From: Halorussus litoreus
Lineage (GTDB): Archaea; Halobacteriota; Halobacteria; Halobacteriales; Haladaptataceae
Assembly: GCF_003382685.1 (NCBI RefSeq)
Contig: NZ_QLVG01000041.1
Span: 1-64,000, forward strand
DNA length: 64,000 nucleotides
Direction: 5' to 3'
Positions 1 to 64,000 of this stretch are shown here, piece by piece; position 1 is the stretch's first letter; every line of letters begins with the position of its first letter. The notes beneath the pieces were generated by a model. That model searched no databases and was not told the origin of the DNA. It saw only the letters and a program-made list of their open reading frames with translations. Position numbers and translations under genes: made by a program.

Positions 1-30
1 GCACCGCATCGCGTCGACGCGATGCGGTGC
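1..30. repeat. 30-bp perfect palindrome at window start
   Basis: The first 30 bases equal their own reverse complement, centred on gtcgac at 13-18. A transcript from either strand could fold into a hairpin of about 13 bp. It lies downstream of the minus-strand peroxiredoxin gene, so it could act as a transcription end signal. It also belongs to a wider set of palindromes in this window. The arms may continue left of the window. Confidence 0.75.
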
Positions 31-114
31 GGGCGCGCCGGTAGCGTCCCGTTTCAGAAGGATCGGAGTCGCGTTTCGGGGGAACGTCGTCCCGTTTCAG
101 ACGGCCGTCCCGCG

Positions 115-567
115 TCAGTCGAGCGCCACGAGCCCGTCGTCGAGCATGTCACCGAGCACGTCCCGAGCGTGGCCGTCGGGGTCGACGCCCTCGTAGGCGG
201 CCGTCACCTCGCCGTCCGCGAGGACGAACGTCGTGCGCGCGGCCGCGCCTCGGGAGGTGTCGACACCGAAGGCGTCGGCGATCTCGCCCTCGGGGTCGGC
301 GAGCAGGTCGAAGTCGAGGTCGTACTCGTCGGCGAACGCCTCGTGGCTCTCGACGTCGTCGGTCGAGACGCCGTACACCGCGACGCCCGCGTCGCGGTAG
401 CTCTCCAACTCCCGGTCGAACTGCTCGGCCTCGGTGGTGCAGCCGGGCGTGTCGTCACGCGGGTAGAAGTACAGCACCGTCGGCTCCGAGAAGTCGGGCG
501 TCACTACCTCGGCGCGCTGGTTCTTGGCCTCGACCGCGGGCACGGGGTCGCCGGGTTCGAGCGTCAT
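115..567 (-). CDS. bcp: Peroxiredoxin, Bcp/PrxQ type
   Basis: 150-aa thiol peroxidase that would reduce hydrogen peroxide and organic hydroperoxides in the cytoplasm using a thioredoxin-like reductant. The thioredoxin fold begins at about residue 5. The peroxidatic motif YFYPRDDTPGCTTEA is intact, with the conserved Pro, Thr and Cys of the AhpC/TSA family. The Cys-x4-Cys resolving pair of many bacterial PrxQ proteins is absent, since only one Cys is seen, so it probably works as a 1-Cys enzyme or with an external thiol. The length is normal for Bcp. It ends with an acidic tail, as is typical of haloarchaea. It stands alone, with Hsp20 next to it on the same strand, which suggests a stress-response neighbourhood. 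Confidence 0.9.
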   Translation of the reverse strand: MTLEPGDPVPAVEAKNQRAEVVTPDFSEPTVLYFYPRDDTPGCTTEAEQFDRELESYRDAGVAVYGVSTDDVESHEAFADEYDLDFDLLADPEGEIADAFGVDTSRGAAARTTFVLADGEVTAAYEGVDPDGHARDVLGDMLDDGLVALD

Positions 568-673
568 GGCCGAGGATTGCGGACCGAACGGGAAGGCGTT
601 TGCGCTTGCCCGAGGTGGCTCGCGTGCTAACTGAGGCCGCTCGCGTGCTACCGGCGGTCGAGATAGTGACGAT

Positions 674-1120
674 TTAGCTGATGTCGATCCGATGGGAGTC
701 GTCGTCCTCGTCGCGTCGCTTCGGAAGCGTGACGGTCAGCACGCCGTTCTGGAACTCCGCGGTGACCCCGTCCTCGTCAACCTCCTCGGGGAGGACCACC
801 GACCGGCTCACCGACTGGTGGCGCCGCTCCTTCCGAAGGTAGTGGCCGTCCTCGTCGTCGCTCTCCTCGGACTCCTCTTCCCGCTCGGCGCTGATCCGGA
901 GTTCGTCGCCCCGGAGCGTCAGGTCGATCTGCTCGCGTTGGAAGCCGGGCAGGTCGGCGGTGACCACCAGTTCGCCGTCGTGGTCGGCCACGTCGACGGC
1001 CGCGCTTCCCCCGCCGGTCAGTTCGCCGAGTTGCGAGCCGCCCATCGACTCCTCGAACTGGCGGCTCATGCGGTTCATCATCTCCTCGATCTCCCGGAAC
1101 GGATTTCTGCGTCCTGTCAT
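674..1120 (-). CDS. Hsp20/alpha-crystallin small heat shock protein
   Basis: 148-aa ATP-independent holdase chaperone. The N-terminal arm (about 1-35, MTGRRNPFREIEEMMNRMSR) resembles other archaeal Hsp20 proteins. The alpha-crystallin domain follows (about 40-135): VDVADHDGELVVTADLPGF, then the late-strand motif FQNGVLTVTLPK. The C-terminal I-x-I/V anchoring motif may be represented by the final HRIDIS. The gene is monocistronic. Its start is about 170 bp from the divergent lipoprotein gene. The segment before the start carries ttaagaatta at about 1170-1179, which could serve as an AT-rich promoter element. Confidence 0.92.
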   Translation of the reverse strand: MTGRRNPFREIEEMMNRMSRQFEESMGGSQLGELTGGGSAAVDVADHDGELVVTADLPGFQREQIDLTLRGDELRISAEREEESEESDDEDGHYLRKERRHQSVSRSVVLPEEVDEDGVTAEFQNGVLTVTLPKRRDEDDDSHRIDIS

Positions 1121-1286
1121 TGTGTCCCCCGGGCGGTCGGTCGCCCGTTCGAGGTTCGACCCGCGCGTGCTTAAGAATTAGCGCTGGCCCGTCCTCCGAG
1201 TGGCGTCGGCGACGGGACGGACGGTGCGACCTCGCCAGCGAGACGACACAAAACCTATCGTCGTTCGACCGACAGCTGTAGGCACG

Positions 1287-1784
1287 ATGTCGGCCCTGAC
1301 CCGCCGCAGAGCCCTCCAACTCTGTAGCGTCGCGCTGGCAGGTGGTACTGCCGGATGCGCAACGAGCAGTCGGAATTCGTCGGTCGACCCGACGCTGAGC
1401 GAACTCGACGCGAACAACTACGACTTCCGTTCGTACACCGTCTCGGTCCTCGTCCTCGACGGCGACGAACCCGTGTACTCGGCGGAGAAGGAGATCGGGC
1501 CTGCTGAACCGGAGGAGTCCGATTCCTCAGAGGTCGCGCGGACCGGTGGGGCAAGGTTCGAGGGGTTTCCGACCGACGTCGGCGACTACGTGCTGTACGC
1601 GTGGCGGGACGACCAGCCGACCTCGGAGTGGGCGGCGTTCGACTTCCGCGAGTGGGACACCCCCTGTCTCGGACTCAATATCCAGATCGGCGACGTGACC
1701 GGCTCGCAGACCGGCGAGGTGTCCATCTGGTACACGAAAGATCCCGATCGGTGTCCGGCCGAGACCACGACGGCGTCCGAGTGA
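1287..1784 (+). CDS. Tat-type lipoprotein, haloarchaeal hypothetical
   Basis: 165 aa. I chose the ATG at 1287 rather than an upstream in-frame start because it places a twin-arginine motif (TRRRALQL) at residues 5-12, a hydrophobic stretch, and a lipobox (AGGTAGC) with the acceptor Cys at about 24. This predicts Tat export and lipid anchoring on the outer face of the membrane. The mature part is acidic and beta-rich, with two later Cys that could pair. No enzyme motif is visible, and no family beyond haloarchaeal lipoproteins is recognised. It is convergent with pheA, 21 bp away. Confidence 0.75.
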   Translation: MSALTRRRALQLCSVALAGGTAGCATSSRNSSVDPTLSELDANNYDFRSYTVSVLVLDGDEPVYSAEKEIGPAEPEESDSSEVARTGGARFEGFPTDVGDYVLYAWRDDQPTSEWAAFDFREWDTPCLGLNIQIGDVTGSQTGEVSIWYTKDPDRCPAETTTASE

Positions 1785-1805
1785 CTACGTCGAGAAGCCG
1801 ACCGG

Positions 1806-2615
1806 CTACACCACGTGCTCGGTGTCGTACGACCCAAGCCGCCGGACCCAGCCGTTCGACGCGAGCTCCTCGACTTCGGCGATGGCCGCCTGCGTGCGCT
1901 CCTCGTACAGTCCGGCCGCGAAGTCGACGTGGAACACGTAGTCGCCGAGTCGCTCGCCGCTCGGCCGGGACTCCACGCGAGTCAGGTTGATGTCGCGCTC
2001 GGCGAACGGTTCGAGCAGTTCGAGCAGGAGACCGGGGTAGTTGGCGTTCGGGTAGACGACCAGTGAGGACTTCCCACCAGCGTCCGAGCGCGCCTCGGGC
2101 GGCGCGACGACGAAGAAGCGCGTCGCGTTCGAGGTCCGGTCCTGGATGTCCCCGGCCACGACCTGCAGTGCCGGGTCGCCGTCGGCGTTCGCGGGGTGGC
2201 CGATGCCCGCCACGTCCGCGTTCTCGCGGGCGTACTCCACGCCACGAGCCGTGCTGGCGACCGCTTCGAGGTCGGCGTCGGGATAGTTGGATTCGAGGTA
2301 GCTCCGACACTGTGCGAGCGCCTGCGAGTGGCTCGCGACCACCGAGAACTCCTCGCCCTGTGCGAGCAGCGCGTGGCGAATCGGGGTGACGATCTCCCGG
2401 ACAGCGGCGACCTCGTGGTCGGTCAGCGCGTCGAGCGTCTCGGTGACGCTGCCCTCGATGCTGTTCTCGATGGGGACCACGCCGCGCTCGTACTCCCCGT
2501 CGGCGACCGCCTCCACGATGGCGGTGACCGATTCGCGGAACGCCACCTCGTCGGCGACGGAACTGGCGGCCCGATGGGAGTAGGTCCCCTCCGGACCGAG
2601 CGTGACTGCTTCCAT
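1806..2615 (-). CDS. pheA: Prephenate dehydratase
   Basis: 269-aa enzyme that converts prephenate to phenylpyruvate in phenylalanine synthesis. The PDT domain spans about 1-175, opening with VTLGPEGTYSHRAA; the catalytic TRF motif is present as NATRFFVV. A C-terminal ACT domain (about 185-265) carries ESRPSGERLGDYVFHVD, the Phe-binding ESRP signature, so feedback inhibition by phenylalanine is expected. It is monofunctional, with no chorismate mutase domain. The AT-rich accessory island starts about 30 bp upstream of its start codon, so the junction lies in or near its promoter. Confidence 0.95.
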   Translation of the reverse strand: MEAVTLGPEGTYSHRAASSVADEVAFRESVTAIVEAVADGEYERGVVPIENSIEGSVTETLDALTDHEVAAVREIVTPIRHALLAQGEEFSVVASHSQALAQCRSYLESNYPDADLEAVASTARGVEYARENADVAGIGHPANADGDPALQVVAGDIQDRTSNATRFFVVAPPEARSDAGGKSSLVVYPNANYPGLLLELLEPFAERDINLTRVESRPSGERLGDYVFHVDFAAGLYEERTQAAIAEVEELASNGWVRRLGSYDTEHVV

Positions 2616-2752
2616 GTGGGGTCATTCTCGGTCGGGGACAAAAGGGCGTCGGGTGTAACAGAGCAACCTATTGTGAGGCAAATAAGAGTTATTCGCCGGG
2701 AAATAGAATACATGCAATTAAATGGGTGCATCAACCATGTGATAAACGTTCG

Positions 2753-3655
2753 ATGTCGTCGTCGCTCCGCCCTGTACTGATTAAGGATGAGACCGGAAAT
2801 TCAACTCGTGCGAACCATGTAGTTGGGGTAGATGAATCTGGGAATGACGCGTCTACAGGAGGTGTCTGCGTTACAGTAGCGGTTCGAACTCATCGCCGAA
2901 ACGACTCGGTGCTTGTTCGAGCACTCATCGAGTCTGGACTAAAGCCGTTCAAATTCAAGTCTTCAACACTTGTGCGATACGGAGAAGTCAATATACAAGA
3001 ACGGGAGAGGAACGTTGCCTCGTTTATTAACTCCCTTCAGGAAACTCCGATTACATGGACTGCAATTGTCTGTAAGGGTTCGTTCACACAACACGAACAG
3101 GCTACAGCCACAAGCATGGCCGCAAAGAAGGCGATTACTAGTGCTATTGGGCAAGCCGTCAACCCGGACAAAAATGAACCAGCCACGCTACTTCACGATG
3201 GGGCAATTGATAACTACAGGGAATACGAAAAACGACTAAGAGAGCAAGTAGCTGAGGACTTTGGGTCAAGCTTTCGACATGGTGTGTGTCCAGTCCATTT
3301 GACATTCCTACAAAACGCAGACAGAACATACCCACAGTCGAATGCAGCAGACTATATTGCAGGATATATTCGCTCAAAGCTTGAATCAACAGAGACGATC
3401 GGAACAATCGGACATAATAATATCAAAGAACTTGATCCTTCATGGGTACGTAACTCAGGAGAAACTTCAACAGTATACAAGCTCGCTGAATTAAAACCAA
3501 TTCGGGAGATGGACACGCGTTCACGGGCGCTCAGTTGGCTAATGGGAAAGGGAATTCCTGTCAATCCAACACCGACCACACAAGACCCGTTCCGTGACCT
3601 TGTCTCTGAAATACCTGACAAAACTGTACGTGACTACCTACTTACAGAGATATGA
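2753..3655 (+). CDS. DUF3800/RNase H-like protein in AT-rich island
   Basis: 300 aa from the ATG at 2753; an in-frame GTG at 2726 is a possible earlier start. The residues follow the DUF3800 pattern, a family with an RNase H-like fold: an early VVGVDESG (Asp and Glu at about 27-28), a middle LLHDGAID, and a late NAADYIAGYIR whose Asp would complete an acidic metal site. This suggests a nuclease-type activity, but the substrate is unknown. DUF3800 genes are often found in variable regions and near defence genes. Base composition is far lower in G+C than in the flanking genes, and codon use is AT-rich, pointing to horizontal transfer. A winged-helix gene follows about 400 bp downstream on the same strand. 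Confidence 0.6.
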   Translation: MSSSLRPVLIKDETGNSTRANHVVGVDESGNDASTGGVCVTVAVRTHRRNDSVLVRALIESGLKPFKFKSSTLVRYGEVNIQERERNVASFINSLQETPITWTAIVCKGSFTQHEQATATSMAAKKAITSAIGQAVNPDKNEPATLLHDGAIDNYREYEKRLREQVAEDFGSSFRHGVCPVHLTFLQNADRTYPQSNAADYIAGYIRSKLESTETIGTIGHNNIKELDPSWVRNSGETSTVYKLAELKPIREMDTRSRALSWLMGKGIPVNPTPTTQDPFRDLVSEIPDKTVRDYLLTEI

Positions 3656-4049
3656 AATCAGACCGGATGTCATTAGGCTGTGAGCTATTACCTCACTGCC
3701 CTCACCGATGCGGCGGCGCGTTACGCTAACCGCCAACATCGCATCCTCAACTATACCTAAGAACTTCACTTCACATAAACGCTTCCCTTAGGGGTTTGCC
3801 TTAACGTTATTTTGTTATGCGTAAGTGGAATAGTATTGTGGACATATGGGATTTTCATTTTCAAGGATGTCAATACTTGAAACACCTCAAAGTATATTTA
3901 CGCCTGCCCTCCAGCCAAATTAACACCTATGGAAATAGTAATACCATAGGCCATAATCGTGATGACGTGCTGGAATCTTACATTTCATATATGGAAAAGA
4001 GGAGAACGACCCCGATAATGTTATAATACCCGAATGAAAATAAACAACT
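3656..4049. other. AT-rich intergenic segment without convincing gene
   Basis: 394 bp of low-G+C sequence between the DUF3800-like and winged-helix genes. A 69-codon open frame (3817-4026) has no recognisable features and is not called. The one clear structure is the inverted repeat at 3926-3950. An imperfect GC-rich inverted repeat also lies at about 3702-3738 and could end transcription of the upstream gene. Confidence 0.5.
3926..3950. promoter_or_regulatory. Inverted repeat, possible operator
   Basis: The arms CCTATGG (3926-3932) and CCATAGG (3944-3950) are perfect complements separated by 11 bases. They sit about 100 bp upstream of the winged-helix regulator gene. The centre-to-centre spacing of about 18 bp suits a dimeric DNA-binding protein, so autoregulation is possible. 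This is inference from symmetry only. Confidence 0.35.
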
Positions 4050-4460
4050 GTGTCAGAAAGCGAACGGCTCCGGATCGGTAGCGATACCCAGCTACAAGTA
4101 TCTCCAGCGAACTTTTCGTCAGAGGACATTGATCGTTTGGAGAATATAGGGATTGTGCAGGATATAAGTATGCGAGGACAACGCGGCCCAGCAGGACGTC
4201 GAGTAGAAAGAGTAGAATTTGATCTCCAAGCAGTACGAGAGTTGGCATACGAGTACCAACTCCTATCACAAGTGGCAAGCCGAGTTGAAACGCAGATTCT
4301 TGAATGCTTCCGTTCATCTACGGAAACAACATTAACTACTTCGGAGATTGCAGAACAAATTGAGCGTCCTAAAACGAGTGTCAGCCGATCACTAGGTAGA
4401 TTAGTTGAGAAGGAACAGTTGTCAAAAGTCCAGAGTGGGGTATATAGAAGAAAAGATTAG
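4050..4460 (+). CDS. Winged helix-turn-helix regulator, MarR-like
   Basis: 136 aa from a GTG start. The C-terminal half (about 80-136) is a winged helix-turn-helix: an ILECF helix, TTSEIAEQIERPKTSVSRSL as the HTH, then LVEKEQLSKV and a short beta wing. The N-terminal half (SEDIDRLENIGIVQDIS) resembles no family I can name and may sense a ligand or dimerise. The gene is AT-rich like the DUF3800-like gene before it. It probably regulates that island; the palindrome at 3926-3950 is a candidate site. It ends 69 bp before the convergent lpdA gene. Confidence 0.65.
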   Translation: MSESERLRIGSDTQLQVSPANFSSEDIDRLENIGIVQDISMRGQRGPAGRRVERVEFDLQAVRELAYEYQLLSQVASRVETQILECFRSSTETTLTTSEIAEQIERPKTSVSRSLGRLVEKEQLSKVQSGVYRRKD

Positions 4461-4529
4461 TGTTTCACATTCGCCATATATCGGTTTTATATCCGCCCCC
4501 TACATGTTTTACACTATAGGTTAGGAGTA

Positions 4530-5954
4530 TTACCGATTCAGCGTGTGAATCGCGTGGCCCAGCGCATTCTCGGCGGCCTCCATCACGGCCTCGCCGAGCG
4601 TCGGGTGGGTGTGGACCGTCGAGGCCACGTCCTCCAGCGTCGCGCCCATCTCGATGGCGACCCCGAGTTCCGCGATCAACTCGGAGGCCTCCGGGCCGAC
4701 GATCTGCGCGCCGAGCAGGAACCCGCTCGGCTCGTCCGCGACCACGCGGACGAAGCCGTCGGCGTGGTTCGTCGTGAGTGCGCGACCGCTGGCGCGGAAG
4801 GGGAACTGGCCGACCGCGGGCTCGAACCCCTCGTCCTCGGCCTCGGCTTCGGTCATCCCCACGGTGGCGATCTCGGGGTCGGTGAACACCGCGGCCGGGA
4901 TGGCCTGGTGGTCCAGCGCCGAGGGCTCGCCCGCGATGACCTCCGCGGCGACCTGCCCCTCCGAGCTGGCCTTGTGCGCGAGCATGGGTTCGCCCGCCAC
5001 GTCGCCGATGGCGAAGATGTGCTCGACCGCCGTGCGGGCGCGGTCGTCCGTCTCGATAAAGCCGTCCTCGTTCGGCTCGATGCCGGCGTTCTCCAGCCCG
5101 AGCGTGTCGGTGACCGGCTGTCGGCCGACCGCGACGAGGACCTTCTCCGCGCCGAACTCCGAGATCTCGCCGTCCTCGTCCTCGGTGCGGACCGTGATGC
5201 CGTCGCCCGACTCCTCCCACTCGCTGGCGGCCTCGCCGAAATGGAAGTCGATGCCGAGGTCCTCGGCGCGCTGCTTGACCGGGCGCGCGAGGTCGTCCTC
5301 GTAGCCCGGCAGGATGGAGTCGAGCATCTCCACGACGGTCACGTCGGTGCCGAGCTTCGCGAACACGCCCGCCAGTTCCATGCCGATGTAGCCCGCGCCC
5401 ACGATGACGAGGCTCTCGGGCACCTCCTCCATGGCGAGCGCCTGCCGGGAGTCGAGTACGGGGTCGTCGTCGAACTCGAAGCCCGGCACCTCGATGGGTC
5501 GGCTTCCAGTCGAAACGATGGCGTGCTCGAACTCGACGGTCTCCGAACCCTGGCCCTCGCCGCCGTGGACGACCCGGGCCTTCTTCTCGCCGGCGAACTC
5601 CGCGCGGCCCTCCATCAGCTCGACGCCGTTGGCCTTGCAGAGCTTCTCGACCCCGCCCGTGAGCTGGTCGACCACGCCGTCCTTCCAGTCGACCATCTCG
5701 GGCATCTCGATCTCGGGGTCGGCGTAGATGCCCATCTCCTCGGCGTCGCCCGCCTCGTGGGCGAGGTCCGAGGCCGTAATCATCGCCTTCGACGGGATGC
5801 AGCCGTAGTTGAGGCAGGTCCCGCCGTAGGCGTCCTTCTCGACCAGCGTTACGTCGAGGTCGAGCTGGCCCGCGCGGATGGCGGCGACGTAGCCGCCCGG
5901 TCCTGCGCCGATTACTAACACGTCCGTCCCAGTCGAGATGTCTCCGACGACCAT
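4530..5954 (-). CDS. lpdA: Dihydrolipoyl dehydrogenase (E3)
   Basis: 474-aa FAD flavoprotein that reoxidises dihydrolipoyl groups with NAD+ for the 2-oxoacid dehydrogenase complex and the glycine cleavage system. I chose the ATG at 5954 because it places VLVIGAGPGGYVAA, the FAD-binding GxGxxG, near the N-terminus. The redox disulfide motif GGTCLNYGCIPSK is present. The NAD-binding fold (VIVGAGYIGMELA) lies mid-protein and the second FAD contact is IFAIGDVAGEPMLAH. The dimerisation domain ends with the active-site HTHPTLGE motif. The E1/E2 genes lie about 7 kb away on the same strand, separated by accessory genes. Confidence 0.95.
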   Translation of the reverse strand: MVVGDISTGTDVLVIGAGPGGYVAAIRAGQLDLDVTLVEKDAYGGTCLNYGCIPSKAMITASDLAHEAGDAEEMGIYADPEIEMPEMVDWKDGVVDQLTGGVEKLCKANGVELMEGRAEFAGEKKARVVHGGEGQGSETVEFEHAIVSTGSRPIEVPGFEFDDDPVLDSRQALAMEEVPESLVIVGAGYIGMELAGVFAKLGTDVTVVEMLDSILPGYEDDLARPVKQRAEDLGIDFHFGEAASEWEESGDGITVRTEDEDGEISEFGAEKVLVAVGRQPVTDTLGLENAGIEPNEDGFIETDDRARTAVEHIFAIGDVAGEPMLAHKASSEGQVAAEVIAGEPSALDHQAIPAAVFTDPEIATVGMTEAEAEDEGFEPAVGQFPFRASGRALTTNHADGFVRVVADEPSGFLLGAQIVGPEASELIAELGVAIEMGATLEDVASTVHTHPTLGEAVMEAAENALGHAIHTLNR

Positions 5955-6072
5955 ATGTTCGGGAAGTCGGCGGACAGGGTGAAAAATCAGGTGGATTCCG
6001 GAACGCGGACAGTACGTCGTGAAGCGCGTGTCGGAAGATGGGGACATTATCAGATATTAGAATAACAAAATT

Positions 6073-6085
6073 TATATTTATATAA
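6073..6085 (+). promoter_or_regulatory. TATA box of the Cys-rich precursor gene
   Basis: The run tatatttatataa ends about 20 bp before the ATG at 6106. This places a strong archaeal TATA element at about -25 to -30 if the transcript begins at or next to the start codon. A leaderless mRNA is therefore predicted. The surrounding 60 bp are nearly pure A/T, unlike the flanks. Confidence 0.6.
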
Positions 6086-6105
6086 ACGTGTTTATTATTA
6101 TTATT

Positions 6106-6840
6106 ATGGAAGCCACGGACGAAGACACTTTAGTCGACGACGAGCGCGTGAACACGACCCGAAAGAGCCTGCTCGCGGAACTCGGACAAAAGTCCGACCG
6201 ACGCGGGTTTCTAAAGCGCGCCTTCGGCGGCCTCGGAGTTACACTCGCATCGACGTTCGGAATTTCCGGAACTGCAGTCGGCCACGGTGTCGAGAAGAGA
6301 GACGAGCGGATGGCAGCCGCGAGTTCGTATCACGATACTGAGCGAGTTCGTCAGGCCCTCGAAACGAGCGCATTCGACACGCTTACACAGTTGTCGAACC
6401 GAGACTATCTTGACTCGGCGTCCGTCTCCGAGCTGCCCGTCGATGAGTTATACGAATCGGTCGAAGAGTTCGGGAGTGCATCCGAGGGCACGATGGTGTT
6501 TGGAGTACTCCGAGACGGAGATTCAACCGTCCGAATCGAGGTTAAAAGACGGGTCTCGCCGGGAGAATTAAAGGTGGTCGTTCTTCCCGAGCGAAACCGT
6601 AGTTTCGCGGTCGTTTCGGAAGAAGAGGTCGAATCGCCGTTTGACTCTATGAAGCGCAAAGAGACAATATCTACGTCGTCGGACTGCCTGTGTGGTGCCT
6701 GTTATCCGAATGACTACTGTGGAATCTCCTGTAGTCCAACCTCGTGTGGGTGCCTCGTGCATCACGTCCCGAGCGAATGTTGTAACGACTGCTGTTATAC
6801 TGGTGACCCTTGCAACGGGTGTGCCGAGAGTTACTGCTAA
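6106..6840 (+). CDS. Tat-exported Cys-rich precursor, halocin-like
   Basis: 244 aa from the ATG at 6106; the upstream in-frame GTG would only add a run of Ile. A twin-arginine motif (DRRGFLKRAF, 31-40) and a hydrophobic segment (41-59) predict Tat secretion of the folded protein. Residues 60-190 form a charged alpha/beta region of unknown fold. The last 51 residues hold 14 Cys, with pairs such as ECCNDCC. This order (Tat signal, middle domain, Cys-rich C-terminus) matches halocin C8 precursors, in which the C-terminus is released as an antimicrobial peptide and the N-terminal part gives immunity. The Cys spacing and hydrophilicity differ from HalC8, so it is a relative by architecture at best. 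It could instead be a secreted metal-binding protein. It is convergent with the pseudokinase gene, with a 15-bp gap. Confidence 0.6.
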   Translation: MEATDEDTLVDDERVNTTRKSLLAELGQKSDRRGFLKRAFGGLGVTLASTFGISGTAVGHGVEKRDERMAAASSYHDTERVRQALETSAFDTLTQLSNRDYLDSASVSELPVDELYESVEEFGSASEGTMVFGVLRDGDSTVRIEVKRRVSPGELKVVVLPERNRSFAVVSEEEVESPFDSMKRKETISTSSDCLCGACYPNDYCGISCSPTSCGCLVHHVPSECCNDCCYTGDPCNGCAESYC

Positions 6841-6855
6841 CACGAGGCAATGTAG

Positions 6856-8964
6856 CTACCCGTCGTGAACGAAGAATACCCATCGAAGCTCGTCTCGGTA
6901 CGCTAACGGCGTTTCGTGGCGTTTGCTCGGGTTACTCGCCAGAGCTTTGGCGAGAACGTCGTCCACACGCTCCGGGAGGTCCGGGGAACGATCACTCGGT
7001 GGTACGAATGAGTGCTCGGTCGCACACTCACTGTCACCTTCGAAAGGGGGTTCGCCGGTAACGAGTCGGTAGGTGATTGCACCGAGCCGATACACGTCAG
7101 TTGACGCGCAAAGGGCGTCCGTTTCCGACGTGCGTTGTTCGGGGGCAACGTACGGGGACGTATCGTCGCCACAGAGTTGCCGGAATGGAACCACATCTAC
7201 GAATGCATTTTCGGGGTTCGTGTCGGGAAGCAGAATATGATCGGGCGTAATACGTGTATGGACGATCCCATTCTGGTGTGCATGGTGAAGTGCCTCGCTC
7301 GCGGTCGAAAGTATCTCGATTCCCGTTTCGATACCAATCGCGTCGACTCTGTCGGCGAGACTTTCTCGGGTACTGTGGTTTAACACGATCCACGGCTCGG
7401 GAGCGGTTCCCCAACAACGGACGGATGCGATAGTATCGTGGTCGACGTTCGCCCATCTTTGGACGGTCTGCTCGAACTGCTCATCGAAATGAGGCGGTGG
7501 CGTCGTTCGCAAGCGCTTCAGCGTGACGGAGGTCTGTCCGTCCCCGGATCGTGGATACGCTTCGAACGTTTCGTGATGTTCTTCGGAGCGTATCCGCTCA
7601 CCCAACTCGAAGTCGTCGGCACGTCTTTTCGGGGACGACTCTTCATCGTTCCCGGAGCTCTGTAACTGTCGATACGCGACCGTAGCACCCCCAGAACCGA
7701 GTAACAAGCCGCCCAGAACCAGTGTACCGGTACCAATATCCGTACTGATAATGTCGTTCGGAGGCGACACAAGAAACACAGTTCCGCGTGTCGTTCCGAA
7801 ACAGACCGCAGTGTCGTCGATCAACCGGGGCGGCCACGCCACCGTCCCGTCGAAATCATACGTCCAGCGTCGACTCCCGTCCGAAGTCGAGAGGACGTGT
7901 ACTCTCTCCTCGCCCCCAACTGCGATTCTGCCGCCAATACCCGTTCCGAGACGGGGAAACGACCCGGTTTCGGTTCGCCACTGCATCGTACCGTCGGCCG
8001 CAGAAACGGCATAAACGGTCCCGGTCGTCGTCGCCAGATAGATGTCCCCGTTAGCTCGCCGAACCGAACTCGTCAGCGCATCGTCCGCCACAAATTGCCA
8101 CCGTTCCGTCCCGTCGGCCGGGGAGAGGCCGTAAACTCGTTTCCCGTCGTTGACCGCGACTAAATGCGGTGTAACTAACCCGGGGAACTGATTGCGCGTT
8201 CGAGACGTATGAAAGTGCCATCTCTCTGTACCATCGTCAGCCGAGAGCGCGAAGATACCGCTTTCGTCCCCACTGGTCGCCCACACGTAGAGCGTTCGGG
8301 ATCGGTCCGACGACGGGACGACGTCAACGAGGTTCATCTTCGTGAACGAAGATTCGAATCCCGTTGGACTGCGGAACCGCCAACGCTCGGTACCGTCCGC
8401 CGGTGAAACCGCACGAACGGTACCCCGGTCGGTCGCGACGAACAACGTGTCCGAATCGGACAGTACATCCGAGTGGGACTGCGCGTCAAATGTGGATTGC
8501 CACTCTCCGGTCCCGGTCGTCGAGTGTGCCAAAAGAGTACCGCGATCTGCATCAGCGACGTACGTGGCCTCGTCAGATACCGCCAGAGCGTCTCCCCCGT
8601 TGAACGTCCAGCGGCGGGTTCCAGTGCGGAGATCGACCGCAGAGACGTTCTGCGTGGAATCGACGTAGAGCGTGTTTTCCCCGAGATTCTTCGCCCCGAC
8701 GAACGGGTTTTCAGCGCTAATCCTCCACTGTTCGCTTCCGTCCTGAATCGAAAGGGCGGAGAGGCTCCGCTCGGTCGAGACGTAGACGTGTTCGTCGGTG
8801 ACGACTAGCGGAGCCGCAAAGGAATCGTGCGCTGCCGTAACGCTCCACCGGACTTCCGGCGACGTGAACAACGCAGGGTCGAAACCCGTCGTTAGCCCAG
8901 ACGGGAGGAGACTGCCGACAAAAGCTCTCCGGGAGAGTGTAGGAACAGAATCACTTCTACCCAT
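6856..8964 (-). CDS. PQQ-like beta-propeller with C-terminal pseudokinase
   Basis: 702 aa. Residues 10-30 look like an export signal (SRRAFVGSLL). Residues about 35-400 are PQQ/WD-like propeller repeats with recurrent DGTERW motifs (about seven). A membrane helix follows at about 409-431 and a protein-kinase-like domain at about 452-696. In the kinase part the ATP-contact Lys is kept (TLKRLR, K483), and so are the APE segment (YVAPEQ) and the alpha-F STDVYRLG. The catalytic HRDLKPxN loop is HTRITPDH, so Asp, Lys and Asn are all replaced, and the glycine loop is not recognisable. This predicts an outside sensor linked to a cytoplasmic, probably inactive kinase domain. It is convergent with the Cys-rich precursor gene. 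Confidence 0.7.
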   Translation of the reverse strand: MGRSDSVPTLSRRAFVGSLLPSGLTTGFDPALFTSPEVRWSVTAAHDSFAAPLVVTDEHVYVSTERSLSALSIQDGSEQWRISAENPFVGAKNLGENTLYVDSTQNVSAVDLRTGTRRWTFNGGDALAVSDEATYVADADRGTLLAHSTTGTGEWQSTFDAQSHSDVLSDSDTLFVATDRGTVRAVSPADGTERWRFRSPTGFESSFTKMNLVDVVPSSDRSRTLYVWATSGDESGIFALSADDGTERWHFHTSRTRNQFPGLVTPHLVAVNDGKRVYGLSPADGTERWQFVADDALTSSVRRANGDIYLATTTGTVYAVSAADGTMQWRTETGSFPRLGTGIGGRIAVGGEERVHVLSTSDGSRRWTYDFDGTVAWPPRLIDDTAVCFGTTRGTVFLVSPPNDIISTDIGTGTLVLGGLLLGSGGATVAYRQLQSSGNDEESSPKRRADDFELGERIRSEEHHETFEAYPRSGDGQTSVTLKRLRTTPPPHFDEQFEQTVQRWANVDHDTIASVRCWGTAPEPWIVLNHSTRESLADRVDAIGIETGIEILSTASEALHHAHQNGIVHTRITPDHILLPDTNPENAFVDVVPFRQLCGDDTSPYVAPEQRTSETDALCASTDVYRLGAITYRLVTGEPPFEGDSECATEHSFVPPSDRSPDLPERVDDVLAKALASNPSKRHETPLAYRDELRWVFFVHDG

Positions 8965-9218
8965 GCGTAATCCCTCTTAGTATAACACGTAGTATCTTTT
9001 GGTTCACCACATGGGTCAATCGGGGGGTCGCCACCTCACGTCGCGTCTCGAAAGCAACGACAGGTGAACGAGTGTCGGAGAAACGTCGGCGAAGTGTGAA
9101 CCAGGGTGAATCGAAAACGGAGTCAGTCCTCCGAGCCACCGTCAGAAAACGTCCGATTCGCGGCCAGCGTTCGATTCCGCAACCAGCTTCGCGAGAGGGA
9201 CGGTCCGCGCGGTCCCGC

Positions 9219-9875
9219 TCAGAAACCGAGCCTCTCGCGGACGAGGACGACCGTCGTGCGACCCTCGTCGTTCTCGTACCGGTAGATGAGCTGTTTCGCA
9301 ATCACGCTTCCCGCACCGTAGACCTCCTGAGCGCGGGCGTCTTCGAGCGGGTACGCCACGTTCTCGACGCGGTCGAGCGCGGCGTCGAGGTCGTCCACTA
9401 TCTTGTTCGTCCCGCTGACGAGTAGCAGGTTCTCGGCCGCGAAGGGGTACGCGCCGACCCGACTCCCGGAGGCGTCGGCGGCGACGAGTTCGCCCGACTG
9501 CGCGATGGCGTTGATCCCGCCGAGGAAGTAGTCGGCGGTCTGGGCCTCACGTCTGGCGGTCGCGCGCGCTGCGTCGTCGTCGATAGCGAACACCTCGGCG
9601 TGGAGGTTCTCCCAGTCGTGGTCGCCCTCCGAGAGGTACTCGGCGAAGCCGATCTCCTCGAGCGTGGTCGAGTGGCCGTTCATCACCGACGAGCCCGCCG
9701 GAATCCGGGACTGCAGCGCTTCAAGCGCCTCGTCGGCCGAGTCGACGACCACGACCTCGAAGCCGCGGTCTTCGAGGTTCTCGACTGTCTCGTCGAGTTG
9801 GTCGTCGGTGAGGGATTCGTCCAGCGATTCGTCGTACGATACCTCGTCAGCGAAGGCTGCCTTGTCGTGTGTCAT
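9219..9875 (-). CDS. LUD domain protein, lactate-utilisation type
   Basis: 218 aa. The ATG at 9875 (MTHDKAAFADEV) is chosen over a longer frame because the upstream part is not protein-like. The LUD fold covers about 25-215, with VMNGHSTTLEEIGF, FLGGINAIAQSGELVAADASGS and LLLVSGTNKIV in the usual order for LutB/LutC-like proteins. Family members take part in lactate oxidation, usually in lutABC operons. Here there is no LutA or iron-sulfur partner next to it, so the role is open. It has no Cys cluster and is not the ferredoxin-like subunit. Confidence 0.75.
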   Translation of the reverse strand: MTHDKAAFADEVSYDESLDESLTDDQLDETVENLEDRGFEVVVVDSADEALEALQSRIPAGSSVMNGHSTTLEEIGFAEYLSEGDHDWENLHAEVFAIDDDAARATARREAQTADYFLGGINAIAQSGELVAADASGSRVGAYPFAAENLLLVSGTNKIVDDLDAALDRVENVAYPLEDARAQEVYGAGSVIAKQLIYRYENDEGRTTVVLVRERLGF

Positions 9876-10052
9876 GAATATCACGAGCGACGAGTCGGCG
9901 GCGTCCGTTCGTGGGACCACCGACGCGCGCCGCTCTCGTCCGATAGAAATCGCCAGAGGGGCATAAGTACTCGCGGACACTCGCGTCACCCGATGACGCC
10001 GACGTTTGCAGGTGACGCGAGTGTGACCGGGGCGGCTGACAGGACCGGCGGG

Positions 10053-11270
10053 TCATACCACCCGTTCGACCTCGTACCCCGCGTCCCTGACCTTCCCGAT
10101 GATGTTCTCGGCGTGGGCGGTCCCGCTCGTGACCACCTGAAACACGAGGTACGCCTCGCCGACGCGCAGGTCGTCCACGGCGCGGTCGTGGCGCACCGTC
10201 CGGATGTTCGCGCCCGTGTCGGCGATGATGCCCGAGAGCGTCGTCATCTCGCCGGGTTCGTCCTCGATGCGGACCCGGAGCCGGAGGAGCTGGCTGCGCT
10301 CGGTCAGCGCCTGCGTGAGCACGGTCTGGAGCATCGAGATGTCGATGTTTCCACCCGAAAGCACGGGCACCACGGTCTCGCCCGATACGTCGAGGTCCGC
10401 CGAAAGTAGCGCCGCGATAGCGGACGCGCCCGCCGCCTCCACGAGCTGCTTGGCGCGTTCGAGCAGGAGGAGCTCCGCGCGGGCGATCTCGTCGTCCGAG
10501 ACGGTCACGACCTCGTCGACGTGGGCCTCGATGAGGTCGAGGGTCAGCTCCGAGATGCCGCCCGTGGCGATGCCATCCGCGATGGTCTTCGGCGAGTCGA
10601 TGGAGGCCGGGATACCCTTGTCGAGGCTCTCGGGCACGGTCGCGGCCTGCTCGGCCTGCACGCCGACCACGCGAACGTCGGGCGCGAGTTCCGCCAGCGC
10701 GGCGCTGACGCCGCCGATCAGCCCGCCGCCGCCGATGGGGACGACCACGGTGTCGGCGTCGGGGACCTGCTCGTGAATCTCCACGCCGATGGTGCCCTGT
10801 CCCGCGACGATGGCCGGGTCGTCGTAGGCGTGGACGAACGCAGTCGCCTCGTCCTCGGTCAGCGACTGGGCGTACGCCATCGCGGACTGGAAGTCCTCGC
10901 CACGAAGCTCCACGTCCGCGCCGTACTCGCGGGTGGCCTCGACCTTGGCCTGCGGCGCGTTCTCGGGCATCACGATGGTCGAGTCGATGCCGGTCTTGGT
11001 CGCGGCGAGCGCGACCCCCTGCGCGTGGTTGCCCGCGCTCGCGGCCACGACGCGCTCGATGCCGCCGCGCTCGGCGACCTGCTGGAGCTTGTTGTACGCG
11101 CCGCGGGTCTTGAACGAGCCCGTGCGCTGGAGATGCTCCATCTTGAGGTGGACGTCCGCGTCGGTCATCTCGCTCAGCGACCGACTCCGGTCGACGCCCG
11201 TCTGCTGGACGACCGTCTCGTCGAATCGTTCGCGCGCCGCCTCGACGTCGTCGAGGGTGACTTCGGCCAT
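10053..11270 (-). CDS. ilvA: Threonine ammonia-lyase (threonine deaminase)
   Basis: 405-aa PLP enzyme converting threonine to 2-oxobutanoate and ammonia, the first step of isoleucine synthesis (or a catabolic route). Start at the ATG at 11270. The PLP Lys lies in GSFKTRGAYNKL, the phosphate-binding glycine loop is PIGGGGLIGGV, and SAGNHAQGVA is the substrate loop. A single C-terminal ACT domain (about 325-405, LRVRIEDEPGEMTTLSG) resembles the TdcB/ilvA variant with short regulatory parts. The start lies 53 bp from the end of an Lrp-type regulator gene, with which it may be co-transcribed and by which it may be controlled. Confidence 0.93.
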   Translation of the reverse strand: MAEVTLDDVEAARERFDETVVQQTGVDRSRSLSEMTDADVHLKMEHLQRTGSFKTRGAYNKLQQVAERGGIERVVAASAGNHAQGVALAATKTGIDSTIVMPENAPQAKVEATREYGADVELRGEDFQSAMAYAQSLTEDEATAFVHAYDDPAIVAGQGTIGVEIHEQVPDADTVVVPIGGGGLIGGVSAALAELAPDVRVVGVQAEQAATVPESLDKGIPASIDSPKTIADGIATGGISELTLDLIEAHVDEVVTVSDDEIARAELLLLERAKQLVEAAGASAIAALLSADLDVSGETVVPVLSGGNIDISMLQTVLTQALTERSQLLRLRVRIEDEPGEMTTLSGIIADTGANIRTVRHDRAVDDLRVGEAYLVFQVVTSGTAHAENIIGKVRDAGYEVERVV

Positions 11271-11322
11271 GGTTGACAGTGTGTGAGGGAGTTTATATGA
11301 GTTTATCAGTGGGGTGGATCGG

Positions 11323-11805
11323 CTACTCGGCGAACGTCTCGACGAGCGACTCCTCGGAGTAGTTCTGGAGCGGGTGGTGACTGTCGAGTTCGCGTTCGAT
11401 GATGAACGTGGAGTCGGTCCGAGCGACCGCGTCGAGTTCCTCGAAGTCGGAAACGAGCCGTTCGACGCTATCGCTGTCGGGAAGGCGTGCGAGCGCGATG
11501 AAGTCCGTTTCACCCATGGTGAAAAAGACCTTCGTCACGCCCTCGATCTCCGTGATAGCCCGACCGCTCTCGGTGTGGTACCGGTCGTCCTTCGTGAATA
11601 TCTCTACCAGAATCGTCACCCCGAGTCCGAACTCGTCGAGATCGATGTCGAGGCGCTCGTTGTCGATGACGCCGGCCTCTCGAAGGCTGTTGACGCGATA
11701 GTGAACCGTCGAGAGAGGGATACCGGTCGCCTCGCTGACCGACTCCGTACTGGTCGTTTCGAGGTCTGCCAGCGACTTCAGGATCCGAATATCTTTCTCG
11801 TCCAT
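11323..11805 (-). CDS. Lrp/AsnC family transcriptional regulator
   Basis: 160 aa from the ATG at 11805; an in-frame start at 11934 would add an unconserved extension. The N-terminal HTH (about 5-50) reads DEKDIRILKSLADL, then TESVSEATGIPLSTVHYRVN. A RAM/ACT-like domain follows (about 60-145, GLGVTILVEIFTK). These feast/famine proteins form dimers to octamers and usually sense amino acids. It lies directly upstream of ilvA on the same strand and divergent from an EamA exporter, so control of amino-acid synthesis or export is a fair inference. Confidence 0.88.
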   Translation of the reverse strand: MDEKDIRILKSLADLETTSTESVSEATGIPLSTVHYRVNSLREAGVIDNERLDIDLDEFGLGVTILVEIFTKDDRYHTESGRAITEIEGVTKVFFTMGETDFIALARLPDSDSVERLVSDFEELDAVARTDSTFIIERELDSHHPLQNYSEESLVETFAE

Positions 11806-11961
11806 GACGCGTGATACGCCAGTGACCTCGTAACTACTTCGAAATAGCTGGAGAATCCCGTTCTGATTCGGAACTATTTCATAGATATCGAAATCGAATC
11901 GAGTGATTGCCGAGAGAGTTCGATTATTCTCCATCCGGCGAGTAGCTGTGCGTGACACGAG

Positions 11962-12912
11962 ATGTTCGAGGCGATCCGTACCAGACTCTACGTCCCCGCC
12001 AGTCTCGCTATCGTCGCTCTCGGCTTCCTCTGGGGAGCGGGATTCCCGGCGATAGACGTCATCGTCGCGCAGTTTCCGCCGCTCGGTGCCGCGGGCATTC
12101 GCTACGGCGTCTCGGGCTGTATCGTCCTCGCGTACGCAACGTTCGAGACGGACCGCCTGCTGCCGCAAACCCGGCGCGAACTCCTCAGCATCCTCGTCGT
12201 CGGCGGGTTCATGTTTGGCGGATATCAGGCTGGACTGTATCTGGGAATACAGTACGTCTCCGGCGCGGTCGCCTCCGTCGTGATAACGATGTCACCGGTC
12301 GTGGCCGCGTTGGTCGCCGTCCCGATACTCGGCGAGTCCCGCGGTTCCCTCGACGTTGCCGGGTTCTGTCTCGGGCTTATCGGGGTCCTCGTCCTCTCCA
12401 AACCCACGCCGGGTACGACCGCACTCTCGGCCACGGCGGCCGGGGTCGGACTCGTGTTCCTCGGAACGACGCTGTTCGCTGTCGGGTCGGTCGCAGTCCA
12501 GGTATTCGACGGCGGCCTGCCGACGGAGTCACTACAGGGATGGGCGATGCTCGTGGGAGCGGCGACGTTGTTCTCCGGAGGCGCACTCCGCGGGGAGTCG
12601 CTGCCACCACTGGGGAGCATATCGCCGGTCGTGCTCGGGTCGCTGCTGTACGTCACCCTGATCGGCGGGGCGGCCGGGTACCTCCTGTACTTTCGCCTCG
12701 TGCATCGCGTCGGCGCCACCGAGACGACGCTCGTGGCGTATCTCGAACCGGTCGCCGCGGCGGTGGTGTCGGTGCTGTTGCTCGGACGCGGCGTAGAGAT
12801 CACCACGGTCGTCGGCTTCGTGGCGGTGGCTAGCGGGTTTACGCTCGTCAGTCGGCGGACCCTGCGACGGTCGGTCTCGAAGTTCCGGACCGCGGACGGT
12901 CGAGGACCCTGA
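11962..12912 (+). CDS. EamA/DMT family transporter
   Basis: 316-aa integral membrane protein with about ten transmembrane helices arranged as two repeated EamA halves (about 15-145 and 160-300). The first half has ALGFLWGAGFPAIDVIVAQ and SVVITMSPVVAALVAVPILGE, the usual loop-helix pattern before the first repeat ends. The second ends with ETTLVAYLEPVAAAVVSVL, the matching EamA signature. Family members export amino acids or other metabolites. The start lies about 150 bp from the divergent Lrp-type regulator, suggesting that this regulator controls it. Confidence 0.88.
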   Translation: MFEAIRTRLYVPASLAIVALGFLWGAGFPAIDVIVAQFPPLGAAGIRYGVSGCIVLAYATFETDRLLPQTRRELLSILVVGGFMFGGYQAGLYLGIQYVSGAVASVVITMSPVVAALVAVPILGESRGSLDVAGFCLGLIGVLVLSKPTPGTTALSATAAGVGLVFLGTTLFAVGSVAVQVFDGGLPTESLQGWAMLVGAATLFSGGALRGESLPPLGSISPVVLGSLLYVTLIGGAAGYLLYFRLVHRVGATETTLVAYLEPVAAAVVSVLLLGRGVEITTVVGFVAVASGFTLVSRRTLRRSVSKFRTADGRGP

Positions 12913-12985
12913 CGGTCGCCCGGTCGAAAACCGACCGGTCGAACGGCCCGGGCGAGCGAGAACGAGTCGGAAAGAGGGAGCCGGG

Positions 12986-14611
12986 CTACTCCAGCAGGAG
13001 CAGTTCCGGATTCTCCACGTACTCCATGAACGTGTTGGCGAACGCCGCGGCGTCGGCGCCGTCCACGATGCGGTGGTCGATGGTCAGCGAGATGGGCAGG
13101 GTGTGCTTCGCGACGACCTCGCCGTCCTCCACGACCGGCCGCTGTTTCAGCTCGCCGATACCAAGAATCCCGACTTCGGGGTAGTTGAGGATCGGCGTGG
13201 CGTACTCGCCGCCGATAGCGCCGAAGTTCGTGACCGTGAACGTCGAGCCCTGCAACTCGTCGCGGGTGATCGAGCGGTCACGGGCCTTCTGGACGACCTC
13301 GTTGACCTCGCTGGAGATCTGGAGCAGGCCCTTCTCGTCGACGCCGTCGACGACCGGCACCATGAGTCCGGCGTCGGTCGCAGTCGCCACGCCGACGTTG
13401 TAGTAGTTCTTGCGCAGGATCTCGCCGGCCTCCTCGTCGAGTTCGGCGTTTAGCTTCGGATGCTGCTTGAGCGCCGCGACGACCGCCTTCATGACGAACG
13501 GCATGTAGGTCAGCCGGATACCCTGGTCCTCGGACTTCGGCTTCAGGCGCTCGCGGGTCGCCACGAGGTCGTCGACTACCGCGGTGTCGTGGTGGGTGAC
13601 GTGCGGTGCCGTGAACTTCGACTCGGACATCGCGTCGCCGATGGTCTTGCGGACGCCCTTGTACTGGATGCGCTCGACCGCGCTCGCCCCGGACGCGTCG
13701 GTCGCGGCCGCCTGCTCGGCCTGCGCGCGCTGGGCCTGCTGCTGGGCCTCGGCGTACTGCTGGACCGCCTCCTCGGTGACGAACGCCTCGCCGTCGCGCT
13801 CCTCCACTGCGGGTACGGCGTCGATGTCCACGCCCTGCTCGTCGGCGACACGGCGGGTCGCGGGCGCGGCCAGCGTGCGCTCGCGGTCGGCCGCCTCCAT
13901 CGACGGACCGCCAGAGCCACCCGCCGCCGTCGTGGGCGACGGACCGCTCGTGCCACCAGCGCCGGAGCCGCCGGACGGCTCGGCAGCCGCCGACTCCGAG
14001 TCGGGGCCACCAGAATCGCCCGACCCCGAACCGAGGTCCGCGTCGTCGGCCGACTCGCCGTCGGTCGAGTCGTCGCCCTCCGCGGCGGCGCGCACGTCCC
14101 GCTCGGTCACGCGACCGCTCGGTCCCGAACCCTCGACCGCCGCGATCTCGATGCCCAACTCGCGGGCGAGGCGGCGCGCGCTCGGCGCGGCGAAGACGCG
14201 GCCTTCGCCGGTCGAGACCTCATCGGCACTGGCCTCGGAGACCGTCTCCTCGGTCGCCTCGCCCTGCGTCGTCGCCTGCTCGGATTCGGCCGCTGCTCCG
14301 GATTCGGCGCCGCTTTCGCCGGACTCGGCGGCCCGCTGGGCTTCGCCCTCCGTCTGTTCTTCGACCGGTTCGCCCTCCACGTCGAAGGTGATGATGACCG
14401 AGCCGACCTTCACCATCTCGCCCTCGTCGGGGATTATCTCGCGGACCGTCCCGTCGACGGGCGCGGGCACCTCCACGATGGCCTTGTCGGTCTCGACTTC
14501 CGCGACCGGCTGGTCCTCGGTGACTGCGTCACCCTCCTCGACCAGCCAGGTGACAATCTCGCCCTCGTTGATGCCCTCGCCGACGTCGGGCAGCTTGAAC
14601 TCTCGGACCAT
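12986..14611 (-). CDS. pdhC: 2-oxoacid dehydrogenase E2, dihydrolipoamide acyltransferase
   Basis: 541 aa. E2 core of the haloarchaeal 2-oxoacid dehydrogenase complex; it carries the acyl group on lipoate and transfers it to CoA. Domains: one lipoyl domain (1-80) with the lipoyl Lys in VETDKAIVEVP; a long Ser/Gly/Glu-rich linker; a first peripheral subunit-binding domain (about 139-175, FAAPSARRLARELG); a second PSBD-like segment (LAAPATRRVADEQG, about 245-290); then the catalytic domain with HRIVDGADAA near the C-terminus. The second PSBD-like segment is unusual. It is separated by one base from pdhB, in the order pdhA-pdhB-pdhC. Known haloarchaeal complexes of this type have had uncertain substrates. 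Confidence 0.93.
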   Translation of the reverse strand: MVREFKLPDVGEGINEGEIVTWLVEEGDAVTEDQPVAEVETDKAIVEVPAPVDGTVREIIPDEGEMVKVGSVIITFDVEGEPVEEQTEGEAQRAAESGESGAESGAAAESEQATTQGEATEETVSEASADEVSTGEGRVFAAPSARRLARELGIEIAAVEGSGPSGRVTERDVRAAAEGDDSTDGESADDADLGSGSGDSGGPDSESAAAEPSGGSGAGGTSGPSPTTAAGGSGGPSMEAADRERTLAAPATRRVADEQGVDIDAVPAVEERDGEAFVTEEAVQQYAEAQQQAQRAQAEQAAATDASGASAVERIQYKGVRKTIGDAMSESKFTAPHVTHHDTAVVDDLVATRERLKPKSEDQGIRLTYMPFVMKAVVAALKQHPKLNAELDEEAGEILRKNYYNVGVATATDAGLMVPVVDGVDEKGLLQISSEVNEVVQKARDRSITRDELQGSTFTVTNFGAIGGEYATPILNYPEVGILGIGELKQRPVVEDGEVVAKHTLPISLTIDHRIVDGADAAAFANTFMEYVENPELLLLE

Positions 14612-14612
14612 G

Positions 14613-15617
14613 TTAGAAGTCCACCGCGTCCCGGATGCCCTCCTTGATGCGGGCGGGTTCGGGCAGGTAGTAGTCCTCGAGCGCGTACAGCGGGAACGGG
14701 GTGTCGAACCCGGTGATGCGCTCGACCGGTGCCTCCTGATACAGCAGCGCCTCCTCCTGGATGGTGGCGGCGATCTCGCCGGCGAGACCGCCCGACTTCG
14801 GGGCCTCGTGGACCACGGCGGCCCGACCCGTCTTCTCGAACGACTCGACGATGGTCTCCTCGTCGAGCGGCGAGACGGTCCGAAGGTCGACGACCTCCAC
14901 GTCGATCTCGCCCTCCAGCTGCTCGGCGGCTTCGAGCGTCGGGCGGGTCATCGCGCCCCACGTGAACACCGAGATGTCCGACCCTTCCGTCCGGACCGCC
15001 GCCTCGCCGAGCGGCACCTCGTAGGAGTCGGTCGGCACGTCGCCGCGGAACGCCCGGTAGATGAGCTTGGGTTCGAGGAACATCACCGGGTCGGGGTCAC
15101 GGATGGCCGAGATGAGCAGCCCCTTCGTGTCGTAGGGCGTGCTGGGGATGACGACCTTCAGGCCCGGCTGGTGGGCGAAGAACGCCTCCGTGGACTCGGA
15201 GTGGTGCTCGGGCGCGCGGATACCGCCGCCGTACGGCGCGCGAATGACCATCGGGCAGGTGAACCGGCCGCGACTCCGCGTTCGCAGGCGTGCGGCGTGG
15301 CTCACGATCTGATCGAACGCCGGATAGATGAACCCGAGGAACTGGATCTCGGGCACCGGCTTCAGGCCGTAGGCCGCCATCCCGATGGCGGTGCCGACGA
15401 TACCGGACTCGGCAAGCGGCGTGTCGATGACCCGGTCCTCGCCGAACTCCTCGTAGAGGCCATCGGTCGCGCGGAACACGCCGCCGTTCTTGCCGACGTC
15501 CTCGCCCATCACGAGCACGTCGTCGTCCTGCTGCATCTCGGTGGCCAGTCCGTCACGCACCGCTTGAACCAGCGTGAGGTTCTCGGTCTCTTGGTCTTGG
15601 GTTGCCTGTTGACTCAT
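14613..15617 (-). CDS. pdhB: 2-oxoacid dehydrogenase E1 component, beta subunit
   Basis: 334-aa thiamine-diphosphate enzyme subunit that pairs with the alpha subunit to decarboxylate a 2-oxoacid and load E2 lipoate. The transketolase pyrimidine-binding part (about 12-190) contains VLVMGEDVGKNGGVF, where the Glu activates ThDP, and then DTPLAESGIVGTAIG. The transketolase C-terminal domain follows (about 205-325), with VEVVDLRTVSPLD. The start lies 3 bp from the end of pdhA, indicating translational coupling. The strand and spacing match the canonical pdhABC operon. Confidence 0.94.
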   Translation of the reverse strand: MSQQATQDQETENLTLVQAVRDGLATEMQQDDDVLVMGEDVGKNGGVFRATDGLYEEFGEDRVIDTPLAESGIVGTAIGMAAYGLKPVPEIQFLGFIYPAFDQIVSHAARLRTRSRGRFTCPMVIRAPYGGGIRAPEHHSESTEAFFAHQPGLKVVIPSTPYDTKGLLISAIRDPDPVMFLEPKLIYRAFRGDVPTDSYEVPLGEAAVRTEGSDISVFTWGAMTRPTLEAAEQLEGEIDVEVVDLRTVSPLDEETIVESFEKTGRAAVVHEAPKSGGLAGEIAATIQEEALLYQEAPVERITGFDTPFPLYALEDYYLPEPARIKEGIRDAVDF

Positions 15618-15620
15618 AGA

Positions 15621-16742
15621 TTAGTCCTCCAGAAGTGCGTCGTCACCGTGCTCGTCTCGGATGCGCTCGAACCGGTCGTACTGCTCGCGGAGCCGGCGCG
15701 GCATGTCTGCGTACACGTGCGCGAATATCTCCTCGGGATCGGGGCGCTCGACCTCCTCCGCGGCGTCGATGGCGTCCGCGACCGACGCCTCGATCTCGTC
15801 TTCGATCTCCGCGACAGTCTCCTCGTCGAGGACGCCGCGGTCGCGCAGGAACGCCTCCAGCCGCGGGATGGGGTCTTTCTGCTTCCACTTCTCGACCTCG
15901 TCGTCTGTCCGGTAGACCGACGGGTCGTCGGCCGTGGTGTGGGCCCCGAAGCGGTACTGGACCGCCTCGACGAGCGTCGGCCGGAGTTCGTCCTCGCCGG
16001 GATTCTTGGCCTTCTCGACGGCGTCCTTCGTCACCTTGTACACCGCGAGGGGGTCCATCCCGTCGACCTGCACGCCCTCGAAGCCGTACGCCTGGGCCTT
16101 CTGGGCGATCGTCTCACTGGCGGTCTGGCGCTCGCGCGGGACCGAGATGGCCCACTGGTTGTTGTTACAGAAGAACACCGCGGGGGCGTCGAACACGCCC
16201 GCGAAGTTCATCCCCTCGTGGAAGTCGCCCTCGCTGGTCGCGCCGTCGCCGAAGTAACAGAGGAACGCTTTCTCTTCGCCCTGCAGCCGCGACGCCCACG
16301 CCGCGCCGGTCGCGTGAGGAATCTGGGTCGCGATCGGCACTGCGACGGTGAAGATGTTGGACTCGCCGGGGACGGCGTTGCCGTCCTCGTGACCCATCCA
16401 GTACTGGAGGGTCTGCTCGAGCGAGAGTCCGCGGATCATCGCCGCGCCGTGTTCGCGGTAGCTGGGGAACAGCCAGTCGTCGTTACCGAGCGCGTGCGCG
16501 CTCGCGACCTGCGCGGCCTCCTGCCCCGACAGCGGCGGGTAGGTTCCCATCCGGCCCTGCCGGTTGAGCGAGACGGCTCGCTCGTCGAAGTGGCGGACCA
16601 GCTTCATCTCGCGGTACATGTCCAGCATCTCCTCGTCGGAGATATCGGGGACGTCCGCGCCCTCTACTACGTTCCCGTCCTCGTCCAGGATCTGTACCTT
16701 ATCCTGGGGGTCTCGGTGTACGATGCTCACGGTCGAACCCAT
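15621..16742 (-). CDS. pdhA: 2-oxoacid dehydrogenase E1 component, alpha subunit
   Basis: 373 aa, first gene of the pdhA-pdhB-pdhC operon. The ThDP/Mg site motif [18 protein letters not shown] ends with FFCNNN, the standard GDG-x(20-30)-NN pattern. The preceding [13 protein letters not shown] and GNAVPGESN segments are typical of E1-alpha of the pyruvate/branched-chain type. The loop that is phosphorylated in mitochondrial enzymes (around [13 protein letters not shown]) is kept as sequence only. About 390 bp without a gene precede it. Confidence 0.94.
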
Positions 16743-17134
16743 CCTGACATGTTCAATAGGTCACCCGGAGGCGTAATAGGGTTTTCGTAACCAACTTTCC
16801 ATAGGTACGATTCTTGGGGTGCGTTCCCACCCGAACATCCACTTTCCGCGCCCAAATCCTGTATTCCTAAACTTTTTCGAGATAGAACCGTCGTCCACCG
16901 AACGGTACTGGACTTTCGACGGGGTAGGTTGAACGAACAGCAATTATTTCGGGAACCGAAAGTGAAGTGTTAACAGTGGTCAGGCAACCGCAGAATCGGC
17001 GATATGCAGGACGAAACGGGGGACCGTCCGAGGCTGCTGCGCCGCCTCGCGCCTCGCGGCTTACGGCTCCGCCGTTCGCCGACACGGAGGCCCTGCGGGC
17101 CTCGCGGGTCGTCGCTTTGCTCCTCCCCGCTCGG
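16743..17134. other. Promoter region of pdhABC and lipA tail region
   Basis: 392 bp without a gene. The first 150 bp are relatively A/T-rich and should hold the leftward pdhABC promoter; an ATTACG/ccctatta-like element lies at about 16774-16784. The part next to lipA (17020-17110) is GC-rich and contains the hairpin GAGGCCC-tgc-GGGCCTC at about 17087-17103 and a ctcctcccc run. These recall, weakly, the dispersed repeat found elsewhere in the window. Confidence 0.4.
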
Positions 17135-18082
17135 TCAGTCCGAGGCGGGTACGCCGCCTCGCGCCTCCCGACGCGCCTGCTCGACCGACTTGCCGTCCCG
17201 CACCACGGCGTCGACGAACAGTTCGCCGGCCTTGTACGACGACCGAACCATCGGTCCGCTGGCGCAGTAGAGGAAGCCGAGTTCGTCCTCGGCGACCCGC
17301 CGCCACGTGTCGAACTTAGCGGGGTGGACGTACGTCGACACGTCGAGGTGCTCGCGCGACGGCTGGAGGTACTGGCCGAGCGTCACCACGTCCACGTCCG
17401 CCTCGCGGAGGTCGCTCAGGGTCTGGTACACCTCGTGGTCGTACTCGCCGACGCCGAGCATCAGGCTGGTCTTGGTGTACACGTCGGACTCGCGCTCGAC
17501 CTGTTCGAGGACCGCGAGGCTCTGCTCGTAGCCGGCGCGCGGATCCCGGACCGGCTGCTGGAGGCGCTCGACGGTCTCGACGTTGTGCGCGATCACGTCC
17601 GGCTCGGCGTCGATGATCTTCTGAATCAGCGCCTCTTCGCCCTGGAAGTCCGGGATCAGGACCTCGACGAGGATCGAGGGATCGCGCTCCTTGATCTCCC
17701 GGATCGTTTCGGCGAAGTGGGCCGCGCCCTGCCCCTCCAGATCGTCGCGGTCGACCGACGTGAGCACGACGTAGTCGAGGCCGATCTCCGCGACCGCGCT
17801 GGCGACGTTCGCAGGCTCGTCGGGGTCGAGGGGCTGTCCGCCGCCGGTGTCCACGTCACAGAAGCCGCAGTTGCGGGTGCACTGGTCGCCCATCAGCATG
17901 AACGTCGCGGTGCCGCCGGAGTCGGAGTTCTTGCCGCTCCAGCACTCGCCCAGATTCGGGCAGTTGGCCTCCTCGCAGACCGTGTTGAGGTCGTGGTCCC
18001 TGAGCGTCTGCTTGATGCCCGTGAACTCCTGGCCCGACGGCGGCCGCATCTTCAGCCAGTCGGGTTTCCGGCGACGGCTCAT
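17135..18082 (-). CDS. lipA: Lipoyl synthase
   Basis: 315-aa radical SAM enzyme that inserts two sulfurs into octanoyl groups on E2 or GcvH. The auxiliary cluster ligands are in CEEANCPNLGECW, and the radical SAM CxxxCxxC motif is CTRNCGFCDV. The C-terminal RSSY motif (GPMVRSSYKAG) that completes the auxiliary cluster is also present. Start at the ATG at 18082. It lies upstream of pdhABC on the same strand, consistent with making the cofactor for that complex. No lipoyl transferase gene is seen nearby. Confidence 0.95.
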   Translation of the reverse strand: MSRRRKPDWLKMRPPSGQEFTGIKQTLRDHDLNTVCEEANCPNLGECWSGKNSDSGGTATFMLMGDQCTRNCGFCDVDTGGGQPLDPDEPANVASAVAEIGLDYVVLTSVDRDDLEGQGAAHFAETIREIKERDPSILVEVLIPDFQGEEALIQKIIDAEPDVIAHNVETVERLQQPVRDPRAGYEQSLAVLEQVERESDVYTKTSLMLGVGEYDHEVYQTLSDLREADVDVVTLGQYLQPSREHLDVSTYVHPAKFDTWRRVAEDELGFLYCASGPMVRSSYKAGELFVDAVVRDGKSVEQARREARGGVPASD

Positions 18083-18200
18083 TGACCGGGTGTTGGATTC
18101 GGGTGGTGAAAAGGATAGGGTATTCGGGCAATCGCGTCGACGCTCATCGTCTGACCTCTATTATTTCGACTGTCCACTATTATTAGTCGATTCGGCGCGC

Positions 18201-18381
18201 ACGAGCAGTAGCGCGGCGCGAAGCGCCGCGAAAGCGAGCGGTGCAACCGCGAGCAACGCGCGCGAGGGACGAGTAACGCAACGGAGCGAAGCGGAGTGAG
18301 TAACGCAGGAGGCTGGGGAGGACGAGGCGCGGTGTTGTTGCCGTGCGGTCGTGCCGAGGCGCAAGCAGAAGCTAGCTGACT
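18201..18381 (+). repeat. Dispersed intergenic repeat, copy A
   Basis: Contains the shared blocks gcgcgagggacgagta (about 18260), ggagcgaagcg, acgcaggaggctggggagg (about 18303) and gaggcgcaagcag-agctagct (about 18356-18378). A hairpin precedes it: arms CGCGGCGC (18212-18219) and GCGCCGCG (18223-18230). No open frame is conserved between copies. See copies B-E. Confidence 0.7.
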
Positions 18382-18565
18382 CGATTACGCCATAATTGCA
18401 GTCACAGTTGCTGTGCAGTCGCAGTGCTCAGTGACACAAGTAGAACCACTCACGCAACCGAAATCGCCACCCGAAATCCCGTGCAACGAACCGGAACGTG
18501 GTACGATGGCCTTCCGCGTTCCTAAGGAGCGAATAACAAAGCCCGTCGAACGCCAACCACCGAGC

Positions 18566-18898
18566 ATGAACACCAACTTCCTCGACTGGCTCGCCATCGT
18601 CCTCGTCGTCGTCGGCGCGGTGACGTGGGGCATCCTCGGCGTGACCGGGCTGACCGGCGACCCCGTGAACGTCGTGAACGTGGTTCTCGACCCCATCTTC
18701 CAGCCCGGCCCCGCCGAGACCGTCGAGTACCTCATCTACGTGCTCGTGGGCGCGTCCGGCATCTACCTGCTGTACACCGCCTCCAAGATGGCGCGAGCGA
18801 GTCGGCGAGCCACCCGCGAGCGACGCCGGCGCGACGCCACGCGAACCGACTCCCGGACCGACCAGAGCGACGCCGGGACCGACAACACCGAGTCCTGA
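18566..18898 (+). CDS. DUF378-like small membrane protein
   Basis: 110 aa from the ATG at 18566; longer in-frame starts reach into non-coding repeat sequence. Two transmembrane helices are visible (about 7-27, WLAIVLVVVGAVTWGILGV, and about 50-72, VEYLIYVLVGASGIYLLYT). They are joined by a loop with FQPGP, matching the DUF378 (YuzA-like) pattern. A highly charged Arg/Asp tail follows the second helix and should be cytoplasmic. The function of the family is unknown. The gene stands alone between two copies of the dispersed repeat. Confidence 0.75.
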   Translation: MNTNFLDWLAIVLVVVGAVTWGILGVTGLTGDPVNVVNVVLDPIFQPGPAETVEYLIYVLVGASGIYLLYTASKMARASRRATRERRRRDATRTDSRTDQSDAGTDNTES

Positions 18899-18995
18899 CG
18901 ACGGAGCGGGGTTTGAGGTTCGTGCGGTCGAATTTTACGCAGCCGAGTTTTACGTGGCCGGGGTCGAGTGAGTAGGACGGCTGGATAATCGAACG

Positions 18996-19106
18996 GAGCT
19001 AGCTTCAGCTTGAGCCTAGGCGCGACCGCACCGCAACCGCAACCGCGGGCCTCTCGGACCTCCCCAGCCTCGGCGGTCGCATAAAAGCGACCGCCTCCCT
19101 CGCGCA
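18996..19106 (-). repeat. Dispersed intergenic repeat, copy B
   Basis: Reverse orientation to copy A. On the plus strand it begins agctagcttcagcttgagcc, then cgcaccgcaaccgcaaccgc and acctccccagcc. It ends with cgagggagg on the complement. Its variable block is the hairpin GCGGTCGC-ataaaa-GCGACCGC (about 19073-19094). Confidence 0.65.
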
Positions 19107-19129
19107 CTAGGGCGCCAAGGAGAAAGATA

Positions 19130-19236
19130 CACCGAGCGCGGTCCTGCTGACCGGATCACCGAGCGCGTCCCTGACGGTTAGGACACCGAGCGCACGCTAC
19201 CGATAGAGTCACCGGGCGCGACTTGCTGAAAGAGCG
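19130..19236. repeat. Four tandem units of about 27 bp
   Basis: The core caccgagcg starts at 19130, 19157 and 19184, with a variant caccgggcg at 19210, so the spacings are 27, 27 and 26 bases. The bases between cores vary. It lies just downstream of the minus-strand aldolase gene and next to repeat copy B. It is not a CRISPR, because the units are far too short and the spacers too similar in size to the core. Confidence 0.6.
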
Positions 19237-19262
19237 GCCATCAGAAATCGACGACGGACGCG

Positions 19263-19898
19263 CTACTCGTCGTCCTGCCCATAGCTCTCGAACTTCTCGG
19301 CCACCTCGCCCATCTCCTCGGCGCTCAACTCGACCGGGGTCCCGAGCGCGCGGGCCTGACAGTAGATTCGGGCCGTGTACTCCACGTTGACGGCCGTTTC
19401 GAGCGCGGCGTCGGCGTCCTCGCCCGTGACGAGCAGGCCGTGATTGGCGAGCAGGCACGCCTCGGCGTCGGCCTCGCGCATCGCTTCGACCGCGTTCTCG
19501 GCGAGCGCTTCCGTGCCGTAGGTCGCGTAGTCGGCGACCGGGACGGTCGTGCCGGCCAGCGCGAGCATGTAGTGGACCGGCGGGATCGGCTCGTGGAGGA
19601 TGGCGAGCGTCGAGGCCCACGGCGAGTGGGTGTGGACGATGGCTCCCGGCTCGAACTCTCGGTAGATGGCGGTGTGCATCGGCGTCTCGCTCGACGGCGC
19701 GGCCGCCCCTGCGACCTGCTCGCCCGCGAGCGAGACGACCGGCACATCGGGGGCCTCGATGCGGTCGTAGGCGACCCCGGTCGGCGTGACGGCGAACCGG
19801 TCGTCCCGGCGGACGCTCAGGTTGCCCGTCCGGCCGGGCGTGAGTGAGATCAGGTCCGACGCGCGCGTGGCGACGGCGCGGCGTTCCGCTCCGAGCAT
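19263..19898 (-). CDS. Class II aldolase/fuculose-phosphate aldolase family
   Basis: 211-aa zinc-dependent aldolase of the AraD/FucA family. It should cleave a sugar phosphate to dihydroxyacetone phosphate and an aldehyde, or act as a related epimerase or decarboxylase. Zinc ligands are visible in VHTHSPWAS and LLANHGLLVTG; GRTGNLSVR is the phosphate-binding loop; the acid SSETPMHTAIYRE is the conserved Glu region. The length is normal. It has no sugar-operon neighbours, so the substrate is not predictable. Confidence 0.88.
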   Translation of the reverse strand: MLGAERRAVATRASDLISLTPGRTGNLSVRRDDRFAVTPTGVAYDRIEAPDVPVVSLAGEQVAGAAAPSSETPMHTAIYREFEPGAIVHTHSPWASTLAILHEPIPPVHYMLALAGTTVPVADYATYGTEALAENAVEAMREADAEACLLANHGLLVTGEDADAALETAVNVEYTARIYCQARALGTPVELSAEEMGEVAEKFESYGQDDE

Positions 19899-20059
19899 GG
19901 ATACGTTCGGCCAATGGCGGGGTACCTATATATTCTCCCCGGCCCGATGCGTGACAGGATGTCGTGGCTTTTCGTGACTCGTCGCGCTTCGAACCTAATA
20001 CGTATCGAAGAAATTATAAGTGATTACATAATTCTATCACCAATATAGACGGGTAAACA

Positions 20060-21460
20060 ATGGTCGACGCCTCGCGCGAGGAGATTACCGAGGGTTCGCT
20101 CGTTCGGTCACTGCTTGTTCTCGCAGCGCCGCTCGTGGTCCAGAACCTCGTGCAGGTCGTCCAGAACGTGGTCGACACCTTCTGGGTCGGACGCCTCGGC
20201 GAGAACGCGGTCGCCGCCGTGGGGCTCAACTTCCCGATCATCGCGCTCGTCGGGAGCGCCGGGATCGTCATGCTCACCGGGACGCAAGTGCTCGTCTCTC
20301 AGCGCATCGGCGCGGCCGACCAGCACGCCGCCCGCCGGGCGGCCTTCCACGGAGTCACACTCTCCCTCGGCGTCGGGGTCATCGTCACCGCCCTCGTCGC
20401 GCTCAACGCGGGCACCATCGTCGAGGTCGTCGTGTCCGGCGACGAGGTCGTCCCGCTCGCCACCGAGTACCTCGCGACGTACATGCTCGGCTACACCGTC
20501 ATGGCGATGAGCGACGCTCTCGAAGGCGGGTTCGTCGGGTGGGGCGACTCGCGGGCCGCGATGTACTCGAACGTCGCCGCGGTCGTCGTCAACCTCGGGC
20601 TCGACCCGTTCCTCATCCTCGGCTGGGGGCCGTTCCCCGAGCTGGGGGTCGAGGGCGCTGCGCTGGCGACCGTGGCCGGCTACACCGTCGGATTCGCCAT
20701 TGCGCTGGCGCTGTATCTCCGCGGTCGCGACGGCTACCGGTTCACCCGCCGGGCGGCCGGCTTCGACCTCGCGGAGTACCGTGAGATCCTCGACATCGGG
20801 CTCCCGCGCGGGGGACAGATGGTCGCCAGCCAGTCGGTCCGGATCCTCATCATCGCGGTCGTCTCGGCGGTGAGCGGCCCGGCCGGGCTCGCGGCCTACA
20901 CCATCGGCGCGCGGGTCGCCGCGGTCGCGTTCATCCCCGCGCAGGGTCTGTCCGGCGCAGCCCAGAGCATCGTCGGACAGAACCTCGGGGCCGACAACCC
21001 CGGCCGCGCCCGCCGGACGACGTGGATCGGGGCGGCCGTCGCGGCGGGCGCGCTCGGCTTCGCGGGACTCCTCCAGTGGTTCGGGCCGGGGCTCATCGTC
21101 AACGTCTTCGTCGAGGACATGACGCCCCAGGGCTTCGCGCTGAGCGTCGACTACCTGAAGATCCTCGCGCTCGGCTACTGGGCCATCGGCGCGATGTACA
21201 TGTTCAACGCCGGGTTCAACGGCGCGCGCCGGACGAAGGTGAGCATGGTCGCCGACCTGCTGAAGTACTGGGCGGTTCGACTCCCCATCGCCGCCGCGGG
21301 CGCACTGCTGCTCGATTACGGCGTCCACGCGGTGTTCTGGGCGGTCACCATCTCGAACGTCGTCGGCGCGGTGGGTGCAGCCCTGTACTACTACTACACG
21401 ACGAACAACGGCATGCTCGAGCGGGCCGCCGAGCAGGCCAGCGGTGCCAGCGCGGACTGA
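20060..21460 (+). CDS. MATE family efflux transporter (first copy)
   Basis: 466-aa exporter with 12 predicted transmembrane helices in two repeated MatE halves (about 15-190 and 240-410). The starts of the halves show LVVQNLVQVVQNVVDTFWVG and LPRGGQMVASQSVRILIIAV, typical of the DinF/NorM-like group. Such proteins move cationic compounds outward in exchange for Na+ or H+. An A/T-rich element (ttataag, 20016-20022) lies upstream. It is convergent with the helicase gene, 37 bp away. A second, distinct MATE gene lies at 56.1 kb. Confidence 0.9.
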   Translation: MVDASREEITEGSLVRSLLVLAAPLVVQNLVQVVQNVVDTFWVGRLGENAVAAVGLNFPIIALVGSAGIVMLTGTQVLVSQRIGAADQHAARRAAFHGVTLSLGVGVIVTALVALNAGTIVEVVVSGDEVVPLATEYLATYMLGYTVMAMSDALEGGFVGWGDSRAAMYSNVAAVVVNLGLDPFLILGWGPFPELGVEGAALATVAGYTVGFAIALALYLRGRDGYRFTRRAAGFDLAEYREILDIGLPRGGQMVASQSVRILIIAVVSAVSGPAGLAAYTIGARVAAVAFIPAQGLSGAAQSIVGQNLGADNPGRARRTTWIGAAVAAGALGFAGLLQWFGPGLIVNVFVEDMTPQGFALSVDYLKILALGYWAIGAMYMFNAGFNGARRTKVSMVADLLKYWAVRLPIAAAGALLLDYGVHAVFWAVTISNVVGAVGAALYYYYTTNNGMLERAAEQASGASAD

Positions 21461-21497
21461 CGTCTTCTACTGCCGACACCGTCGAGAAGTCGAAGAC

Positions 21498-23858
21498 CTA
21501 CGCCACCTGGACCGTCCGCCAGTCGGTGGTCGGGAGCAGCGGGAGTTCCGGAAACGCGACCTCGACTTCGTAGGCCATCTCGTCGTCGCTCCCACCGAAG
21601 ACGCCGACCGGGACGGTCGTCTCGCCGTCGAGGTACGTCGACGTCGCGGTCATCTCGACGCCGTTGACCGTCACCCGGACCGCGGCCTGCCCGCCCGCAC
21701 CGTCGTTGCGGACCGTCACCTCGCGCATGTCGTTCTCGCCGCGGGGGACCGAATCCGGGAACGCGCCCCACTCGATCTCGATCCGGGGCAGTTCGCGAGC
21801 GCTTTCGAGCACCGCCTCGGCGACCCCCGCCGACAGGCCCGCGTCCACGAGACCGTCTTCCCCGGCGGCGCGAACGTCCGCGGGCGTAGCGATGCCTTCT
21901 TTCGCCAGCTTGCTCGCGCGGCCCGACCCCACGCCGTCGATGGCCGTGAGGCCGACCGCCTCCGCGCTCACGCCGTGTTCGATGCGGGCCTCGACCCGGC
22001 GGGCGAGGTTGGCGGCTCGCGGCCTGTCGAACCGGTCGAGGAACGCCCGGAGGGCAGCGAGCAGTCGGAGCGCGTTCTGCTTGATAACCCACGAGTCCGA
22101 GCGGAGTTCGGCGGGCGTCGAGCCCGACATCGTGGCGTCGAGGATGGCGAACACCTTCCGTGGACCGGGGTCGAGGTCGTCGGCGTCCCGGCCCGCCAGT
22201 ACGGAGCCGACCGCCTCGCGCTCGGACTGGCGGGCGCTCACGCTGTCGAACTCCGCGGCGTCCGCGACGGTTCGGAGCACGTCGACGGTCCCGACGACTT
22301 CGCGGTCGGCGAGGTCGGAGAACTCCTCGGCGGTGTCGAGCCGGAGGTAGAACTTCGAGGCGAGTCGGCCGCGCGGGGTGGCCGAGACGCCCAGATCGTC
22401 GCCGATTGCCACGAAACCCCGCCGGTCGAGCCGGTCGAGCGCCGACCGGACGTGGTCGCGGAGGTCGGCCCGAACGTCGTCGAGACCGTACGCTTCGGGC
22501 TCCGAACGGGCCCGGACGTAGTAGTAGGTGGTTTCGAGCCAGTCCATCACGTCGCCCAGGTCCCGGATGGTGCCCATCGCGATCTCGGCGTTGAGGTGGG
22601 CGTCGAGGTCGTCGGCCAGTCTGGACTCGATCTCTTTGCCCTCCCGGAGGAGTCGGCGGTACTTGTCGGCCTCCGCGCGGTCGGTGACGACCCAACCGTA
22701 GCCCACGTCGTCGTACTCCGGGCGTCCGGCCCGGCCGAGCATCTGGAGCACGTCGAGCGGGCTCATGTCGACCTCGCCTTCGAGCGGGTCGTGGATCTTC
22801 GTGTCCCGGAGCACCACGCACCGGGCGGGCAGGTTGACGCCCCACGCCAGCGTCGAGGTCGAGAAGAGGAGGTCTATCTTGCCCTGCTTGAACCACTCCT
22901 CGACGCGGTCCTTGTCGGCCTTCGAGAGGCCCGCGTGGTGGAACGCCACGCCGTCGAGCACGGACTTGCGGAGCGTGTCGTTCTGGAGGTCGCTCGCGTC
23001 GTTGTGGAGGTCGTAGTCGCCGCGGGCCCCCATCGGGATGTCGCGCTCGGCCACCTCATCGCGGGCCTTCTTGGCGGCCTGCACGGTGTCCTGGCGGGAG
23101 GAGACGAACACGAGCGCCTGCCCGTCGTCGCGGATGTGTGGCTCGGCGAGGTCGAGCGCACGGTAGAGTCGGCGGTACTTGTCCGCGAACGAGTTGTCGC
23201 CGTGGGTGTACGTCTCGACGCCCGAGTGGAGGTCGACCGGTCGGTAGTCGTCGCCGAACTGGAACGTGGTCTCCCGTGGCGCGTCGAGCCAATCGGCCAC
23301 GTCCGAGACGTTCGGCATCGTGGCCGAGAGCGCGACGACTCGCGGGTCGCAGAGCCGCCGGAGTCGCGAGACGGTGACTTCGAGGACGCTTCCGCGCTTG
23401 TCCGAGTCGAGCAGGTGGACCTCGTCGATGACGCAACAGTCGACCTCGCGGATGAACGCGTACCGGCGCGAGTCGTGCTTCCGAGTGGCCGAATCGGCCT
23501 TCTCGGGCGTCATCACGAGGATGTCTGCGCGCTCGGCCCGTCGCGGGTTGAGGTCGCGCTCGCCCGTGACGACGTACACCGAGTAGCCCAGATCCTCGAA
23601 GCGCTCCCACTCGCTCTCCTTCTCGTTGGTCAGCGCGCGCATCGGCGCGACGAAGAGGGCGGTGCCGCCGGCCTGCAGCGTCCGACAGATGGCGAGTTCC
23701 GCCAGCGCGGTCTTCCCGCTGGCGGTCGGCGCGCTCGCCACCACGTTCTCGCCGGTCTCGACCAGCGCCTCGACGACCTCCCGCTGCATCGAGTTGAACT
23801 CCTCGAACGGGAACACGTCGACGAACTCCGGGTCGGGGACGGCCTCGGCGACTTCCAT
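21498..23858 (-). CDS. Ski2-family DEAD/DEAH helicase with C-terminal extension
   Basis: 786 aa from the ATG at 23858. Helicase core: Walker A in APTASGKTALAE, motif II CCVIDEVHLLDS (DEVH), motif III ALSATMPN, then a second RecA domain with motif VI LGRAGRPEYD. A helix-hairpin-helix follows (about 635-690, AIDGVGSGRASKLAKEG). The last 100 residues form a beta-rich, immunoglobulin-like extension (VTVRNDGAGGQAAVRVTVNG) that Hel308 lacks. It is likely to remodel RNA or DNA. It is paralogous to Hel308 at 60.5 kb but diverged, and the substrate is unknown. It lies downstream of the GIY-YIG island. Confidence 0.85.
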   Translation of the reverse strand: MEVAEAVPDPEFVDVFPFEEFNSMQREVVEALVETGENVVASAPTASGKTALAELAICRTLQAGGTALFVAPMRALTNEKESEWERFEDLGYSVYVVTGERDLNPRRAERADILVMTPEKADSATRKHDSRRYAFIREVDCCVIDEVHLLDSDKRGSVLEVTVSRLRRLCDPRVVALSATMPNVSDVADWLDAPRETTFQFGDDYRPVDLHSGVETYTHGDNSFADKYRRLYRALDLAEPHIRDDGQALVFVSSRQDTVQAAKKARDEVAERDIPMGARGDYDLHNDASDLQNDTLRKSVLDGVAFHHAGLSKADKDRVEEWFKQGKIDLLFSTSTLAWGVNLPARCVVLRDTKIHDPLEGEVDMSPLDVLQMLGRAGRPEYDDVGYGWVVTDRAEADKYRRLLREGKEIESRLADDLDAHLNAEIAMGTIRDLGDVMDWLETTYYYVRARSEPEAYGLDDVRADLRDHVRSALDRLDRRGFVAIGDDLGVSATPRGRLASKFYLRLDTAEEFSDLADREVVGTVDVLRTVADAAEFDSVSARQSEREAVGSVLAGRDADDLDPGPRKVFAILDATMSGSTPAELRSDSWVIKQNALRLLAALRAFLDRFDRPRAANLARRVEARIEHGVSAEAVGLTAIDGVGSGRASKLAKEGIATPADVRAAGEDGLVDAGLSAGVAEAVLESARELPRIEIEWGAFPDSVPRGENDMREVTVRNDGAGGQAAVRVTVNGVEMTATSTYLDGETTVPVGVFGGSDDEMAYEVEVAFPELPLLPTTDWRTVQVA

Positions 23859-24008
23859 CGTTCGTCTCACGGCGTCGAGACGGGAAAGGCGTTTCTCTAT
23901 GGTCGCGGACAGGTTGTGACCCACGGTAGCGGTTCGGCTCGTTTGGTGACCGCTACCCTCCCATCTCGGCGCATGCTGGCGTCTTCGCGAGGGCGCCGAT
24001 CGCAGGCT

Positions 24009-24152
24009 CGTGGGAGCGTCGCTCCCACGGCGTCTCAAGGAGTGAAACGAGTCGAGGCTCGTCAGCGCGTGCGCTGACGGCGCGGCCTCCGTGCCGCGCC
24101 ATCATCCGTGCGAGGGACGAGGACCGCAGGAGGCTAGGGAGGACAAGGTACT
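24009..24152 (+). repeat. Dispersed repeat copy C, hairpin-rich and truncated
   Basis: Three consecutive hairpins: CGTGGGAGCG/CGCTCCCACG (24009-24029, loop 1), GTCAGCGC/GCGCTGAC (24061-24078, loop 2) and GGCGCGGC/GCCGCGCC (24079-24100, loop 6). They are followed by gtgcgagggacgagga and cgcaggaggctagggagg, the shared blocks. The usual distal part (gcggttgcggtgc ... agctagct) is missing or unrecognisable, and the sequence turns AT-rich, which marks the edge of the GIY-YIG island. Confidence 0.6.
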
Positions 24153-24302
24153 GTCTCTCATAGGCATCGGAGGTAGATAGCTCAATGCAGCCCCAGCGGA
24201 AAGTTGATAGGAAACACACAAGTACAGGAATTCTAGAGGAGGAAATAATTCTTCTTCTCCGGAAGGTTCAATACAGTAGAATGTGCAGAAATTCCCAATT
24301 CA

Positions 24303-25211
24303 ATGGCTGACTTTCGGGATCAGATCGGTAGACTGCATACAAACAACAGGAAAGACGAACTCATCGACATACTGTCAGATAAACTGGGTGAGAAGACAAC
24401 CAGTGTGAATCCGTTGACCGAGGCCATGTTTGAAAGGATAGCTCCTAACTACTCTCCAAGAGACTACGCTCAAGAGAGCGAAAACTACGCTGAGGACTGG
24501 AAACCAGTGAAGAAGAACGCTACCGCTCTTAAATTCCTGCTTCACAAACAAGTCGGGCGTCCACTCTACGAACGGGTCCTAACGCTCAAGAAGCGGGATT
24601 TCGCGGAATGCATTACTGCTATAGATGCTTACGAAAGTGGACAGAAACGAGGTACCGGCGAACACATTCCAACATCACTTCCAGATGAGGCAGATGACTT
24701 TGTTAGTGACCCTCCAAGACGGAAGCGATCTACGAGCTCCTCCTTCGATACAATTGTAGAACTTACGGGGGACTACCAAAAGGAAGTCGCTCAATGGTTA
24801 GATCAAAACTCCAACGGTGGGAGTTCACCGTACTTTGTTTATGTCCTTGACTGTACGCCGGATACTGGTGAAAACGAAAGTGAGAAAGTACGAAATCTTC
24901 GGTGCGCTGTAGAAACGAAAATTACATCTGGAATATCACGTTTGGACGTGAAAGAACGGGCGGCTAAAGCACTCAATGATGACCAGCATATCTACTACGT
25001 TGGTTCTACGAACAACATTACGGACCGTCTTCGCCAACACGATATCGGAACGGCGGCAAGTGGAGTTGACTTCACTACGAATTTTAGCCCAAAACAGCTT
25101 GTAGAGATTCAGACGTGTAGTTCAAGGTCTACAGCCGAAAGTCTAGAGGGAGAACGAGCACGAGAGCTTGATGACCGCGAAGGACTGTTTGCATATTCGG
25201 ACGAGATGTAG
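24303..25211 (+). CDS. GIY-YIG nuclease-like protein in AT-rich island
   Basis: 302 aa. The C-terminal half matches the GIY-YIG fold: YFVYVL (177-182) as the first strand, YYVGSTNNITDRLRQH (231-246) as the YIG motif with the catalytic Arg and His region, and a Glu in AESLEGER (278-285) as the metal-binding residue. About 48 residues lie between the two strands, where most members have about 10. The N-terminal half is helical and unrecognised, with a basic patch (RRKRS). Members cut DNA in repair, restriction or homing. The gene is AT-rich relative to its neighbours and lies beside a truncated repeat, which suggests acquisition. Confidence 0.6.
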   Translation: MADFRDQIGRLHTNNRKDELIDILSDKLGEKTTSVNPLTEAMFERIAPNYSPRDYAQESENYAEDWKPVKKNATALKFLLHKQVGRPLYERVLTLKKRDFAECITAIDAYESGQKRGTGEHIPTSLPDEADDFVSDPPRRKRSTSSSFDTIVELTGDYQKEVAQWLDQNSNGGSSPYFVYVLDCTPDTGENESEKVRNLRCAVETKITSGISRLDVKERAAKALNDDQHIYYVGSTNNITDRLRQHDIGTAASGVDFTTNFSPKQLVEIQTCSSRSTAESLEGERARELDDREGLFAYSDEM

Positions 25212-25246
25212 TCTGGTTAAAAATAGTAAAGTGGTTTAGAAGGAGA

Positions 25247-25888
25247 TTACTCCACCAGTGTTTCCTGTAACTCCCCGGGCGACTCGACCACCGCATCCGC
25301 CGCCGACAACTCCAGTTCCGCATCCGACTGATTACGGTATCCGACCATCCGCATCCCGGCGGCTTTCGCCGACTCGACCCCGTTCTCCGAATCCTCGACG
25401 GCGATGCACTCGTCGGGGTTCACGCCCAACTGCTCGGCGGCGTACTCGTACACGCCGGGGTCGGGCTTGCTCGCGCCGTCGATCTCCTCGGCGCTGACGA
25501 CTGCGTCGAAGTCGTCGCGGAGGTCGAACCGGTCGAGCATCCGGTCGATCCAGTCGTGGGGCGACGAGGAGACCAGCGCGACCGCTCGGCCGTCCTCGCG
25601 GAGGTCGGCCGCGAGTTCGCGGAAGCCGTCCATGAGCACGACGCGCTCGCCGTAGATGTCGCGGGCCGCTTCCTCGTAGCGCGCGACGAATTCGTCCTTG
25701 CTCGCGGTCGTCTCGTACTCGTCGTCGAGGTAGTCGTAGATCTCCCGGAAGTTCATCCCGGTCGTCTCCTCGGTCGAGACCGACTCCGCGACGACTTCGG
25801 GGTAGAGTTCCGCCTCCAGTTCGACCCAGTAGCGCTCGGAGTCCACCACGACGCCGTCCATGTCGAACAGCACGGCCTTCGATTGCAC
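25247..25888 (-). CDS. HAD superfamily phosphatase, beta-phosphoglucomutase-like
   Basis: 213 aa from the GTG at 25888; an alternative GTG is at 25900 and an ATG at 25960 would add a non-conserved arm. HAD motif I is LFDMDGVVVDSERYW with the nucleophile and acid Asp pair; motif II is ALVSSSPHDW; the Lys of motif III is in GASKPDPGVYEYAA; motif IV is AVEDSENGVESAKAAGM. The helical cap after motif I resembles the beta-phosphoglucomutase subgroup. The substrate is unknown. It is convergent with the GIY-YIG gene, 35 bp away. Confidence 0.88.
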   Translation of the reverse strand: MQSKAVLFDMDGVVVDSERYWVELEAELYPEVVAESVSTEETTGMNFREIYDYLDDEYETTASKDEFVARYEEAARDIYGERVVLMDGFRELAADLREDGRAVALVSSSPHDWIDRMLDRFDLRDDFDAVVSAEEIDGASKPDPGVYEYAAEQLGVNPDECIAVEDSENGVESAKAAGMRMVGYRNQSDAELELSAADAVVESPGELQETLVE

Positions 25889-26006
25889 GGCTGGACGCAC
25901 GGCGCGGGAGGGGAAAGGCGTTGTCTCCGAAGCGCGACCGACTTCGGAGCTTCGATTCACCCATTCGTGCTAGAGTTTAAATCCGAGGGCGGGACCAAAC
26001 CGGCCC

Positions 26007-26813
26007 GTGACCGAATCCATCCACGTCTACGCCGGGGAGTGTACCACCACGTTTCGAGCCGACGACGAACCACAGCGCCAGCGCGGCCGCGTCGTAGTCG
26101 TCCACAAGCCCGACGGCACCGTTCTCGTCCACGACGCTCGGGGCTACCAGCCGGTCGCGTGGCTCACCCGCGCGAACGCGGTCCATCGCGAGCGTGGCCC
26201 CGACGGCGGATTCGCACTCGTCGCGGTGAAAGACGGCGAGCGCCTCCGGGTCGAGAGCCACGGCGAGGGCGACCACGCGCGCCACGAAGGAACTTCGGCG
26301 GGCGTCCACGTCGGCTTCTGTCCGGACTGCACGGGCTGTCTGGTCCGCGCTCGTGGGGCGATAACCTGCCTCGACTGCCCGGCCGAGTACGGCCTGCCAC
26401 GGGACGCCGCGATGCTGGAGACGACCTGTGACTGCGGCCTGCCTCGGATGGCAGTCGAGCGCGGCGCGCGATTCGAGCTTTGCGTCGACCGCAACTGCGA
26501 GGAGCTCGACGCCGCGGTGCGCGAGCGGTTCGACCGCGAGTGGTCGTGCCCGGACTGCGGTAGCGACCTCCGGGTGCTCCGCGAGCGCACCCTGTTCCTC
26601 GGCTGCGACGACTACCCCGACTGCGAGGCCAGCTTCGCGCTCCCCGACCGGGCGGTGGTCGGGACCTGCGATTGTGGCCTCCCGCTGGTCGCACCGGACG
26701 CCGAAGCCTCGGCGTCCGGTGCGACCAGCTCGGGGTCCGAGATGGAACCTCCCGAGCACAGCGACGGCTGCTGTCTCGACGCCGACTGCGCGAGGACACC
26801 GGAAACCGTTTGA
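26007..26813 (+). CDS. NucS-like N-terminal domain with C4 zinc fingers
   Basis: 268 aa from a GTG start. Residues 1-90 resemble the N-terminal domain of the DNA nuclease NucS (RVVVVHKPDGTVLVHDARGY); the catalytic nuclease domain of NucS is absent. Residues 100-265 hold several topoisomerase-type Cys fingers: C105/C108 with C121/C124; C141/C143 with C159/C164; C181/C184 with C200/C206; C221/C223 with C255/C256/C261. The last finger contains a 46-bp DNA palindrome encoding its loop (about 226-241). A nucleic-acid-binding role is likely. It is followed 23 bp later by endA, so the two are probably co-transcribed. Confidence 0.7.
   Translation: MTESIHVYAGECTTTFRADDEPQRQRGRVVVVHKPDGTVLVHDARGYQPVAWLTRANAVHRERGPDGGFALVAVKDGERLRVESHGEGDHARHEGTSAGVHVGFCPDCTGCLVRARGAITCLDCPAEYGLPRDAAMLETTCDCGLPRMAVERGARFELCVDRNCEELDAAVRERFDREWSCPDCGSDLRVLRERTLFLGCDDYPDCEASFALPDRAVVGTCDCGLPLVAPDAEASASGATSSGSEMEPPEHSDGCCLDADCARTPETV
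26684..26729. repeat. 46-bp palindrome inside the NucS-like gene
   Basis: 21-bp perfect arms (26684-26704 and 26709-26729) with a 4-base loop, fully inside the coding frame. It encodes the Ala/Ser/Asp-rich loop in the last zinc finger, between C223 and C255. It keeps the frame and has no stop codon. Confidence 0.85.
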
Positions 26814-26836
26814 CTCGCGGCCCCGGAAACGCGACC

Positions 26837-27955
26837 ATGGACGGACGGCTGCGGGACGGTGAGGTAGTCATCGGCGGCGACGCCCGCCAGCGCTACTACG
26901 ACTCCAGCGGCTACGGCCGCCCGCTCGGAGGCCAGGAAATAGCGCTGTCGCGCGTCGAGGCCGCCTACCTGCTGTTCAAGGGCGACCTCGACCGCGTCGT
27001 GGGAACCACGACGGAGAGCCGGACGCAGTCCGGCGACGCGGGCATGGACTTCCGGGAATTCCTCGCCGCGGAGGGCGACGAGATTGCGACTCGCTTCCTC
27101 GTCTACGCCGACCTGCGCGACCGAGGGTTCTATCTCTCGCCCGCCCGCGAAGACTGGGTCGAGGCCCCGCGGTCGAACACCGACTTCGTGGTGTACCCCC
27201 GCGGCAAGGGGCCGTGGGACGACGCGGTGCTGTACCGAATTCGGGTCGCGGACGAGCGCGCGGACGTCCCTGCGAGCGAGTTGGGCGACGCGGTGCTGGC
27301 CGTCGTCGACGAAGAGAGCGAGATCACCTACCTCGAAACCGACCGCGCAGATCTCCGGGGCTCGTCGGGGATCGACCTCCCCCGGAACGTTCCGGCCGAC
27401 CTGCTCGACGACCGCGTGCTGGTGTGGGACCCGCCCGAACGGCTCCACCAGCGCGGGTTCTACGGCCAGCCGCTCTGGGACCGCGAGCCGAATCGGAACC
27501 TCCCAAACGCGCTCCAGCTCTCGCTGGTCGAGGCCGCGTACCTCGCCGGCGAGGGTGCGCTCGCGGTCGACGGGGGCGACCGCGACGCACGAACGAGCGA
27601 CCGCGCGGCGACCGAGGGCGGCGCGGCCGCGCTCGCGGAGCGCGGCCGCGCGGTCGAGGGCGAGCGGTTCGACCGCCGACTCCGGGTGTACCGAGCGCTC
27701 CGCGATCGCGGCGTCGTCCCCAAGACGGGGTTCAAGTTCGGCGCGGACTTCCGGACCTACGCCGACGTGGCGTCGGTCGAGGACCTCGGCCACTCGGAGT
27801 GTCTGGTGCGGGTGCTCCCGGCCGACCACGTCTTCTCGCCGCGGGACCTCGCGCTCGACGTGCGACTGGCCCACGGCGTGCGCAAGCGGATGGTGTTCGC
27901 GCTGGTCGACGGCGACAGCCTGTCGTGGCTGTCGGTCGCGCGGTTGACGCCCTGA
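26837..27955 (+). CDS. endA: tRNA-splicing endonuclease
   Basis: 372-aa enzyme that cuts bulge-helix-bulge introns from pre-tRNA. Start at the ATG at 26837. It is a double-length (fused-repeat) archaeal type. The N-half (about 1-165) lacks a full catalytic triad. The C-half (about 215-372) shows TGFKFGADFRTY with the catalytic Tyr, GHSECLVRV with His, and VRLAHGVRKRM with Lys. The same enzyme would process the rRNA stems seen at 33-38 kb. The linker between halves is Ala/Arg/Glu-rich and contains a palindrome (27621-27651). trpS follows about 85 bp downstream; its tRNA carries an intron in haloarchaea, which makes the pairing sensible. Confidence 0.93.
   Translation: MDGRLRDGEVVIGGDARQRYYDSSGYGRPLGGQEIALSRVEAAYLLFKGDLDRVVGTTTESRTQSGDAGMDFREFLAAEGDEIATRFLVYADLRDRGFYLSPAREDWVEAPRSNTDFVVYPRGKGPWDDAVLYRIRVADERADVPASELGDAVLAVVDEESEITYLETDRADLRGSSGIDLPRNVPADLLDDRVLVWDPPERLHQRGFYGQPLWDREPNRNLPNALQLSLVEAAYLAGEGALAVDGGDRDARTSDRAATEGGAAALAERGRAVEGERFDRRLRVYRALRDRGVVPKTGFKFGADFRTYADVASVEDLGHSECLVRVLPADHVFSPRDLALDVRLAHGVRKRMVFALVDGDSLSWLSVARLTP
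27621..27651. repeat. Palindrome inside endA linker
   Basis: 14-bp perfect arms (27621-27634, 27638-27651) with a 3-base loop, within the segment coding for the Ala/Glu/Arg-rich linker between the two EndA halves. Confidence 0.75.
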
Positions 27956-28041
27956 CGTGGCCGGGGACTCCGAAGCGACCCCTTTTTGTGCAGACGAACA
28001 CCTACGGTGAAGTAGATTGGCTCGCCGCCAGTCGACACGCT

Positions 28042-29697
28042 ATGACCGGTGACGAACTCCCGCACGAGATCGAGGTATCGTCCGACGACCACAGCCACGC
28101 GTCGGGCGAGCAGTGGCGGGGGTCCGGCGAATCGGCGAGTCGTAGGGCACTCCCAGACGGCGGCACCGACGCAGCCGAACCCGAGGAAGGCGCGACGCTC
28201 GACCCGTGGGGGTCGGACACCATCGCGGACTACCGGAAGCTGTTCGAGGAGTTCGGCATCGAGGAGTTCGACGAACTGCTCGGCGAGGTCCCCAACCCTC
28301 ACTACCTGATGCGCCGCGGGGTCATCTTCGGCCATCGGGACTACCGGCGGGTGGCCGACGCGATGCAAAACGACGAGCCGTTCGCGGCCCTTTCGGGATT
28401 CATGCCGACCGGCGACCCCCACATCGGCCACAAGCTGGTGTTCGACGAGATCATCTGGCACCAGCAGCAGGGCGGCGACGCCTACGCGCTCATCGCGGAC
28501 CTCGAAGCCAACAGCGCCCGCGGGATGTCGTGGGACGAGATCGACGAGCACGCACGCGATTACCTCCTCTCCCTGCTCGCGCTCGGGTTCGACCCCGAGG
28601 AGGGCACCATCTACCGCCAGTCGGGCGACCGCGAGGTGCAGGACTTGGCGTTCGAGCTGGGCGCGCACGCCAACTTCTCGGAGCTGGAGAACATCTACGG
28701 CTTCTCCGGGGAGACAAACGTCTCGCACATGCAGAGCGTGGTGACCCAGATGGCCGACATCCTCTACCCGCAACTGGACGAACCCAAGCCCACGGTCATC
28801 CCGGTCGGTCCCGACCAGGACCCCCACGTCAGGCTGGCTCGGGACCTCGCGGCTCGGACCCAGTTCTTCGGCGTGACGAAGGCGTACGCGAGCTTCGAGG
28901 CCGACGCCGAGGAGCGCGAACTCCTCGCGGCCGCCCACGCTGCGCTCTCGGACGAACTCGAGGAGAGTGGAGACGAGACGGACGAGACAGTTCGGTGCGA
29001 GGACGCCGCGGAGTGGTTGATCGAGGAGATAGCCCCTGACGACGTTCGCGAGCGTATCGTCGGCAAGCTCCGCGAGGCCGGCAAGGAACCGCTGCGGCCC
29101 CGCGTGCGATTCCTCGACCGGAACGCGACCGACGAGGCGTTCGAGGCGCTGATCGACGCAGTCGAGGGCGACAAGCGCGTCTTCGACGAACACGTCGACT
29201 CGTTCGACCTCTCGCGAGAAGCGGCCGAAGACCTCGCCCGCGAGGTCGAACTCGACCACGGCGGCTACGGCTTCGTCGCGCCCTCGTCGATCTACCACCG
29301 GTTCATGACCGGGCTCACCGGCGGGAAGATGTCCTCGTCGGTGCCGGCCAGCCACATCAGCCTGCTCGACGACCCCGAGGACGGCTACGACAAGGTGAAG
29401 GCCGCAACTACGGGCGGACGCGAGACCGCCGAGAAGCAGCGCGAACTCGGCGGGAGGGCGGACGAGTGCCCCGTCTACGAGCTGTACGCCTACCTGCTCG
29501 CGGGCGACGACGACGAGTTCGCCAAGCAGGTGTACGACGAGTGCGTCGGCGGCGAACGCCTCTGTGGCGACTGCAAGGAGCAGGCCGCCCAGCTGATGGA
29601 GGAGTTCCTCGCCGAGCATCAGGAGAAGCGCGAGGAGGTCGAAGACCTGCTGGAGGAAGCCGACATCGAGTTGGACAGCGACCGCAAGCGGAACTGA
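28042..29697 (+). CDS. trpS: Tryptophan--tRNA ligase
   Basis: 551-aa class I synthetase that charges tRNA-Trp. I chose the ATG at 28042 (MTGDELPHEIEV), which opens a 50-residue acidic arm before the core. The HIGH motif is in PTGDPHIGHK and the KMSKS loop is GGKMSSSVPAS. The anticodon-binding helical domain follows. An acidic insertion (EELEESGDETDETVR-like, about 310-325) separates parts of the catalytic domain and appears to be a haloarchaeal addition. The Cys near the C-terminus (YDECVGGERLCGDC) could bind metal. It is probably transcribed with endA. Confidence 0.95.
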   Translation: MTGDELPHEIEVSSDDHSHASGEQWRGSGESASRRALPDGGTDAAEPEEGATLDPWGSDTIADYRKLFEEFGIEEFDELLGEVPNPHYLMRRGVIFGHRDYRRVADAMQNDEPFAALSGFMPTGDPHIGHKLVFDEIIWHQQQGGDAYALIADLEANSARGMSWDEIDEHARDYLLSLLALGFDPEEGTIYRQSGDREVQDLAFELGAHANFSELENIYGFSGETNVSHMQSVVTQMADILYPQLDEPKPTVIPVGPDQDPHVRLARDLAARTQFFGVTKAYASFEADAEERELLAAAHAALSDELEESGDETDETVRCEDAAEWLIEEIAPDDVRERIVGKLREAGKEPLRPRVRFLDRNATDEAFEALIDAVEGDKRVFDEHVDSFDLSREAAEDLAREVELDHGGYGFVAPSSIYHRFMTGLTGGKMSSSVPASHISLLDDPEDGYDKVKAATTGGRETAEKQRELGGRADECPVYELYAYLLAGDDDEFAKQVYDECVGGERLCGDCKEQAAQLMEEFLAEHQEKREEVEDLLEEADIELDSDRKRN

Positions 29698-29778
29698 TTG
29701 CGACTTCTCGGCTCTTACCACCACCGCTCCGCTCTTTGTTCCGTTCGATTTAACAGTTCGCGCCCGGAGGCTCTACCC

Positions 29779-29979
29779 ATGGCTACAGCGACTGCGGACA
29801 GACTCGAACCGCTCGGCGTCGGCATCGGCGCGCTGCTCGGCCTCGTCGGTCTCGCGACCATCGTCGGAACGCCGGGAGCGCTCAAGTCCGGCGGCGTCCT
29901 GCTCGCGCTCGGAAAGGGGCTCGGCGCGGTGGCCGCCATCGCCGTCGGCGCGGGGCTGGCGTGGCTCACGCGACAGTAG
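29779..29979 (+). CDS. Small hydrophobic membrane protein
   Basis: 66 aa with two transmembrane helices (about 14-32, GIGALLGLVGLATIVGTPG, and about 42-60, LGKGLGAVAAIAVGAGLAW). They are Gly/Ala-rich and separated by a short turn. It starts at the ATG at 29779, about 80 bp after trpS on the same strand. No family is recognised beyond small haloarchaeal membrane proteins. Confidence 0.6.
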   Translation: MATATADRLEPLGVGIGALLGLVGLATIVGTPGALKSGGVLLALGKGLGAVAAIAVGAGLAWLTRQ

Positions 29980-30070
29980 ATCGGCGAACGGCGCCGACGC
30001 TACGAGAGAATCGAATCGTAACGGAACGGCAGAAACGAGCGGCGGAAAATCGTGCGGGGTTCCGCGACGA

Positions 30071-30880
30071 TTACTTGTTCGGTAGGAACGCCATCCCGAA
30101 CAGCAGCGCGAGCGTGATGGCGCTCAGGATGACGATGCCCCACAGCCCGGCGATGCGCTCGTTGAAGTGGTCGATCTCCTCGGCCTGATTGTCGTAGGCG
30201 TCGACGTCCGTCGTGAGCTGAAGCGTGCTGTCGTCGGGGAAGTGTGCGACGTACGTCTGGTTGTTCCCGTCCGGCCCGAGGTCGACGTCGTTGCCCTCCA
30301 CGAGCGGTGTTTCGAGGGCTCGCGGTGCGGTGTACTGGAGCTGGGCCGCGTCGACCGTGACGTTGGTGACCGTGGTCTCGTTGCCGCGATAGTCGAAGGT
30401 GTCGCTCTCCGCGAACTCCCGCGTCTCGGGCTCGCCGAACTGCTGGCGCTCGTACTGATCGCGGGGGACCAGCGTCCGGTTGCCGTCAGTGCCGTTCTGG
30501 ACGACGTACTGAACACCGTCCTGGGTCGTCGTCGTGACGTTCTCGCTCAGGTTGAACTCCTCGCGGAGCGTGAACGTGTTCGGGTCGGACGTGTTCGGGA
30601 TGAGCACCCGATAGGTAGTGTTGGCTAGCTGCGTCGTAGAGTTGTTCTCCAGCGACTGGGTGTACACCGACGACTCGTTGACCCGGGCTAGCGTCCCTTC
30701 GCCGTCACCGATCGACGAGACGTTGTACTCGTAGCCGTTGACGGTCACGTTCTGCCCCTCGGTGTACGTCTCCCCCTCCAGGTCGATCCCGGGTTGCTCC
30801 GCCACGCCGATGAGCGAGTAGGCTCCTGCGGCGATGACGAGGAAGAGGACGGCGTACACCGTCGCGGCTCGTCCTTGCAT
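30071..30880 (-). CDS. Haloarchaeal membrane protein with large outside domain
   Basis: 269 aa. There is one N-terminal membrane helix (about 8-26, VYAVLFLVIAAGAYSLIGV) and one C-terminal helix (about 245-266). The middle 215 residues are beta-rich and acidic, with many Asn-x-Ser/Thr sequons such as NVT and NST, which is consistent with a glycosylated domain outside the membrane. There are no catalytic motifs and no recognised family. The region between its start and the oxidoreductase gene at 31027 (about 145 bp) holds both divergent promoters. Confidence 0.65.
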   Translation of the reverse strand: MQGRAATVYAVLFLVIAAGAYSLIGVAEQPGIDLEGETYTEGQNVTVNGYEYNVSSIGDGEGTLARVNESSVYTQSLENNSTTQLANTTYRVLIPNTSDPNTFTLREEFNLSENVTTTTQDGVQYVVQNGTDGNRTLVPRDQYERQQFGEPETREFAESDTFDYRGNETTVTNVTVDAAQLQYTAPRALETPLVEGNDVDLGPDGNNQTYVAHFPDDSTLQLTTDVDAYDNQAEEIDHFNERIAGLWGIVILSAITLALLFGMAFLPNK

Positions 30881-31026
30881 ATCCGAAGCGTCGGACGCGC
30901 GCCGTTTAACGATTACTTTTCGACTGCGAAGAGGAAGTCGTTGGTTTCTGGTAGGTTCGATGCGAGGCAGTGCGTTATCGGGCCAGCGAGGTGTGATTTT
31001 TGAGGCGGGACCGCGTTGGCCAGCAC

Positions 31027-32049
31027 GTGAACTTCGGCATCCTGAGTACGGCGAACATCGGACGCGCGGCGGTCGTCCCGGCCATCGAAGCGACCGAACA
31101 CGAGGTCAGCGCGGTCGCCTCGCGCGAGCGCGGCCGCGCCGAGCAGTTCGCCGAGGAGTTCGAGATCCCTCGCGCCTACGGCTCCTACGAGGAACTGCTC
31201 GCGGACGACGCTCTCGACGCGGTGTACAACCCGCTGCCGAACGCGCTCCACGCCGAGTGGACGAAGCGGGCCGCAGACGCTGGCCTCCACGTCCTCTGCG
31301 AGAAGCCGCTCGCGGTCGACGCCCAGCAGGCCCGCGCGGTCGGCGACTACTGCGCGGAGCGAGACGTAACTCTGATGGAGGCGTTCATGTACCGCTACCA
31401 TCCGAGAACCGAGCGCGCAGCCACCATCGCCCGCGAAGAGTTAGGGGGAATCCGGTCGGTGAAGGCGTCGTTCCAGTTCCCGATGGCCGACCCGGAGAAC
31501 GTCCGCCTCGACCCCGACCTCGCCGGCGGGAGCCTGATGGACGTCGGCTGCTACGCGGTCAGCGCGGCTCGGCTGTTCCTCGGCGAGCCCGACCGCGCGT
31601 ACGCGACGAGCCACGACGCGGGCGACTACGGCGTGGACACGACGCTCGCAGGCGTGCTGGAGTACGAGGGGAGCGGACGCGCCCCCGCGGGGGCGACCGC
31701 GGAGATCTCCTGCGGGTTCGAGACCGCGGACGCGCAGTACTACCGCGTGGAGGCCGAGGACGGCTGGCTCGAAGCTCGCGAGGCGTTCGTTCCGCGTGGC
31801 GACGACGGTGCCGAACTGGAGTACGAGGTAGACGGTCGCCGCGCCGTCGAGGAGTTCGAGCCGACCGACCAGTACCGGCTGGAGGTCGACCACTTCGCGG
31901 AATGCGTCGCGTCGGAAGCGGCGGACGGTCCCGACCGCCCACGAACCAGCGCGGACGAGGCCGTCAGGAACATGGCCGTCGTCGACGCGCTATCCGAGAG
32001 CGCACGGCGAGGCGAACCCGTTGCAGTGGAGGAGAGAGAGGAGGAGTGA
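31027..32049 (+). CDS. Gfo/Idh/MocA family oxidoreductase
   Basis: 340-aa NAD(P)-dependent sugar or polyol dehydrogenase. The GTG at 31027 is chosen as the start because it opens the Rossmann fold at once (NFGILSTANIGRAAVVPAIE, a GxxxxGxx variant). The conserved EKPLA motif (VLCEKPLAVDAQQA), which contributes the catalytic Lys, is present, followed by MEAFMYRYHPR. The C-terminal alpha/beta domain runs from about 130. This resembles the haloarchaeal xylose/glucose dehydrogenase-like group, but the substrate cannot be assigned. The cyclo-ligase gene follows after 3 bp, so they form an operon. Confidence 0.88.
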   Translation: MNFGILSTANIGRAAVVPAIEATEHEVSAVASRERGRAEQFAEEFEIPRAYGSYEELLADDALDAVYNPLPNALHAEWTKRAADAGLHVLCEKPLAVDAQQARAVGDYCAERDVTLMEAFMYRYHPRTERAATIAREELGGIRSVKASFQFPMADPENVRLDPDLAGGSLMDVGCYAVSAARLFLGEPDRAYATSHDAGDYGVDTTLAGVLEYEGSGRAPAGATAEISCGFETADAQYYRVEAEDGWLEAREAFVPRGDDGAELEYEVDGRRAVEEFEPTDQYRLEVDHFAECVASEAADGPDRPRTSADEAVRNMAVVDALSESARRGEPVAVEEREEE

Positions 32050-32052
32050 TCG

Positions 32053-32820
32053 ATGGACGAAGCGTCGATGAACAAGGAAGCGTTGCGCGAGCGCGTCTGG
32101 GACGAACTGGACGAAAGCGGTGAGGCCCGGTTCCCCTTCCCGCCCCACGGCCGCATTCCGAACTTCGCGGGAGCCGACGCGGCCGCAGAGCGCCTCGCCG
32201 AGACCCAGGCGTGGACGAGCGCCGACACGGTCAAGGCCAATCCCGACGCACCCCAACTGCCAGTTCGACGGCGCGCGCTCCGCGAGGGCAAGACCGTCTA
32301 CATGGCGGTGCCGCGGCTGCGGGACGAGAAACCGTTCTACGAACTCGACCCGGTCGAGATTCCGCCCGACGAGTACGACAGCGCGCCGACCGTCTCCCAC
32401 GTCGAAGAGTACGCCCGGCAGGTCGGTCCGGACGAGATGGACCCGGTCGATCTGATCGTGTCAGGAAGCGTCGCGGTGACCGCCGCAGGAGCACGGATTG
32501 GGAAAGGCGAAGGGTACAGCGACCTCGAATTCACAGTCCTGCGAGAGTTCGGATTGGTCGATGACGGGACGGTCACCGCCACCACAGTCCACGAGCGACA
32601 GGTCGTCGAGGAGTCCGTCCCGGTCGTAGCTCACGACGTGCCCATGGATCTGGTCGTCACGCCCGACCGGATCGTTGAGACGAATGCCCCGGAACCTCGG
32701 GACAGCTCGGGTGCTGAGAGAGATGAGCAGTCGAAACCGGTGCGGATTGCGTGGGACGAGCTCGACGCTGAGCAGTTCGCGGAGATCCCGATCCTACGAC
32801 AACTCGACGGCGAGGACTAA
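32053..32820 (+). CDS. 5-formyltetrahydrofolate cyclo-ligase family protein
   Basis: 255 aa of the MTHFS fold, which in the best-known members converts 5-formyl-THF to 5,10-methenyl-THF with ATP. The N-terminal helix pair (about 3-30) is followed by ADTVKANPDAPQLPVR and the ligase motif GARIGKGEGYSDLE, the nucleotide-phosphate loop of the family. VVAHDVPMDLVVTPDRI is the C-terminal signature. The canonical basic phosphate-binding residues are only partly kept, and archaeal members with this motif are sometimes annotated without proven activity. It is operonic with the oxidoreductase. Confidence 0.8.
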   Translation: MDEASMNKEALRERVWDELDESGEARFPFPPHGRIPNFAGADAAAERLAETQAWTSADTVKANPDAPQLPVRRRALREGKTVYMAVPRLRDEKPFYELDPVEIPPDEYDSAPTVSHVEEYARQVGPDEMDPVDLIVSGSVAVTAAGARIGKGEGYSDLEFTVLREFGLVDDGTVTATTVHERQVVEESVPVVAHDVPMDLVVTPDRIVETNAPEPRDSSGAERDEQSKPVRIAWDELDAEQFAEIPILRQLDGED

Positions 32821-32932
32821 TCGGCAACCCGGCGAACAGAACGATTCAATTTTCGAGAAGCGGTGGCCGAGTGTCCGAACGACGTGAGGACACGAGGCCA
32901 GCCGACGAAAACGTGGTACGGAAACCGATGGA

Positions 32933-33008
32933 AGCCAAGGGCCGGATTTGAACCGGCGGTAGGCGGCTCTGCAGGCCGCTGCGTTCGGCCGGACTCTGCC
33001 ACCTTGGC
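32933..33008 (-). tRNA. tRNA-Cys (GCA)
   Basis: Complete cloverleaf with acceptor arm GCCAAGG pairing with the 3' arm, a variable loop, and the anticodon stem GCGGC/GCCGC around loop CTGCAGA, giving anticodon GCA. CCA is not encoded. It is the last gene of the rRNA operon in the usual haloarchaeal order, about 130 bp after 5S. Confidence 0.93.
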
Positions 33009-33140
33009 GCACATAGTCCTAATCGCTCGCCGAGGTTAAATATAGCGGTCCTCGGCGACAACCGCCGGAAAGAGTCGCCGTAAATGCAAACAACCCCCGA
33101 ACAGCGCAACGGCTGTTCGAGGGTTGAATGAAGTATGAAT

Positions 33141-33262
33141 GGCAGGCGGCGAACCGGTTTTCCCAGAGGCTCGCGCACTCCAGTACTCGTCGGAACGCAG
33201 GCGGGCTTATCTTCCGTGTTCGGGATGGGTACGGGAGTGGCCCCGCCGCTATGGCCGCCTTA
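33141..33262 (-). rRNA. rrf: 5S ribosomal RNA
   Basis: About 122 nt. The minus-strand sequence begins TTAAGGCGGCCATAGCGG and contains CCCATCCCGAACACGGAAG, matching halophile 5S. The 3' end pairs with the 5' end (GGCGGC region). Boundaries are set by similarity to the known Haloarcula 5S and could be off by a few bases. Confidence 0.93.
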
Positions 33263-33319
33263 ACGCCGACTCGCGGAATCGAACCGCGAACGCACACCAG
33301 TTGTCGGTGATTCGATGTA

Positions 33320-33343
33320 ACGACCGTATGTAAGTGCAATCCA
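33320..33343 (-). other. 23S processing stem, 3' arm
   Basis: 24 bases perfectly complementary to 36355-36378, followed by a second short helix (tggatccg with cggatcca) across a small internal loop. This is the bulge-helix-bulge flanking 23S rRNA that EndA cuts. Confidence 0.8.
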
Positions 33344-33390
33344 GATAGCGCCTGGATCCGAATTACCGGATTCAGCGCGGATCCCATGCG

Positions 33391-36306
<2,916 letters not shown>

Positions 36307-36354
36307 GCTGTTGGAATCGCACTGTGACCCGGTAAATCGGATCCAGTGGACGCC

Positions 36355-36378
36355 TGGATTGCACTTACATACGGTCGT
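36355..36378 (-). other. 23S processing stem, 5' arm
   Basis: Perfect 24-base complement of 33320-33343, lying about 50 bp upstream of the 23S 5' end; forms the upper part of the 23S bulge-helix-bulge. Confidence 0.8.
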
Positions 36379-36521
36379 CATCGCCACGTCCCGGTGGTCG
36401 TCGGGAGCGTGCATCGAACCCTTCCCACCCGCGCTTTCACGGAGTGGTGCATCGGTCTTCCGGACCAGAACGTTTCGTCGCGACCCACTTAAGGGGCGCG
36501 GTTTCGTTCCGATCCGGGATA

Positions 36522-36593
36522 TGGACCCACTGGGATTTGAACCCAGGGCATCCTCCTTGCAAAGGAGGCACTCTACCACTGAGCTATGGGCCC
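36522..36593 (-). tRNA. tRNA-Ala (TGC) in the 16S-23S spacer
   Basis: 72-nt cloverleaf. The acceptor arm GGGCCCA pairs with TGGGTCC (one G-U), and the anticodon stem CCTCC/GGAGG around TTTGCAA gives TGC. It sits between 16S and 23S as in other euryarchaea. A GC hairpin (CCTCCCCG/CGGGGAGG) lies just upstream in the transcript, at about 36594-36612. Confidence 0.95.
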
Positions 36594-36619
36594 CCTCCCC
36601 GGACGGGGAGGTGTGAATC

Positions 36620-36637
36620 GTTAGCCCTGGCAGTTCG
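36620..36637 (-). other. 16S processing stem, 3' arm
   Basis: 18 bases perfectly complementary to 38327-38344. Beyond a 3-base bulge the pairing resumes (gtgcccgacc with ggtcgggtgt), giving a helix-bulge-helix of the type cut by the tRNA splicing endonuclease. Confidence 0.8.
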
Positions 36638-36743
36638 AAGGTGCCCGACCACCGAAGTGGTCGAGGTCGTCGAGGAACCCTCGTCGTCCGCCGCGAAGCG
36701 ACGGACAGGTGTGGGTCAGGCCGTCGGCCTGATCCCGTTCGTT

Positions 36744-38215
<1,472 letters not shown>

Positions 38216-38326
38216 GGTTGCCGAGCACAAGGCTCGGTGGGTTTCTGGCGGAGACACATGTATCGTGTCTATCTTCTAGGTCCGTCAGTTCGACGACCCC
38301 GAACCGCGTCGTTGGTCGGGTGTCAC

Positions 38327-38344
38327 CGAACTGCCAGGGCTAAC
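38327..38344 (-). other. 16S processing stem, 5' arm
   Basis: Perfect 18-base complement of 36620-36637, about 110 bp upstream of mature 16S. Together they enclose 16S rRNA in the primary transcript. Confidence 0.8.
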
Positions 38345-38528
38345 ATCAGATCCCATCGTTTACGGCGGACCGCAGGGGTGGAATCCTCATTTCCTTCGGA
38401 CCTGAACGTAGTCTTCGATGGGACTTAAACCCATCGAAGCCAGTTCGTGGCCCGAGATCGCGGGACGAGTTGAACGTCCCGCGAATCGCGTCGTGTCTTT
38501 CTTCGCTTTTGGTTCAACGCACCCGTAT

Positions 38529-38875
38529 TACTTAAGGGCGTCGAACCGCGCTCGTCCTTCGGTGGGAAGACCCCCGAAGGCTCGTCACATCCAATCCGAG
38601 TACCCTTGTACACTTAAGGGCGTCGGATTGGGCGTGTGGCGAACGTCCGAAATCGCAGGACGCCGCCGCCACCCAATCCGAACACCCCTACAGACTTAAG
38701 GGCATTGGATTGGTCGCGTCGTGAGCGCCCCACCGTTGGGGCGCCGTTCGCATTACCAACCGAATGCCCGTTCACACTTAAGGGCGTCGAATCGGAGGCG
38801 TGTTTGGCGTCCGAAACCGCAGGACGCCGTCGACATCCAATTCGAGTACCCCCATACGCTTAAGGGCGTCGGATC
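38529..38875 (-). promoter_or_regulatory. Five tandem rRNA promoters with exact 82-bp spacing
   Basis: The box cttaagggcgtcgaa or near variants starts at 38531, 38613, 38695, 38777 and 38859, each exactly 82 bases apart. Read on the minus strand it is TTCGACGCCCTTAAG, the core promoter known from haloarchaeal rRNA operons. The 38695 copy has gcattgga instead of gcgtcgga. A sixth, weaker element (atttaaacgcgtcgga, about 38989-39003) lies 130 bp further upstream, out of phase. Strong multi-start rRNA transcription is expected. Confidence 0.8.
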
Positions 38876-39268
38876 GATGCTCACTCGGGCGGTGGCAGAG
38901 ACGTCCGAAGCGGACGCCGATTCTCGCCACCGCCAAGAGGCCCGAACCGCCGGACCTCCGTTGCACTCATTCGAAGTAGCGGGGTTATATTTAAACGCGT
39001 CGGACCGAACCGTCTTCGGGGTGCGATGACGTGCCATTCACGTCCGGCGATTCCAGCCCTACGAGTGGAAGCTTACGAACAGTGGATGTCGCTCGAAGTC
39101 TCGAATGTCGCACGGGAGGAGAACGAGCCGGTCATCCTGCGCGTCGTGCGCGTGGTCGCGGCGCGTGTTGCCCGCGCACGTAGTTCATCGCGACGCAACT
39201 CAATAATCGCTTCCGTTCGGAGTCACCGCGAGGACGACGAAAACGTGTGAGAGGTGGTCTCCGCCCGC

Positions 39269-39592
39269 CTACTCATCGAGGTGTTCGATGCCCTGCTTGG
39301 AGACGTTGGCCTCCGTTATCTCGTCGGGCATCCAGTCGGGCTTGTCGTCGGGCGCTTGCTCGTGCCACGCCCAGCCCTCGTAGATGTGGACCTTGTCGGT
39401 GCCTTTCTCGCGGAGCTTGATCTCCGTCGGATCGGCAGCGTCCTCGGACGACGCCGGATCGAGTCGTCGGGCCGCTTTGAGTGCAGCCTGTCGGGGAGTG
39501 TTGCCTGAGAAGACACTACTCTCGTCACCGCTCGATTCTCGAAGCGCGAAGTTCCGCTTACCGTCCTCACGTACCATGATTTTCTCCTCCAT
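39269..39592 (-). CDS. Chromosomal protein MC1
   Basis: 107-aa non-histone DNA-binding protein of the MC1 family, which bends DNA and helps compact the nucleoid in methanogens and haloarchaea. The core is clear: NFALRESSGDESSVFSGNTP, PRQAALKAARRLDP, IKLREKGTDKVHIYEGWAW and KPDWMPDEITEANVSKQ follow the MC1 order. An N-terminal MEEKIMVRED arm and the acidic insert SSEDAADP are halophile additions. It has its own strong TATA box (see 39613-39626) and lies near the rRNA operon and origin. Confidence 0.93.
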   Translation of the reverse strand: MEEKIMVREDGKRNFALRESSGDESSVFSGNTPRQAALKAARRLDPASSEDAADPTEIKLREKGTDKVHIYEGWAWHEQAPDDKPDWMPDEITEANVSKQGIEHLDE

Positions 39593-39612
39593 GCCAACCC
39601 AGCACAGGCCCC

Positions 39613-39626
39613 ATTATAAATATATC
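39613..39626 (-). promoter_or_regulatory. TATA box of the MC1 gene
   Basis: attataaatatatc on the plus strand, so the minus strand reads gatatatttataat. It is centred about 27 bp from the ATG at 39592, which predicts a leaderless mRNA. Confidence 0.6.
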
Positions 39627-39767
39627 GCCGAGATGAGCCGTTTTGGCCGGAAACCTTATGTATAGGACTCGTCGTCGGCCGGTTTTCTCGCCGAAACACG
39701 CAGTTTCTCGCCCGATTTCCCGGTGTTCGCGGATGGCGCGCGGATCGCGCCGACCGACCGGTAGAAA

Positions 39768-39779
39768 ACACTTAAGTAC
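39768..39779 (+). promoter_or_regulatory. TATA-like element before the AbrB-like gene and pyrD
   Basis: cacttaagtaca lies 34-45 bp upstream of the ATG at 39813, similar in form to the rRNA promoter core; a 10-base leader is implied. Confidence 0.4.
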
Positions 39780-39812
39780 AATCTGGGGCGAACGTACGCG
39801 CACGATACCGCG

Positions 39813-40010
39813 ATGGTACGGAAAAAGAAGCTCAGCCCCAGTGGCGCGAAAGGCGAGGACGGTGAGTACCACAACGTCCACATCAACCTGCACGAAGACG
39901 AACTCGCCGTCGCTGGCATGGACATTGGCGACGAGGTGTTCGTGCGCGTCAGGGAGGACAAGATCATCATCCAGAAGGCCGACAAGGACGAGGTCGAACA
40001 CGAGTTCTAG
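39813..40010 (+). CDS. Small AbrB/SpoVT-like protein
   Basis: 65-aa protein. The second half (about 28-58, LAVAGMDIGDEVFVRVREDK) has the swapped-hairpin AbrB pattern of antitoxins and small regulators: a GD turn followed by VxVRxxxDKIII. The basic N-terminus (MVRKKKLSP) could bind DNA. No toxin gene accompanies it; instead pyrD follows 35 bp downstream on the same strand, so they are probably one operon. It could be a regulator or a small nucleoid protein. The function is unproven. Confidence 0.7.
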   Translation: MVRKKKLSPSGAKGEDGEYHNVHINLHEDELAVAGMDIGDEVFVRVREDKIIIQKADKDEVEHEF

Positions 40011-40044
40011 AGAGGAGCTTCCTACCGAACGCGGTCGCCCACCG

Positions 40045-41133
40045 ATGAACGCATACGAGTTAGTCAGACCGCTGTTGTTCTCACTCCCGGCAGAGACAGC
40101 ACACGGCACGATCCACGCCGGAATGAAAGCTGCACAGGGCACTCCCATCGAAGACGCGCTGCGCGCGAGATACGAGGTCGACGACGACCGACTCGCAGTC
40201 GAGGCGTTCGGCCAGCGGTTCGCCAACCCCGTTGGCGTCGCCGCCGGCTTCGACAAGAACGCGGAGGTGCCCTCGCTGCTGGGGAGCCTCGGCTTCGGCC
40301 ACGTGGAAGTCGGCGGCGTCACGGCCGATCCCCAGTCCGGGAACGCTCGCCCGCGGATGTTCCGCCTGCGCGAGGACGAGGGCATCGTCAACCGCATGGG
40401 CTTGAACAACCACGGCGCGGACGCGGTCGGCGAGCGCCTCGCCGCGACGAACGCCGCCACAAACGACGCACCCGGCAACGCGACCGTCGACGTTCCCGTC
40501 GGGGTCAACCTCGCCAAGACCGAGCACGTCGGGGTCGAGGACGCGCCCGCGGACTACCGCGACACCTACGAGCAGGTGGCCGACGGCGGTGACTTCTTCG
40601 TGGTCAACGTCTCCTGCCCCAACTCCGAGGGGTTCCGCGACCTCCAGAACCGCGAGTCGATGGAGGCCATCCTCGGCGAACTGGTCGACGCGGGCGCGAG
40701 TCCCCTCCTCGTGAAGCTCTCGCCCGACCTCCCCGATCCCGCGGTCGAGGACGCGCTCGACATCGTGACCGAACTCGACCTCGACGGCGTCATCGCCACG
40801 AACACGACGACAGATCGGCCCGACTCGCTCCGGAGCTACAACCGCGCGGAGGAGGGCGGCCTCTCGGGCAAGCCAATCGAACCGCGCGCGACCGAGATGG
40901 TCCGATTCGTCGCCGAGCGCGTGGACGTGCCCGTGGTCGGCGTCGGCGGAGTGTTCACCGCCGAGGACGCCTACCGGAAACTACGCGCGGGCGCACGCGT
41001 TGTGCAACTATACACCGGGCTCGTCTACCGCGGCCCGGCCATCGCGCGCGACATCAACGAGGGGCTGTTGGAGCTTTTGGACCGGGACGGCTTCGACTCG
41101 GTAGAGGACGCGGTCGGCGCGGACCTGGAGTGA
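40045..41133 (+). CDS. pyrD: Dihydroorotate dehydrogenase (quinone)
   Basis: 362-aa class 2 enzyme that oxidises dihydroorotate to orotate in pyrimidine synthesis, passing electrons to quinone at the membrane. The N-terminal helices (about 1-45, LVRPLLFSLPAETAHGTIHAG) are the membrane-contact segment of class 2 proteins. The FMN barrel starts with FANPVGVAAGFDKNAE. VNVSCPNSEGFRDLQ holds the catalytic Ser loop and VVGVGGVFTAEDAYRKLRAGA the phosphate grip. Start at the ATG at 40045. Confidence 0.95.
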   Translation: MNAYELVRPLLFSLPAETAHGTIHAGMKAAQGTPIEDALRARYEVDDDRLAVEAFGQRFANPVGVAAGFDKNAEVPSLLGSLGFGHVEVGGVTADPQSGNARPRMFRLREDEGIVNRMGLNNHGADAVGERLAATNAATNDAPGNATVDVPVGVNLAKTEHVGVEDAPADYRDTYEQVADGGDFFVVNVSCPNSEGFRDLQNRESMEAILGELVDAGASPLLVKLSPDLPDPAVEDALDIVTELDLDGVIATNTTTDRPDSLRSYNRAEEGGLSGKPIEPRATEMVRFVAERVDVPVVGVGGVFTAEDAYRKLRAGARVVQLYTGLVYRGPAIARDINEGLLELLDRDGFDSVEDAVGADLE

Positions 41134-41145
41134 TGATGAACGACG

Positions 41146-41251
41146 TGAGCGAGGAGGCGTTGGGGAGGTCTGCGGCCCGCGGTCGCGGTGCCGTGCGGAG
41201 CGGCGCTGTGCGATTGCGGTTACGCCGAGGCGCAAGCAGTAGCTAGCTTCG
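41146..41251 (+). repeat. Dispersed intergenic repeat, copy E
   Basis: Contains gtgagcgaggaggcg-ttggggagg (41146-41168), gcggtcgcggtgccgtgcgg, gattgcggttacgccgagg and cgcaagcagtagctagctt. It lies directly after pyrD, in the same orientation as copy A, and lacks the long hairpin insert. The distal gctagctt end is intact. Confidence 0.65.
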
Positions 41252-41319
41252 TGGTTCTGTCCGCTTTTCTGAAAGTATCTGGCCTACCTACTGCCGAGAC
41301 AGAGGAACACCACAACCGA

Positions 41320-41356
41320 ACCGTACCACACCGCAATCGCACCGTACCACACCGCA
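41320..41356. repeat. Short direct repeat, 21-bp period
   Basis: accgtaccacaccgca occurs at 41320-41335 and again at 41341-41356, separated by atcgc. It sits between repeat copy E and the end of pheT in otherwise gene-free sequence. Confidence 0.6.
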
Positions 41357-41427
41357 TTCACACAGCAATGCAACTGCCCAGCGAAGATTCGAGAGAAAAC
41401 AGCCAAAATCAGCAGAGTCCTAACTCG

Positions 41428-43155
41428 TCACTCCAGCGCGTCCAGTCGGAACTCGAACGCCGCCACGGGGAGTTCCAGATCGTGCTCGACCAGCACCTCG
41501 GGATGCACCTCGCCGATAACACCAGCCCTCTCACCGTCCAGTACCACCTCAGCCGCGCGCCCGTCGATGAACGTCGGGTGGTCGGTCGCCGGGGTTTCGA
41601 GATCTTTGTCGAAGTTGCGCGCGACCGCCTGTAGCCGACCCTTCGCGTCCTCGTAGGAGGCGTCGTGGCGCGCGAGCACGCCCGCGACCGTCCGGCGCTC
41701 GGCGACGCCGGTGTCCTCGCTCCCGTCGACCCGCGCGGCGAGGCCGATCTCCGCGAGGTCCTGCGGGTACGCCCGGTGGGTGTTGTTCTCCAGCACCATC
41801 AGCAGCGACGGGAGCGCCCACGTCCGAAGCATCGTGTAGTCCTCGCTGTACGGTTCGAGGATGGTCGCGGGCTCGTCGGCACCGAGCACGTCACCCTCCG
41901 GCGTAATTCGAAGCCTGTCGAAGTTCTCTTCCTCGCTGATCATGTGGAAGTTGAGCAGGTCCTCGAAGCCCAGCCCGACCAGCACGTTCCGCGTCGCGTC
42001 CTCTAACTTCGACCGGTCGTGACGACCGCCGACCGTCCCCACGTCGGGGTAGCGCGGTTCGAGTTCGTTGAAGCCGTACGCCCGGCCCACGTCGTCGACC
42101 ACGTCGAGCGGGTGGAGCACGTCCACGCGGTAGGGCGGAATCTCGACCTCGTAGGCCAGTTCGTCGTCACCCACTTCCGTCGTCTCGGCGTCGACACCCG
42201 ACCGCTCCAGCAGGTCGAGCACGCGCTCGGCGCTCAGGTCGACCCCGAGCATGCTCTCGACGCGCTCGTGGGTCACCGTCTTCTCCGTGACCTCGAAGTC
42301 GGGTCGCCGAAGCGTCCGGTCCGGATACTCGACCTCGATGCGCTCGACCTGCGCGCCGCGGGCGTCGAGCGCGTAACAGACCACGTTGCACATCCGGTCG
42401 ATGGTCCACTGGTCGGTGCCCGTCATCTCGACGAACAGGTCCCGCGAGTCGGTCGAGACCTCGGTTCGGCGGCCGTTGATGACCGGCGGGAACGAGAACA
42501 GCCCGATGTCGTCGTAGATGGCGGGGTAGCGCTCGTACTCCGCGACGAGGTCGGCGTACGTCTCGCCGGTCGGGTGCGCCCGCAGGACCTCCGTGGGCGT
42601 CATCTCGGCGTCCGAGTCCAGCGGGACGAACCGGTCGCCAGCGGGCTCGATGCCCCGGTAGGTGATGGTATTTCTGGGACCGGCCTGTCCCTCCGATGTG
42701 GCCGTGCGGCCCTTCAACATCGTCAGATCGTGGATGCCGATAGCACCCTTCGCGCGCTTGCGGCCCATCGTCGCGTGGAGCTTCTCCTGGAGCTGGATGA
42801 GCGAGTCGAGCGCGTCGTCGTCGAGGTCCACGTCCCGAATCACCGCGCCGGTGACGTACGGGCGCTCGTCGGGCACCGACTCGTCGACCTCGATGGTCCA
42901 CTCGGGGTCGTTGGTCGAGGGGACGTAGATGCCGCGGTCGTCGCCGTACTGGTAGCGCAGCGAGCGCGCGACGCCCTCGACCGAGAGCCGGTCGAGCCGG
43001 TCGGGCGCGAACTCCAACTGGAGGTCGCCCTCCTCGGTCCGGCCCTCGAACTCGAGGCCGAGCGCGAACAGGTCGTCGATGAGTTCGTCGTCCGATTTCT
43101 CCTCGTGGCCGGTCAGGTCCCGGAGTTCGTCCGGGTTCACGTCGACGACTGGCAT
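41428..43155 (-). CDS. pheT: Phenylalanine--tRNA ligase, beta subunit
   Basis: 575-aa subunit of the alpha2-beta2 PheRS. I chose the ATG at 43155 (MPVVDVNPDELRDLTG), which overlaps the pheS stop by one base. The archaeal/eukaryotic type lacks the bacterial N-terminal tRNA-binding EMAP domain. B3/4 editing-domain motifs lie in the first half (GIHDLTMLKGRTAT, YRGIEP), the B5 domain at about 270-345, and a degenerate synthetase-like core from about 360. Transcribed after pheS; the two are translationally coupled. Confidence 0.95.
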   Translation of the reverse strand: MPVVDVNPDELRDLTGHEEKSDDELIDDLFALGLEFEGRTEEGDLQLEFAPDRLDRLSVEGVARSLRYQYGDDRGIYVPSTNDPEWTIEVDESVPDERPYVTGAVIRDVDLDDDALDSLIQLQEKLHATMGRKRAKGAIGIHDLTMLKGRTATSEGQAGPRNTITYRGIEPAGDRFVPLDSDAEMTPTEVLRAHPTGETYADLVAEYERYPAIYDDIGLFSFPPVINGRRTEVSTDSRDLFVEMTGTDQWTIDRMCNVVCYALDARGAQVERIEVEYPDRTLRRPDFEVTEKTVTHERVESMLGVDLSAERVLDLLERSGVDAETTEVGDDELAYEVEIPPYRVDVLHPLDVVDDVGRAYGFNELEPRYPDVGTVGGRHDRSKLEDATRNVLVGLGFEDLLNFHMISEEENFDRLRITPEGDVLGADEPATILEPYSEDYTMLRTWALPSLLMVLENNTHRAYPQDLAEIGLAARVDGSEDTGVAERRTVAGVLARHDASYEDAKGRLQAVARNFDKDLETPATDHPTFIDGRAAEVVLDGERAGVIGEVHPEVLVEHDLELPVAAFEFRLDALE

Positions 43156-44762
43156 CAGTGTAGCACCTCCGTCTCCCGCAGCAGTTCGAGGTCGGCGAGC
43201 GTCCCGTGGACGTCGCGGATGTCTTCGAAGCCGTACATCAGCATGAGCAGGCGCTCCAGTGCGAGCCCCCACGCCATCACGTCGCAGTCGACCCCGAGGG
43301 GTTCGAGCACCTCCTCGCGGAACATGCCCGAGTTCCCGATCTCGACCATCTCGCCCGTGGTCGGGTGGGTGCCGAACAGCTCGAAGCTCGGCTCCGTGTA
43401 CGGGTTGTAGTGGGGCTTGAACTCGATGTCGGTGATGCCGAACTGGGCGTAGAACTCCTCGAAGGTGCCCATCAGGTCACGGACCGACAGGTCCTCGGCC
43501 ATCACCCAGCCCTCGATCTGGAAGAACTCCAGCAGGTGGGTCGGGTCGAGCGTGTCGTTGCGGTACACCTTCTCGACGCTGAAGAACCGCTGAGGCGGCT
43601 CTAGCTCGCCGACCTCGTGACCCGAGAGGTACCGCATCGACAGCGAGGTGGTGTGGCCCCGGAGGTCGATGCCCCGCGCGACCTCCTCGGTCCACGGCGA
43701 GTGGTAGCCGTCACCGTCCTCGCCGACGCCGTTCAGGTGGGCGTCCTTCACGCGCTCGACCAACTTCTCGGGGAAGTCGGCGGCCTCCTCTGCCATCGAC
43801 CGGGGGTTCTCTAGCGCGAACTGGTCCCAGTGGGTCCGCGCGGGGTGGTCCTGCGGCATGAACAGGCAGTCGTTGATCCAGAACTCGGCGTCGGCGTGCG
43901 GGCCCTCCATCTCCTCGAAGCCCATGCCGACGAGGGTGTCCTTCACGCGGTTCGCGGTCTGTCGCAGGATGTGGGTCTTCCCGCCGTCGACGCGCTCTGC
44001 GTCGGCCTCGACGTTGTACTCGGCGAACTCCACCTCCTCCCACGCGCCGGTAGTCAGCATCTCTGGCGTGAGCTGACCCACGGTTGCGGCCGCCTCGACG
44101 CCCTCCATCAGCGCGGTCACGCCCTCGTCGGTGAGCGTCACCGAGCGGACGGTGGACTCGCTGCGCTCGACGAGGCCCCGGCTCTCCAGCTGGTCGAGGG
44201 TGTCCTCGTCCGCGACGGACGCTGTGTCGTCCGCGATGGATGCTGGCGAGTCGGCGGACGCCGCGGCGTCCGCCGACTCGTCAGCGGAATCGCCCGACTC
44301 GCCACCGTCCGCGGCCGAGAGGGAACCGAGCGCCGCAGCCTCGGCGTCGCTGTCGGGGTCGGCGTCCGGGGTGGCGGTGATCTCACCGCTCTCGATGGTG
44401 CCGTACCCTTTCCTCGCGTAGTTCGACAGCGCGATGTCGACCGCCGGCCCCTCCAGCCCGGACCGGCCGATGATCTGTCCCATCTGGGCCGGGGTCTCGT
44501 CTGCTCCGGCGTCGAGTGCGGCCCGATAGAGCCGGACCTCGGGCAGCTCCTCGCCGGCGTACTCCCGGCCTTCTTCCGTCAATTCGACCGTCTCCTCGGC
44601 CGACTCGGCAACGTCGAGGAGGCCCTTCGACTCCAACTCGAAGGCCGCGCCGGTCACCGTCTCGGGTTTCAGATCGGCCTCCTCGGCCAGTCGTTCGATG
44701 GTCTGTGCCTCGTTCGCGCTCGCGGCCTGCAGGACCGCGACCTGTGATTCGGGTAGTCTCAT
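43155..44762 (-). CDS. pheS: Phenylalanine--tRNA ligase, alpha subunit
   Basis: 535-aa catalytic subunit that charges tRNA-Phe. Start at the ATG at 44762 (MRLPESQVAVLQAA). Winged-helix domains fill the first 230 residues, with PETVTGAAFELESKGLLDV and a second repeat. They are interrupted by a Ser/Ala/Asp-rich linker (about 135-180) whose DNA includes a 34-bp palindrome. The class II core shows motif 2 near FFSVEKVYRNDTLDPTH and motif 3 GVDCDVMAWGLALERL. The rear end overlaps pheT by one base. Confidence 0.95.
   Translation of the reverse strand: MRLPESQVAVLQAASANEAQTIERLAEEADLKPETVTGAAFELESKGLLDVAESAEETVELTEEGREYAGEELPEVRLYRAALDAGADETPAQMGQIIGRSGLEGPAVDIALSNYARKGYGTIESGEITATPDADPDSDAEAAALGSLSAADGGESGDSADESADAAASADSPASIADDTASVADEDTLDQLESRGLVERSESTVRSVTLTDEGVTALMEGVEAAATVGQLTPEMLTTGAWEEVEFAEYNVEADAERVDGGKTHILRQTANRVKDTLVGMGFEEMEGPHADAEFWINDCLFMPQDHPARTHWDQFALENPRSMAEEAADFPEKLVERVKDAHLNGVGEDGDGYHSPWTEEVARGIDLRGHTTSLSMRYLSGHEVGELEPPQRFFSVEKVYRNDTLDPTHLLEFFQIEGWVMAEDLSVRDLMGTFEEFYAQFGITDIEFKPHYNPYTEPSFELFGTHPTTGEMVEIGNSGMFREEVLEPLGVDCDVMAWGLALERLLMLMYGFEDIRDVHGTLADLELLRETEVLH
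44247..44280. repeat. 34-bp perfect palindrome inside pheS
   Basis: 17-bp arms with no loop, centred between 44263 and 44264. It lies wholly within codons for the acidic Ala/Ser linker between winged-helix repeats, in frame and without a stop. Confidence 0.85.
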
Positions 44763-44825
44763 GTACGTCGGATGCTCGTTGTTCGTTACGTCCCCGTGCG
44801 CCCGTTTATCGTTTCTGAAGCGCGG

Positions 44826-44857
44826 CCGGCGGATCTGCCGAACTCGGCAGATCCGCC
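44826..44857. repeat. Palindrome upstream of pheS
   Basis: 15-bp perfect arms (44826-44840, 44843-44857) with a 2-base loop, 64-95 bp upstream of the pheS start and divergent from the gene at 45157. The 390-bp region between these genes holds nothing else clearly identifiable, apart from a 30-codon minus frame ending at 44935 that I do not call. Confidence 0.75.
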
Positions 44858-45156
44858 GTCGAATCGCTAATCGGCGACCGCGCGCGAGCGATTTCGTCCC
44901 GGTCGAAGCCGTCGCCCGGGAGTCCGCCGCCCGGTCAGGACGCGAAGAAGAAGCCGAACCCCGCCGCGGTCGAGTCGCGTGGCTGACGGGCGCTACCACC
45001 GGACCGAGGTTCGGATGGCATACTCATCAGTTGTGTGTCACCGATGAAAAACGTTTCGGGCCCACAACATTCAACCAAGCCTCGACTATTTTTATTGGTT
45101 ATAATCCCATAACGAAAGATATATACGGAGTTCTGGGTGTAGTTAGAACCGATATC

Positions 45157-45528
45157 ATGAAGCAAATCAGCGGAGCCGAATCCGAGAACTGGACGATGAA
45201 GGTCGAGAACAACTTCACGCTCATCGAGTACCACGGCGACATCACTCCCGAGGAGGGAAAGGCCATCGTCGAGAACTGGACGCCGCTCATCTCCGACAAC
45301 GAGGTCGACACCCACGTCCTCCACCTCGACGCCGACGACCACTTCGACAACGACACGTTCGACACCGTCAGCGAGGCGGGCGCGCTCGGACTCGACCACG
45401 GCGTCGACCGGTGGGCCATCGTCGCGCGGAAGACCAAGTCGATGGCCATCAGCAGCAAGCTCCCCGACGACATCGAGACCTACGAGTCCGAGGACCTCGG
45501 CGAAGCGCTGGAGTGGGCGCGCAACTGA
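45157..45528 (+). CDS. Conserved haloarchaeal alpha/beta protein, STAS-like
   Basis: 123 aa from the ATG at 45157; upstream in-frame codons lack support. The pattern of short beta strands and helices (FTLIEYHGDITPEEGKAIVE, THVLHLDADDHFDNDTFD, VDRWAIVARKTKS) recalls the STAS/SpoIIAA-like fold, in which a fixed Ser is phosphorylated; no clear Ser motif is seen here. It has a TATA-like element (gatatatacgg, 45118-45128) about 30-40 bp upstream. Function unknown; a signalling or carrier role is a guess. Confidence 0.55.
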   Translation: MKQISGAESENWTMKVENNFTLIEYHGDITPEEGKAIVENWTPLISDNEVDTHVLHLDADDHFDNDTFDTVSEAGALGLDHGVDRWAIVARKTKSMAISSKLPDDIETYESEDLGEALEWARN

Positions 45529-45657
45529 ACCGGCCTCCCGAAAGTCCATTCTATTGACGAACTCATTCGTCTACTCCGCCACAGCAGCGCGCCGGAGATG
45601 CGCCCAAGAGTAGTTGTACCGCGAGCGAGGAGCGATAGCGACGAGCGAGCGGCCCAA

Positions 45658-45724
45658 GTCACCCTCTCAGACGCATCGACCGAGATAGCTGCGCCGCCTC
45701 GGTCGATGCGTCTGAGAGGGTGAC
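45658..45724. repeat. 27-bp perfect inverted repeat, 13-base loop
   Basis: Arms at 45658-45684 and 45698-45724 match without a mismatch. It lies between two convergent genes (hypothetical, plus; lysC, minus) and so could terminate transcription from both sides. It is unusually long for an archaeal terminator and lacks a U-rich tail. It may be related to the other palindromes in this window. Confidence 0.85.
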
Positions 45725-45790
45725 GCCGTAGTTTTGGTCGAGCTTTTGTAAGGGAGCGCGTTCATGCGCGGACCGCAACAAAAGTTCGTG

Positions 45791-46969
45791 TCAGAACTCC
45801 TCTTGGATGATTTTCAGCGTCTCCTCGCGGTCGTCCCACGCGACGAACACCGCGACGCTGGTCGCGCTGGTGATCAGGTCGTGGATGTTGATGCCGGCGT
45901 CCGAGAGCGGGTCGACGAAGTTCCGGATGACGCCCGGCTGGTTTGGCAGTTTCCCGCCCATCACGCGGACGACAGCCACGTCGTCGTTCACCGTGACGCT
46001 CGACAGCGAGTCGACCGAGATGACCTCCTGGTGGAGGATGTTCTCGGCGCGCTCGGCCACGTCCTGGTCCACGTAGAAGGTGACCGAGTCCATCCCGCTG
46101 GCGACCGCGTCGACGTTGATGTCGCTGTCACCGAGCGCGGTCGAGAGCTCCTGCAGGATGCCCGGCCGGTTCCGGATGGCTCGGCCCGCGACCGTGAGGC
46201 ACGCCAGCGGCTTCTCGCGCATGTCGATGAGGTTCTCGAACTCGCCCACGACATCGGTGCCACCGGCCAGCAGGTCGCCGTGCTGGTAGTGGACCACGCG
46301 CACGTCGAGGTCGCCGTCCTTGTACGAGAGCGCGCTGGGCGCGACCACCTCCGCACCGCGGAACGAGAGGTTCCGGAGTTCGTCGACCGAGATCTCGGCC
46401 ACGTTTCGCGCGCCCTCCACCACGTGTGGGTCGCCGGTCATCACGCCCTCCACGTCGGTCACGATGACGACCTCGTCGGCGTCCATGTAGTTGCCGAGCA
46501 TCACCGCGGTGGTGTCCGAGCCGCCGCGGCCCAGCGTGGTGACGCCGCCGTCGGGGCCCTCCGCGAGGAAACCGGTGATGACTGGCACCACGTCGTCGAG
46601 TTCCGCCGCGAGTTCGGCGGCCGCCTCGCGAGTGCGCTCGACGTCGACCTCGCCGCGCCCGTCGGTGAACACCGGCCAGCGCTCGCTGCCCGGTTCGAGG
46701 AAGACGGCTTCGACCCCGCGGGCCGCGAGCGCGGCCTTCAGCATCCGGACGCTGGTGCGCTCGCCCATGCTGACGATCTCGGCGCGGTCGGAGCCCTCGA
46801 CGTCGAACTCGATCTCCTCGAGGAGTTCGTCGGTGGTGTTGCCCATCGCGCTGGCGACCACCGCGATCTCGTTGCCCTGCGCCACCGCGTCGGCGATGGA
46901 GTCGGCCGCGCGGTTGATCCGGTCGCCGCTGCCGAGGCTGGTGCCGCCGAACTTGGCCACTACGCGCAT
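45791..46969 (-). CDS. lysC: Aspartate kinase
   Basis: 392-aa enzyme that phosphorylates aspartate, the first step of threonine, methionine, isoleucine and (in many organisms) lysine synthesis. Start at the ATG at 46969. Kinase motifs: VVAKFGGTSLGSGD (ATP/aspartate loop), GFLAEGPDGGVTTLGRGGSD and VVIVTDVEGVMTGDP. Two C-terminal ACT repeats (about 260-325 and 330-392) bind amino-acid effectors, so feedback control by threonine or lysine is likely. No homoserine dehydrogenase fusion is present. It is convergent with the gene at 45157. Confidence 0.95.
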   Translation of the reverse strand: MRVVAKFGGTSLGSGDRINRAADSIADAVAQGNEIAVVASAMGNTTDELLEEIEFDVEGSDRAEIVSMGERTSVRMLKAALAARGVEAVFLEPGSERWPVFTDGRGEVDVERTREAAAELAAELDDVVPVITGFLAEGPDGGVTTLGRGGSDTTAVMLGNYMDADEVVIVTDVEGVMTGDPHVVEGARNVAEISVDELRNLSFRGAEVVAPSALSYKDGDLDVRVVHYQHGDLLAGGTDVVGEFENLIDMREKPLACLTVAGRAIRNRPGILQELSTALGDSDINVDAVASGMDSVTFYVDQDVAERAENILHQEVISVDSLSSVTVNDDVAVVRVMGGKLPNQPGVIRNFVDPLSDAGINIHDLITSATSVAVFVAWDDREETLKIIQEEF

Positions 46970-47228
46970 CGTACCACCTGCATCGCCGCGCTCTGCCGTA
47001 CGTTCCGCGGATTCGGGGACCCCCACGTGCGAGACTCGTCCATGGGAGAGGGTAGCTGTGGGGCGGTGATAACTGCTTTCATGTCTGAGAAGCTTGCCGA
47101 CCGCGGCCCGGCTTCCGCCGCTCGGTTTTCCGACCGCGATGGTCCACCACTGTCCCGACCGCGACCGTCCGAATGATCGGTGGTTGCCCCGCGGCCTTTA
47201 ACTTCTCTCCCGCTCGAATACGTAACGA

Positions 47229-47639
47229 ATGCGAGTCCGTGACGCAGTGGAGGCGGACGGCGAAGCACTCGGCGACCTCGCCAGCGCGCCCGCCGAGGTG
47301 ATGCGAAACGTGGTCCACGACCGGACGGTCCGGGTTGCCGAGCGAGAGAGCGAGTCGGACGACGATTCGGAGGTCGTCGGCTTCGTCGGCTTCGACGCGA
47401 TGCCGGGCACAGTCCGCGTCACCTACCTCCGTGGCTCGCGAGACGCGCGCGAGCGCCTGCTCGACGAACCGGTTCGGTTCGCACGGAAGGAGGGAATGAG
47501 CGTCGAGGTGCTGGTCCCCGAGTCCGAAACCGCGACGGCAGACATCGTCGAGAGCGCGGGGTTCGACCGGGTCGGTACCGGTCCGCGGTTCGACGGTGGT
47601 CGGACCGTCGAGTACCGACTCGGTCCGACTGAGGCCTGA
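47229..47639 (+). CDS. GNAT-like acetyltransferase fold protein
   Basis: 136 aa from the ATG at 47229. The fold order is GNAT-like: MRVRDAVEADGEALGDLAS at the N-terminus, EVVGFVGFDAMPGTVRVTYL for the central strands, then VEVLVPESETATADIVES and AGFDRVGTGPRF at the end, the usual position of the GF motif. The acetyl-CoA pyrophosphate loop (Q/RxxGxG/A) is not evident; the place it should occupy reads SRDARERLL. It may therefore be a diverged or inactive member. It is convergent with polD-small. Confidence 0.6.
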   Translation: MRVRDAVEADGEALGDLASAPAEVMRNVVHDRTVRVAERESESDDDSEVVGFVGFDAMPGTVRVTYLRGSRDARERLLDEPVRFARKEGMSVEVLVPESETATADIVESAGFDRVGTGPRFDGGRTVEYRLGPTEA

Positions 47640-47674
47640 ACGTTCGATCCGACCGCACGGGAGTCCGAACCCTC

Positions 47675-47697
47675 CAACCCCCTCGTTTCAGGTGGAG
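47675..47697 (+). promoter_or_regulatory. ORB-like sequence downstream of polD-small
   Basis: caaccccctcgtttcaggtggag matches the ORB-like elements in oriC at the CGTTTC-AGGTGGA core and the G-string (a C-run on this strand). It lies between convergent genes, about 5 kb from oriC. Confidence 0.5.
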
Positions 47698-47740
47698 ATT
47701 CGGGCGCGCTGGAGTTCTCACCGACCGAACGGGGATCGGA

Positions 47741-49411
47741 CTAGCTGAACTGCCGGACCGTCATGTCCAGCGTGTCGAGGTCGAGGATTGGCGCGAACCC
47801 CGCGTCCGGGTCGATGTTCACGGACTTCTGGAACGCGGTCTGTTCCTGCCAGCAGCCGGAGTTGACCGCCAGCACGTTGTGGTACTTGCCCCAGCCGAGC
47901 TTGTGGACGTGGCCGGTGTGGAACACGTCCGGCACGTCGTCCATCACGAGGTAGTCCTCCTCCTCGGGCGCGAGCCGGGTCTTGCCGCCGAACTGGGGCG
48001 CGACGTGGCGCTTCTTCAGGAGCTGGTACATCGCCTTGTGTGGCTCGTCGTAGCTGGCCTTGTCGTCCGGGAGCTCGGCGATGACCTCGTCGAGCGAGAC
48101 CCCGTGGTACATCAGGATGTCCACGCCCTCGACGGTCACCGTCGAAGGGTTCCCGGAGATGCGGGCGTCGTGGACCGACATGATGTCCCGGAGCTCCTCG
48201 TCGAAGCCGGGTTGGGGTTCGGCGAGCCGTACCGCGTCGTGGTTGCCCGGAATCATGAGGATCTCCATGTCGCCGGGCACCTCCTTGAGATACTCCGAGA
48301 ACGCCTCGTACTGCTCGTAGATGTCGACGATGTCGAGCTCCTCGTCCTGATTGGGGTAGACACCGACGCCCTCGACCATGTCGCCCGCGATGAGGAGGTA
48401 CTCGACCGCGTCGGCCTCCGCCGTGTGGAGCCAGTCGGCGAACGTCGACCACGCGTCGGCCATGAACTCCTGACTCCCGACGTGAACGTCGCTGACGAGC
48501 GCGGCCTGCACGTGTCGGTCCGCGGTCGAGGGCTTGTACGTCCGGGGTACGTCCGGGAAGTGCATCGAGTCCACGAACAGGATGCCGTCCCCGTCGCCGT
48601 TGTCGTCCGAGAGGGTGCCCTCCACCGCGATCACCTCGTCGTGGAGCAGTTCCTCGACCAGCCCGGCGAACTCCCGGTCTTTCATGACGAGGCAGGGGTA
48701 GGTTCCACTGGTGTCCTCCAGTTCGATCAGCCAGTGCCCGCTGGCTGTCGAGCGGATGTCGCTTATCATCCCGACGATGGCGGTTTCGCCCCCGCCGGGC
48801 ATCTCCGCGACCGCCGAAGTGGGCCGAGCGTTGACCCGGCCGCGCAACTGTCCGCTGAGGCGCTTGAACCGGTCGCGGAACACGCTCACGAAGTCCTCGT
48901 ACTCCCCGGTCCCCGTGCTCTGGCCGGTCACGTCGCCGGCAACGTTGAGCGAGCGGGCGTCGAAGTTCGGGTCCCGAACCGACTCTTCGGGCCGCGTAAC
49001 GTCAGTGACGCCGCCGTCCGGGTCTGCGTCCGAGTCCGAGTCTGGGCCCGGGCCCGAATCCGGGTCCGCGTTTGCGTCCTGCGTCGCTCGATTCCCGTGT
49101 TCGACCCCGTTCGCTTTCCCGACCCCCTTCGTTTCTGATGGAGACCCCCTCGTTTCACCCGACGTAGCTCCGTTTCCCTGTCCAGTAGAAACCGGGGTCG
49201 TCGCTTCCCCGGACCGCGCGATTTCGTCGAGGACACGTTCGACGTGGTCGGCCGAGAGCTTCAGCGCGTCCTCGGGCGCGCGCTCGACGGCCGCTTCGAG
49301 CGCGGCGTCGGGGTCGTCAGCCCCCGCGAGGAGCGTCACCGCCTCGCGGTCGGCGTTGTAACCCTTGCTCGTGAGTTCGCCGACGATGCGTGCGGGGGTC
49401 TCCAACGGCAC
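47741..49411 (-). CDS. polB: DNA polymerase D small subunit (DP1)
   Basis: 556 aa from a GTG at 49411; a GTG at 49420 is also possible. This is the 3'-5' exonuclease/accessory subunit of the archaeal replicative polymerase PolD. The calcineurin-like phosphodiesterase site is intact: LVSDVHVGSQEFM, LIAGDMVEG, MIPGNHDAVRL, MYHGVSLDEV and HTGHVHKLGWG. An OB-like domain precedes it (about 200-310). The N-terminal helix-rich part (1-75) is separated by a Glu/Asp/Gly-rich linker. Two ORB-like motifs lie within the linker coding region (49131-49162). Near oriC as in other haloarchaea. Symbol is the haloarchaeal usage and may differ between genomes. Confidence 0.93.
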   Translation of the reverse strand: MPLETPARIVGELTSKGYNADREAVTLLAGADDPDAALEAAVERAPEDALKLSADHVERVLDEIARSGEATTPVSTGQGNGATSGETRGSPSETKGVGKANGVEHGNRATQDANADPDSGPGPDSDSDADPDGGVTDVTRPEESVRDPNFDARSLNVAGDVTGQSTGTGEYEDFVSVFRDRFKRLSGQLRGRVNARPTSAVAEMPGGGETAIVGMISDIRSTASGHWLIELEDTSGTYPCLVMKDREFAGLVEELLHDEVIAVEGTLSDDNGDGDGILFVDSMHFPDVPRTYKPSTADRHVQAALVSDVHVGSQEFMADAWSTFADWLHTAEADAVEYLLIAGDMVEGVGVYPNQDEELDIVDIYEQYEAFSEYLKEVPGDMEILMIPGNHDAVRLAEPQPGFDEELRDIMSVHDARISGNPSTVTVEGVDILMYHGVSLDEVIAELPDDKASYDEPHKAMYQLLKKRHVAPQFGGKTRLAPEEEDYLVMDDVPDVFHTGHVHKLGWGKYHNVLAVNSGCWQEQTAFQKSVNIDPDAGFAPILDLDTLDMTVRQFS

Positions 49412-49536
49412 GGTACACACATTTCCGGGGGCCGTCAAAAGCGTAGCGGAGCGTATCTCCGGGATGGCGAGTCGCCTACTCGTCGGTCGACCCGCACCCG
49501 GAAAATTGACAACCTCGGAACGGCAAGGGAAGTTCG

Positions 49537-50424
49537 ATGAGTTCTCCCCGAGACGGGTCATCTTCTGACGACGCCGCGCCGGACGGCGACGAGGCGACCG
49601 ACGGGTCTCTCTCCTCTTCGGACCGGCCCCCCGACGACAGCGAGCGCCCGACGCACGAGTTCGGGACCGACGATCCCGAGTCCGCTCCGAACCCGCAGTA
49701 TCCTGACGGCGGCGAGCAGGCCGACGCGGGGATCGGCCCGCTCGCGCTCGTGCGCCGCTTCCGCAACAGCGAGCACGGCGCGGTCGTGTTCGTCCGCGAG
49801 ATGCTGAGCAGCGCGGCCATCGTGCTCGTTATCGGGCTGGTGCTGTTCGCCATCAGCGGCGTCTGGCCCCCGATGGTCGCCATCGAAAGCGGGAGCATGG
49901 AGCCCCACATGCAGAAGGGCGATCTCGTGTTCATCATGGAGGAAGGTCGACTCGCGCCCGAGGCCGCCCAGGGTGATACCGGGATCGTCACCGCCCACGC
50001 GGGAGCGGACGCTGGGTACAACAAGTTCAACAATCCCGGTGACGTGATCGTGTACAAACCGGACGGGAAGTCCTACGAGACGCCGATAATCCATCGCGCG
50101 ATATTCTGGGTCGAGGAGGGCGAGAACTGGTACGACGAGGCCGACCAGCAGTACATCGGCGCAGGCAACTGTCAAGAGCTATCCAACTGTCCGGCTCCTC
50201 ACGCTGGGTTCATCACGAAGGGGGACAACAACGGCTTCTACGATCAGGCGTCGTCGCGCCTCGGGGACATCAGCAGCCCGGTCAAGCCGAGTTGGGTCCG
50301 CGGAACCGCCGAGGTCCGCGTGCCGTGGCTCGGCTGGGTCCGCCTGAAGTTCTCCGGCGCGGCGTCGCTCGCGCCCGGCCTCGGCCCTGCCGGCGTCGTG
50401 AACCCGTCTCCCGCCGCGGCGTAG
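49537..50424 (+). CDS. sec11: Signal peptidase I (Sec11-type)
   Basis: 295-aa membrane protease that removes signal peptides outside the membrane. A long acidic Ser/Asp/Glu arm (1-75) precedes one transmembrane helix (about 90-110, AAIVLVIGLVLFAISGVW). The catalytic Ser is S120 in AIESGSMEPHM. The ER/archaeal type uses Ser-His-Asp; here H186 (PIIHRAIFW) and D230 (GFITKGDNN) fit. The C-terminus carries VRVPWLGWVRLKFSG. The start lies 125 bp from the divergent polD-small gene; it is part of the conserved haloarchaeal oriC1 neighbourhood. Confidence 0.9.
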   Translation: MSSPRDGSSSDDAAPDGDEATDGSLSSSDRPPDDSERPTHEFGTDDPESAPNPQYPDGGEQADAGIGPLALVRRFRNSEHGAVVFVREMLSSAAIVLVIGLVLFAISGVWPPMVAIESGSMEPHMQKGDLVFIMEEGRLAPEAAQGDTGIVTAHAGADAGYNKFNNPGDVIVYKPDGKSYETPIIHRAIFWVEEGENWYDEADQQYIGAGNCQELSNCPAPHAGFITKGDNNGFYDQASSRLGDISSPVKPSWVRGTAEVRVPWLGWVRLKFSGAASLAPGLGPAGVVNPSPAAA

Positions 50425-50470
50425 GTCGTCTCTCTGCTCCGGTGTAACTCGGTTTTTCTGCTTCGTCGCT

Positions 50471-50510
50471 GGGCGTCTGAGCCGGAAGGTTCCTTCCGGC
50501 TCAGACGCCC
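50471..50510. repeat. Near-perfect hairpin after sec11
   Basis: 19-bp perfect arms (50471-50489 and 50492-50510) with a 2-base loop, 46 bp after the sec11 stop codon. It could end sec11 transcription, or orc1 transcription from the other side; there is no obvious U-run. Confidence 0.8.
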
Positions 50511-50563
50511 TTCTCGACTCCGACGACGCCCTTCCCGACCTTGGCCCTTCCCGACTTTGGCGG

Positions 50564-50625
50564 CCCCCTCGTTTCAGATGGACTGCTGGTTCACTGCCGC
50601 GATTCGGCCCCCCGTTTCGGGTCGA
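50564..50625 (+). promoter_or_regulatory. Two ORB-like sites between sec11 and orc1
   Basis: ccccctcgtttcagatgga (50564-50582) and ccccccgtttcgggtcga (50608-50625) resemble the ORB-like sites in oriC. They lie 44 bp apart on the same strand, just past the orc1 stop codon, so Orc1 binding sites flank both ends of its own gene. Confidence 0.5.
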
Positions 50626-50693
50626 ACGACTCGCAGACCTCCTCGTTACGAGAATCAGGACCTCGATTCCACACCAGCAGGACTCCAGTACAG

Positions 50694-52235
50694 TCAGTTG
50701 TCGAACCGCGCCTGCACGAACGGCTGGACGCTCTCGATGTCGCCGAGTCGGGAGTCCGACATCAGCACGGCTTCGGTCTCGTCGATGGGAACCGAGAGCG
50801 AGATTTCCTTCGTGCGGCCGTACCGACCCTTCGAGACGACCACCGCGTTGACGATGCCGAGCATGTCGAGTTCGCTGATGAGGTCGGTCACCCGGCGCTG
50901 GGTCAGCACGTCGGCGTCGATCTCCTCGCAGAGGCGCTTGTAGATGTTGTACACCTCGCCCGTGTTGATGTTGTGGACGCCGTTCTTCTCCAGCGAGATG
51001 ATCGAGAACAGGACGAGCTTCGATTGGGTGGGCAGCGTCCGGACCACCTCGACCACGCGGTCGAGTTCGATCTTCTCCTGAGCCTTCCGAACGTGGCCCT
51101 CGCTGACCCCCTCGGCCTGATCGCGCTCGGCGAGTTCGCCCGCGGTCCGCAGGAGGTCGAGCGCGCGCCGGGCGTCACCGTGCTCCTGGGCGGCGAACGC
51201 GGCGCAGAGCGGAATCACGTCGTCCGAGAGCGCGTCGGATTTGAACGCGACTTCCGCGCGGTGTTGCAGGATGTCCCGGAGCTGGTTGGCGTCGTACGGT
51301 GGGAAGACGATCTCCTCCTCGCCGAGCGAGGACTTCACGCGGGGGTCGAGGAAGTCGGTGAACTTCAGGTCGTTCGAGATGCCGATGATCGACACCCGGG
51401 AGTTCTCGAGTTCGGAGTTCATCCGCGAGAGGTTGTACAGGGTGTCGTCGCCCGACTTCTCGACCAGCTTGTCGATCTCGTCGAGCATGATGACGACCAC
51501 GCGCTCCTCGTAGTCGACCGCCTCGAAGAACGTGTTGTACACCCGGTCGGTCGGCCAGCCGGTCATGGGCACCGACTCCATCTCGTCGCGGTCGTCTTCT
51601 AGTTCGTCTACGCGCGCGGCGATCTCCTCGGGCGCGTCGAACTCCGTGTCGGCGAGGCTCGTCGTGGCATCCGCAGAGTCAGTGGCGTCCGAGGAATCTG
51701 CGGCCTTCTCGCGGAGCGCTTCGAGTTCGTCGATGCGGTCGCCCACGCGCTCGCGGTTGCTCTCGATGAACTTGTTGGCGAGTTGTGCGAGCACGCGGTA
51801 CTGGGTGTCGGTCACCTCGCAGTTGATGTACTCGACGTTGCAGGGGACGTCGTACTTCTGGGAGGTCGACTCGAGTTCTTTGCTCACGAACTTCGCGCTG
51901 GCCGTCTTGCCAGTGCCGGTCTTGCCGTAGATGAGGATGTTCGAGGGCGTCTCCCCGCGGAGCGCGGCGACCAGAATCGTCGCCATGTTGTTGATCTGGT
52001 CCTTCCGATGGGGAAGCTCGTGGGGCGTGTACGACGGGCGGAGGACCTCCTTGTTCTCGAATATCGGTTCGCCGGACAACAGGTCGTCGAACAGCCCCTG
52101 ATCGTCGTCCTCCTCGTCGTCGAAGACCACGTCGTCCAGATCGACGTTGTCGAAGCTTTCGCCGGAGTTGTCGAAGCTATCGCCGGAGCTGGCGTCGAAC
52201 CCGTCGTCCGTCCGTTGGGTGTTTTCGTCTGTCAT
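50694..52235 (-). CDS. orc1: Orc1/Cdc6 replication initiator
   Basis: 513-aa AAA+ initiator that binds ORBs and loads MCM. I chose the ATG at 52235 (MTDENTQRTDDGF). The first 70 residues are a very acidic Asp/Ser arm. The AAA+ part has Walker A LIYGKTGTGKTASAKFV and Walker B VVVIMLDEIDKLVE. Sensor motifs and a C-terminal winged helix follow (about 410-513, VLTQRRVTDLISELDMLGIV), with the basic wing GRYGRTKEI. A Ser/Asp/Ala-rich insert (about 215-260) splits the AAA+ domain. The oriC repeats begin immediately upstream of its start. Confidence 0.94.
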   Translation of the reverse strand: MTDENTQRTDDGFDASSGDSFDNSGESFDNVDLDDVVFDDEEDDDQGLFDDLLSGEPIFENKEVLRPSYTPHELPHRKDQINNMATILVAALRGETPSNILIYGKTGTGKTASAKFVSKELESTSQKYDVPCNVEYINCEVTDTQYRVLAQLANKFIESNRERVGDRIDELEALREKAADSSDATDSADATTSLADTEFDAPEEIAARVDELEDDRDEMESVPMTGWPTDRVYNTFFEAVDYEERVVVIMLDEIDKLVEKSGDDTLYNLSRMNSELENSRVSIIGISNDLKFTDFLDPRVKSSLGEEEIVFPPYDANQLRDILQHRAEVAFKSDALSDDVIPLCAAFAAQEHGDARRALDLLRTAGELAERDQAEGVSEGHVRKAQEKIELDRVVEVVRTLPTQSKLVLFSIISLEKNGVHNINTGEVYNIYKRLCEEIDADVLTQRRVTDLISELDMLGIVNAVVVSKGRYGRTKEISLSVPIDETEAVLMSDSRLGDIESVQPFVQARFDN

Positions 52236-52247
52236 GCGTTCGTTTCG

Positions 52248-52268
52248 ACCCCTGCGTTTCAGGTGGAA
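52248..52268 (+). promoter_or_regulatory. ORB-like element 1
   Basis: acccctgcgtttcaggtggaa; 13 bp upstream of the orc1 start, so Orc1 bound here might also control its own gene. Confidence 0.65.
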
Positions 52269-52702
52269 GACGCGCGACGCGCGCAGCAATTCGCCCCAAA
52301 ACCCGAATAGGGCGTCGGGGTGTCCCGTGAGAGAACTGGCGAGCGCGTCCAGTTGATGCAGGAGAACCAAAGGTCCAGCAGGGTATTAAACTCTTTCTTC
52401 TTTTACCTCTGACGGGGGTCGAGCCCGCGGAAAGCCGTCGAGAAGAGCGTGAGGGCGCTTCACGGTGTGTTTCGGCTCGATACAGCCCCCGCATAACTCC
52501 CGAGTGTGGACCAACTGGACGAACGAAGAGGGTGCTTTCGCGTCGACGAACTCGTCTACATCACGTTCTACCGACAGTTACTCACCACGTTTCGTTGAAC
52601 GGTGATCCATCATCGCGCTGAACGGCGACCCATCACGGTAGACGAATCACACTACGATAGGAGACGGTTCACCAGCCGACGTCGATGTGCAAACTAGCGG
52701 AA

Positions 52703-52721
52703 CCCCCACGTTTCAGGTGGA
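52703..52721 (+). promoter_or_regulatory. ORB-like element 2
   Basis: cccccacgtttcaggtgga; same orientation as element 1, with the C-run and the tttcaggtgga core intact. Confidence 0.65.
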
Positions 52722-52973
52722 TTGTCAAGGAAAGTTACCAGCAGTAGTTCGTTCGCGACTGTCGAGGCAATATCTCGGGCTGAAGCGAATCGACAGAATT
52801 CGCTGAAAAGTGCTGGATTTGACAAGAATCGGACTTTTTCGTGGCGGCCTCCGCGGTAGAAACGAAGAAGCAGCGGCCAATCTACCGACTGAAACCGCGA
52901 TAGCACCGTAATCTGCGAGACGGGACGGGGTTTCTCGGTGGGAGATCGGGGATGGCGAGAACAGGCACCCCTC

Positions 52974-52996
52974 CCACCCCTTCGTTTCGGGTGGAA
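52974..52996 (+). promoter_or_regulatory. ORB-like element 3
   Basis: Begins cccaccccttcgtttcgggt; borders the left side of the AT-rich segment. Confidence 0.65.
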
Positions 52997-53167
52997 CGGA
53001 GGAACGGCGGGGTGGGTGGGGTGACCCTCTAGGAACACGAAGCTTTATTACAACAGGCATAGAATGATATCCGTAAACCAACAAGGTCCGTTTTATGTTG
53101 GTGGGTGGAGTGTGAAATTACGTCTAAAACGGACGTGCCTCTACTCCCACTCCCACCGTCACCCGAC

Positions 53168-53190
53168 TCCACCCGAAACAAAGGGGTGGG
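53168..53190 (-). promoter_or_regulatory. ORB-like element 4, inverted
   Basis: tccacccgaaacaaagggg then tggg, the reverse orientation of elements 1-3. It borders the right side of the AT-rich segment; inverted ORBs around an AT-rich unwinding site are the norm for archaeal origins. Confidence 0.7.
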
Positions 53191-53566
53191 GGTCCCGGGG
53201 TTACCCCAATCACCGACTAACGACCGACCAACAACCGATCAGCGACCAACAGCCGACCGGCGGTTCCGTTCTCCAAATAACCGACCTACGTTGTTCGATA
53301 TCCCGTGACTAGTTCTCGATACCCCTCCCGTTTCATCGTTTCGACGATTACAGCCACCTCGACTCCCCACTTTCCACGACTACCGTTGTAGATCTGATTT
53401 TGTCACGTCTCGACGGCCTGTCACACTCAGCCAAGAAACTACTCACTCGGCTTTCGAACTGCCACGCAACCACCGTCCCAACCGTCTCATACTCCCCCAA
53501 ACGTCGCACGTCCACCCCTACTCGAGCTGCTACCTTCCGACCATCCCTACACCACACCACGACCGC

Positions 53567-53587
53567 CACCCCTCCATTTCAAGTGGA
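53567..53587 (+). promoter_or_regulatory. ORB-like element 5
   Basis: cacccctccatttcaagtgg followed by a; one base differs in the core (attt for gttt), so binding may be weaker. A further partial copy (acccctcccgtttcatcg) lies at 53321-53338. Confidence 0.5.
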
Positions 53588-53730
53588 AATCCGCCGTACG
53601 CTGGACGGTTCGAGTCCAGACGACCGGAGTTCGAGTGCAGACATCCGAAGAGTCACAACCAATCGATCATCTGATTTTCATCACCGTTCGATCTACGTTT
53701 CCCGAATCGCTCGCGACCCCTGACCAGTGA

Positions 53731-53806
53731 GGCAATTCTCGACCCGTGGGGCAACCCTCGAACCGAAAGGCAACTCCTGGCTCGAAAGGCAACTACTGAC
53801 GAAAGA
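53731..53806. repeat. Four tandem 19-bp units at oriC right edge
   Basis: ggcaa begins at 53731, 53750, 53769 and 53788, an exact 19-bp period; the rest of each unit follows (t/c)(t/c)ctcga(c/a)cc with changes. It lies about 170 bp upstream of oapA. Iteron-like arrays bind initiators in plasmids, but here the protein is unknown. Confidence 0.65.
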
Positions 53807-53976
53807 TGATTCGCAACTCGAACGCTCTCATTCCCGGGTAACGCCGCTCACCACCGCTTTCGGGAGGTTTCTATTGCGCAACGTCTGACGTAGGTTTAAG
53901 TAGATGGGGTATAACTGTTCGCGCAACAGCCCCAATACCGGCCCCAGTCGCCGATAGTGGGGTCTGGGAGGAAAGG

Positions 53977-54618
53977 ATGGGATTGTTCACGAACCTGAAA
54001 GACAGCGTTTCCCGCGTGACGGACAAGCTCTTCTCCGCACAGGAGCCAAAGCGTATCGGCATCTACGGCCCGCCAAACGCCGGCAAGACGACCCTCGCCA
54101 ACCGCATCGCTCGCGATTGGACCGGCGACGCCGTCGGGCCCGAGAGTCACATTCCACACGAAACCCGGCGGGCCCGCCGGAAAGAAGACGTCGAGATCGA
54201 GCGCAACGGCAAGACCGTGACCATCGACATCGTGGACACGCCGGGCGTGACGACGAAGGTCGACTACGAGGAGTTCCTCGACCACGACATGGAGAAAGAC
54301 GACGCCGTGCGTCGGTCCCGCGAGGCCACCGAGGGCGTCGCGGAGGCGATGCACTGGCTCCGCGAGGACGTCGACGGGGTCATCTACGTACTCGACAGCA
54401 CGACCGATCCGTTCACGCAGGTCAACACCATGCTCATCGGCATCATCGAGAGCCAGGACCTGCCGGTTCTCATCCTCGCCAACAAGACCGACCTCGAGGA
54501 GTCGAGCGTCCAGCGCATCCAGAACGCCTTCCCGCAACACGAGACCATCCCGCTGTCGGCGCTGGAGGGCGACAACATGGACGAAGTGTACGAGAAGATC
54601 GCGGAGTACTTCGGGTGA
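53977..54618 (+). CDS. oapA: Origin-associated Ras-like GTPase OapA/ArvA
   Basis: 213-aa small GTPase. G1 is GIYGPPNAGKTTLANRIA; G3 is IVDTPGVTT; G4 is LILANKTDLEE; G5 is near PLSALEGDN. Fully active motifs are present, while the classical Ras effector region is replaced (ESHIPHETRRAR). In Haloferax the same gene order beside oriC1 is named oapABC, and this GTPase (ArvA) has been linked to extracellular vesicle formation. A tttaagta element (53895-53902) is a possible promoter. oapB follows 4 bp after its stop. Confidence 0.9.
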   Translation: MGLFTNLKDSVSRVTDKLFSAQEPKRIGIYGPPNAGKTTLANRIARDWTGDAVGPESHIPHETRRARRKEDVEIERNGKTVTIDIVDTPGVTTKVDYEEFLDHDMEKDDAVRRSREATEGVAEAMHWLREDVDGVIYVLDSTTDPFTQVNTMLIGIIESQDLPVLILANKTDLEESSVQRIQNAFPQHETIPLSALEGDNMDEVYEKIAEYFG

Positions 54619-54622
54619 TATC

Positions 54623-55048
54623 ATGCCGGAAGTGAAAGGGAACGGTCCCAACGGCGACGGCCCGAACGGCGACGCCCCGGACGACGCGGGCGGCGTCCAG
54701 ATCGACCTCATCGGTGCCGACCGGATGGCGAACATGGCCGCGATGGAGAAGATCCGGATGATCCTCGACGGGGTGCGGGACAACAACATCGTCATCCTCG
54801 AGACGGGCCTGTCGCCCGACGAGGAGAGCAAGCTCATCGAGGTGACGATGACCGAGATCAGCCCGGACGAGTTCAACGGCATCGAGATCGAGACGTACCC
54901 GCGCTCGGAGACGACCGACCAGAGCTTCCTCGACCGGCTGATGGGCAACGAGTCCACCCAGAAGCTCACCGTCATCGGCCCGGCGAACCAGATCGAGACG
55001 CTCCACAAGGACGAGAACCTCATCAGCGCGCTCGTCTCCCGGAAATAA
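54623..55048 (+). CDS. oapB: Origin-associated protein OapB/ArvB (DUF2073)
   Basis: 141 aa. An N-terminal Gly/Asn/Pro arm (1-20) precedes the DUF2073 domain: VQIDLIGADRMANMAAMEKI, NNIVILETGLSPDEESKLIE, IEIETYPRSE, and a final helix ENLISALVSRK. The fold appears to be alpha/beta and no enzyme motif is seen. Together with OapA and OapC it forms the conserved operon next to the origin. OapA-type proteins have been implicated in vesicle release, so OapB may be a partner of the GTPase. This is inference from neighbour order. Confidence 0.85.
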   Translation: MPEVKGNGPNGDGPNGDAPDDAGGVQIDLIGADRMANMAAMEKIRMILDGVRDNNIVILETGLSPDEESKLIEVTMTEISPDEFNGIEIETYPRSETTDQSFLDRLMGNESTQKLTVIGPANQIETLHKDENLISALVSRK

Positions 55049-55082
55049 CACCTCATCGCAACTAATACCCCACCAGTAACCT

Positions 55083-55931
55083 ATGCCCCACCAGTGTACC
55101 TCCTGCGGGCGGACGTTCGCGGACGGCTCGAAGGAGATGCTCTCGGGCTGCCCCGACTGCGGCGGCAACAAGTTCCAGTTCAAACCCGCGGAGGCGGTGG
55201 ACCGCGAGGGTAGCGGTGCCGGCGGGCGGAGCGGGGGCTCTGGCGCATCGACGCAAAAGAAGCGCCCCGCCGACGCACCCGAAACGGAGGGCGACCGCGG
55301 TCGCGGAACTACCGGCGCGACTCGCGCGACCCCCGACGCAAACAAGAAATCCGCGGATCAGAGCGCGGTCGACCGGGCGGCCGCCACGGTCCGCGACTGG
55401 GTGGGATCAGGCGGTGAATCGGGGACGGCGACAGAGACGGCGAAATCTTCCACCGAAGCGCGTAGCCAGCCCGACGACGACTCTACTGTCGCTCCGGAGG
55501 ACTCGGCACAGGCCAGCGCCCGCCGTGACGTGGTGAGTCGCGAGGAACTCCCCGAGGACCCGCCGGAGAACGCGGTCCAGGCGTCAACCGGGGAGCCGAC
55601 AACGGCGCGCACTTCGACCGACGGCCAGACGCCCACTGAGGGCGAAAGCGCGCCCGACGCTCCGGGCGACGCCGCGACTCGCGACGAGTCCCGACAGCCG
55701 GCTCCCGCCGACGACAACGTCGTCGACGCTCCGGACGACGAGAATCCGGGACTGGAGGACCTCCGCGAGGAACTCAACAGCCAGTTCGAGAGCATCCGCA
55801 TCGAGAGTCCGGGTCAGTACGAACTCAACCTGATGGAGCTGTACGAGCGCGAGGAGTACATCATCTCACTGCAAGAGGACGGCAAGTACGTCATCGAAGT
55901 GCCGGACGCGTGGGACGCGGCGGATAGGTAG
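55083..55931 (+). CDS. oapC: Origin-associated zinc-ribbon protein OapC/ArvC
   Basis: 282 aa. Residues 2-30 form a zinc ribbon (CTSCGRTFADGSKEMLSGCP with C-x2-C twice). The middle 170 residues are low-complexity Ser/Thr/Asp/Glu/Pro, typical of a halophile spacer. The last 60 residues contain the conserved block EELNSQFESIRIESPGQYEL and NLMELYEREEYIISLQEDGK, the OapC/ArvC C-terminal domain. Third gene of oapABC, 35 bp after oapB. The N-terminal ribbon suggests contact with nucleic acid or protein. Confidence 0.85.
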   Translation: MPHQCTSCGRTFADGSKEMLSGCPDCGGNKFQFKPAEAVDREGSGAGGRSGGSGASTQKKRPADAPETEGDRGRGTTGATRATPDANKKSADQSAVDRAAATVRDWVGSGGESGTATETAKSSTEARSQPDDDSTVAPEDSAQASARRDVVSREELPEDPPENAVQASTGEPTTARTSTDGQTPTEGESAPDAPGDAATRDESRQPAPADDNVVDAPDDENPGLEDLREELNSQFESIRIESPGQYELNLMELYEREEYIISLQEDGKYVIEVPDAWDAADR

Positions 55932-56001
55932 GCGAATTCTCGGCGGGCGGATTTCAGTCGATGGTCACCGAACGGTAGACAGACGTTCCTTTCGCTCGGC
56001 G

Positions 56002-56039
56002 GCGGCGCGGCACTTCTTCGGGAAGAAGCGCCGCGCCGC
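56002..56039. repeat. Long hairpin after oapC
   Basis: 18-bp arms (56002-56019, 56022-56039) with one mismatch (a/c) and a 2-base loop, 71 bp after the oapC stop, so a candidate end of the oapABC transcript. Confidence 0.7.
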
Positions 56040-56116
56040 TTTCCACATCGAGGACCGGCAATCCGCGGGGCCTTCGCAAAACTGTTTACCGCCGACCTCG
56101 GAAATTTTCGTGTCCC

Positions 56117-57595
56117 ATGCTGGACGCCGCCAAGCGTCGGGCGCGGGAGCTGGCGTTCCTGTTCCCGGCGGCGCTGGCCCGCCTCGGCCTGCTCGACCGC
56201 GAGAAGGGCGAGGAGGCGTTCGACCTCGCGGTCCCGGTCATGGTCACGGGCGGGATGCGCACCTTGCTCCGGGTGGCCGACTTCTTCATGGTCGGGCGCG
56301 CGATGGGCGATCAGGCGGTCGCCGCGCTCGAACTCGGCTTCCAGTACTTCTTCATCCCGTTCGGCCTCTCGCTGGGGCTGACCAGCGGCACCATCAGCGT
56401 CGTCTCGCGGTTCGAGGGCGCGGACGAGCACGACAAGGCCAACTTCGCCATCAAGCAGTCGCTCTGGCTCGCGCTCCTCGTCGCCGTCCCCATCACCGCC
56501 GCGACGTGGATGTACGCCGAGCCGATGATCGCCTTCCTGACCGACGACCCGCGCACCATCGCCCTCGGCTCGGTGTACCTCCGGATCATCATGCTCTCGG
56601 TGACGTTCCGGTTCTGGAGCATGATCGCCGCGCGGGCGCTCGCGGGCGTAGGCGACACGCGGACCCCGATGTACATCCGGCTGCTCACGCTGCCGACGAA
56701 CATCTTCCTCAACGCGGTGCTCATCTTCGGGTTCGGCCCGTTCCCCGAACTGGGCGTCGAGGGCGCGGCGTGGGGCACCGCCATCGCCAACACGCTCGCG
56801 GCAGTCCTTTTCACGGGCGTCCTGCTCTCCGGGAAGTTCTCGGTCAGGATTCCGGTCCGGGGCAAGCAGTGGGACTGGTCCATCGCGACCGAGATCGTCC
56901 GCGTGGGGCTGCCCCTCGCCGGGACCCGAATCTCGCGGACGATGGGCCGATTCCCGTTCCTGATGGTGCTGACGAGCCTCGGCACGCCGGTCGTCGCGGC
57001 GTACGCCATCGGCCGGCGGGTCATGCTGCTCGCGCTGATGCCCGCGTGGGGCTACTCGACGGCCTCCTCGACGCTGGTCGGCCAGTCCATCGGAGCCGGA
57101 AACGACGCCGAGGCCGACGAGTACGGCTGGCAGACGCTCCGCATCGCGCTGGTGACCCAGCTACTCATCGGCGCGGTGCTGTTCGCCGCGGCGCGCCCGA
57201 TAGCCGTCGCGTTCGGCACGGAACACGTCGATCTGACGGTCGAGTTCGTCCGCGTGTTCGGCGTCGGGGTCGCCGCCTTCAGCGTCTCGCGGACGATGCG
57301 TGGCGGGCTACGCGGCGCGGGCGACACCCGCTGGCCGTTCTACGGCACGGTCGCGGGCACGTACCTGTTCAAGCTCCCGGTCGCGTTCCTCGCGGTCGCG
57401 CCGGGGGTCGTGCTGTTCTCGGTCGGCGGCTGGTCGTTCGCGCCCGGACTCGGCTGGGGCCTGGTCGCGGTGTACGTCTCCATCCTCGGCGATATGTACC
57501 TCCGGGCCGCGGTCAACGTCTTCCGGTTCTGGACCGGCGAGTGGAAGCGCATCGCCCGCGAGTCCGGCGTCGGGGCCGGGAGCGGTGCGGACTGA
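56117..57595 (+). CDS. MATE family efflux transporter (second copy)
   Basis: 492 aa, 12 predicted transmembrane helices. Two MatE halves (about 30-205 and 265-430) with GGMRTLLRVADFFMVGRAMG and RISRTMGRFPFLMVLTSLG. The second half carries SVSRTMRGGLRGAGDTRWP, the typical gate loop of DinF-like proteins. It starts at the ATG at 56117 and has a longer N-terminal arm than the paralogue at 20.1 kb (about 40 residues before the first helix). It presumably exports organic cations against Na+ or H+. It is one of the genes usually found beside oapABC. Confidence 0.9.
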   Translation: MLDAAKRRARELAFLFPAALARLGLLDREKGEEAFDLAVPVMVTGGMRTLLRVADFFMVGRAMGDQAVAALELGFQYFFIPFGLSLGLTSGTISVVSRFEGADEHDKANFAIKQSLWLALLVAVPITAATWMYAEPMIAFLTDDPRTIALGSVYLRIIMLSVTFRFWSMIAARALAGVGDTRTPMYIRLLTLPTNIFLNAVLIFGFGPFPELGVEGAAWGTAIANTLAAVLFTGVLLSGKFSVRIPVRGKQWDWSIATEIVRVGLPLAGTRISRTMGRFPFLMVLTSLGTPVVAAYAIGRRVMLLALMPAWGYSTASSTLVGQSIGAGNDAEADEYGWQTLRIALVTQLLIGAVLFAAARPIAVAFGTEHVDLTVEFVRVFGVGVAAFSVSRTMRGGLRGAGDTRWPFYGTVAGTYLFKLPVAFLAVAPGVVLFSVGGWSFAPGLGWGLVAVYVSILGDMYLRAAVNVFRFWTGEWKRIARESGVGAGSGAD

Positions 57596-57662
57596 CGGGA
57601 GTCGTCGTGAACCGCTACCGCGAACTGGTGGACTTTAAACCCTTGCGCCCGAACGCCCGCAC

Positions 57663-57755
57663 ATGAGCACCGCAACTAAGATCGTGGTCGCGACGGTCGG
57701 ACTCTCGATGCTGCTTGGCGTGGGCCTGCTGACGAACGTCTGGCTCGCGGCGTGA
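57663..57755 (+). CDS. 30-aa single-helix membrane peptide
   Basis: MSTATKIVVATVGLSMLLGV then LLTNVWLAA: one hydrophobic helix (about 7-29) with a short polar start. The stop codon overlaps the next start by one base (gTGATG), which argues for translational coupling and real expression. It is too short for ordinary gene finders. Role unknown; it could be an accessory subunit of an exporter, or anchor the coupled soluble protein. Confidence 0.5.
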   Translation: MSTATKIVVATVGLSMLLGVGLLTNVWLAA

Positions 57756-58525
57756 TGTTCGAGGAACGGTCGCTGCCCGAGGACGTGGCCGAAGTTCGAG
57801 CGACACACGCGCCGGACGCGCTGGTCCTCGACGCCGCGTCGGACTTCGAGACGCTCGACCCCGAGCGCGCGGAGAACCTCGGGCTGGTCGCGGCGTCGCT
57901 GGACCCCGCGACGTACCCCGCCGAGTGGCTCCCGGAGGACGCCCCGCAGCTCCTCCGGCGGTACGCCTCGGCCGACTTTACGGTCGGGATGCCCGGCGAC
58001 GGGAGCGTGGCGTGGACGCGACAGACCGAACCGCCGACAGTCATAGTCAAGCCGCGCGTGGAGGGGTCACCGGACGACTTCGTCGACTTCCTCGTCGCGG
58101 AGGCGCTGGTCGAAATCGGCACGGGACTCCCCGAGCAGTTCCTCGGCTTCTTCGAGGACCGCTACCGGGACCTCGACGCAGCGCTGCCGCTCGGCCCCAG
58201 TGGCGTCTACCAGATCGCGGCGGCACTCTACGACGCCTACCTCGGGCTCCACACGCGCGACGTGTTCACCGAGTGGGCGGACGAGCAGCCGCGACTGTTC
58301 GACGCGTGGCAGGATGCGGGCGAGCGCATCGAACCGCGACTCGCCGAGCTTCCGAAGTCGATGGCCCGCGACGAGACCGAGTTCGCCGAGGCCGCGGAGT
58401 TCGCCTGCGCCGCGGTCAAGCACGGGCTCGAACTCCCCGCGCCGTTCGCGGCGCTCGACACCGAGGCGTACCGCGATCACGGCGCGGACTACGCCGTCAA
58501 GTGGGCCGAGAAGACGTTCGCGTGA
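57755..58525 (+). CDS. Conserved haloarchaeal hypothetical protein
   Basis: 256-aa acidic soluble protein. Start at the ATG at 57755, coupled to the preceding 30-aa peptide gene. Secondary structure looks mostly helical: EALVEIGTGLPEQFLGFFED, GVYQIAAALYDAYLGLHTRD and EAAEFACAAVKHGLELPAPF. One Cys is seen and no nucleotide or metal motif. I do not recognise the family. It follows the MATE gene on the same strand and precedes a gene-poor stretch of about 400 bp. Confidence 0.65.
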   Translation: MFEERSLPEDVAEVRATHAPDALVLDAASDFETLDPERAENLGLVAASLDPATYPAEWLPEDAPQLLRRYASADFTVGMPGDGSVAWTRQTEPPTVIVKPRVEGSPDDFVDFLVAEALVEIGTGLPEQFLGFFEDRYRDLDAALPLGPSGVYQIAAALYDAYLGLHTRDVFTEWADEQPRLFDAWQDAGERIEPRLAELPKSMARDETEFAEAAEFACAAVKHGLELPAPFAALDTEAYRDHGADYAVKWAEKTFA

Positions 58526-58935
58526 GGCCGCCGAGTGAGTCCGACAGCGGTGCGAGACTGACTGTAGAGTGAGTTTCGCGATCTCCGAGTGAATCGTGTG
58601 TTCGCGTCTCACGAAACGGTTTTGCTGGTCGATGGTGAATCACGAGTCGGGCGAGTACACGTGACCAGGGATAGACCCGCGGATTCCGGCTGGGAGGAAC
58701 AGCTCTACCCCGACGCCGCCGAGGACGAAGGCGTCGAGGAGCCGACGACCGAGTGATTGGACTACTGACGACCGATTGAGCGAAGCGCTGAGGCCCGAGT
58801 GAGCGGCCCATCGAGTGAGTAGACGGCCGTGCGGACTGTCCACCGACTGCGGACGCCCCGCTGCTTCATCTGGAGATGATGACACGAATGGTAGCACTGG
58901 TGACGTGGACGACAGCGACCGCGAAGAAAAGCCAG
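58526..58935. other. Gene-poor region after the hypothetical gene
   Basis: 410 bp. It holds a weak 31-codon frame (58661-58756) and a weak ORB-like sequence (gccccgctgcttcatctgga, from 58855). Otherwise nothing clear. Confidence 0.4.
58661..58756 (+). CDS. Possible 31-aa acidic peptide
   Basis: GTG start; the product contains DSGWEEQLYPDAAEDEG, an acidic composition like other halophile proteins. The codon positions are GC-rich as in genes nearby. There is no known relative and no clear promoter. A short frame at 58632 ends overlapping its start. Confidence 0.3.
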   Translation: MTRDRPADSGWEEQLYPDAAEDEGVEEPTTE

Positions 58936-59181
58936 TCAGGGAACGATGCGCTCGCCGTCGTCGTCGTACACTTCGATGGCGTCGACCGGGCAGACTCGCG
59001 CGGCCATCTTGGCGTCGAACTCGGCGTCCTCGGGGATTTCGCGGACGAACACCTGCTCGTCTTTTTCCTCGGAATCGCGGAGGTCGGCCTTGCCGTCGTC
59101 GCGGTTCTCCTCGAAAGCGTCCCACTCTGCGGTACACTGGAACATCCCGGTGCAGGTGTCGCGGTCGAACTCGATTCGCAT
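58936..59181 (-). CDS. Ferredoxin, single-cluster type
   Basis: 81-aa small electron carrier. Start at the ATG at 59181 (MRIEFDRDTCTGMFQC). Three cluster Cys are visible: the two in DTCTGMFQC, where Met fills the place of the second ligand, and the one in RVCPVDAIEVYDDD. The remaining ligand is missing, so a [3Fe-4S] cluster or an exchangeable [4Fe-4S] is expected. Acidic throughout, as for halophile ferredoxins. It stands 42 bp before the phosphorylase gene end on the same strand; no redox partner adjoins. Confidence 0.85.
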   Translation of the reverse strand: MRIEFDRDTCTGMFQCTAEWDAFEENRDDGKADLRDSEEKDEQVFVREIPEDAEFDAKMAARVCPVDAIEVYDDDGERIVP

Positions 59182-59223
59182 GGCTCGACGTTTGCGGGGC
59201 ACCCCCAAAGCGATGGCGGAGTC

Positions 59224-59976
59224 TCAGGAGACGTACTCCCGGAGTGCAGCGACGGTCGGGTCGAGGAACTCGGTCAGATTCTGCTTGCGCTCGACGCCGG
59301 ACTCCCACTCGTCTGGCGTCAGGTGGTCACCGATCTCGTGGACGACGGCGCCGTCCGCACCGCGGTACTCGGCCACGGCGAGCATCGCTGCGGTCTCCAT
59401 GCAGAGCGAGACGACGCCCTCCTCGGCGTAGCGCTCGATCTCGGGAATCGTCTCGCGGTACATCGCGCTGGTCGTCCACGTCGGCCCGCGGTGAGTTTCG
59501 ACGCCAGTTTCGGAGAGCGAGTCGTCGAGCGCATCGACTAACTCCGGCGTCGTCCGAACCTCTTCCTCGGGCGGGAGATAGTGGTACGAGACGCCTTCGT
59601 CCCGGATCGACTGAGTGGGGAGGATGGCGTCGTTCGGCGGAATCGAGGTCTGGAGACAGCCACACCCACCGAGGATGCAGACGACCTCGGACCCGGCTGC
59701 GATGACGTTCTCGGTGACGGTCGCAGTCATCGGCGCGCCGTATCCGAAGTTCCCGACGAACCCGACATCATCGTCTAGCAGGTGGATCTCCTGACTGCGC
59801 ACCAGCGGTATCGAGCCCTCTGCGCGGTCGAGGACTTCCTCGTGGAGGACGTCCTGAAAGCCGAGGACGACGGCCGGGGGTACGTCCGGGAGGCCGTCGC
59901 CCTGCTCGGCAACTGCTTCGTCCGGGGAGAACAGCGCCTCGGCGTCGTACTTATCGCCGAAGTTCGGAATCGGCAT
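59224..59976 (-). CDS. udp: Nucleoside phosphorylase, uridine-phosphorylase type
   Basis: 250-aa enzyme of the PNP/UDP family that would split a nucleoside with phosphate to a base and ribose 1-phosphate. The start of the fold carries GNFGYGAPMTATVTENVI, in place of the usual phosphate-binding loop, then ILGGCGCLQTSIPPNDAILP (the substrate-binding Gly/Thr region). The late signature VVSLCMETAAMLAVAEYRG includes the Met-Glu that grips ribose in uridine phosphorylase. It has a haloarchaeal acidic surface. Substrate (uridine, inosine or a related nucleoside) is not provable from sequence. Confidence 0.82.
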   Translation of the reverse strand: MPIPNFGDKYDAEALFSPDEAVAEQGDGLPDVPPAVVLGFQDVLHEEVLDRAEGSIPLVRSQEIHLLDDDVGFVGNFGYGAPMTATVTENVIAAGSEVVCILGGCGCLQTSIPPNDAILPTQSIRDEGVSYHYLPPEEEVRTTPELVDALDDSLSETGVETHRGPTWTTSAMYRETIPEIERYAEEGVVSLCMETAAMLAVAEYRGADGAVVHEIGDHLTPDEWESGVERKQNLTEFLDPTVAALREYVS

Positions 59977-60095
59977 GTCACCGGGAAAACGTGGCAGCGG
60001 TAAATCGTTTCCTCCCGTGTGCCGGGCATTCTCAGGCTTTCGGAAATCCGAGCGAGATGATTCCCTGCGTGAGTTGGCGTTCCGAGAAAGTCAGC

Positions 60096-60297
60096 GAAGC
60101 TAGCTCCTGCTTGAGCCACGGCGTACCGCGCTGCACAGCACTGCGACCGCACCGCAACCGCCACCGCGAGAGCCTCGAACCTCCCCAGCCTCCTGCGTTG
60201 TCTGCGAACCACGTTCGCAGATCAGCGAGACGCGACGCGTCTCGCAAGCCTCAGTCGCTTCGCTCCACTGCGCTACTCGTCCCTCGCGCGCTTGGGC
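60096..60297 (-). repeat. Dispersed intergenic repeat, copy D (longest)
   Basis: Reverse orientation to copy A. Plus-strand order: gaagctagctcctgcttgag, cgaccgcaccgcaaccgcc, cctccccagcctcctgcg, a variable block, then gcttcgctccactgcgctac and tcgtccctcgcgcgc. The variable block has two hairpins: TCTGCGAAC/GTTCGCAGA (60201-60221) and GCGAGACGCG/CGCGTCTCGC (60225-60245). It lies between the divergent udp and hel308 genes. Confidence 0.7.
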
Positions 60298-60486
60298 GGG
60301 GCGCATGAACGCGCTCCGCCAGCACGCGCCAGGTCGGAAGATTCGTCGAGCGCACGCCGAACCAACTCGGTCAACCATCGCAAAGGTCGAACTCACCCCA
60401 TCGCCCGACCCGACAGTTTAAACCAGAAGACGAGCCAAAGACGGAGTAATGAACCAGTTCGTCTCCCTCCGCCGGCGGTGGTCGGC

Positions 60487-62739
60487 GTGAGCGTCGAGAT
60501 CGCCGACATCGACGGCCTCCCCGAAGGCGTCGCCGAGCACTTCCGCGAGCAGGGCATCGAAGAGCTGTACCCACCGCAGGGCGAGGCCGTCGAGGCCGGA
60601 ATCTCCGAGGGCGAGAGCGTGGTCGCCAGCGTGCCGACTGCCAGCGGGAAGACACTTATCGCGGAGTTGGCGATGCTCACGAGCGTCGCCCGCGGCGGCA
60701 AGGCCCTCTACATCGTCCCGCTACGGGCCTTGGCCAGCGAGAAGAAGGCCGAATTCGAGGAGTTCGAGCAGTACGGCGTCGACGTGGGCGTCTCGACCGG
60801 CAACTACGACAGCGACGGCGACTGGCTCGCGAGCAAGGACATCGTCGTCGCGACCAGCGAGAAGGTCGACTCGCTCGTCCGGAACGGCGCGCAGTGGGTC
60901 GACGACCTGACCTGCGTGGTCGCCGACGAGGTCCACCTCGTGGACGATTCGCACCGCGGCCCCACGTTGGAAGTCACCCTCGCGAAGCTCCGGAAGCTCA
61001 ACGACCAGCTCCAGACGGTCGCACTCTCGGCCACGGTGGGCAACGCCGACGAGATCGCCGACTGGCTCGACGCCACCCTCGTCGACTCGACGTGGCGACC
61101 CATCGACCTCCAGAAGGGCGTCCTCTACGGGCAGGCGCTCCACCTCGACGACGGCTCGAAGAAGCAGATCTCCAGAGGCAACGAGAAGGCCACCGCCGCG
61201 CTGGTGGAGGACACCCTCACCGACGAGGGGTCGAGCCTCGTCTTCGTCAACTCCCGGCGGAACGCCGAGGCCGCGGCCAAGCGCCTCGCGGACGTGACCC
61301 GCGACTACCTCGACCCCGAGGAGCGCGACCGACTGCGCGAGATCGCCGCCGAGATCCGCGACGCCAGCGACACCCAGACCAGCGACGACCTCGCCGACGC
61401 CGTGGCGAAGGGCGCGGCGTTCCACCACGCGGGGCTCGCGAGCGACCACCGCTCGCTCGTCGAGGACGCCTTCCGGGAGCGACTCGTGAAGGTAATCTCG
61501 GCGACGCCGACGCTCGCGGCGGGGGTCAACACCCCGAGTCGGCGGGTCATCGTCCGGGACTGGCGGCGCTACGACGGCGACGTCGGCGGGATGGCCCCGC
61601 TCGACGTGCTCGAGGTCCACCAGATGTTCGGCCGCGCGGGCCGCCCGGGCCTCGACCCGTACGGCGAGGCGGTGCTCATCGCCAACAGCCACGACGAACT
61701 GGACGAGCTGTTCGACCGCTACGTCTGGGCCGACCCCGAGCCGGTTCGGTCCAAGCTCGCGGCCGAGCCCGCGCTCCGGACCCACATCCTCGCCACGGTC
61801 GCGTCGGGGTTCGCCGACAGCGAGGACGAACTCGTCTCGTTCCTCGAACGCACGCTGTACGCGACCCAGACCGACGAGACCGGGCGGCTCGAAACCGTCA
61901 CGGACAACGTGCTCGAGTATCTCGAACGCAACGAGTTCCTCGAACGCGAGGCCGACGGCGGACTGCGTGCGACCGGTCTCGGCCACCGCGTCTCCCAGCT
62001 GTACGTCGACCCCATGAGCGCCGCGGAGATAATCCACGGCCTGCGCGCGGCCGACGACCGTCCGACCGCGCTCGGGCTCTACCACCTCGTCGCGCGCACG
62101 CCGGACATGTACGAACTGTACCTCCGGTCTGGCGACCGCGAGGAGTACACCGAACTCGCCTACGAGCGCGAGCCCGAGTTCCTCGGGTCGATGCCCTCGG
62201 AGTTCGACGACAACGCGTTCGAGGACTGGCTGTCGGCCCTGAAAACCGCCCGGCTGCTCGAAGACTGGGCCTCGGAGCTCGACGAAGACGACATCACCGA
62301 GCGCTACGGCGTCGGACCGGGCGACATCCGCGGGAAGGTCGAGACCGCCGAGTGGCTGCTCAACGCCGCGGAGCGACTCGCCGGCGAACTCGACCTCGAA
62401 TTCGGCGCAGCAATCCGCGAGGCCCGCAAGCGCGTCGAGTACGGCGTCCGCGACGAACTCCTCGACCTCGCGGGGGTCAGGAACGTCGGCCGCAAGCGTG
62501 CTCGCCGGCTGTACGAGGTGGGCATCGAGAGCCGGGCCGACCTCCGCGAGGCCGACAAGTCGGTCGTGCTCGGCGCGCTCCGCGGCCGGCGCAAGACCGC
62601 CGAGAGCATCCTGGAGAACGTGGGCCGCAAGGACCCCGACCTCGAAGGCGTCGAAGCGGACGGCGACGCGACCGCGGAGGCCACCACCGCCACAGGGAGC
62701 GACGACGGCGGCCAGCAGAGTCTGGGTGACTTCGAGTGA
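60487..62739 (+). CDS. hel308: Hel308-type DNA helicase
   Basis: 750-aa Ski2-family 3'-5' helicase that unwinds the lagging strand at stalled forks. Start at the GTG at 60487; the frame upstream is repeat. Walker [17 protein letters not shown], motif [14 protein letters not shown], motif [14 protein letters not shown]. Winged-helix and ratchet regions follow; the C-terminal helix-hairpin-helix is [17 protein letters not shown]. The last residues QQSLGDFE fit a PCNA-interacting (PIP) box: Gln, Leu at +3, Phe at +6. The cgi121 start overlaps its stop. A diverged paralogue with an extra Ig-like domain lies at 21.5 kb. Confidence 0.92.
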
Positions 62740-63410
62740 CCGACGAAATTCGGGATGGTCCGAAGTTCGTCGCCGGTCGCGCCGAAATCGAGGACCTCGA
62801 CGCGTTCCTCGCGGAAATAGACGAAACCGCCGACGAGTTCGACTGCGCGGTGCAGGCGTTCGACGCCGACTACGTGGTCGGGGAGGACCACCTCCGCGCC
62901 GCGGTCGAGCGGGCCGACCGGGCGTTCGACCGGGGCGAGAACGTGGCCCGCGAGCGCGCGGTCGAGATCCTGCTGTACGCCGCTGGCCGCCGGCAGATCG
63001 ACCGGGCGCTCCGGATGGGCGTCTCCGAGGGCGAGAACCGCGTGGTCGTCGTCGTCCACAGTCCCGAGGGTGACGACTCCGCCGAGTTGGCAGCAGCCGA
63101 AACGGTTCGGGATCTGCTCGCGCCTGCGTCCGCGGCCGCATCCGCGGATGCGGCCGCGGACGCGGGCGCGAGCGAGGGTTCGGCGGGCGCGAGCAGTTCT
63201 GCAGGCGCGAACACGGCCGCCAGTGCGGACGAAGATTCGCGCAGTGCTGCGGCCGCGAGTGCGTCCGCGGATGCGCCCGCGGCCGACCGCATCGACCGAG
63301 GGGCGGTTCGGGAGTTCTTCGACGTGAGCGAGGCCGAACTGGCCGCGACCGACGCGACGCTCGGGGACCTCGTGCGCGAGCGCGTGGCGCTGCTCAACGT
63401 GGAGAAGTAA
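62736..63410 (+). CDS. KEOPS complex subunit Cgi121
   Basis: 224 aa from a GTG overlapping the hel308 stop. The Cgi121 fold begins with [20 protein letters not shown] and ends with [15 protein letters not shown] and [13 protein letters not shown]. In archaea the KEOPS complex makes t6A at position 37 of ANN-decoding tRNAs; Cgi121 binds tRNA CCA ends. The central part is disrupted by an Ala/Ser/Asp-rich run (about 129-184), with a 38-bp palindrome in its DNA. Without that insert the length (about 168) equals ordinary Cgi121 proteins. Confidence 0.88.
63126..63163. repeat. 38-bp perfect palindrome inside cgi121
   Basis: 19-bp arms, no loop, centred between 63144 and 63145. It falls in the codons of the low-complexity insertion and keeps the reading frame open. 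Confidence 0.9.
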
Positions 63411-63483
63411 TACGAAAGGAAGATTACTGACCACTCGCCGTCCCAGCCGCGACTTTCCCGGGGAGTCAGGGAGCAGGACTGTC

Positions 63484-63624
63484 CTACTGTGACTCCGTGC
63501 GGGTCATTCGTCGATACGCGACGTACAGCCCGACGAGAGCTGTCGCCAGCTCCACGACGGCTTTCGCCGTCTGAAGAGCGGTCGTCGGTTCGACGGTGAC
63601 CACGACTGGGTAGGACGTGGTCAT
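63484..63624 (-). CDS. Small membrane protein, 46 aa
   Basis: Starts MTTSYPVVVTVEPTTALQTA and ends VAYRRMTRTESQ: one hydrophobic helix (about 21-35) with a basic cytoplasmic end. It resembles the short single-span proteins common in haloarchaea. The ATG is at 63624 and the TAG at 63484. The gene is convergent with cgi121 (74 bp). No recognised family. Confidence 0.45.
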   Translation of the reverse strand: MTTSYPVVVTVEPTTALQTAKAVVELATALVGLYVAYRRMTRTESQ

Positions 63625-63869
63625 TTCTGTCACCGCTCGTAGCAGTTCCGATTGACATATTCCGTCTACTGGGTGAAAATATGACTATATCGACTCGATG
63701 TTGGCGTACCTCCCTACTCGGAATATTGCCTGGTTATGAGAAAGAGACGAACATCCTACGGAATTCGCACGAAAAAAGCATCAGTGTGTGCGGTGACACA
63801 GTGATGCCACGTCCTACCCACGAAAAAATACTATCTGGCTACTAATAGAGTTTACCTTGTGAGAAGTCG
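63625..63869. other. AT-rich promoter region
   Basis: About 245 bp, lower in G+C than the surroundings; it should hold the promoters for the small membrane protein and for the partial gene that follows. No other structure noted. Confidence 0.4.
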
Positions 63870-64000
63870 ATGCTCACGAAAACCGACCCAGCCAGCAGGG
63901 TTACGGACGTCAGGACCGAACTCACGAGTATGACCGACTACGACCCGGACCCCGAGACGGAGCAACAGCACGCCCGCGAGCGACAGCACGAGCGCACCGA
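63870..64000 (+). CDS. Partial gene running off the window
   Basis: An ATG at 63870 (MLTKTDPASRVTD...) and a later in-frame ATG at 63930 (MTDYDPDPETEQQHARERQH). The second looks more like a halophile start: acidic, then a His/Arg/Gln-rich helix. Only 23 to 43 codons are visible, with no stop before the end, and no family can be named. Confidence 0.45.
   Translation, partial: MLTKTDPASRVTDVRTELTSMTDYDPDPETEQQHARERQHERT

Follow-up and report, generated by a model that had tools for sequence, protein, structure and literature searches.

A patchy, multi-copy haloarchaeal family of predicted Tat-exported precursors with even-cysteine tails, similar in layout to halocin C8 precursors

The window (the whole 64-kb stretch of DNA that was analysed) carries a gene for a 244-residue protein in which a predicted export signal, a middle domain, a linker and a Cys-rich tail follow one another. 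The features are given below, with the evidence used for each in brackets.

6050..6105 (+): AT-rich gap with the TATA-like element TTTATATTTATATAAA at 6071-6086 (sequence; family upstream regions)
6106-6840 (+): precursor gene, 244 aa plus stop (ORF reading and 115-member family)
6196..6276 (+): twin-arginine signal region, residues 31-57, RR at 32-33 (sequence; conservation; Tat models match some members)
6283..6618 (+): Cys-free middle domain, residues 60-171 (AlphaFold2 prediction; no PDB fold match)
6619..6684 (+): linker, residues 172-193, presumed processing region (where V[S/T]xQ lies in C8 precursors and relatives)
6685..6837 (+): Cys-rich C-terminal peptide, residues 194-244, 14 Cys (sequence and family Cys statistics)

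The ORF starts with ATG, an in-frame GTG at 6088 being a possible alternative. The gap 5′ of it has a GC content of 14% (50-bp window) and TTTATATTTATATAAA ends about 20 bases 5′ of the ATG, the spacing expected of a leaderless haloarchaeal promoter, so that the predicted promoter originally proposed here is consistent with the sequence. Across the family the upstream regions are 71% AT (n = 106 members) and a TATA-like 8-mer is present in 48 of these 106 compared with 32 in shuffles. On the other side, across a gap of 15 bases, lies the convergent gene 6856-8964 (−), whose product consists of a PQQ-type beta-propeller and then a protein-kinase domain; read by eye, the HRD-like motif is HTR and the DFG region is DVV, and the domain looks like that of a pseudokinase. 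This gene was ruled out as a partner of the precursor because no such gene recurs beside other family members. The window copy is not flanked by a dedicated gene for immunity, transport or proteolysis, and neighbourhood comparison indicated that a conserved neighbour is absent for most members of the family. Three orthologous members (L096, L098 and L099) share a chromosomal neighbourhood with a SecD/SecF-like pair, as judged by eye.

Residues 30-37 of the protein read SDRRGFLK and are followed by a hydrophobic stretch, which fits a Tat-type signal as had been claimed, though the window protein scores 11.9 bits against TIGR01409, below the cut-off of 16.7. R32 and L36 are invariant and R33 nearly so in an alignment of 25 members, some of which are matched by Tat models from Pfam or NCBIfam. 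Otherwise these collections gave only a few weak single-member matches for the 25 members, leaving middle and tail uncovered, and with the window protein Pfam, NCBIfam and PADLOC returned nothing beyond the sub-threshold Tat signal; the middle domain is thus unrecognised, in agreement with the original prediction. A PDB sequence search found no relative. AlphaFold2, supplied with a 25-row alignment, predicts that the middle domain has three helices, a short helix and a four-strand sheet, with a mean pLDDT per 10-residue block of 82-97 (mostly >90) for residues 61-170 and values near or below 50 for the signal and tail. As a Foldseek search of the PDB with this prediction (disordered ends included) gave no match (best E 0.6), the middle domain appears to be a compact fold new to the PDB. 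In the subgroup L003, L162 and L169 the middle domain contains a single additional Cys, on top of an even number in the tail. The linker carries KRK, and ETISTSSD immediately ahead of the first Cys.

A search with the single sequence gave matches in 28 other haloarchaeal genomes together with two paralogues in the window genome, the better matches having the same layout as the window protein. Profile searching matched 26 of the 28 genomes of the host's taxonomic family, with near full-length matches, among the matches listed, in about 20 of the 28 and signal-peptide matches in the rest. HMM matches confined to the signal peptide were left out of the count. At class level family matches occur in 47/392 genomes, and in a 295-genome sample of the phylum they occur only within the same order as the host. 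A genome may hold up to 8 copies (the window genome has 4) and tandem, non-identical copies occur. The fetched loci contained 117 matches to the middle-domain profile, from which 115 usable members were obtained. Scans of genome contigs found no relatives, a narrow-alignment search of viral contigs found no match, and no family member was found in the phages searched. This is a real, well-delimited and so far unnamed family, patchy, multi-copy and limited to haloarchaea among the genomes searched. It may have been listed earlier by Makarova et al. 2019, a study that reportedly predicts archaeal toxins widely.

The 14 Cys that had been noted in the last 51 residues (194, 196, 199, 205, 209, 214, 216, 225, 226, 229, 230, 236, 239 and 244) are the only ones in the 244 aa, and the runner-up stretch of 51 residues in all six frames of the 64-kb window has 8. 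The window tail has a net charge of −5 and ends in Cys. An even number of tail Cys behind a predicted export signal, as in disulfide-rich secreted peptides, is found in 113 of the 115 members (range 4 to 22), and both odd-Cys members come from one draft genome that is 62% complete. After dereplication 84 of 86 tails are even (binomial P ~5e-23, assuming random parity and independent tails) and where close relatives have unequal Cys counts the difference is even. The tails are nearly unalignable across subfamilies and retained inside orthologue-like groups; between paralogues the tail is almost wholly replaced while the pro-domain stays. In 21 of 30 orthologue-like pairs (which are not independent) the non-Cys tail positions are better conserved than the middle, the gap between the means being modest (0.68 versus 0.66).

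The original prediction placed the parts of the window protein in the same order as those of halocin C8 precursors (ProC8, TIGR04449) without assigning it to that family, and both halves of this view are borne out. Tat-type signal, middle domain and even-Cys C-terminal peptide are common to the two families. TIGR04449, which scores above cut-off in 42/392 genomes, matches neither the window protein nor anything else in the window genome; the halocin C8 peptide sequence itself matches this model, and L036 encodes a 283-residue precursor that ends in that peptide. The profile comparisons that had been suggested as a check gave no significant similarity, with hhalign Prob values of 1.3 (3.8 with larger sets) for the middle domain against HalI and 0.1 for the tail against the C8 tail. 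A 97% whole-protein profile match to C8 was rejected as it is due to the signal peptide only. The tails also differ in kind: those of the family are hydrophilic and acidic, with 23-86 residues and 4-22 Cys, whereas C8 tails are hydrophobic, of about 70 residues and mostly with 8-12 Cys (GRAVY without Cys −1.13 versus +0.62), and the conserved order of ten Cys in the C8 alignment is not that of the family tails, which are spaced otherwise.

Two further features are found in some members of both families. The first is the motif V[S/T]xQ (or I for V) in the last 22-28 residues ahead of the tail, present in 18/115 members and 11/41 C8 precursors compared with about 1% of background windows, and from this position we infer that it is a processing site; the window protein has a weaker variant, ISTS. 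The second is a gene for a two-helix membrane protein, which lies within 3 kb of 9/116 members (7 loci) and 2/42 C8 precursors, where chance would give about 0.23 and 0.06 respectively if there are ~2.6 copies of the membrane gene per 4-Mb genome, an estimate from the genome survey table. As this membrane family occurs in 359/392 genomes, mostly without an adjoining Tat precursor, it was ruled out as a general dedicated partner and would be an occasional one; the copy in the window genome (G000:C26:15994-16794) is unlinked. In one genus the slot beside the membrane gene is filled by a family member in one species (G073) and, in others, by a Tat precursor with a different Cys-rich tail (G255) or by another Tat precursor (G044). 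The membrane proteins (L218-L229, e.g. L222:1501-2481 (−)) have the pattern YTGxNRCxxCT...YLRGYLVPGTP...ESCC, with two hydrophobic helices (by eye) and a C-terminal Cys motif, and no Pfam or NCBIfam model was found for them. Genome G073 also has a family member and a C8-type precursor about 5 kb apart (L214:5796-6524 and 11453-12208). A GGC-ExWEA-like motif ahead of the Tat signal was seen in a few members of both families (L007, L020, L042 and L051) and, being present in just 2/117 members, was ruled out as a general feature.

On balance we consider it probable, with some reserve, that the window protein is an archaeocin-like precursor which works like HalC8 without belonging to the C8 family. 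The precursor would be exported by Tat, as its signal suggests, and its cysteines would form disulfides outside the cell, a step for which the parity argues strongly. An extracellular serine protease of the halolysin type (there are five subtilase matches in the window genome) would then cut within the linker, ahead of the first Cys, and free an acidic, hydrophilic, disulfide-locked peptide that would act on other haloarchaea, the case for antagonism being the analogy with C8, the hypervariability of the tails and the patchy, multi-copy distribution. HalI holds halocin C8 inactive or protects the producer, and by analogy we would guess that the pro-domain does one or the other here. The hydrophilic tail, unlike the hydrophobic C8 peptides and reported halocins, counts against the archaeocin-like reading, as do the lack of dedicated partner genes beside the window copy and of a conserved neighbour in most members, the non-significant similarity of middle domain and HalI and the unlinked membrane gene. 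It is a more tentative suggestion, doubtful at present, that archaeal bacteriocins include this family as a second large class, made up of Tat-exported precursors in which a previously unseen pro-domain fold both guards a swappable disulfide-knotted peptide and confers immunity to it, and that the processing site and membrane partner are shared with halocin C8. Of the two functions originally offered for the window protein, a new halocin-like family is the one favoured, since the family is large and hypervariable and shares anatomy, pre-tail motif and neighbour with C8 precursors, although the name halocin itself is unearned.

Among known systems, C-terminal release is described as carried out by halolysin for HalH4 and by an unknown protease for HalC8 in the cited part of PMC12893001. 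The same part describes HalH4 and HmHapP (HFX_0892) of Haloferax mediterranei as protease-activated, with demonstrated activity; as is presumed for the family, they are secreted precursors that need extracellular halolysin, but HmHapP releases an N-terminal helical peptide and no disulfide-rich tails are described there for either, which by that description sets both apart from the family. Gallocin A, a disulfide-dependent bacteriocin (PMC10100652), is a small secreted peptide with a different export route, and serves as an analogy only.

The same kind of precursor might instead yield a pheromone-like peptide, secreted and rich in disulfides, for signalling or self-recognition among its own kind. 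The same anatomy and processing would serve such a role, and hypervariable tails and many paralogues would suit it too. We regard this as unlikely though worth keeping in mind, as no conserved receptor or regulator was found beside the members and the occasional neighbour common with C8 precursors hints at antagonism.

A secreted metal-binding or metallothionein-like protein, folded round its metal in the cytoplasm and exported folded, is improbable. Tat exports folded, cofactor-loaded proteins, so that the route would suit such cargo, and Cys is very dense in some members (22 in the 57-residue tail of L075). However, although the Cys number is nearly always even, it does not go in fours (38 of the dereplicated counts are divisible by four, the other 46 not), the family tails show no excess of CxxC (z −1.2) or CxC relative to shuffles and CC is depleted, with C-x3 to x6-C spacings enriched instead, and His makes up only 1.5% of the tails. 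Nor did the tail prove to be that of a known zinc- or iron-binding family, sequence searches of Pfam, NCBIfam and the PDB having yielded no relative. The secreted redox or metal protein that was the second original suggestion is thus disfavoured. Even counts without steps of four and without CxxC enrichment point to complete pairing of the tail cysteines as extracellular disulfides, here up to seven, and not to zinc, iron or metallothionein clusters.

A disulfide-stabilised structural or surface protein, for example a component of a cell-surface coat, would also be secreted (as predicted here), acidic and present as several paralogues. It seems a little less probable again, as a tail that is nearly all changed among paralogues with the pro-domain kept, and a patchy distribution, both speak against it. 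True, if highly diverged, membership of the halocin C8 family is very improbable given the lack of any TIGR04449 match in the window genome, tails that fail to align and their opposite hydropathy, even though the middle domain gives a weak, colinear alignment with HalI (score 19.2, against a maximum of 14.5 for 60 block-shuffled decoys and 15.9 for a reversed one) and the predicted order of elements, helices and then sheet, is alike in both. As this alignment scores over the decoys, a distant kinship of the middle domain and HalI is possible.

Few halocins are known at the gene level, and on the archaeocin-like reading the family would bring more than 100 candidate peptides (several per genome) from among proteins currently annotated as hypothetical. 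Halocin C8 has been called the best described halocin (PMC11509114). In Haloferax mediterranei antagonistic activity persists after removal of the known genes, according to the cited part of PMC12893001, and as this species has a family member, removing that gene would be a direct test of the idea. The gene in question is E6P09_RS17015 on pHME505 of strain ATCC 33500, whose product (WP_014732775.1) is annotated ‘hypothetical protein’ and shares 64% identity with a member from the window's genus.
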